From Aptenodytes patagonicus (Eukaryota; Chordata; Aves; Sphenisciformes; Spheniscidae): a DNA stretch of 64,000 nucleotides. The notes under the pieces are model-generated. The model had not been told where the DNA came from. It saw only the letters and a list, made by a program, of their open reading frames with translations, and made no database searches. The DNA is taken from positions 8,439,501 through 8,503,500 of the forward strand of contig NC_134963.1 in NCBI RefSeq assembly GCF_965638725.1, in the 5' to 3' direction. The position numbers were made by a program, and so were the translations under genes. Shown here one piece after another: positions 1 to 64,000 of this stretch. The stretch's first letter is position 1; each line of letters opens with the position of its first letter.

Positions 1-380
1 GGTTTCGCTTTGAAATTGAGGAAGCTGGTGATCTTTCTCATGTAGGTAATGAGAATGTATTTAAATGAATGTCATAGGAGGAAATCTTAATACTTCTGGA
101 AAGGGTGATCATTGCCAAATGGCAATGGATATGTTGCAGATATTGAGGAGTTCCTGGTAGCTGACTCCCATTCTCCAGCACTGAATTTTGCTGTTAGCTG
201 TTCCAAATGGACAGATAGATGATCATCTGATTATGGGCCATAACTGTATAGTCAGAACCATGTTGATAGAACAGACATTAGACTCCCAGCTCTTCTACAG
301 CTGCTTTCTGTGCAGGTGACTTTCTACAAGCTGAGGAAGCCTATTTGCTGCTTTTTCTCTTGGTGGTTTTTTTCCTGCAG
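1..380 (+). other. Intron of MYO1H
   Basis: The sequence upstream of the first visible exon has no myosin-like coding stretch. It ends in a T-rich tract and a CAG acceptor at 378-380, so the window opens inside an intron. Confidence 0.75.
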
Positions 381-3300
381 TCGCAAGCTCGCAGACCAGA
401 AAACACGGAAATCGATTGACTGGGTGGATTTCCGCCTCCTTCACTACGCAGGAGAAGTCACTTACTGTGCTGTTGGTGAGTGTGAACAAAGTGCCTGTCT
501 AGAAGTTACCCGAGGCTTTAAGCCAATGTGGTAGATGATAACTTGATGTGAAGATGAACTACAAAATAACTGCCCTCTGAAAGTATTATTACTTGACAGT
601 CAAACATGAATGCAGTGTGAATTTTGAGGATATAAATTTCCAGACTTTGTGTTAAAGTGTGTAGCCTCCAAAAAGAATTAAACCTTCTCCTTTTTTTTTC
701 TTCAGGATTTCTGGAGAAGAATAATGATCTCCTGTACAGAAACCTGAAAGAGGTAAGAACAAAAAAGGGATGCAAGTTACCTTGCTTTGAAGCAGAGATG
801 TTTTGCAGAAGACTTATTTAATCTCTGTAGCAAACAAGAACATATATTTCTACTTAGCGATGTTCCTTAGGCACTTGCATGCATGTCCTTACAGCTGTGC
901 TGCTCAAGTTTAGAATCATCACAGTAGGAATAAGCCTGCTGAATAAGGCAGCTTTTCACTTACCCTGTTTCAGGTGCTGTGCAACTCTAAAAATGACATC
1001 ATTAGAGACTGCTTTTTACTGTCAGAACTAGACAACAGGAGGAGACCAGAGACTGTGAGTTTCATCTTTAGTCTTAACTTTGAACATAAACTCAACTTCC
1101 CAAGTCTTGATTTAACCACTGAATCCAGTCCTTAGTCGTGAATTCGGTGGAATTTTTTTTTTTTGCTGGTGTTACACCTCTGCTAGCTTCCTGGTAGTTG
1201 AGCAGTGATGTTGCTGAGACAGCAGCAAGCAATGTGACATACCTTAATGTTATTAATGCATCCTTCTAAAACAAGCCCTGTGCCTAGCATCCAACAGTAG
1301 TTAGTTTCTGAAGGGCTACCTTGCGTGTCCAGCTGTATGACAGCAGTTCAAATATTCCAGCCAAGCACTCTGTCCAGGTAACTTATGATTAACTATGCTT
1401 CAGAAGCTTTGTGGTACTAATGCATGTGTCAGCCTTTTACTTACAGTTTTAAGATGGGTGCAGGGAATGAGTTTATTTCAATTACTGCAGTGCTTGAGTT
1501 TCAAAGCTAAAAGTTCTTTCAATGTCATCTTAGGTTGCAACCCAGTTCAAAAACAGTCTGACGAGTCTTATAGAAATCCTGATGTCCAAGGAGCCTTCTT
1601 ATGTCCGATGCATTAAACCAAATGAGAACAAGGAGCCTGGTAAGGCATTGGGCTGAAGACACAGTTGAGATAAAGGAATGAAGTGAGGGAGGCTTTAGCT
1701 TGTAGCTAGGTACAGCATATATAAGCACACTCTGTGTGTGTGTGTGTATATAAAAATCTTAGTTTAGCTAGCAGCAAAGTCATCACCTTGGGTAACTGTG
1801 GATTTGATTCCTTCGTTATTTGTCCCAACACATGGACAAGTGAGTAAGCGAGCTTCCACAGACAGTATTTACCAGTGAATGTGTGTTCATACTACAGGGA
1901 AGTTTGATGATTATCTGATCCGACATCAGGTGAAATACCTGGGTCTGATGGAGCACTTGAGGGTGAGACGAGCTGGCTTCGCATATCGGCGGAAATATGA
2001 ACTCTTCTTGCAAAGGTGAGTGGAACTGTTTGCTCTCTAGCCAGGTAAACCTGCCCTCCTATGAGGGCTTCAGAGCAAGGTTTGTTTAAATGTCAAGTCC
2101 CAGTGATAGGAGATGTGGAGGTGTCAGCAGACACTCTCCTGCACTGAAGATAACCTTTGTATGTGTCTTTTGCCTGTATCCATTTTGATCTGCTTTGGCA
2201 TCTTCTGCCTTGAATAAAGCAGTAGGAATTTGGGGAGGAGAGTTTTGGGAAGGGGTTCCTCAACATCAAGTCATTTGTGTTGATGTCTTGCTGATGTTTC
2301 AGGTATAAATCCCTCTGTCCAGCTACCTGGCCACATTGGCATGGGCCTGCAGCTGAGGGTGTGGAGAGGCTCATCAAGCATATTGGTTACAAGCCTGAGG
2401 AATACAAATTAGGAAGGTAAATTTCCTTTCTCTGGCTGTGATCTCTGCTGCTCAGCTGCATGGTGCTTGCCATATTTGATCCTCTGAATTGTCTGACTGC
2501 AAGCCACTGTGTGGCCTTTCCTGGAGAGCTGCAAGATGTAGTGGTGTGAACAGATTCCTTTAGCTTGGCTGTTGCCTGACAGTGTGAACTGGACAGACCT
2601 GCCCGGGTCTGCAAACCTGACAGCTTCTGACTAGTGACTTCTTTAAAACAGGCCAAAGTAACCTCTCCCCAAAGGTATACAATGCACAGGAGCAAGGAGA
2701 CAGATAAAAAGCCCAGATTCATAAGTTTCCTCTTCTTACCTTCCTGTTTCCATAGAAGCTTGAATCTAGCCGAGTTTCTTCCATCTCTGGGTTAGGGGGG
2801 ATGGGCTGCCTTGCTGCAGCTCCACGTCTCCCTGTGTGCTTGGGCAGCCAGAGGCAACTTGCCTCTCTTAGGCTTGGGTTCTTTTTTAACTGCCTTTTGC
2901 AACCATTCCTGAACCACAACCTTGTCCCCCCTGCTAAAGACAAGGCGTGGGGCAAGGCAGGGCTTTTTAATGTCACCTTCAACCTGTGGCTATCAGAATC
3001 CATGAATTAATGTCTAGGATAATAGTTAAGACAAGGAAACCTGTTTTCACTGGGTTTCACTGCTTATCCTGAGCTCCACAGCTCCTGGGGAAACTTGCAG
3101 GAATCCCAGGGTTGAGAATTACAAGTAGTGTAAAGGCAGAGGTCTCCACACCGCACCTTCCAGGGCACCTGGGACCTTGTGCAGTAACTGGTGTCTTGCT
3201 TCCTCCCCTCTCCCTGCCACCCTTTGCCAAGTCCTTGGCACCCTTTCAGGATGTGCCAGCTGGACAAATGAACAGTGTTTATAGAGGGAGATGTAACTTG

Positions 3301-6300
3301 TCAGTATTACAGCTAGTTGGAGGACTCTGAGCCTGGTCAGGGCAGCTGAAACGATGCCTCACTGTGAATAAGTTGTTCATGGTCTCTTTTTCAGAACCAA
3401 AATATTCATTCGGTTCCCAAAGACTCTGTTTGCTACTGAAGATGCATTTGAATTCAGAAAACACCTGTTAGGTATGGTTCCGGTTCCCTTTATACATACT
3501 AAGAAGCAGAGCCTGGGTGAACTATGTCTCTGGGCTCCAGGTTCATGCAGCAGATGCACCATGGTGAGAGCTGAGACCCCTGGTCTGCACAGCTCTGGAG
3601 AGTCCAAGGAAAGCGTAGTAGTTGCCTTCCAGGGTGGGGAGAAATCACTACCTACATTGCTTGTGTTCTGGATACGTATCTCCTTTAGAGCTCCTCGGTC
3701 CTACTAGTAACTGTTGGTCCCTGTCGAGGTGCACTAAGTACCTTTCCCCTGGGATTGGGATACCACCTGTCTCATCCTGGTGTTACCTGTTTGTACCTGC
3801 TTGAAATGCTTAAATGCATGGGGCTGCCTAAAGGCACGTTTAGGCTACTTTTCGTCCTGTTGGTGTTGTACCACCTTTGTTCCTCAGTGATTGTGCAGAC
3901 CCTCCTGTGTCTCGGCACATGGTGTCTGCTGGGAGCACAGCTCCTGAATGCTCTGATCCTGTGGATGTGAGCAATGGCTCTGGTTTTTCTTTTTTTTTTT
4001 CGCTAGTTTCAAGACTACAGGCCAAATATAAAGGATGCCTTGGAAAGAGAGAGTACAAGAGGAAGAGAGAAGCAGGTATGGGCTCTGGAATCGAGGACTC
4101 TCTTCTTAGGGCTATGCTTTCCAGTAGGACATGTAGCTTTGGGAGGTCACGAATCCATGTTGCTGCAGATTGCACTCACAGCTTCCCTGCAGGGCTGTGG
4201 GTGTTGGGGTCAGATGCAGGTGACAGCTGTATGAAGAGTATTCACACAGGTCCCTTCAGTTCTTTTTAGCTCTTGGCCTCACCCAGCTCTTGGCCTCACC
4301 CAGGCATCAGCTGTGCGAGCAGCTCTGTGCAGCGGCAGCACCCTCTGGTGTGCATGCGGGGATGTTCCGGGGTACCGAGGGAATTGCTCATTAACTGCTA
4401 GGGAAACAAACCCTCTTATCACAGTGGACAGGCTGATAAATAACGCTGCAGGCTCAAAGGCTAGCTTTCTGAGATGAGCTGCTTGCTGTATACAGTATGT
4501 CACTGCCTTGATGTTGAGCTCTACAGTGCAGGTAGAGCCAGATCAGTTATTACAGAGAAGAAAAATGTTCTAAACTTCTTATTAAAGATCAGCTGATGGG
4601 AAGAGCTGCAAAAGAGCCAGTTATAACTTCTGCTATGTGAATTTAAAGAATAGTATGGCACAGGACCTCTGATCCTAATACAAGGACCTGATGAATTCTT
4701 GCAGCTATCAAGCTGGAGGCTTGTTGGCGGGGAGCGCTGGCACGGAAGGAGGCCAAGAGGAGGACATGGGCGGTTCAGATAATCAGGAAGTAACTATCGC
4801 TGTGGTGGTCGTGGGGAGGGTTGTGGGTCACAGCCTGGTGATGGTCTCTGGACAATGAGTCCAGAGAACTGACAGAGTGAGTCAAAACTATCTCCTTCAC
4901 ACCCATTTCTAAGCTATCATTGTAGTTAGGACAGTTGCCAGATGGAGTTGATCAGAAATGCCTGTCACCTCTTCAGGAATTCTGACTTGCACCAATTTCT
5001 GTTGCTCTGCTAGTTTATATTGGTACAAGGGATCTCCAAACCAATCCTTTGCAAGCCTGTCCGTTCTCTTCATATATGGTCCTCCCTATCCGCTCCCTTA
5101 AACCCAGCTCCTGAATACTGCATCAAAAGTAGTGCTGATCCTCCTTTTTAACTCCAAAGCACTGTATTTTGGTCAACAAAACTTGGAAAAAAATGTTAAT
5201 GTTTGGAATATTACAAAGCTTAATATTTCCATTGCTGTAACACAGGTGACAGTGCACCTCAGTTAACATCAATGATCTGTTAGCCTGTTGTGTGCCTTCT
5301 GTGACTTGCCTTTCATTTCCACTGATTTCTGAATGTAATGTGTAAATTCTGGTTTGGATATCTTCTGTAGATTCATAAATGGCTTCATCAATCGGAAGAA
5401 ACCCCTTTGTCCAGAGAACACTGAATTTGTGCAGCTTGTGCAGTACAACTATTTGATGAAGCTCAGAGACCACGTTCCGAAAAATGTCTTGGACAAGAGC
5501 TGGCTTCAACCTCCTTCCATCCTGGAAGAGGTGAGGATTGCTGCAGGCTTCGGGAGAGGTGAAGATGGCTTCTGTTCTGTGGTCACGGGTGTGCACACTT
5601 CATGTAGGAAAAGAGCAGTGGCCTCCTGCTGGCTTGTCCTCTGTTCAGGCATGACGGCAGAGCCTTTGGAAGACCCTGAGATCCTCTGTATTTGGGGGAG
5701 CGTGGGAGTGGGAGGAATGGTGCTGCTGTTTAAGTTCCCAAGGGAAAGGAGGTAGCTTGGTGCTCTTGTTTTAAGGAATAGCAAGGAAGATGCACTGACA
5801 GAAAAGCGAACTCATGAACCCTATTAAAGACAAAGTTAATCCCGCAATTTGTTTTAAGCTTGCAGCACAGGTAGACTTGAAGCCTTTCATCTTGTTTGGG
5901 CTTTGGCAGGACAGGCAGCCTCAGTGCATGAATCGGACAAACTCTAATTGCTACCAGCAGAACTCTCATTCAGAAACAGCTGCTGACATTTGGTATGGCC
6001 CCTCTGATCCTGCCCGTAGCCTGGCTCGGGACCAGAGCACATCACTCTCGCGCCAGCTGTGGCCAGTGCTCGGTGGGTGAGGTGGGCCCAGTAAATTAGA
6101 AAGCTCGGACAGAAGGTAAGGTGAAGAGCAAGGCTAATGGTATGCTGCGTGTGTGGTGCCGCAGTCTCGTCTGGGGGTGACAGATGGGGTTTGCTGCTTT
6201 TAGTAACTCTAGCAATGACTCAGACGCTTGGTGTTCTGCGTTCATCAGCTGCTGCTGGGCATTAACCCTTCTCTGGTAGCAAAGCTCTTTGGTAGGTGGG

Positions 6301-9300
6301 TCTCTGGGCTGGGGGAGCTCAAATGAGTTGTGACTAAATGTTAAAAGTATTTGCTAGGACTGCAGCAGGAGTTGTTTGCACAACTTCACTACTTTTTTCT
6401 TTTTCTTTTTTCTCTTCATGTAGATGTCTGAGATGCTACAGAAAATCTGCATTAGGAACCTAGTAAGGAAATACTGCCAAGGTTTTACTGCTGAGAAGAA
6501 AGTGCAGGTAACTAATATGTGGAGTGTAAATGTGTGAGTTAAAACACACCATGCATGTGTGATATCTGCTCTCTGTGAACCATATGAAACACAAACTGCA
6601 CCTTCTGACACACCACTGCTCCTTCCGCTGAACAAATGTTCCTGAGCCTGTGCTCCTGCAGGTGCATGGGTCTCAATCTTATAAGTGCAGTTTTAATGCC
6701 ATAATTAGGATAGATCCATAAATAAGAAAAGATCTGTAGGACTGTTCAGCCCCTCCTACCCCTTTATTTAGTGTAATACAGGAATGACCTAAAGATGTTG
6801 AAAGAAATGCAGCATGAGTTGGGTAGATACTGCATGAGTAAAAGGATGATATTGTGCAGTAACGATGCCTACGTTATAACTGCTGATGTTACTGATGGAA
6901 AAACTCTAAGAGGGTAAAGGCTGTTCCTTCTCAAAACAGTTACAGCAAAAAGTGGTAGCAAGTGCTGTTTTCAGAGGGAAGAAGGAGGGCTACCTGCAGA
7001 GCATAAACCAGCCTTTCATGGACACCCGACTAAGTGAGTACTCAACAAACCCCTGAAGGACTCAGCCACGTGCTCCTTGCTCAGGAAAATTCTGTTTGAC
7101 AAAACAGACTCAGTTTCTAAGAGAAATTCCCATCTGACAGAGGCAGCATCACCTGCTGTGCTTGGGCCCTACCATTTGAGTTCCCTTCCTCTGTCATGTC
7201 TAGTGACACTAAGCTAATTAATCTGCCAGACTCTGCTCTCAAGCTGGGGGTACCTGGAATCCCTCTTGGGACAGATGGCTACAAACCCAAGCAAAATTCC
7301 CTGTGGGCTGGGATGGATCGGGACCCACCCTCCCTGTTCTGGATAGAGCAGGGAGGGTGAGCGTGGATGTTGCAGTGCAGCATCGCCAGCTGTGGGGATC
7401 CAGTCCCAAGGACTGGAGCTGCTGGGGAGGAGAGATGTGAATCTTGGGAATCCATGTAGTCGGTGTTAAGCATATAAAAGGCATGAGAAGAAAGCCCCAG
7501 TAGTGCAGTGGCAGGGCGAGGGATCTGGGAGACTGGGTAGGGTGCGGTAGCAGTGGTGGGTAGGTGAGATGCTGGGGTCGTTATTGGAAGCTCCCAGAGA
7601 GCTTCAGCTGGAGCACTGTGCAGAAGGAAGAACGCTCTGGGTGGTGCTCGGCAGAAGTCCTTCTGTGCCAGGGCCTGAACCAAGAACAGCCAGTAACTCC
7701 CAGTGTGAATTACTTGTCAGGCAGGAAGAATCACTGAAACAGGTTTAGGAGTAGCTGGAAGTGAACACCCTCAGTTTAGAAGGGAGTGTACCAAGGGGAC
7801 AAGGACTAAAGGGATGAAGACAATTAATGCAGCTCTCTGGTGTCTTGCTGGTGGGAGTGGTGGCTGTCTGTCGCCTACACTCAGTTTGTCTTTCTGGTTT
7901 GCTCCTCAGAAGAGAATGATATAAACCCCAAAGTACTGCAGCTCATCCAAGGTGAGAAGATCAAGGTAAGGGAAGGACAGCTGGAGCTCAGCAGCCCTTG
8001 AACCAGCTGTGTTGGAGTCCTGGAGCTGGCTCGTCATGCAGACTGGGTGATCCATGATGTCTGAGGCTGTCTTGCAGCCATGCCTATGTGGCAGGGCAGG
8101 CTGCTGAATAGCAGTGTAGCGACTATTTCCTTGCTTCTAAATTGGAGACGGGTCTCAAAATTCACCTAGACAAAAAAAAAAATTTAAGATTACTTTTAAT
8201 AAAATCCTAAAAAGCATCGTTAACCCTGTTTGGGCTGTAATGGGCAGGAGAAGTGCAGGTGTGAGCACTGCACTTCCATGGTTATGGCATAGAGGGCACA
8301 GGTAAACCGTCTTTCTCAAAGCGTGATTCTGCCATCTGAATTTCCAAGTATAAAAAAACGAGATGATTATAAGCAGAGGTTGGCAGCAGCTGTTGTGAGC
8401 TGGGATCCGCAGCTCTGCAGTGCGGTGCTGCTCCTTGCTGAACTGCTTCCAGCACAGGACCCTGCGGTAGTGAGAAATGCTGATACCAACTCGTTGTTTT
8501 CAGTATGTGACCCCCGTGATAAAATATGACAGGAACGGGTTCAAAGCACGAGACCGACTACTTGTTCTGACCCAGTCCTCAGCGTATGTGGTGGAAATGG
8601 CCAAGATCAAGCAGAAAATAGACTACGCCACTCTGAAAGGTAATGGTGGAGGTCAGCGTGGGGCTTCCCTTTCTGCCAGTGAACCTGGGGGTGGAAAGAT
8701 GAACTTCTGAAACTTGGTCTTTCAAAGATATTTGAAGCAATGATCCACCTGAGAACACTTTCCTGGGGGATGGATAAAGGGTCTGTGTGTCAGTGTGCAG
8801 TTCCTTGAAGTATAAATCATGAGTAAGAGGACACAGTTCTCTGAAATACTTAAATGCAGGAGGACATCACTTTCTGCTGAAAGAGTAGATTAAAAAAAAA
8901 GCTTTCCTACCCCACTTCGTAGGTATTTTTTTAATCCTGCCATTGTCTGAACTACAGTCCAGGGGTAGAATATATACTTTCTCCCTCTTCCCTTACCAAA
9001 ACAAAGGTAGCATGGAAAGGTATGGAGCAAACGACTAATGCACCATGTTTAAATAACCACTGTTGGAAATGTGTTATGGACAAGTGCATGACAGAGAAAG
9101 TGATCTTCAGAAGGTGTTTTGAAAACTGGGAAGATGATAATGGTGGCGTGGAACCGTCTTTGGTAGTTTTTCCTCTAATTCTTGGATTTCTTTTGAAGGT
9201 ATTTCCACCAGTAACCTGAGCGATGGGATTGTAGTCATTCATGTTCCCGAGGACAACAAACAGAAGGTAGAAAACAGAAATGTAGCTACTGTGAGCTTGT

Positions 9301-11823
9301 TAGAAGTAAGGTCTTGTAGCTGACAGTTCTAATACTTTCCTATGAAATACTGGGATTACACAATTACTGATGTTTAGTAATTCTTGTAATCAGCTAGACC
9401 TTTACATTCTTGCTGTCTCACCATGAAAGCTTTCACTTTCCTTTTTTTAGAGCCAAAGTCACTATAAATCCTCAATAGTCCCTGGAAAGGCTGTTTAACA
9501 AACCAAACTTTTACACGACTCTTTTAATTGCTGTGTAGTTATCGGTCCCTTCTGCACAGCAGTCGCTCCTCTGGCATTAGGAAGGAGTTTCTCTGAATGC
9601 ATGACTGCTGTGTGGCTTATGTGCTGGGGTGACGCCAGGTGACACTCTGCCTCTCTTTTGTTTCCAGGGAGATGTGATACTTCAGTGTGAGCATATCTTT
9701 GAGATGATCACTAAACTCTGCATGCTGGCCAATAAACAAAACCTCGTTAAAGTTGTGCAGGGGAGGTAAGGAAGGAAGTTGAATGGGTAGTATTGTGCAG
9801 GCTGTATTTTATGGAAGAACCTGTTTCAAAAACTTTTAGGCCTGGACTACGTAAGTCAAAACTATTAACATCACCCCAGCAGACAGTGCCCTAAAATGAT
9901 TAGAGGGCTGTCGTGCAGTAGCACAGTTGTTTTCATGGCTTCCTTTCATAGGCACAGGGGAAACAAGATGGGATGCACGGGAACGAGAAAATATATTAAA
10001 AATCATTACAACCTATTTCCCACGCTAATGAGGCTTGCTTCCATGATGGCTGTGGTTGCACCTTGCTAGGTGTGCTGCTCTGCTCTAAGACCTGCCCATG
10101 ATCCATCTGCTTAAAACCCAAACTCGTTTTTAAAGTACAGTCACCTATAACCACGTTTTTCAGGCTTCTGCTGATGTGACCTGGGCATGAGGTTGTGGGT
10201 TTAGTGGTTTCACAACGGATCTCATTAGCACCAGCTCTGAGGAAAGCCTGCTGGGCTGAGCCTGTGGGTCACTTCAGGATAAATGCTCCTCTCCCTAAAA
10301 GATTGAGAAGGCCCTGAAATGTGATTGCTGAGCACAGGAACATTTTCAGTCACGCCACCAAGCTAATGGCAGGTGGATGCAGTCTGTCTCTCAAATCTCT
10401 ACATGAATTGAAACTGGCATATGAAACCTGTACTTCTGCTCCAGCTTTTCTCTCTGGCCTTTGCATTTCAATTGTAATTAGATTCTGTGTGTTCAGTGGT
10501 TTTCTCCAGGTCAGATCTGCTTATCTTCTAGTGCTTAATTGCACCAGGAAAATTCAAATGCCCAGACCGGGCAAGCATGCTCCATTCATCAAACCCTTCT
10601 GGCTTGTGTGGTATAATGCAATTGTTTAGGAAATTTACCTAAGCTGGAGGGCTCTGATCTTCTAATCTAACAAGATTTGCCAAGGGAACAGAAATAAGGG
10701 GGGCTTAGAGTAAAGCCTATTGCGAGGAAAGCATCTAATGAGTAATTCTGTCTGTATTTGCAGTCTTCAGTTTCGCATTGGCTCTGGGAAGGAAGGGACA
10801 ATGGTGTTTACCGTTGGGCAGGAGCCTCAGGTCTTTAAAGCCAAAAATGGACAACTAACAGTGGTAAGGCCTCATCTAAGCACTGGAAATATGACTTGTG
10901 CTTTCTCCTTTGATGCTCAACCCCTGTAGAGAGCACAGCTAAGTTCTAGCAAGGGCCCTTTGTATGAGTTCAGGAGGACTTGATTCCTCTTACAGAGCAG
11001 AGAGGTGCATGATGTAACTACCTAGTCAGTAGCTACCTACGTGAGATAAGGCATAATAGATCGTCATCACTTTGTTGGGAGTTGCACCTTGCACATGAAT
11101 CATCGCTGCTACTTGCTCTCTCAAGCTAGCAAGGGGAGAGGGAGCAAGGCTCTCTCCTGGCTTGGTCATTTAGAGAATTTAGCCTGAGCCCAAATTCAAT
11201 GTGCACCTGCAAAATGAGGACTCAGGTGAAGCTTGCCACCTCTTGTTGTCTCCTTCAACCAGGTTATTTCTGAAATCGGTTGGGGGACGGAGGGAAAGCA
11301 TTTCTTTTCACCCGAGCAGGTTATCTGAGAAGGAAGGCTCTGTCTGACCCAGTGGCAGTCTTGGCAGAACTGCCGCTGAAGGGAGAAAGAATTCTGGCTC
11401 TGTATACAGCTATGGAAAATGGGGGAGCTTTGCTTCTGTCCTTGCTCGTGGTCAGGCAGGGAGGTGTGCTAAACCTGCCTCCATCAGCTCACGGCTGCAA
11501 GGCAGTCAATGGCAAGTGTGGCTGGAGGAACAAGGAAAGATGTGGGTCTCCGCTGCTTCACCGGTGAGCCTAGCGTGTTTGGTACTGTTAGCGGACAGCT
11601 CCAAGGAAGAATTGCCTGCTGAGGTGTAATACCCTCGGGGCACTGGTTAGCTGTCCTTGCAGTCCCGAGACGAAGGGAGTTGTCTCTACATGTCAATTGT
11701 TAAACAGAAACAACATCAACCTCTTTTCCCACAGCCAGGACACCTCAAGGACATAACATTTGTACTTGATTTAATGACTCCTTCCTCTTCTTGTCCTAGG
11801 TGTCAACTCAGGCAAAGTCTTGA
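381..11823 (+). CDS. MYO1H: Unconventional myosin-Ih, 3' part (18 exons; 5' end outside window)
   Basis: Class I myosin, an actin-based ATPase motor that links actin to membranes. Exons: 381-475, 706-752, 974-1054, 1534-1639, 1898-2015, 2303-2416, 3395-3471, 4007-4075, 4705-4789, 5371-5530, 6424-6507, 6940-7033, 7910-7965, 8504-8639, 9199-9266, 9668-9765, 10764-10863, 11800-11823. All introns are GT-AG and the phases chain without a stop, giving 536 visible residues. Residues 1-205 are the end of the motor: [26 protein letters not shown], then the converter with [12 protein letters not shown] and [12 protein letters not shown]. Residues 213-290 hold about three IQ-type calmodulin-binding repeats. 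Residues 300-536 are the basic TH1 lipid-binding tail, with [11 protein letters not shown] and KAKNGQLTV. The protein ends VSTQAKS. The sequence resembles MYO1C as well. I chose MYO1H because KCTD10 and UBE3B follow it. The N-terminal half of the motor lies upstream of the window. Confidence 0.9.
4270..4303. repeat. 17-bp tandem duplication (two copies)
   Basis: The unit CTCTTGGCCTCACCCAG occurs twice in a row without a mismatch, inside a MYO1H intron. It looks like a recent local duplication. Confidence 0.9.
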
Positions 11824-12035
11824 TGAGAAGCAGTTCCTGTTCCTGGTCGCTGTCTTGGCTAGGAACGGAAAGGAGCCTGCAGGATGAGACCAGCACTCGC
11901 ATCTCCCCTGGAATCTTTGATGCCACAGGGCTGCTGTGATTTGAGAGTTTGCTTGCATCTTTTAGGCTCTTTTTTTATAGCTTAAAACTATTCAGCTCTG
12001 CTAAATAAATTCCATTATGTTGCTGTACCATTCCA
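11824..12035 (+). other. MYO1H: Likely 3' UTR of MYO1H
   Basis: This follows the TGA at 11821-11823 and runs to just past the first strong polyadenylation signal. It is AT-rich at its end. The exact cleavage site cannot be read from the sequence. Confidence 0.55.
12004..12009 (+). terminator. Polyadenylation signal AATAAA, MYO1H
   Basis: This is a canonical hexamer about 180 bp after the MYO1H stop codon, in an AT-rich context. It is the most likely end of the transcript. Confidence 0.55.
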
Positions 12036-13079
12036 GTGAGCATAGATGCTCGTAACACAGTCACAGGGAAATGTTTAAACCAAAAGTTGCAGTTCCACAT
12101 GTAAAATGTCCGTCTCTGTGCACTCGGTAAGAGCTGAGGGCGCTGACCAGTCAGGAAGGATTAAGATAGAAGCAAAAAGGCTTCTCTAGCTGTACTTTGA
12201 GTCATGACTCACCAGAACTGCATCAAGTGCAGATCAATGAAGCTACCTCTGGCCTGAAAACACCTTTTCTCTCAGGCAGACTGGCAAAGCCTTTAAAACC
12301 AGCAGCTAGTCCTTTGGCATGTGAAGAGATGGTTAAATGTAGCAGTAGGGCTGGTGCTGATATTTTTATTTGGCGCATCAGCGTATGAAGCTGCTCATCT
12401 GGAAATCTCAGTAAGCTGCTTTCTTGTCTACTCTGACATGGGGGAAGATCTTTTGCTTTTAGAGTAACACTGTCTGGTTCTCCCTGCGCAGCAGCTGTGC
12501 ATGGCGCAGTGGAGGCAAAACCATAAAAGATGACCAAAATGCCTCCTCTTAAAGAGGGATGTGCTGGCTTGATGCAATCCAGTTCAGAAGAAACCGGTCT
12601 CCTGCTCCTGAAGAACCTTCATCTCTCCCTATGGAGCTGGACCCTACTCACTCAAGAGCATGGTAGGCACTGCTGTTCCCTTGAGGTGTATTGGGGCAGG
12701 TTCAAGGGGAGAGGGGTGGAAGGCAGGAATTCCCTCTGCTCCCTCCTGCCTGGAAGCTGCAGCTGTACTGCCGCTCTCTGTTCATAGCGCTTACTCTGCT
12801 GCCTCATGTTGAGGCAAACTTTGTGTAGCGCCTGCTCCAGCTTGCTTTGGCTAGGCTGAAACTACAGCTTGAAGACCCTCGACTTGCTGCCCTTAAATCC
12901 TGGGGTCTGCAGAGTCCCGAGAGCCAGATCGCTGGTGCCTCTGCCATGAGCAGTGCCAGGAGGTAAAACTAACAGCCGGGGGGAGGATGATGTCTGGTAT
13001 TTCTTTCTGAAAGTTCCTTCCAGCTCCATGGACCATGAGGACAGCATGCTTCAAACAAGTAATAAAGCGACTCACATGT
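12036..13079. other. Intergenic spacer between convergent MYO1H and KCTD10
   Basis: About 1 kb lies between the two converging 3' ends. I see no conserved coding sequence, RNA gene or recognisable repeat in it. Short open frames here look random. Confidence 0.5.
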
Positions 13080-13099
13080 AAATATGAAATATCTTCTAA

Positions 13100-13105
13100 T
13101 TTATT
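13100..13105 (-). terminator. Distal polyadenylation signal, KCTD10
   Basis: TTTATT on the plus strand reads AATAAA on the minus strand. It lies in an AT-rich stretch at the far end of the region downstream of the KCTD10 stop. Confidence 0.45.
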
Positions 13106-13430
13106 GTGTTATATTTAAAAAAAAATACATATTGCAAACATCAACCATACACTGAAATCTAGCTTAAGCTTTTTTGTGCATAAGTATAAAGTGGGAGGGA
13201 ATGATTGTACAGAACAGATGAATGTGCTGCTATTGTCCGTGAAATGGAACAACTCCATTAAGACTGAAATTTCGGTTCTGCCTACCCTTTGCTCTAAGGC
13301 AAGACTGGAGCTTGGAGCCTTCTACAAGGCTCTGACCAGGTGATGTCCTGCAGCAGGGATCCAAAACCTGCCTCATGGAAATACAGGAGCAGCTGCTTTG
13401 GTGCTACAGCTCCACTGGTATAGGTGGGAG

Positions 13431-13468
13431 TAAACACCCCGTCAGGGAGTAAACACCCCGTCAGGGAG
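13431..13468. repeat. 19-bp tandem duplication (two copies)
   Basis: The unit TAAACACCCCGTCAGGGAG is repeated perfectly head to tail, within the inferred KCTD10 3' UTR. Confidence 0.9.
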
Positions 13469-16400
13469 CTTTAAGCCAGGGGCCGGTGGTCACTCTTGCC
13501 TCTACTGTGCAGCCCTAACTGTGTTACAAGCTGCAGACTTCAGTCCAGCTTTTCTGCATTATGCTGATGGACAAAATCACTTCCACAAGTAAGACTTTAG
13601 TCAGCTCTACTCTGCTGTACTGTCACTATTAGTGTCTGCTGTGGGGTGCTGGAGGATCAAAGCAGACGGGTCTGCACTCCCCATTAGTACGAGGTAGCAC
13701 TAGATAATCTAAAGAGCTGCTTCTGACCAGGCCAGCTGCCCTGTACCCCAATCTTCACCTGAAAGCTGTAGAGGCAAAACCATTTACAGTAAAAAGGCTC
13801 AAGAGCTGAGAGCATTTGTGCAATGGCATTAACTAAGTCTCTCTCCACAGACCAAGGACAAGTGGCCAGTAGGTAAAGGACATTCTAATGTGACAGCAGT
13901 ACATCTTTACTACACAACTACAGCACACAGAGGGTTGTCAGGAGTGTATTAAGGCAGAGCCTGCCCGTAAATGCAGTAACAAAACGGAAACTTACTCAAA
14001 CTCTCCTGGAGTGACTGACTTACTAAACCAATAGCTATATAAACTGCTGTACAAAGATTAAAAATAATCATCCCCTGTTTTTTAAGAACTTAGTCTGCAA
14101 AACCTAAAAGAGGAAATCCTGAAGCCAGTTAAGAATCTATTTACAGAGAAGTTAATCACATAGATGTCATCTGTCAGGTGCTTAGCACTGGTGTCAACAC
14201 GTATCATCTCCTGGAGCTGAACCTGCTCTTGCACCATAGGATGCAACTGGATTTTGTTTGAGCAGCCAGTGCTGGGTTGCTGGAGTCTCCCCTGCACTGT
14301 ATGGGGAAAGAAGGTAGTTCAGCACAGAACGACAGGAATCTCACAGGAGGGAGCCAGCTCTCTAGTGTTAACGAAGCAAGTAGGGTTTGCTGCAGGACTA
14401 TCAGCATATTCTACAGTAATCAGCTGGTGTTTCCTTTTCACCCTCTGATGGCCAGCAGGAGCACAGTGGGACTGTTGAGGCATGGGCGTTAGACAGAATG
14501 GCTTTATAGAGTGCAGAGTCTAGACCCCTTCCAGGGCAGTAGATCTGTTACAGCTTATGGGCTCAGAAACCCATAAACAGCCCCGTAACGTGCCAGTAAG
14601 TGTCAAAGTACACAGTGCTGGAGAAACAGAGCAATTCAGAGGACCTTCCTTCCTTATGTGATAAGCTGGGGAGGGTGGAAGGTAAGAAGGGAGAGGCACT
14701 GGGTCCTTCACAACAACAATCTGCACTATGGACTTCTACAAACCCAGTGTGTTGCAAACATGTCTAAGTACAGCTTAAAATAGAAGCCCGTAACTGTCAG
14801 GACGTAGCTGAAGCTGCCGAACTATGGTATAACTGACATACCTGTTTACTGTTGAGCTCTTATAAATCAGTAGCTGAAGAAGAAAGAGGAGAGGAGACAG
14901 GTACAAGAAGTTAGACACCAGCTGTCTGTAACTTAGAAAAGTCTTTGGTTCCTAGAAAGATGACCTCAGCCTAACTTTGAAATCTTCTTAGCTTTACTTG
15001 ATGATCCAAAATTGTACCACTGAGCAAACGCTTAATGCTTTATTTTAGCCTCTACGGACAAGCTATACATAGTTTGAGATGTAACTGCTATTTGAAATAG
15101 AAGTATTGGAGTAACGTAGCTGGTGATGCTGACAACACCTTTGGTTTTTAAAATGTTAACATGCCATTAACAGCCCTGAGCCAGGAGCAGGAATCCTTGC
15201 AGCAAGAAGTCAGGCAAAAACAAATAACCACCTCACTGAGGAACAGGAACATGGAGCTGCTGCTCTGTATGAGATGTCTGCCCATTAAGACCAGCACTAG
15301 ATATTCCAGATGAAGGGTCAAAAAAATCTAGAATAGGCCAAAGTACTCTGCTGCCTGATTGCAAGTTTAAGACTTCCTACATTGGGTTTCTCTCCCTCTC
15401 AGGATTTGTTACACTAACCGTTACAGCTGTGGCTCTGCTCATTATCCTTTAGCATCCAGTCCTATTGAATAATACATGATCTTCCACTATAATTGTTACT
15501 TGACTCCACAATAGGCAACAAGAGACAAGGAGGTAGATAACATATTCATTTATAATAGAAAAGTACTCTTAGAAAACTAGACTACGTAGGTCTTCTCTAC
15601 ACAACATTTTAGCTCTGCCCTTTCACACACAGCTGCCATTTCTGAAAAGACTTGGAATATGCTCAGGATAAAGTCAAACAAGGAATAACCGCCTCTGGGC
15701 CGCTGCCTACTCCTCTTCCCCATGGTACTCGCGTTGCCCTCGCTCAAAGCAAGACAATGCTCCTGTATCGGTTACAGAACTGAACGACGGCTGCTGGCCT
15801 CCTACCTATGCTAGGCTGGCATGGAGTGTTTGGACCTGTGATGACTACTGCTTTACCTGCAGTAAAGAAAGCACAGCTTACTGACCTGCGATCTGATGGA
15901 AATAAACTCCCCAGCTGAGACCTGGGGTCAGACAGAAGTTCTAAGCGCTAACTGGTAGCAACGCCACCCTAAGGAAAAGCAATCAATCACATACAATTTG
16001 CTCCTGATTTTCCTTTTGGAGGAATTTGACATCTTCCACCCTTGAACCGCACGGATAAAGCAGGGGCGGGTCTCCACAGTTCAGTGCTGTAGAAACTCCA
16101 CTGAACCCTTCAGGGAGCAGGTCCCGAGGGCTGTAGGGAGCCACAGCCAGCCACCCGGCAAGCCGAGCCCAAGCAGCTCCCGCTGCTCCCTCGCACTGCT
16201 CCGAGAGGGCTCCCTCTGCCCCCCACAGCACTACAGGAATCTAGTCAGCACGTGTCATTTGTCCCTCTGGGAGTCACGCCGGGGCATTTCTGAGCTACCA
16301 ACCCTATCACCTACAAGGCCTGGGAGAAAGGGAGCTCTGCAGTAGCTCTGGTGTGTCTAGATCGCTGCATTTCTCCCACGCCTGAACGCCTAGGAGACAG

Positions 16401-16629
16401 GGTCAATGAGTGCCTGGAGGGAAGGTATACGGCTGACTGACCATTTTTTGTGTTTGTTTTTTTGTTTTGTTTTGTTTTTAAAGTGCAGGATAATTACTAA
16501 AGCCAAAGGAAGCCAGCCCTCTTCCTCTCTAGCCACAAAATAGCAAAGACAAGAGTGCTACAAATTCAGGGCATTTCTCCAGATGCTCAATAGGTCCTTA
16601 CAGTATCTATCGTATGCCCAGTAACCTTA

Positions 16630-16635
16630 TTTATT
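16630..16635 (-). terminator. Proximal polyadenylation signal, KCTD10
   Basis: A minus-strand AATAAA lies about 180 bp after the KCTD10 stop codon. It could yield a short 3' UTR isoform. Confidence 0.35.
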
Positions 16636-16811
16636 CTTGTCCTAGAACTACTGCATTTAAATACCCCAAATAATCTAGTTTGTTACAAAACGTAATTTAC
16701 AGACTTTGCTGAACAGAAGTTAAACCGCCTGGTCCTCTGCTGCAGATAATCCATCAGACGAAGGGCAGCACCTTCCAGACAGAGCTGCGCAGTCTGCGGC
16801 TGTCGCTCGGC

Positions 16812-19800
16812 TCACTGATGCAGATGGGCCCTGTCATCCGGACGTTTAATATGAATTCTTCGCACGCGTTCAATGCGCTCTCGCTCCTCATCTTCATCTA
16901 AGTGATGGGAGCGGCCAGCTGCCCCTCCTGTGGCTTCCAAGAGCGCATTGTCGGGTCCCCTCCCATCCTGGGACTCGTACAGCAGAATGTTCAGTGTCTC
17001 CTCGTAAATGCGGGCTTCTGGGAACTCCACCTACCCACCCAAGAAAGAGAAGGTCACTCTCACCTATTGCCAGTCACTGCAGGCACCAGGTTACCTCATT
17101 TTTAATTCCTGGTAAGTTCTTGCTTTTAAAATTTCATAATTGCACTCGAGCCACAGAAATCCTCTCTAGCACAATCGTTTCTGTTTCATTATTTGCTTTC
17201 AGCTTTTGAGACCCAGCAACCAGGGTTTTTTTCAGAACTGGCCTGCCCGCAGGGCAGACTCAGACAGATTTCTCCTGGGAAAGGTAAGAAGGCACGGGGA
17301 AGGCATACCATGGCTCAGCAGGATCTCTCTTTACATAGGGATGTAAACCAAACTTGGTTAAATGCGCAAGTTTGTCTAAAGATAAAGAACTGGACTGAGC
17401 TTGCATTATGGCGTATCACAATTGCCCTGTGTTAAGTGAAACAGCCAAGCAGTCCCCGCCCTAACGAACCCACAGGATGAGCTCCGCTGTGCTGCTCCCA
17501 CTTTGAATGGCATTGATTATTCTATAGAGACGCTAAACAATGAAAGGAGTGTTCAAAATGGAACAGATGTCAGGATGCCAGTCTGACAGCAGCTGGGCCT
17601 GTTGCTGGAAGCATTCAGGGATTTATTCGTACCTTTGTCTGTTTTTTCTCAGTAGCATAAACAATGGAAGTGCAACAGACTTCGGCAATCTTCCGCCCCT
17701 GCCCGTAAAAAGACCAGCAGCAGATCTCATCTCCAATCACATCTTTTATAAAGAGCACTCTCCCATTAAACCTCAAGGACAGCTTATCGAATAGCTCAAT
17801 GTTCTTCAGCATGTTGTCATCAGAGTTGCTGTGAGAGATGAAGGAAGGCAGCAGTCACGTTAGGGTAATTAAGACAGCACACAGAATGGAAGGGGGTGCA
17901 GGCAGTGAGCATTTACAGGCCCATACGCCCAGTTTCCTTTGACTTACTGTGTCTCTACCAAGGTAGCGTTACAGTCGGTATCCAGGACTGCAGTGGATAA
18001 CTCATTTGACTAGTACAAGCAAGAAAACCTGCTGCTGAAGAAGCAGTAATACGACATCAACAGTACTGTGAATAATACTGTCCAAGGCCATTTCATTTGT
18101 GTACAAAATTCTATCACCCAAATGAAACCATTCCTAAGCTCAAGCTCAGCACCAACTGGATGGAAGCAGCGTTGTATCATGAAACATACACAGACATAAG
18201 GAAAGGGGGACAAGGTCCCAGACTTGATGGTTTTGCCACTTATTGAGACCACTGCACCATGGGAGGCTTCCTGTATTCAACTGATGTGCTGTAGCCCATG
18301 GGGAACGCAGGCCAGCAGCTGGCCAGGAGTCTCTGCCAGCTCCACCTAAGTATTAGAGGAACTCCTCTGGCACAGAAGTAGCACATGCTTAGCCTTCCAT
18401 TGATGACAGTAGGCTCCCTTCTGACAAAAGTTTGAAATTAACTGGGAAAAAATTGAGTGCCTGCCAGCACCAATCTGTCATTGGTTCTGAGTGAAGAAAA
18501 AGCAAATGCTTATCATGGATTTTAGTCTGTGAAAAACTTCAAAGAAGTCCAGCTGAAGTCATTTACCTGGTGTAGGAATATTTGTTGTTGCTTCTGTTAT
18601 ATAGCAACTTCACTGCTGGCTGTAAAAAACAAACCACAGATCAGTTACAGGAAGTGCAGTAAGAGCTGGAATCTCAGCTCAGTCCCAGACCCCACAGCAC
18701 AGAAGCTGCAATACGATATGACGCCATCAGGCCCAAGCCCAGTGGGATTTTGTTGTTGTTGTTGCTGCAAAACTGTCATGCACGGGCTGGCAATGGGGCT
18801 GCAATCCCTTCTGACCCCGTCTGTGACTAGACCATAACCCGTTCTCACCCGCTCTCTGCCTTTTTGCCAAAGCTAATCGTTATCACCAGCACCCTCCCCT
18901 CTACCTGCCACAGCGAGCAGGCTTCCAGAAGCAGGAGTCATTGATTCACTTTAGCTAAAGAAGCATCTGTTGTTAATAACCAGAGTGGACAAATAAATGG
19001 AAGATCTAATAGCCCTGAGGATCTGCTCGATCAGCCTGCTACTGCCTACGCCCTCTATTTTAATACCTTATGTGGAGAAATAGGTGGCCAGGCCCAGCCT
19101 GAGCAACATTTGACTTTTAATTCAGAAGAAATGTTTAGTCTGCTGTAGATTTTCAGTGCTTTGCAGCTCAGCAGTTGAAGTGCATGTATTTTAGGGTAAG
19201 GCCATTGTTGAAAACTAAAGACCATTTTCTAAAGAATACTTGGTCAAGGTCCCATGGAAGCCCGGGGCAGCAGGCCAGCACCCTCCCAAGCCACGGCACA
19301 GACTGGCCTCTCTTACCTTGTTAGAAGTGGCTATAAGTTTTTGCTCTTCTTTGGAAGACGTGATGACTGGTACCTTGCAGAACGGTTCATATGCATCTTT
19401 GTTCTGCTGAAACAAGAATCAAACAGCAGCTGAATGTAAATAGGCCTTAGGGCACGCTCCTGTTAACTGGGAAGGTCCTGCATATTCTGTGCTGAAGAGT
19501 TCAGTCTGCAATCCGTCCTTACACCGCACTGAGTGGCCATTTCTGGTCCATGCTCTGAACCAGGCTGGCACTCCAGCTACCAGGCAGCATTCCTCTGGGA
19601 CCACCTGAGATGTTCATTTCTACTCTCTACCACTCTGCAAACACAGGGACTGAATGTTATGTACCTATTCAAATGACAGGATCTGGAATGTGGCTTCACT
19701 CAAATAGGACACCAGTAAGAGTGGCTTCAAACCTAAGATGAGCACCCCAGAGGAAAACAAAGAACAAAACGGGACTCCCAGCAGCCTGTGGCTACTGCGG

Positions 19801-22800
19801 ATACAAGCAGCTGCTCTGGTCTGGCCAAAGGACCTACCCCATTCTGGCTGATGCTGGAAGTATTAACTTCTGTCACAGAGCTCGCGTTGATGATGGATCA
19901 TTTCAGCATGTAAGACCCTGACGGCAGTGGAGAACACAGCAGAGGAGCCAGGCTGCTGCTCCTTGCGTGCTCCCAGCAGCCAGCGGAGGGAAACTGAGCA
20001 ACTGTTTATCCCTCACTGTAACTGGGTAGCACTAAATGTTGAGAACAACTCGGTACGTTTTTCTGGATGTGACCAGACTCCAGCAGATCAATGACACGAA
20101 GTATTTCAATTTCATCCCAGCCTCAAAAAGGCACCAGGTGGAAACTAGCAGAAAATCTTGCTCTGCCCAGAGCAGCCTCCTCTTCCTGACCCCTCACTGC
20201 AGCCAGAGTAACCTGACTCCTCCCTAGCTCTGCGACCTACCTGCAAGGCTGCTTGGCACTCGTCCACCAGCCCCTGGACCAGGTAGTACTTTGCTTCAGC
20301 CAACAACTCTTCTATCTCCCTGCGGCTCTCAGGGAGCGGCACAGCCCCGTCACGCAGGTAGTTCAGTATTGTCCCAAAATGCTTTCCACAGCGGTCAATC
20401 AGGATCCAGCCTAGGGACAGAAGAAGACCACAGTACAGAAGAAGCAGAGGCAAACGCGGCAAAAGGCCTTGACACTGGCCTGGGACTGCTGTACCAAGCA
20501 GGTTCCTGCCAAGAGAGACTAACTCCAGTTCCTTGCTTGAGCTGGTGAGCAGAGGAGCAGAAAACACAGGGAATTTATCGTCTCCTTCTGCGTTTCAAGT
20601 GCAGAGTATGTGGGAGTAAGGTAGGAAGCTCACTTGTTTCTCATAGTTCCCCAGTTATTGACAAATGATTAACTGAAACAGAAGAATGAATACTTCTCAT
20701 TCTCAAACTAACCAGCTCTGTTCTTCCTCTACTCCTGAAGCCCTGACATGTTCTATTATCTTCTTGCCTTCTATCTTAGGGCCCTGTTACATAGATGTGT
20801 GGTTGTTTCTCACAGACAGCTTACTAGAGCCAGCCAGACGTGACTGTCTAAAGGTTGTTGCACCTGAACACAACACGGGGACCCACCGTGATCCACCATC
20901 TCCAGATGTGCAAAAAGGTCGGCAAGAGAAAGGCAGCACAGACTTTGGCAGCGTCACGCAAACACTGTTTCAGTCTCTATATTCCCAAAGTGCATTAATT
21001 TGGTAGAACAAAGTGGTTATTAGCACGATGTCTTAAGCTGCTGAAAGACATGACGCGACAGCATGCGTAAGCAGAATGTAATGTGCAGCCCCTGCCCTGG
21101 AGCTCACCAGCGCTGCCATGTACTGACAACGGTGTGAAGAAAAGAAAACAGAGCTACAACCGAAATGCTTTCCAGTTAGCTGGCGATCAAAGGATCTGCG
21201 CTTCACCTCTTGTTGCCAGTCTGTTGCCTGAATCAGGCCGGACCCTGAGAATTGTTAGGCAACGTTGAGGCTCGAGTTTCCATAAATGAACAGATGGCCA
21301 CTCTTACAGGCTGCAGCTCAGGAATGCAGCGAGGAAACGCTTGTGGGGAAGGAGTCATATTTTGGACAAATAAGGAAAGTAGGTTAAAGCAGACCCTGTA
21401 TGTTCTGCATGAATGGAATTACTAGTAAAGTCTGAACATTTGGTTCAATTTGGAAAGTGAACACAGCCCTTTCATGCTGTTCTGTGGAAAACCGAGACAT
21501 TCTCCAGCAGTTTACTACAGGCTTTCCATCTCCCTCGTTACCCTGCTGTCTACATAAAACACAATGTATGCTCGCAATTGTAATTTTACAGACTGTAATA
21601 ACAAACGAAAAAGCTGGAGGCAGAAGGACTAGAGACAGGGAAATCAAAGAACAGAAGACTGATCCAGGCTAATGAATACAGTACACCTAACCAACCAGAG
21701 CAGAAAAAAGCCCATTTGTCAATGCAGAGGTATGTAAAGCAAGATCACCCATTTTAAAGAGAAGAGCACAAGACGTGGTAATAAACAAGGACATCCATAT
21801 TCCAGAAATGCAGCTGTTGACAGAGTTTACTAGAGTACACCAACACGTAGGGAGGTAAAGGGCAGGCCGAGAGCAGAATCCCCCAAATTCTTTGTTATCA
21901 TCTCTGCTGTGATTCCCTCTGTAGGCTGTAAAAATCTGCTGCAACGTTATGTTTACAGATGGCGAAACCAAAGCAGAACTGGCTCACTTTCATGTGGAGG
22001 GGGGATGAGAAAATATTTCAAGCAGCATTGCAAAATACAAGTGACTGCTAAAACAGCTTTCAAAAAACCTTCTGTTTTAACCAAACAGCCAAGCGTACAG
22101 CCAAAGCGAGATGACTCACAGGAAAGCGACCCTGCTGCCACTCAGTCACGGCTGTGCAGAGCCTAAGAAGTGGGTTTCAGCTATAGTCTTTTAAAGCTAT
22201 TTTTTAATAGCAGCGTTACAAAAATGTCCTGTGATCCATTTACTGAGGTAGGAATACATAATCCATGAACTGTATGTACACACATTAGACTTTTAGGAAA
22301 TTAATCTTTTGTTTTACAAGAAGTCTCAGGGACAGCATCCAAACAACTCAAACTAAACCAGACTACATTTTCTGACTAAGCCCCTTGACAGATGAAATTA
22401 GTAGCCTGGCACTGAAGACTGCCTGATGCTCGACAGTCTTACTAGCAGCTGAATGAAAAACTTGCATCTCGATCAACTGGTTAACGGCAGTGGGGAGTGA
22501 GGAAAAAAATCACGCTGCAGAAGAGAAAATTGGAAACAGATGGATGCACCTGGAAAACTCACATCCTTCTATCAGCTCATTACCATAAAAATAAAATTTT
22601 CAAAATATGCCGATTTGCTACAGTTCATGAACAATTTCTAAGCCGAAAATAATCATCTGCCACCCACCAACAGAGAACTCCTGTCTGTCCTCCTACAGCC
22701 CAACTAGCAGCATGTTGTAATTGTTAAGCTTTGAGAAAGAGCTGGGGAGATGGTGCTGGGGTCAGAAGAATGCATCTAAACAAAGAGGAGGACCCCGTGT

Positions 22801-25800
22801 GACACATTCCACAGACTGCTTAAAAACCTTACTCCTTCCAGTTTCTCCACAAGTCTGGCTTCTTCTCCTAAGAAACACTTAGTTTTGTGCCAGATTTTGG
22901 GTGTGACCAATTAGCAGTATTTTGAAGACTTTCAGATAAAAAGAGTTTCCTTCAACAGCTCTAATGCTATTGTCCCAGTTTCCAGCATCACGCCAGGCAA
23001 GGGGAGATAAAGCAAGAACTACGGCAATGGGAGTGTCTCAGTTACAACACACAGGAAGTATCAAATTCCTATTAAAACACAAACTGGCTAAATGGAACAA
23101 TCCCACACAGACACTGCTGCGGGATTCTCAGCAAAATAAACTTGCGATTTTATGTCTCAAGCATGATACTTTAGCAGATTAAACTCCAGTTACCCTCATA
23201 TTAGCAGTAATGCTGTCAGCTGCTCTCCAGCAAAAAGTACCTGCACTTACACGGACTCCGAGCCTTGGGAACGCGATGTACCAGCCCTCCCGCGGTACCT
23301 GCCCAGGACGCCCGGAGGAAGCGCTGAGACCACGCCAGGGTGGGCTCCCAGAATTAATTTGGAATTTCCCATCCATTTCCAAACTGAAGGACTTGAGAAG
23401 TCTCGAATTATCAAATTTTGTGACACACAGAGCAGCTTTAGGGAGGGACGGGAGGATACTTTTGGAGTTGCCTGTAGTTCAGCAGCAAGGGTCTTCAACG
23501 AACTGGTTCACGACCTTTCCACTAGAACACCCCTCCAGTCTGCCCAGTAAGGGTGCCGGTTCCCATTTGACAGGTTTTTTTCAATTTGACCCACAGGCTG
23601 GCTTTTTTATGCAACCTGCACAGACCCATGACAGGTAGCCCAGAGACCCTTTGATCCGGAGCCCACAAACCGCAGCGCCAATGTTACCCCTTTACAGCAG
23701 CTGAAACTTGCAAAAGGCACGGTATAACACCCGGAACAATGCAGCGTTTTTTCCCCAGCTTAAATGTAAGGACTTCTAGCTAAAACAGGAATATTCAGCT
23801 AATTAGGTTGTATTTTTTACATTTTTTTCCCTCCAAATCCACTTCTTCCTATCTCAAGAAAGCTTACCACAAGAGCCTTACTAAATCCATCACTTGTTCC
23901 ACATGACCTCTACATGTAGACTATTCTAAAGCACTCAAAACTAAGTCCAATTCATCTAACCATGTATTACATTTTCTATGCTTTCAGCAAGTTCAAACAA
24001 AATTTTCAAATAATTAACTAGTCACAAGAAAGGTGTTTTTAACCTTTAGGCTCAGTGATGCAGGAGCTATTGTTAAAGGCAAGGTATCCAAGTCCATAAG
24101 CATAGTTATGGGCAAAATGGCAGCACATAAATAGAAAGCTGTGCTTCCAGTTAAACTCTGTGACACTCCCACAATGTGAGAATGCTGATATAAAACTATG
24201 CTACCAGTTGCAGTTATCACAAACACATTTTAGCTATATTATTAATTTAAACATAAATGTTTTAAAGAATCTCAGCAGAAGAGAAAATCAACGTATCTGG
24301 TAAGGAAGTGAAGTATTTGAGCGCTGCTCCTTTAGAAGACTATAGCTTGACATACCGCATATTCCTTCTTTCCAGACACATTTCACGTGGAGACCCCCGT
24401 TTGGTGGCTCTCTCCTTTTACTGTCAGTAATACGATAGCAAATTTTCTAAAGATTTTGCAACTGCTTTTGTTTTAGTGAAGCCAACAATCAGTACTCTCC
24501 CAAGAAAATAGTTTCATTTAAAAAATCAGCTCTTAGCTCATAACCCCCACCCAATCTTCAGAGCAAATTTTATACTTGTATTTGAGGTAAGGAAACGAGA
24601 TGAGGGAACTGCCTTCTGAGCTTCAAAGTAAATACGCAAGTCCTGACTCATAGCTTCTTAATCACTATCCCCACCATTTTCCATATGCTTAAGAGCTTTA
24701 GCATTAGTATTTCAAAAGAAAAAGATAGCCTGTGCTATCTGGGCCTGACAGGAGCCTTGGGACTTCTTACTGCCCTTCTGTTGTTTAGACAACTATCCAA
24801 GTCATACGTGTCTTTTGTTCCACATCTTTTCTCACTTGTATAAGCTACGAGTTTTAACACTAATAAAATGTAGAAATATCTGGGCCTATGATTAGATGTC
24901 CCTCTCTGTTCTCTAATATTTTTCTCCAGCCCCTGAGGAGGAAGGAAGCCCGTGCGAGGGACGCGGGGAGCAGCCCCTTACCTTCGCTGTCCGTGAGGAC
25001 TTCCATTCGGCCACTGAACATGGCTTTGAGCATGGTGTCCTGCTTGGTCAGGGTCTGCATGGTGGTGTAGTAGAGGGCACCGCCAATGTTCAGCTTGACA
25101 TACTTGGAGCTCGGACTAGTCCCTTTGAAGGAGGTAGTACGAGTCGCAGCCGCCGGCACTGCTGAGCTCACCACACTTTCTCCCGACATCTCTTCCTGCA
25201 AGCAAGGAGTTACCAGTTAGACCTGCAGTTCCACTGCATGACACCCAACTTTGTGTTACCATCAGTTATTTTACACAGAAGTAGTCATAGATGTGCTGGG
25301 CACTATCAGCCTCGGCTCCTCTCTGCCCCTTTGCAAAGTTCTCAAATGTTTTAGATGTTTAACTTTGTCTTCTTGCTGACAGTGACATAAACCAGCGAAA
25401 GAACATAAATCAACTCAGCCAGTGAAGAACGCTGTGAAAGCTGAGCAGCATTTTACACTGAGAAAGCCAGTGCTTTCCCACAAAAACTGCGTTCATTTCT
25501 TTCACAACTTCTAAAGCTTAAGTTCTTACTTGGTGAATAATCTGGTATGTAACTGGGCAATTCCCAATACACAGAGCCTGAGCAGACGATTCGTATGTGT
25601 TAAAATGCAGACTATCCACGGACTTTCTTGAGGCTTTTTTTCCTTAAAGCATACATGGCTCTACAGAGAGCACACACAAGCTTCCCACCCTCTTCCCTGC
25701 ACTCCCACATTTCTCAGCACACCAGAACCCGGTATCCAACATCCCCCACTACTGCCCACAGTCCCCAAAGTGGACTCCGGTCAGCTAACAAGGTCACACG

Positions 25801-26787
25801 CTGTAACAGGAACACGTTATCTTAGCACCGCAAATGCTCTGAGAGCCGCTAACGATAAATCCTTAATCAAGCTGCGTCCCTGTGGTTAACTGTTTTGCCT
25901 CACAACGTGACAGGATGGGATGATTAACGCCCCGCCATCTCAGGCAGACCCAGGTCCTACAACTCTGAGAGCACGCTGGCTGACTACTGTACTGAATGAT
26001 TTTTGCTCCGCTGTCATGAAAGGCAGAACTATCAGATGGCAAATCTGAACGCAAGTTCAGAAATGTAGTTACGTGTCCAGATTGCGTTTCACAAGGTGAG
26101 GAAGGGGGACGGCTAGAGGTGGCCACAGGGGACCATTCCCTCTGTCACGGGGGCCTGCCCAGGGCTCTCTGGAGTGCAAAGGCACGGGGTGCAGCCCCAC
26201 GCTCAGGCTCCCCCCAGCAGCTGAACGCCCCCACCTCTTGGCCAGGAACCGTGCCCGGGCTCCCAGAGCGCGATCCCGCGTTGCGGCACGACCCAGCGCA
26301 CCGGGCCGCAGCCCAGCACCCTGCCACTCGCAAGGCACAGAGCCGCGGGGCTGCCCCCCCGGGCCCCCTCAGGCCTGCCCTCCCCAAACCATGCCAGCCC
26401 GTGGCCAAGGGCCAGCCTGGGAGGACCGGACCCTCCCCGCACACATGAAAACCAGACCGCGGGCACCCCACCTTTTGGGAGCCGGACTCCTCTCCCTGCT
26501 CCCCGCTCTCTAAGCACCTCAATCTCGGGGGCTGGACCACCCCCACACCCCGCAACCTGCCCCCCTTCCCAGCACCCCGCCCCTGGGGACCGAAAACACC
26601 CAAACCCCGCACCGCCCCCACTCCCCGTGCACCCCACCCTGGGGGCCGGATCCCCAAATCCTGCGCCACCCGCGCCATCCTCACCCCACCCGCGCACCCC
26701 GACCTCAGCCGACCAGCCTACCCCCACCCCCAGCCCCCCACCCCCGCGGCCCAGAGCCCCCCCGGCCCCCCCGCGCCGCCTCACCAT
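16812..26787 (-). CDS. KCTD10: BTB/POZ domain-containing adaptor KCTD10, complete, 7 coding exons
   Basis: Substrate adaptor for CUL3 ubiquitin ligases, of the KCTD10/KCTD13/TNFAIP1 family known to act on RhoB-type GTPases and to bind PCNA. Coding exons in transcript order: 26785-26787, 24982-25195, 20241-20410, 19317-19403, 18567-18619, 17633-17828, 16812-17030. They sum to 942 nt, that is 313 aa plus stop, equal to the human length as I recall it. The first coding exon gives only Met1 (ATG followed by the donor gtgagg). Exon 2 then reads EEMSGESVV. The BTB/T1 fold covers about residues 31-135 ([32 protein letters not shown]). The C-terminal part carries the PCNA-binding motif QTKVEFP, which is split between the last two exons. 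The acidic/basic tail ends in [10 protein letters not shown]. Stop is TGA at 16812-16814. The gene is divergent from UBE3B and convergent with MYO1H. Confidence 0.97.
20411..24981 (-). other. Largest visible KCTD10 intron
   Basis: This 4.6-kb intron lies between coding exons 2 and 3. Both splice sites are canonical. I see no second gene, RNA gene or clear repeat in it. Open frames such as the 142-residue one at 23210-23638 have no recognisable motif. Confidence 0.7.
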
Positions 26788-27406
26788 GAACGGCGCAGCG
26801 CAGCCCCACAGACCGAGCGAGCGGGAGCGCCGGGGCGGGGGGGACTTCCGCCCCTGGGCGTCACTTCCGGCCACGGCCCGGGTGCGCCACCAAACCCTTC
26901 CGATGTTCCTCTCGGCCTCCCCGGTCGGTGCCGCGCTGCGCTCCCGCCTCCCGAGCTCGGCTCGGCCCGGCCCGACCTACCAGGCAGCAGCGAGACCCAG
27001 AGCCGGCTGCCCTCTCTGCGCCGAGCCGAGCGGAGCCGGCGGGCGGGCGAGCGAGCGGGCGGTCGGGCGGAACGTCAGCGGCAGCGCGGGTTGCCGGCCG
27101 GACCCGGAGCGCGGACACGGGGTACGAGGCGGGGGCTGCCGGGCAACGGGGCTGCGGGCCTCGGCCTCGGCCTCGCGGGCGACGGAGCTGCCCCGGGGCC
27201 GCTCGGCCCGGCCCGGCGCTGCTCTGCCTCCGTCGGCGGCGCAGGCGACGGCGGGCGAGGGTGAGGGCCCGGGTCCGGGGGGCCGCGGACTGCGGGGGGC
27301 GCCTGCGGGGGGCTGTGGGGCTGCGAGGGCTCTGGGCCGGGCATCTGGGGCTGTGGGGCCGAGGGGTCTCCGCTGGCTGCTGATAGTGGCCTGGGCAAGT
27401 CCCAAG
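26788..27406. promoter_or_regulatory. Bidirectional CpG-island promoter of KCTD10 and UBE3B
   Basis: This GC- and CpG-dense block separates the KCTD10 start codon (minus strand) from the UBE3B side. It holds a GC box at 26832-26843 and two ETS-type sites: ACTTCCG at 26844-26850 and ACTTCCGG at 26863-26870. The second reads CCGGAAGT on the minus strand, a full GABPA/ETS consensus. No TATA box is visible. The wider island spans about 26150-27500. Transcription starts cannot be placed from sequence, so the first untranslated exons of both genes lie somewhere in this block. Confidence 0.75.
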
Positions 27407-27741
27407 GTGAGTCCTGCCCCAACTCTGGTGAAACGGGAAACACGCACTGTGGGGCAGCTGCCGCTCGGGTCTCGCCGATGCCCAGGGCCCTGGCAGGGCT
27501 GAGGCTGGCCTTTGCTTTTGTCACGCATCAGATCGTTTTTCCCCACTCTGAAGTGTCAGGAGCTACATGTGCCAGCGATCACAGCTGAGCGGTGGTGCTG
27601 CTTCTCCTCTCCTGAAGCTTTTCTGACTTGATATTTTCTTGAGAGTGTAGCGAGAGGTAAGTCTGGTCACAAGAACTTAGAACTGCAAAGGTAAAGAGTA
27701 AATCCCCAAATCATCTGCGGGTAATGTGCTTATCTGTGCAG

Positions 27742-27821
27742 GAGCTGCCTGAAGCCAGTGGATGAGGATCCTGTTTGTGTATAAATGATTATCATGCACT
27801 TTTGAAGAAGTAAGCCCTCAG
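27742..27821 (+). other. UBE3B: Candidate untranslated exon in the UBE3B 5' leader
   Basis: An 80-bp stretch bounded by a TGTGCAG acceptor and a CAG/gtaagt donor sits between the CpG island and the first coding exon. A strong donor, AAG/gtgagt after 27406, could close the preceding first exon. Another donor occurs after 27656. The assignment is by splice-site quality only. Confidence 0.3.
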
Positions 27822-28374
27822 GTAAGTTCATTGTTAAGTATTTATAAAGCTGTTGTTGACTGTGCATTTTGTGTTGTTGAGTGGCAATAAATTAGCTTCC
27901 AAGTGTCTCTTGTGCCCTTTCTCTTTCATCCTCGCCTATAGAATTGTTCTTACATGTTCTCTGTAAACAAGAAAATGAAAACAACTAAGACTGGAACGGG
28001 GAGTTGGAGTACAGGGAGTGGAACACAATGACAACACAATGATTTTTTTTTTTTTTTTTTACTCTTAAAATCTACTTGCCTGCATTAGGTTGCGGGCTTT
28101 GCTGGAATGATTCGGAGTTCAATGTGTTTTCTTATTGCGGTCCCGTGGACAAGTAACTTTGGCTTTGCCTAGGCTGTATTTTGCACACACTTCTTTCTGT
28201 GCTGTTGCGTACTCTCCTTCCCCTGTTAGAATGCTGGATGCAGGTAGTCAGTTCAGAAGTCGTGTAAAGAATTACCTTTGCCTGTGCGTTTTGTCCGCTC
28301 TGCTCCTAGTCCCCCAGGTGTTTGCTGCAATGATTCTTTGTTTCCTTAAATTTATGTTTTGGTAGGTTATAAAA

Positions 28375-48735
<20,361 letters not shown>

Positions 48736-51039
48736 TTGCCATGGCCCCGGACTCTGCAATGGGCGCTCTCAGAGCTGCTGACTGCTGCTGGAGGTGGAGG
48801 CCTTCATGCACAGAGGATGGATCAGCTCCATGGGAGCTGACTGCTCACTCGAGGGCTGGAGAGATGCAGCTGATAATAGAGGTTTACAGGGAAGAGCTTC
48901 TGGGCTAGACAGGGCTGGCTCTTCTTAGGCACTTCTCCAGGATGAAGGCGGTGATGGGCCTGACCCAATACACTTCACTTGACACCCACGTAAATCGTCT
49001 TTAAAAGCAAACCCCGGGGGAGCATAAAAGGAACATTAAAAGTGCCAGTCAGATTTGTGACCGTAATACCCCCCAGCAGGCTGTGCAGTCTGGGCAGCTG
49101 CTGCTGTGGGAGTGTTTCTTTTTCCTTTCCCAGGAGATGGTCCAGTTTCTTAGTGGGTGGAAGTCAAGTCTGTGGGAAGCTGCACAAAGGCAGAAACATG
49201 ACAGAGCCCACAAGGAGACGAGCACGAGGCTGCAGCATTGGATGTGCCACAAATGAGCACTGTTTACTCAGGACAGGTACTGTGCGGGGGCTTCCTGACG
49301 CCCTTGCTCTGTGCAGGGCCCTTGCGTTTGTCTTGGAGAATGAACCACTGGCCCAGAGTCGAGAAGCAGCAGGTTAAACGCAAGCAGATGGACCCTGCCA
49401 TTCTCAGGAAGGCTTCAGAGTGCTATAGGTTAAGAGCTCAAGCAGCAGGCGTGGGGGTCAGCGTGCTGAGCCAGCTGTGCCTCTGCCAAGCTCTTGCCAG
49501 AGCCTGTGCTTTGGACGAAAGTGGTTGTTGTCTGAATTTGCTCAGGAGTAGAAAAGGTTTAATCTTATTTAGTTTCCAGAGGATAGGAGCTGGCACGCAG
49601 CTCGGGCAGCCCTCACTCCCCAGCACAGTGCTCAAGTGGGACAGGTGCCCCCTGTGCTTTCCGGAAGGGGAATGGGTTGAGCTGCCGAGAGCCCCTCTGG
49701 AAACCTCCGCTGGCAAAATTCCTCTTACTTGGATAGAAGTTTCACTTTGTTTGCAGGCTCTTTTGTTAGGGAGATGTGCTGTTTCGAACCAGGACTTGGT
49801 CTCTGCGTAACAGCCACATTTGCTTTGTTGCCAAACTATTTATTTTGGTTGCTTTGTCTCTTTCTGGCCTTATTTTTAACAGTTGATGTTTGCCTGTAGC
49901 AGGCAGCTTTTTCAGGTTGTTCTGAAAGGGAGGGCGTGAGTGGGGGGGTGTGCACGTGTGTGTGTGTTGGGAAGGTGTGGACCCTTCCTGCCATTTCTAA
50001 AGAAGTCCAGAGCCTGACTTGTAAAGTGTCTCTGCAGCTTCCCAGCCTTGGTCCCTCGTGCTGCTGCAAGTCCTGCCTCGGCCCAGGCCAGGTGAGAGGA
50101 GAGACTGCCGTCTCCTGGGCTGCTCTGTCCTTGCTGGGTTTCTGGCACGAAGGAAAGCCATGTATTCTCCTGTTCAGCACAGGATTAAAAACCAGTCACC
50201 TTCTCCCTTTCCCCTGTTGCCGCTCACTAATAAAACAAGCTCCCACAGAGGCTGCTAGTATCTCCCCTGGACTTCCTTTCCCCTCCTTACTTTCCTGTGG
50301 CGCTGGTGACCCTCACCCTGTGCTCTGGCCCCTCTGCACTGTATGGGCAGATCGGCTCGGAGCCTTGCTGCACAAGTCAGCTTGCAGCAGCCGCTCTGGT
50401 GCGAGGCTGCCATACCCTACCTCATCCTCTGGCTTGCCTTGGTCCACCTCGCGGGGATTCGCATCCCCAGGCGTGCTCAGCGTAGCACAGATCTCCGGAC
50501 GGAGAAGGCTCCCTGGGGTCTTTGGAAGACCCTCTTAACCACGATATGTTGCACATTTCAAACATGAGAAAATACTTGGCACCATTCAACCAAGAGTATG
50601 GAGATGGCCTTTGCTTCATCTTTCTCTTTTGTCGTCTTCAGCTGATTTTCAGAGAAGTAACCCTTTTTTTAGAACCAGTGCCTGGAAATGCACCTGGAAA
50701 ACAACGTCGGGATCCTTTTTCTATGTCAACTCAGTAATATTAAACAGGAGTGACTGGAAGTGTTAGTGAGGACAGGAATGTCTGCATTCAGAGGATTCAA
50801 GATACTGGACTAAGTGAGTCCAGCGAAATTAAAAATGATAGTAAATTTTTTTTTTTTCTTCACATAGAGCATTTCAGCGTTAATGAGTTGTTGACTGTGT
50901 AGTTGAGAGGTTTAGGCACTGACTTGTACCAATCATAGTTTAAAATATCACACAAGATCTCTTTTTCTCTTCTAGAAAAATGCAGTGTCTAAATAGAGCA
51001 CAACGATTGTTCAATGAAGTGAGTTGTTGAACACGGTGA

Positions 51040-51045
51040 AATAAA
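51040..51045 (+). terminator. Candidate polyadenylation signal, UBE3B
   Basis: AATAAA followed within about 12 bp by a T-rich tract (CCCCTTTTTTCC), a good cleavage context. Confidence 0.4.
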
Positions 51046-51471
51046 ATCTTTGCTCCCCTTTTTTCCTTCATTCCTCAGGAGTACAATTCCTAGAAAAGAT
51101 CTTAACGCAGACTTAGCTAGGTCCCTCCAAACCTGGAAATATTGCACTATGAGACACTACATCCAATTTTGTAGCTAGCGTATAAAACGTGGTTGTCTAG
51201 TAAATGCCCTGGTGGCTGTGTGCGCAACAATAATATTGCTCGTCAGTAGCTGATTTCTGTATGACTGGGAGGCTTTAATATATTTTTACCTGAGCAGAAG
51301 GCTGCGAATGTGTATCGGTCCCTGCCTGCACTGCTGTATTCTGCGTGGGTGTTCTTTGTCGGGCAGGGATGGTTTTGCCATGGGAGATTAATGACTATTT
51401 TTTCTATAGAAGGCTCGCTGCTGTGGAGACCTTGGTTATATCCCTTGTATCAGAAATGCAGGGAAGAGAAA

Positions 51472-51477
51472 AATAAA
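51472..51477 (+). terminator. Alternative polyadenylation signal, UBE3B
   Basis: A second plus-strand AATAAA lies 430 bp further on, in an A-rich context. After it the sequence becomes GC-rich and repeat-free. Confidence 0.35.
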
Positions 51478-51490
51478 CCTGGTATGAGTA

Positions 51491-54240
51491 AGACGATTGG
51501 ATGTCTGCTTTTCCTTTCCCTGGGTGTAATGCTCCTGCTCAGAGCACAGGGCAGAGGGGAGAGCAGAGCTTTGGGGCGCTGGTACCTCTGCCAGGAGGCT
51601 GCGAGGCAGGGGATGGAGGCTGCTGGTCCCTTGGAAATCCCCTTTGTCAGGCTGGTTCCTGGTGCGTGTGCTCAGGTGTCCCTGAGAAATGGACTCCATG
51701 GGGCGCTACTGATGGTGATATGAGTGCCTCTGAGCCCGAAGGGACCTGGCAGGGTGGTTTGAAGCAGGATTTGTTCTTGTGTCTTGGAATATGCTTGGAG
51801 AAGTGCTACTTGGTCCTGCAGGGTGCTGTGACTTCAGTCGTTGGTACCTTCATGAGAGCATAGGTGCTCCTTGGATGCAGGGGGTGGTGAGCCCAGCCCA
51901 GCGCAGGGGCTGGACTTAGCAGTGCTCTCTGCACGAGTCTGGCCAGCTGGGAACGGTGGCTGGGGCCACTGGTGGAAAGGAAACCGGACTGGAAAGCCAG
52001 GCAAGATCCCCCAGCGCGGGAGAGCGGGGCAGTGCGTGTCCCTGTGCGCTCAGTGCAGATGCCCCATTGAGTGAGTGAGGAGCTCTGCTGCGGGCAGAAG
52101 CTGGAGGCTGATGGCAAAGCTGTCTGCCTCCCAGAGGCTCTGCTGCAAGAGCCAGGACCGGGTTTGGGACGGCCAGCGGGGCCAACTCTGGATCTTTGCA
52201 CCAAGGAATCTGACACCTCTTGGTTTGGAGAGGGAGAAGAGTCGTAGGGAGATGTGGGTTTGTGGGGCAAGGCTGCACTTTGTATTTTGGAAGCTGCCCT
52301 AATGACCAGGTACTGGAGCCAACGTGGGGTTTGTTGTTAGTATTATTATAATATAGGCGTCATGTTTTCCCCTTGCCTGGCTCTGGGAGCATCCTTGTAG
52401 GAATGAGGAGCTGTGCCTGCTGCTCCAGCTTCCCCCCCTGCCGAGTTCAGGTTTGGTGCATGACAACGTAGCCCTTCGCTGACCGGCTCCCCCAGCTTCG
52501 GAGCCACACTGCAGCCCTCCCTGTCCGATCTCGCCGTGCCGATGGTGCACACTCACCCCGGGAGCACAGTGCTCGGGGCCAGCCCCGTGGGTGCTTGGGC
52601 ATCGCGGGGGAGAGGGAGCTTGATGGGAACGAGGGAGAGGGCTCCCAGTCAGTGTGCAAGTGCCATTGTTTTGACACGGAGGCATATGGCGCCATCAGAA
52701 ACAGCAAAAAGAAACCCCGCAGCAGATGCTGTCAAGGCAGAAAGCTGGCAGCAAACAGCCAGGCCTGCAAAATGCCTGCCTCGCCGTCACCGCGTGGTGG
52801 GCCAGAGCAGCGCAGTCTTGCCAGGGCTGGCTCTGCGCACGCCACGGCACCTCGGGGCTGACCGAAGGTGAAGTCTGACCGTGGCTGAGGCACTTGGACC
52901 ACGCACACGCTGGGCACTGCTGGCTGCGGAGCTGGGAGGGATCGCCGGAGGCTGGTGCTCCCTCAGCGGCGGTGCCGGCAGGGAGCGGTGCTGGGGTGTC
53001 CCAACTGTGGCTGCTGCCATGCGGGCAGGCCCTGGCCGGGGGCGCGCCACCGCTGCTGCAGTGCAGGCACAGGCACGTTTTGGGAGCAGACAGCTCTTCT
53101 CGCTGCTCCTCCTCTGCTCCTACGCTGTCCCAAGGCTCTGACTCACGCCACAGACTGGTATTCTCTCCATTCGATACCACTGTTTTGCACAACCTGTTGG
53201 CCCGTGCTCCGTGCCGGGGCTGGTTGCAGGTTCGGACAGAGAGGGAGGAGGGTATGCCAAGCTCCGGTCTCCACATCCCTGAGCAGAATGAGATAAGGTA
53301 TTCCTGCAGCTTACTTTTGTGTTTGCTCATGTTTACTGAGACACGCAGCAGCAGCTCCTGCAGCGCGTTAGTGACCCGCGTGGGTGATAGAGTGGTCAGA
53401 CCTACATGGCACTGGCTTGGCCCTGCCACCCACCACCTCCTGGGTGAGTGGTACTTACACTGGCTGTTCAGAAATGCGCTTTTGTGGCTGTTTCAAAGGT
53501 TAAGTTCTTTGTTACTGACCCTCTGCAGCTCCACCTTTACCCTGGGGTGGTTGGAGCACTAGCTATGGCACTCTACCTATCTGTGCACGCCCTACAGAGC
53601 AGCTGAAGCTGGTACAGGGCACAGAAGTGGGCACTTTCTGCCAGGTTGCAGCAGAGGTAGAGCTGAGGGACCAAGACAGCCCTTTCCTCAACACAAATGG
53701 GCTGAATCTGCTTCTGTCTGATGCAGGGACGGTGGCTCTTGCCCTGGGGCACCCTAACTGCACACCTGCCCTTTTCTAGCCAGGTCTTACCTTGCTGTAG
53801 CACGATCTGTTTGGGTGAGGAGGGTTTTTCTTTGACCCCTTCCAGGCAAAATGGGTATTTCAGGGGCCTGCAACTGCAGAGGACTTGATCTGATGGCAGA
53901 TGCGGTCCCTTCTGGTCCTCCAGCTTGAGAGGAGGAGTGCAGGACTGCTGCTGGCTCCCCATCGCCGGGGCTGTGCACCCCAAGACTTGCCCTTCAGCTG
54001 CAGCACCACGGCAAGCCCCGGGCTTGGGGCGGGGGGGCAGCGCATCTTGTCGAGGTGGGGGCACACAGGTACTAGTCCTTCCTTCTGTGCATTAGCAGAG
54101 GAAACGCTGCCTTGTGTAAATTTACGTATGACTTGGCAAAATATATGTTTGTGTCATTTCTGCAAGAGCAGCAGCCAGCTCTGCTGCTTACACATTGTGG
54201 TGGTAATAGAGGTGGTTGAGTTATAGTGAAACTTATTTCA
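51491..54240. other. GC-rich intergenic DNA, no gene recognised
   Basis: Between convergent UBE3B and MMAB. Open frames reach 222 codons on plus (52894-53562) and 244 on minus (52695-53429). They overlap each other, are rich in Ser, Pro, Cys and Ala, and show no known motif. I read them as chance products of GC content. Confidence 0.5.
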
Positions 54241-54248
54241 TTTTACAG

Positions 54249-54428
54249 CTCCTACAGCGTTAACAGATGTACAGGCGTCTGATCCAATCATGCAGCAAGA
54301 GATTTTGGGGCCAGTTCTTCCAGTTTTGACAGCGTGTAAGCTAGGAGCAGCCATACATTTTACAAACAAGAATAAACGACCCTTAGCAACATATGTCTGT
54401 GCTGGCAGCTCCAACGTAATCATAAATA
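54249..54428 (+). pseudogene. Isolated ALDH3-family aldehyde dehydrogenase exon, probably a relic
   Basis: Reading from the third base of this block gives an open frame of about 60 codons that matches one exon of class 3 aldehyde dehydrogenases. It starts PTALTDV (family: PTxLTDV), continues SDPIMQQEILGPVLP (family: SPVMQEEIFGPVLP), then AAIHFTNKNKRPLATYV (family: EAIxFINxREKPLALYV). A splice-acceptor-like TTCATTTTACAG precedes it exactly where I recall the family having an exon start, so it looks like genomic DNA and not a processed copy. Against function: the near-invariant Phe of E-I-F-G-P is Leu, a TAG follows a few codons after the match, the donor is doubtful (gtaatc at 54416), and I find no other ALDH3 exon nearby. 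No ALDH3 gene belongs to this conserved block. The homology is strong; the status as relic is inference. Confidence 0.72.
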
Positions 54429-55224
54429 AGGAACCCTGCTAGGCAGGAATGTATCTGGGCTCTGCATACGGTCAGTACGGACAAAGCATCTGCCTTCCTC
54501 CCATTATATTAATGAGGTGCAGGCACTGGAATCCCTATGCTGTACGGCTGGATTTGTTGGGTGGGGACAAAGGACTCGGAAAAACAAATGCTAACCCAGA
54601 GCAACGGAGCTTTATTTGTTTTAAAGCCTGCATTTCATTTTAGTGACACTTCACTCCTACCCCCTCTCCTGCCTGCTGTCTCGCCAGGCTCTCATGCATT
54701 ACTGCACGCTGCTCCGCGATCGTTAGCAGACACCAGCTCGGCCACGCTAGAACTTCTTCATGGAACTCGGTGCACAAGGTCCCTGCTTCAGCCCCAATGT
54801 CCCCCCACCCCTGGCCTCTGCTCCCAGCCCATTGCGGAGGGTGCACTGGGGCCCGAGGACCTGAGCGCTGCTGCAGCTCAATGGCCAGCAGTTCCCCCGT
54901 GTACCTTGGGGACAGCATTCAGGACAGAAAGGTCCCTTTTATACAGCCGAGTGCTGTACAACGAGGTGGTGAAGCAGAGGACAAACACGGCGCGCTGTGA
55001 ACTCTCAAAGGGCCAAGTGCGGCCCCTGCGGAGCTCTGCTTTGCTGAGCTGCAGCAGCCGGCGGGGCTGGGACCACGCTCAGCCTGATCTATGCTCAGTC
55101 CTAAATTCAAGCCCTGGCCCACTGTGCCTGCTTAACTGAAACAACAGGGTCACCCCAGACACCAGCCTCCCTCTGCTTCAGCCCCGCAGAAACAATTGCA
55201 CAGACATCTTTGGGTAGAAAGGGC

Positions 55225-55236
55225 GGGGGGGGGGGG
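55225..55236. repeat. Poly-G run
   Basis: Twelve consecutive G residues, at the border between GC-rich and AT-rich sequence. Confidence 0.85.
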
Positions 55237-56610
55237 AGCTGGAAGCTGAGTGCACCCTAATAAATTTAATCTCTATATCATGTTAAAGTGTAGCAGCTAA
55301 ATTTATTTCTCCTTGCAATCAAAACAATACTAGCTTTGGTCCCAAAACAGTAGTGAGATTTCTTCCCCCCAGCTGGAAAAAAAGAAAATACTATAAATCC
55401 ATCCCGGAGCTGATTTATATAGCATTCATGAAGAATTTATATTGCAAAGAATTTTATTCAATTAAACTTGAAAAGCCTCTAGATTCTTAAGGTTCAATAG
55501 TGATCACTGAGACAGAGCTATCATAAAACTGGATGGCCTGTCTGGAGCAGGCATTGAGAAAATGTCTGATGTGACATTGCAGCTGACGGTACAGTCCAAA
55601 TCAAGAGCATTTGTCATTGGGATGTGTTACAGGCTAAGGCTTGGAAAATTACTCTGTGAAAAATGTGCATTAACAATAGCCGTGAAATATCTGTTTAAAA
55701 AAAAAAAAAGGGTGAATAATGAGACAGCGGTGTCTATTAGTGCTGGGCATTCTTCACTCGGACCCCACTCCGATTAACAAGTTAACACAAAAGCCAGAGA
55801 GTTTTGGGAAGCAAGTTTAAGGTTGTTTCTACTTAAATAATTAAACAGAGGAAGCTGCATGACTGACTGAAAAGCTCCCACCACCAAAAGTGGCACCCTT
55901 AGTGCAGGACAAGCACCCTTGATGTGTAATCACCCCACCGCCCACAGGTTTCCATGATGCTCCTCCATACAAGGAGGGGAAGACTTAAACCACCGCATCT
56001 GACGTGTATTCTTCCCAACTATATTTCCAAGCTGTAAGTGGCTTGGACTTAGCTGTAAAACTGTAATTGTCTGTGTTCTGTATGCAGCGTGGGTAGCGAG
56101 GTGTTAACTCATTCGGCTGGCTGCAATGCACTTGTTTACACAGAGTATGGTTTTTTGGCAGTTTTCAGGCCATCAGGAAGCTGGAAGAGGATGCCTTCTC
56201 GGTTGAAGCACTGTGATCTGCTGTCGTGGCGTTTGCAGCCAGGTTCTCCAAGCTCTAGGACATGCTCTGGTCTACTCTGCTGAGGGCTCCGTGACAATGA
56301 CACTCCTGAGGTCAACGCGGACGTTAACGTGTGTGAGATACGAACCCCTTTACGTGTTAGCCTCTCTCTTCCCACTCTAGCCGGCAGCTGAGGTGGCGCC
56401 AGGCCCCTGCTACTCATCACAACCCCTTTATCTGCAAACTTACTGACTTGAGTGGCCCCCAGTAGGTAGATACTAGAGCTAAACAAGGGCTCTACTCCTT
56501 CAGCTGGTACCTGCAGCCAGAGGGGGATGCCGTGCCCAAACTCAGAGGGGTCTGTGCGCTCGGAGGGGCAGCTCCACGTGGAGTTAACCCCAGCTACTTA
56601 AACAGAGCTT

Positions 56611-56626
56611 AGAATCATAGAATCGT
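56611..56626 (-). repeat. Possible tiny CR1 LINE 3'-end remnant
   Basis: AGAATCATAGAATCGT is the reverse complement of the ATTCTATGATTCT-type repeat that ends avian CR1 elements. Only about 16 bp match and the adjoining sequence is not clearly CR1, so this is weak. Confidence 0.3.
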
Positions 56627-56894
56627 CTCGTCTGCACATGACCTGTAGGATTTGGCCCTTCCTCCTTTAATCCCTCTATCCTGCGTGAGCCCTGTTTCTG
56701 GCAGAGGATGCACTGCATTGCCAGCACGGAGACGTTCTTCACATGCATAAAGCGAGGCAGCCAGAGCCAAAGAATTCTTAGTGCATTCCTGAAATCTACA
56801 CAGCTCAGCTTCAGCCAGGGCTGATGGATTGAAAGGAACTTAAAAAAGAAAAGCGTGTTGGGCTCAGTACTGAAGTATGACAGTTAGGGGCCCT

Positions 56895-57381
56895 TTGGTA
56901 CAAGTAAATCACATTTATTATTTCAAAGCTTGTGGTCAGAGTTCCTGAATCTCTACACAGTTGCTGTTCTGTACGAGCATTATGACTTACAAAGAGAAGG
57001 TGATTGTTTTCTCTTCTTCATTCCTCAGAGTCCTGTCAAAGCCTTTCCACAGCACCTGCCACTGCCCAGGGAAATTAAGACATCTCTAGAAATCAGCTGT
57101 AGTTCTTTGAAGTCTCCTGCCTCAGCTCCAACCCGGGGCAAACAGTAACTCTGATGCCATCGCCCCCGTGTTACACAAGGGATATTTGCGCAAGGCCCAG
57201 TGAACACAACAGCTGTGTTCCTCACAGTATTTATGGACGAGGTCCTAGTTATTTAAGCTGGAAGTTCTCGGCAGCTCCCATTTCCAGTCCAGGCTTGTTC
57301 TCTTTCCCTTCCTTGATGGGGGAAAGCAGTCTCCTGGATTTAGCTTCCCATGATCAAGGAAACAAACATTCCAGCTCCCAG
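56895..57381 (-). other. MMAB: Inferred 3' UTR of MMAB
   Basis: About 490 bp run from the MMAB stop codon to just beyond the first good minus-strand polyadenylation signal. No other feature is seen. Confidence 0.5.
56914..56919 (-). terminator. Polyadenylation signal, MMAB
   Basis: TTTATT on plus is AATAAA on minus, about 460 bp after the MMAB stop codon. Confidence 0.5.
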
Positions 57382-60300
57382 TTATGGTTCAGGCTTTACA
57401 TATATTTTCTCTTCCTTCCCTTCCTTCATTGCAGCGTAACGTGCCAAAACGAAGAGATAGTCGCTCAGTCTGGAAACCAAGGGAAAAGCAGTGAAACCAC
57501 TTCTCACACCGGCTGTGTTTGTATCCAGCAATGCCCAGCTACACAGCAAAGCACGTTTGATTACAGCACAAGAACTGCAGGTAAAGGAAGGCAAAGAGAG
57601 ACCGCATGAGAAGCCATTTCCAAAATGGCCTTCAGTAAGGAAGTTAAGTGACTGGTCCCTCAGCACCCCAGCAGTGTCTGTAAACATACTTTGCAGCCTT
57701 GCAACAATACTTTTTAACAAGCTGCTTGTTGAAACGTCAAAGATCTTTTTCTAGAAGGGAAGCTTCTTGAGAGGTAAACCCCGCAGTTTTATCCCGAGAC
57801 TAAGGGAACACCACCAGGCACGCTTAGTAGTGCAGGGTAAGGGTTTGGGATTTTATTTTTTTTACCTGTTTAAGTATTTGGCCACATTTGGATCTGCTTC
57901 CCCTGCTTGTACTAAAGGAACCACGCTAGAACAAGAAAAGGAAACTTTTAGTGTATTTAACTTTCTCGCTCTGAATGCACAAATGGCTGCGATTTGCTGG
58001 AACACCAACCCTCACACCCCAACCTCACCCGGAGTCCCCATTCTAACTCCCCGCAGCACAGTGTGAACGCTGGTTACTTCCCCAAGAAGAATCTGTGGTG
58101 GCTACATAATGCAACTCATTTTTGTAGCTGTTCTGGAGGACTGCAGCTCCGCTCCTCTAAAGGCTACTCATCAGTGGGTATCACTGAACAATGGGAGCAG
58201 CTTGCAGGCGATTAATACCCTGAAGGATCGTTATCCCTTTCTGCAGGTAAACAGGGACCCTTCTTTTGTTGAGGGAAGAGAGCTGTTCCTTTCCTCCTGA
58301 CTGGTGTACAGCCCTCATTCTAGCTTTCTTTTGACAAGAAACCACTGACTGTGACGTTAGTTTTTCGAAGATCGCGCTGCTTCAGCGTATCTTGTCAGAG
58401 CAGCAATCCTCACAGCAGAGCGCATCCACAGAAACATCTTCCTGCACATCAGCAGCTTCAGTAAAGAACCCCCAGCAACTTCAAACTGCTGATGAGCAGG
58501 TTCAGGCTAACACAGGAGACTTTGCACAGAAGTGATTTACGTAACGAGCAGACAAGAGTTTTCTCCTTCAGACCTTACCAGGGGAGCTTTAGTCTCCAAT
58601 AGAGGAGTGGGACAAGGTAGGTGTGGGCAGTAACATCTTAAAGCTTCCCTGGATCTCGCACCTGCCAGTGCCCCAGCTTCCACGTGTGCTAGCCTACAAA
58701 ATACCAGATACGAGCTGAACACGTAGATGCATCTCAGCATAAACCTGTCTGTTCTTTCTGAAGTTCTTAGCTCGGATGACCCAGTTCAGGGGAGGGGAGA
58801 GAGACTTGCTTTTTGCTGACTGCACTCCTGGAATTTGACTAATACAAACACATGAAGTTTGACTCAAGCTTTAGCCGAGTGCAATACAGCTATGGTTGAT
58901 TGCTCTGACTGCAACGATTTGCTATCATTGCAGCATTCTGATCGCCTTTTATCAATTTTATTCCGTTACACTACAGCCAACACTCACCACCTTTCAGCTC
59001 TGCGGCAGACAGCTCGGGAAAAATGGAGAGCAGCGCTGCTTTTACCTCCTGACTGAAACAACAATGAAACAGCGCATCAATGTCTGCTAACAACAGATAT
59101 AGCCATCCACCTTATTGTATAACTGCAGCAAAGCTTATCACATCTCGCACACACATGCAACTGAATCCTACGTTATGGCTAGGCAACTGGGCAGAGATAT
59201 CTGAATGCAGTAGGACGTGGAAATTTAATTCAACTGGGTCCTTCTCTCTGCTTTTCTCTTGGTATTTGTCCATGCAAATAATGGCCTCACAACATGTTTT
59301 CCCACGGCAAGTAGTAGAGCAGATTTACCCTAACAAAGCAAGCCTCCTCCAGTCAGTGAGAGGCATAAGCAGTACCTACTGGCAAGATGAAAGCTCTGAG
59401 CGGAGGAAGCTGCTCTGAATAACTGTCAATCCACTGCTCCAGCTCCAGAACTGGCTTCTCACTGAAAGATGTTCGTTCTACAGAGGGAAAAGAAGAATCA
59501 GCTAAAAGAAATGCAGAATTGATTCAGTCTACAGATAGAGCTCTACTTTCATATTTCTTGGATCAGTAAGTCCTAAGCAAGCATCCCAAAAGAATCCTCC
59601 TGCTAGAGCAGGGGTGGCTCCCCATTCAGCAGCTGTGGCCGGGTGTCAGTGTTGGGGCAGCGCCCCAGGCCAGCTTACATCGCTTGAGTCACACACAGGC
59701 GGCAGCAGCTGCTTGTGGGACCGTGGGTGACTTCATTCAGCGCCAGACACACACTGCAGAGCAGCCCTTGGGCAGCTCTAACTACCACGTACCGGAACAG
59801 CCTCCCCAGCACCAGTCTAGAAGGAGAGCTGTGATTCAAGAACCGTTATCCCGGGAAAGGTACTGTGGGGCTTACTTAAGTGAGCCTCCCTGGCTGAGGA
59901 GAGAGGTGTCGCGATGTTGGAGCCCACATCCTGCAGCATACACTGGACCTAGATGTGGCAATCAGGACAAAAATAAGAAGCGCTTTCATTAACCAGGCTT
60001 TGATGCTCCGGTACAACTGCAGCAAGCTCTGGGAGGCGACAGCTGGTTGTGCTGATTAAAGAAGATCCTACCCTTGTTGTTCATCATCCCCCAGCCTGCT
60101 GGCAGGGGGGATCAGATAAGTGCTCCCTAATTGCTTTATGAGAAGCCAGATTAGCGCATGTACTTGTTTTCACTGGCACATTAAACCACCCTGGCTGACT
60201 TTGCAGAAAGCAGACTGGGGGGTGCTCACATAATCACTTTGCTGGTAGGACACCGAACCAGTAACCTCTGGAAGAAAGGCAGTGACAAACAGCTGCAGGC

Positions 60301-61751
60301 AGCACTGGCTTGATGTCACGTCCACTTCCAAGAGGGGCATCTCTCCACAGCCCAGGATACTTGAGAGGCAGTCTGGTAAAGCTTTTTAAAGTCTCTGATT
60401 AGCTCCTTCTGTGTTCTTGTGCACAGTGAAGCTAATTAGCGAAACTCACAGACTGCCATGGCAGGACCTGTCTCCCACCATCGTGCCCACGTGGTTACTT
60501 TACCCCGATTTCAAATCTGATGCTATGTGACAACAAGACCTGTGTCCACAACCGTGTACAGTAACAGGTCTGAATAAGTCTAGAGATATGTTTGTCTGCC
60601 CATAACTAATCACTTGATCTACCAGTTCCCTTCTTGGTTAAAGAAATCTATTTCTTTAGAGAGTAATCAAGGGCCAGAGTCTGAAGTATTTATTTATTTT
60701 AATACCAAATGTATTAAATTCCTGTGTGTCCGTGGGAGCACTGTGTCTAAAATTAAAGAGTTTAAGTTTCAATAGCACAGACGAAGTGACTGCACTGGGG
60801 GAGGATTAGCATTAATACTCACTTTGTGAAGTTGTTCAACAAATGTGTGGCCCTTTTCACTGCTAAATTCACCCGCAAGCCTAGGTTAAAAAAAACAAAA
60901 CAGCAGAGTTAGCTAGAAATGAAAAAATTACCACGATTGTGCATATGTGTTTTTCCGTATGAAAACCACAGGATTTGGACACTCCTGGCTGTTTGTCGGT
61001 GCAGCCCTCCGGAGAAGTTTGGTCCAGAGCGTATCCCCTTCCCTCCTGCTGGGTGGCGGGGCTGGGAGAGCGGTTCTTAACGGAAGAGGACGCCCCGAAG
61101 ACCCCCACAGAAGGGGGTTGGGACGGTGTCGCGAGGCCTTTGTGCAGGCGGAGGGCCTGGCTTCGGCCTGCCCGGGGCCAGAGCTCCCCGGGCTGGCGGC
61201 GAGTTCCCCGGAGAGCACGGCCACCCTGGCAGGACATGGCTGGGCCTCCGCGGCCCCTCCGCCCGGCAGCGGGAGGGGGTCCTGGGGCAGGGGGTTACCC
61301 GATGGCCGAGCTCAGTTCGTCGGTGGCTCCCAGGGCTTCGAAGATCCGGTCACCCTTCGGCCTCCGCTCCCCGGTGAAGGTGCTGGAGAAGCCTTTGGGA
61401 AAGGCCCGGGGGAGGCGCTCAGAGGCCGGGCCGGGCCCAGCGGAGCCGCGGGGGTCGGGCCGGGCTCTGCCCCGCGCTCCCTCGGTGCCGCCGCCCCCAG
61501 GCACTACCTGCGTCTCCCGTCCTCGTGTAGATCTTCGGGGCCCGGTCGCTGCGGGGGCCGCGGTCGGGGGGGCCGCCGTCGGGGCTGCGGAGGCACAGGC
61601 CGTGAGAGGGGGCGCCGGGCCCTGCCGGGCCCTACCCCCGGCCCCACCCCCGCGCTCACCTGCCCGCCCCGCTCCGCTGCCGCCGCCCCGCCGCCCCCAG
61701 CGGCCCCCGCAGGCCCCGGCCAGCCGCCGCCGCCGCCGCTCGCCGCAGCAT
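57382..61751 (-). CDS. MMAB: Corrinoid (cob(I)alamin) adenosyltransferase, mitochondrial, complete, 9 exons
   Basis: Transfers the adenosyl group of ATP to cob(I)alamin in mitochondria, making the cofactor of methylmalonyl-CoA mutase. Exons in transcript order: 61660-61751, 61508-61584, 61299-61392, 60823-60880, 59876-59948, 59380-59477, 58988-59052, 57866-57925, 57382-57469. They sum to 705 nt, or 234 aa (human 250 as I recall). The first 30 residues are Arg/Ala/Gly-rich without acidic residues, fitting a mitochondrial targeting peptide. Residues 51-69 are the PduO-type nucleotide loop [40 protein letters not shown] is encoded mainly by exon 6. The active-site helix [10 protein letters not shown] is residues 176-185. 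The tail [18 protein letters not shown] precedes a C-terminus about seven residues shorter than human. ATG 61749-61751 is the first in-frame ATG; only GTG lies upstream in frame. Exon 7 probably uses gtgagt, giving Cys186 where human has Arg. Confidence 0.95.
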
Positions 61752-62047
61752 CCCTCCCGGCCGCCGTAGCCGCCGGCCGCCGCCGCCCCCTGACCCTCCG
61801 CCGCCGCCGCCCCTCCCTTCGCCCACGCCCGCTGTCACCCCAGCGCCGCACCACTCCGCGCCGCCGCCTTCCGATTGGCCTTCCCGAAGTCCCGCCCCCG
61901 CGAGGATCCCGGCTATTGGTTTAAGAGCCGGGAGGGCGGGGCAGAGCGCGGCTCCTATTGGTGAGCGGCGCTGTCAGTCCGCGCGATTGGAGTTGAGCAG
62001 CTGAGGCGGCGGCGCGGGATTCCTCGGGCCGCGTCCTGCTGCGGGAG
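61752..62047. promoter_or_regulatory. Bidirectional promoter of MMAB and MVK with CCAAT boxes and an SRE-like site
   Basis: Only 296 bp separate the two start codons. Four inverted CCAAT boxes (ATTGG) lie at 61874-61878, 61915-61919, 61957-61961 and 61986-61990, a pattern typical of NF-Y. A GC box is at 61930-61942. GTCACCCCAG at 61834-61843 contains the core TCACCCCA of the LDL-receptor sterol element. In mammals the two genes are known to share an SREBP-2-responsive promoter, so the sites fit common sterol control. No TATA box is seen. Binding and start sites are inferred. Confidence 0.82.
61834..61843 (+). promoter_or_regulatory. Sterol regulatory element-like site
   Basis: Eight of ten bases match the classic ATCACCCCAC, including the whole TCACCCCA core. 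It lies about 30 bp from the nearest CCAAT box, the usual partner of SREBP sites. Confidence 0.55.
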
Positions 62048-63591
62048 ATGTGGGAGCGGAGCCTGGTGCTGTCCGCCCCGGGGAAGGCGATCCTCCACGG
62101 GGAGCACGCCGTGGTGCACGGCAAGGTAAGGAGCCTCTCGCCGCCGGGGGCTCCCGGGGCTCCGGCCCGGCTCGGCTCCCCTCACCTTCCCTGACGTCGC
62201 TTCTCCTCGCTCGCAGGCGGCCTTGGCCGTGGCGCTGGACCTGAGGACCTTCCTCCGCCTGCGGCCCTGCGGTGAGGGCAGGGTGCGCGTCCGCCTGCCC
62301 GGCGTCGGCGTCGTGAGGAGCTGGGACGCCCCTCGCCTCCAGGCCCTGCGGAGGCGGTTTGCAGGCAAGCGCTGGGAGGAGGAAGCCGCTGCCCGTGCGT
62401 CGTGTGGGGCTCTCGGTCCTGCTCGGTGCCTTCTGCCCAGCGAGTGCGCTGGGATCCCCGCGGGGTTATTTGCCCCCCCCCTCCGCCCCCCCCCCGCAGA
62501 GTGTTGCTGGGCTCTGTCATCTGTGACCACGATCAGCGCCTGCTTAACTAACGTGTCCCTGCACACTCCCAGCTCAGGCACCCGCACTCCCTCTGTGTGC
62601 CTCTTGCGACTTGCCTGATGCTCCGGTGTCTGTGAGTGGCCCTTCCTGTGGCTGTGTCCTCCCATTTCAGGTTCCCAGGGGCTTGTTCTAGTGCTGCTGC
62701 TCAGCTGGTGTCGCAATACATACAGAAGCCAGCCAGGGACCACATCCAGGTGTACTACTGATGGTGGGCCAAAAAGGAGTCTCTCTGAAGCTGGTCTGAG
62801 TTGATGGCTCTTGGGGAAGGCAGGGATATGGGGCCTGTTTTCCTGCCTCTCTGCCCCATGCCAGCCCTCACTGGAATTTCTGCAGCGTCTTGTTCTGGGT
62901 GGAGCCCCTGACTGGTGGTTGTGCCATTTCCCTCTGGAGGACCTGGTGTTGATTCCTGTGACCCTCATGAGCACTGTTTGCGTAGCAGAAAGCAGAACAA
63001 AGTGTGCTGAGTCAGAGTATTGGTAACCTCTCTCAGCACCGACCAAAAGTTCTCTTACACTGATGCCTGCTCCTGGCCACGTGGAGTCCAGAATCGTGTG
63101 AAGCGCATCAGAATATCCACGTTCTTTAATAAAGAGTTTGTGACTTGCCAGGTTCTTCATAGTGATGGATGGGTGCACTGGGAAGTGTAGGCAAGGAGAC
63201 AGTTGCTGTAATACAATGCAGGTGTGGGGTGTGGAAGCACTGGGTTTTCAGAGTGGCTGGTGGAGATTTTGCTTTTATTTTATCAGGAATCCTCAGGTAG
63301 AAAGTTTGTAGGTGAAATCTGAAATTGGCTCGATCTGTTTCTGCCTACTGTAACAGGAGACGTTGTTCTTGTAAATACTGCTTTCAAGTTTAACAATTCC
63401 CTGGCTTCTAAGTGTTTAAATTCTCCCCTGCTTGCTTCCATAGCTGACTTTGATGAATCTAAGTCCCCCAGCGTAGAACAGCTGGATACACTGAAAGAGT
63501 TTGCTGGAATCGCTGCCGGAGCCTCAGCTCCTGAGAGCCTTGCTACACTTGCCTTTCTGTATATGTGCCTGGCTATTTCGGCTAAGTATGG
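62048..63591 (+). CDS. MVK: Mevalonate kinase, first three coding exons (continues past window end)
   Basis: Phosphorylates mevalonate to 5-phosphomevalonate with ATP, an early step of isoprenoid and sterol synthesis (cytosol/peroxisome). Exons: 62048-62125 (78 nt), 62217-62364 (148 nt), 63444-63591 (148 nt); about 124 residues are visible. Residues 9-26 carry the GHMP-kinase N-terminal signature SAPGKAILHGEHAVVHGK. Then come LDLRTFLRL, a variable loop, and SLATLAFLYMCLAIS. The first two exons have exactly the lengths I recall for human coding exons (78 and 148 nt). The third is one codon longer than the human 145 nt, with phase kept. The second exon ends CAG followed by gcaagc, a GC donor. 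No ATG occurs between the promoter CCAAT boxes and the start. The ATP-binding GLGSSAA loop and the C-terminal domain lie beyond 64000. Confidence 0.95.
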
Positions 63592-64000
63592 GTAAGGCTA
63601 TCTTCCTGCCCCAAAATAAACATGCTGTTTTGAGTGTTGTTCACCATTAATTGCTTCTACAAGGTCACAGGAAGAAACCAAATCTTTGAGGCAAAATAAG
63701 TTGCAAGGAATCTCACTTCATTTAGGTTCTGAGCACCTCAGGAGACACTCTTCAAAGCTGAGCTGTTTGGTGGGTGGGGTGCCCCAAGCAGGTGGGCTGG
63801 GAATCATCTGCTCTCATTTAGGCATCTAGCTTTGAGGTGCTTAAGTCAGAACAGTTCATCCCGCCCTTCCTGCGCAGTCAACAGCAGCAGAGACAGACAT
63901 CCCTCCCTCCAGCAGGCAGCTCATTTCATCCTGGCTTGGGTTAGAAAAACTGCTACAGAAAGGAGCTGTGAATTCATTGTCTGAGCTAAGTCTGATCCCT
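63592..64000 (+). other. MVK intron, cut by the window edge
   Basis: Follows the gtaagg donor at 63592. No further mevalonate kinase exon is found before the end. Confidence 0.8.

Follow-up and report, generated by a model that had tools for sequence, protein, structure and literature searches.

Between the genes UBE3B and MMAB of Aptenodytes patagonicus lies a short open frame that resembles an internal exon of the class 3 aldehyde dehydrogenases (ALDH3). It raises the question whether such a lone exon is the remnant of a vanished gene, a copy of a gene that exists elsewhere, a visible part of a gene whose other exons have become unrecognisable, or a piece that has been put to some use. The stretch of DNA that was analysed, here called the window, comprises 64,000 nucleotides (8.44-8.50 Mb of contig 15, in an assembly of 1.35 Gb). 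We think it probable that the frame represents a constrained single exon of an otherwise lost pseudo-ALDH3B gene, and one that has likely been reused.

The exon, its borders and its surroundings

The open frame extends from 54230 to 54442 on the forward strand and consists of 70 codons followed by the stop TAG at 54440-54442. Its codons step by three from 54230, and position 54249 sits in the middle of an alanine codon (54248-54250). A preliminary description of this DNA had correctly reported an open frame but had placed its start at 54249, which is offset and leads into stops when reading begins there. The motifs named in that description, PTALTDV, MQQEILGPVLP and NKRPLATYV, are all present. 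The translated frame matches ALDH3A1 in the PDB with an E value of 9.7e-13 (residues 5 to 64 aligned), ALDH3A2 in the PDB with 9.2e-11 and the Pfam family Aldedh (PF00171) with 3.7e-9. When an ALDH3 profile was run against the 2679 stop-to-stop frames of at least 15 aa in the window, this frame scored 2e-19 and the next best 1.4. The match is far beyond chance, and through this significant protein similarity the bird exon is a member of the ALDH3 family by descent. Openness alone is unremarkable, with 55 frames of at least 70 aa within 48736-57380. The antisense strand across the exon is also open, over 66 codons (54238-54438, reverse strand). A working aldehyde dehydrogenase possesses the complete fold together with the catalytic Cys, Glu and Asn; here, only 56 codons of a protein that otherwise measures about 450-500 aa are present, and no other exon was found in the window.

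The ALDH3 core of the exon is 167 nt long (54249-54415, forward strand), is entered in codon phase 1 and left in phase 0, and is delimited by protein, profile and border evidence. Mapped on human ALDH3A2, for which a sequence was used that agrees with 4qgk over residues 1-460, the core starts at base 2 of codon 314 and ends with codon 369 (c.941-1107). We take human exon 7 to begin at c.941, which puts its 5' border at c.940/941. The 3' end of the core coincides with the 3' border of the same human exon (c.1107/1108). This border agrees with the location of the variant c.1108-1G>C in intron 7 of ALDH3A2, as given in PMC10550349, and the variant is also named in PMC12110948. According to PMC8445947, c.941-943 falls at A314-P315.

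A polypyrimidine tract and a splice acceptor AG precede the core at 54228-54248 (forward strand), as located by a weight matrix. Scored with an approximate weight matrix, the acceptor (...TTATTTCATTTTACAG followed by C, at 54248/54249) ranks within the top 61 of the 4917 AGs on the forward strand of the window and within the top 12 of 674 in its intergenic part, which bears out the earlier claim of an acceptor at the exon start. The donor at 54415/54416 is weak by the same approximate matrix, with 624 of 3679 GTs scoring equally well or better. Behind this border, where the weak donor GTAATC begins at 54416, the sequence continues in frame (VIINKEPC) to the stop TAG (54416-54442, forward strand). 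Homology to ALDH3 ends no more than two residues from either exon border, and replacing stops by X does not carry it further. A retrocopy (processed pseudogene) was therefore rejected, because the homology does not cross these borders.

Upstream of the exon, a HECT C-terminus ends at 48523-48735 on the forward strand (Pfam HECT 4.1e-17; stop at 48735). Downstream, exons of a cobalamin adenosyltransferase gene occupy 57385-61834 on the opposite strand (Pfam Cob_adeno_trans, 4e-7 at 59356-59523 and 2e-4, which is below the cut-off, at 61298-61834). We take these neighbours to be UBE3B and MMAB, and the last MMAB exons presumably lie near 57385-58011, where the MMAB sequence places them and Pfam gives no match. 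A TTTATT at 54611 reads AATAAA on the reverse strand and could end a long 3' untranslated region of MMAB, about 170 nt beyond the stop of the exon. The HECT and Cob_adeno_trans neighbours, together with the PDB and Pfam matches given above, confirm what had been described as an orphan internal ALDH3 exon between UBE3B and MMAB. In the gnathostomes studied in PMC9664204, MMAB and MVK stay near TRPV4, and the relevant passage of that paper does not mention aldh.

A second ALDH3 exon was found nowhere in the 64 kb window by profile, glued-frame and tblastn scans, which gave chance-like scores. The best extra tblastn scores in the window are 0.023 at 52904-52830 and 0.044 at 54558-54800. A second profile, built from 14 fish proteins and one frog protein, scored the exon at 1.1e-18 and the next candidate in the window at 0.45, and within 48736-57380 the second-best profile score of 0.6 bits compares with 3.4 bits for a reversed-sequence control. 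In the 10 kb of the contig that follow the window, no ALDH3 exon was found either, and no score was better than 1.5. The absence of sister exons had been anticipated and holds for the window scans, including 48736-57380, and for these 10 kb. The preliminary description had raised a lineage-specific gene with other exons as an alternative, and the profile and tblastn scans lend no support to additional ALDH exons of such a gene in the window. A DNA query of 301 bases around the exon, in a search that skips common words, matched only the exon itself in the 1.35 Gb assembly.

A fish and frog clade as the probable closest relatives

Approximately 5.8 billion proteins were searched with the exon set into a full-length ALDH3A1 as the query, whereby 76 candidates were scored and 55 returned. 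These 55 full-length matches are mammalian ALDH3A1, many fish "ALDH3B1" and bacterial or unnamed proteins that mostly stem from metagenomes. No bird or reptile name is found among them, some rows being nameless. With a fish protein from Cottoperca (P0012) as the query, the best 120 of 7596 matches are from ray-finned fish, the last one listed being from the frog Ascaphus truei; there is no bird or reptile name among these best 120, and sauropsid members may stand further down. Among the matches listed, the frog protein (P0141) is closest to the bird exon with 36/60 identical residues. Both share DVQ-SDPIMQQEILGPVLP, AIHF and RPLA-YV, and the signature of the frog exon reads DVQxSDPIMQQEILGPVLP. 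The identity of the bird exon to human proteins is 28/60 for ALDH3A1, 28/60 for ALDH3B1 and 25/60 for ALDH3A2, and to other rows of the fish and frog clade it is 32/60 (gar), 30/60 (Polypterus) and 29/60 (sturgeon), with a median of 30/60 over 122 clade rows. A bacterial protein (P0023), also with 30/60, equals this median and lies above human ALDH3A1 and ALDH3B1. The identity margin in favour of the fish and frog clade is modest.

A tree of 22 rows puts the bird exon inside the fish and frog clade (100/100), with the frog as its neighbour (90/73) and human ALDH3B1 as the sister of the whole clade (97/95); the support of 100/100 is carried mainly by the full-length rows, and the exon fills 11% of the columns. 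An exon-only tree of 57 columns, to which the duck was added, unites the clade and the birds with 92/94, which falls below the starred level of the tree tool, and the birds and the frog with 92/77. Exon-only topology tests disfavour an origin from ALDH3A (birds placed with ALDH3A, p-AU 0.009) as well as one from ALDH3B1 (birds placed with ALDH3B1, p-AU 0.022), the alternatives having been picked after the first tree had been seen. As alternatives, the trees include three rows from human, one from a rodent and seven that are bacterial or unnamed, and not a full vertebrate set of ALDH3A2 and ALDH3B1. By its tree placement the bird exon belongs to the fish and frog pseudo-ALDH3B clade. This grouping disfavours a copy of one of the known genes ALDH3A and ALDH3B1, and the exon is probably no damaged version of either. 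The bird stem is the longest branch within the clade (0.47 in the exon-only tree), and of the 19 residues that are invariant in ten clade rows, 15 are kept in the bird exon and four are lost, including two acidic ones. The exon is not evolving like an intact ALDH.

For a closer look at the clade, 138 proteins were pooled from the listed matches of the exon and fish-protein searches, isoforms and partial models included, so that the numbers are not species counts. The catalytic Cys is kept in 16 of the 138, namely in six proteins of the mammalian ALDH3A1 type, one bacterial protein and nine without an organism name. Where the respective column is filled, the other 122 rows have Cys in 0/116, Glu in 0/118 and Asn in 0/119 cases. 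These clade proteins, from fish and one frog, are full-length with near 500 aa, are mostly labelled ALDH3B1 or plain aldehyde dehydrogenase, and end with C-x-x-x in 100 of 116 rows. Judged by these residues, the group looks like a pseudoenzyme clade. As Cys, Glu and Asn are absent from all filled clade rows, the lost bird gene probably encoded a pseudoenzyme, too, the residue loss itself being seen in the fish and frog rows; at the bird locus, the exons to which these residues belong were not found. These 122 rows of an ALDH3B-like pseudoenzyme clade are filed under the name of the active enzyme. Among the papers listed in a literature search, none dealt with this clade, which does not prove that there is none, and a pseudo-ALDH3B clade behind the ALDH3B1 label looks like a new point. 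The name ALDH3D1 was considered for the lost gene and dropped: no such usage was found in the literature searched, and the sole mention of ALDH3D there is unrelated.

The clade also bears on the Phe of the EIFGP motif, whose loss in the bird exon had been interpreted as a sign of damage. All 16 Cys-bearing rows have this Phe, as do 82 of 119 clade rows; the other 37 of these 119 rows of the nearest clade have another letter there, so that the loss of Phe is by itself no sign of damage. Leu occupies the position in 15 of the 119 clade rows, including those of the frog, Polypterus, gar and Cottoperca, and Phe-to-Leu was discarded as evidence of decay.

The exon in other birds and what may have preserved it

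A UniRef search with the exon gave three proteins among three candidates, from Otus sunia (50 aa), Cairina moschata (50 aa) and Bubo bubo (90 aa). The form predicted for Otus sunia and Cairina moschata corresponds to a frame of 50 codons from ATG to stop at 54290-54442 (forward strand), over which their identity to the window is 49/50 and 42/50, respectively. Both predictions share the ATG, the frame, the end and the non-ALDH tail (8/8 and 6/8 residues), and from the shared protein end in scops owl and duck we infer a shared stop. The duck differs from the window in 8/50 residues, 6/42 in the exon part and 2/8 in the tail, and the exchange of V for I at the first codon past the border implies that the GT donor is gone in the duck. 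In Bubo bubo (P0003), the exon is kept through YVC and the frame is then left, possibly as an artefact of the prediction, or else because the tail is broken there. The second exon of this prediction matches plain non-ALDH intergenic sequence in the window and was used solely as a flank control.

Two tests address constraint, and both are weakened by the fact that the bird rows were picked by similarity, which favours conserved ones. Bubo differs from the window in 1/37 residues of the exon, compared with 9/38 residues and a 4-residue gap in the flank (Fisher p 0.014). In neutral simulations that started from the window sequence, at least 42/50 identical residues were reached in 37% of the runs at 0.10 substitutions per site, in 4.9% at 0.15, in 0.3% at 0.20 and in 0/4000 at each of the rates from 0.25 to 0.40, and the frame and stop were kept in 27% of the runs at 0.20 substitutions per site. 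The neutral divergence between duck and owl is assumed to be roughly 0.3. With small samples, similarity-picked rows and this assumed neutral rate, change in the exon seems slower than neutral. The term "relic", used in the preliminary description, may undersell an exon whose frame and tail are common to duck and scops owl and which seems to be changing at a slower pace than the flank.

The ancestral gene would have been an old vertebrate relative of ALDH3B1 that mostly had a C-x-x-x end and lacked the catalytic Cys, Glu and Asn; it persists whole in ray-finned fish and in at least one frog. Among the ancestors of birds, all but this exon would have decayed beyond recognition, and the loss probably took place at the UBE3B-MMAB locus itself. 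The surviving exon would have kept its frame and its good acceptor, with a weak donor in the window and none at that place in the duck, and would read 8 codons beyond the old border to the stop common to the owl and duck predictions. Reuse may explain its preservation: it may be spliced at its acceptor, as a terminal exon or in the form of a small transcribed unit, or it may act at the level of DNA. The frame and acceptor are preserved, the stop is reached by read-through and change is slow, all of which speaks for a piece in use. The two forms of reuse seem about equally likely, and drift alone seems less so. More specifically, selection may have acted on the exon since before the split of duck and owl as a small coding unit, either a protein of 50 residues or an alternative last exon, with the ancestral acceptor and the read-through stop, a proposal that we regard as tentative and rather doubtful in this precise form. 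The tail of the Bubo prediction, the 30/60 identity of the bacterial protein and the Phe counts slightly weaken the case. An apparently constrained single exon in birds looks like a new point, relic and exapted exons being already known kinds.

Reuse at the DNA or RNA level only, in which the exon would be an enhancer, a splicing element or an untranslated element and the frame a by-product, is a sub-case of the reused exon and is possible without being the favoured form. It would fit with a duck tail that is conserved about like the exon (2/8 versus 6/42 changed) and with the loss of the two acidic clade-invariant residues, but it does not account for the frame and end that scops owl and duck have in common, and the Rfam scan of 48700-57400 gave 0 matches, although enhancers are outside the content of Rfam. 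Unlikely, in our opinion, is a purely neutral fossil of the lost gene that decays slowly and whose open frame in duck and owls is due to luck and ascertainment. Such a fossil would readily explain that one exon is left, that the duck donor is gone, that the Bubo prediction leaves the frame, that 4/19 clade-invariant residues are lost and that 27% of neutral runs keep frame and stop at 0.20 substitutions per site. However, the 42/50 of the duck is reached in 0.3% of the runs at this rate and in 0/4000 at each rate of at least 0.25, and the Bubo exon differs less than the Bubo flank.

A living lineage-specific gene, with other exons that are too diverged or not derived from ALDH, is improbable; the good acceptor and the ATG-to-stop frame common to owl and duck would suit it, but profile and tblastn scans turned up no second ALDH3 segment in the window, and the 10 kb that follow it gave none either. 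One could also think of an intact ALDH3 gene at another place in the bird genome from which one exon was copied segmentally. Such a segmental copy would account for an exon that stands alone between splice signals, without sisters in the window, but is highly improbable given that no bird or reptile name occurs among the 55 matches or the best 120 of 7596, that the 301-base query has one DNA match in the assembly and that the exon is not grouped with 3A or 3B1.

Relation to known systems

The surviving exon points to a vertebrate pseudoenzyme gene that is filed in databases as ALDH3B1 and was probably lost in birds. With an exon that seemingly outlives its gene, one can ask if a fragment may become independent, and the case also warns against reading decay into every change at a near-invariant residue. 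Among human ALDH proteins, a pseudoenzyme without catalytic residues is known in ALDH16A1, as described in PMC10650815. The fish and frog clade shares the lack of catalytic residues with it, but ALDH16A1 is assigned to another ALDH family in that paper, whereas the clade is ALDH3B-like. The pseudo-ALDH3B proteins of Ascaphus truei (P0141), gar (P0121) and Cottoperca (P0012) resemble the bird exon in the exon signature, in best identity and in tree placement; in contrast to the bird locus, at which one exon was found that reads on to a stop, they are full-length and mostly have the C-x-x-x end. Exon 7 of human ALDH3A2 has the same 3' border as the bird exon and presumably the same 5' border and length, but it is identical at only 25/60 residues and belongs to an active enzyme. 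The general setting is familiar from unitary pseudogenes and exapted exons, in which a gene is lost without a living copy and one piece is retained. Compared with these, no other exon of the gene is recognisable at the bird locus, while the one that is left looks constrained.
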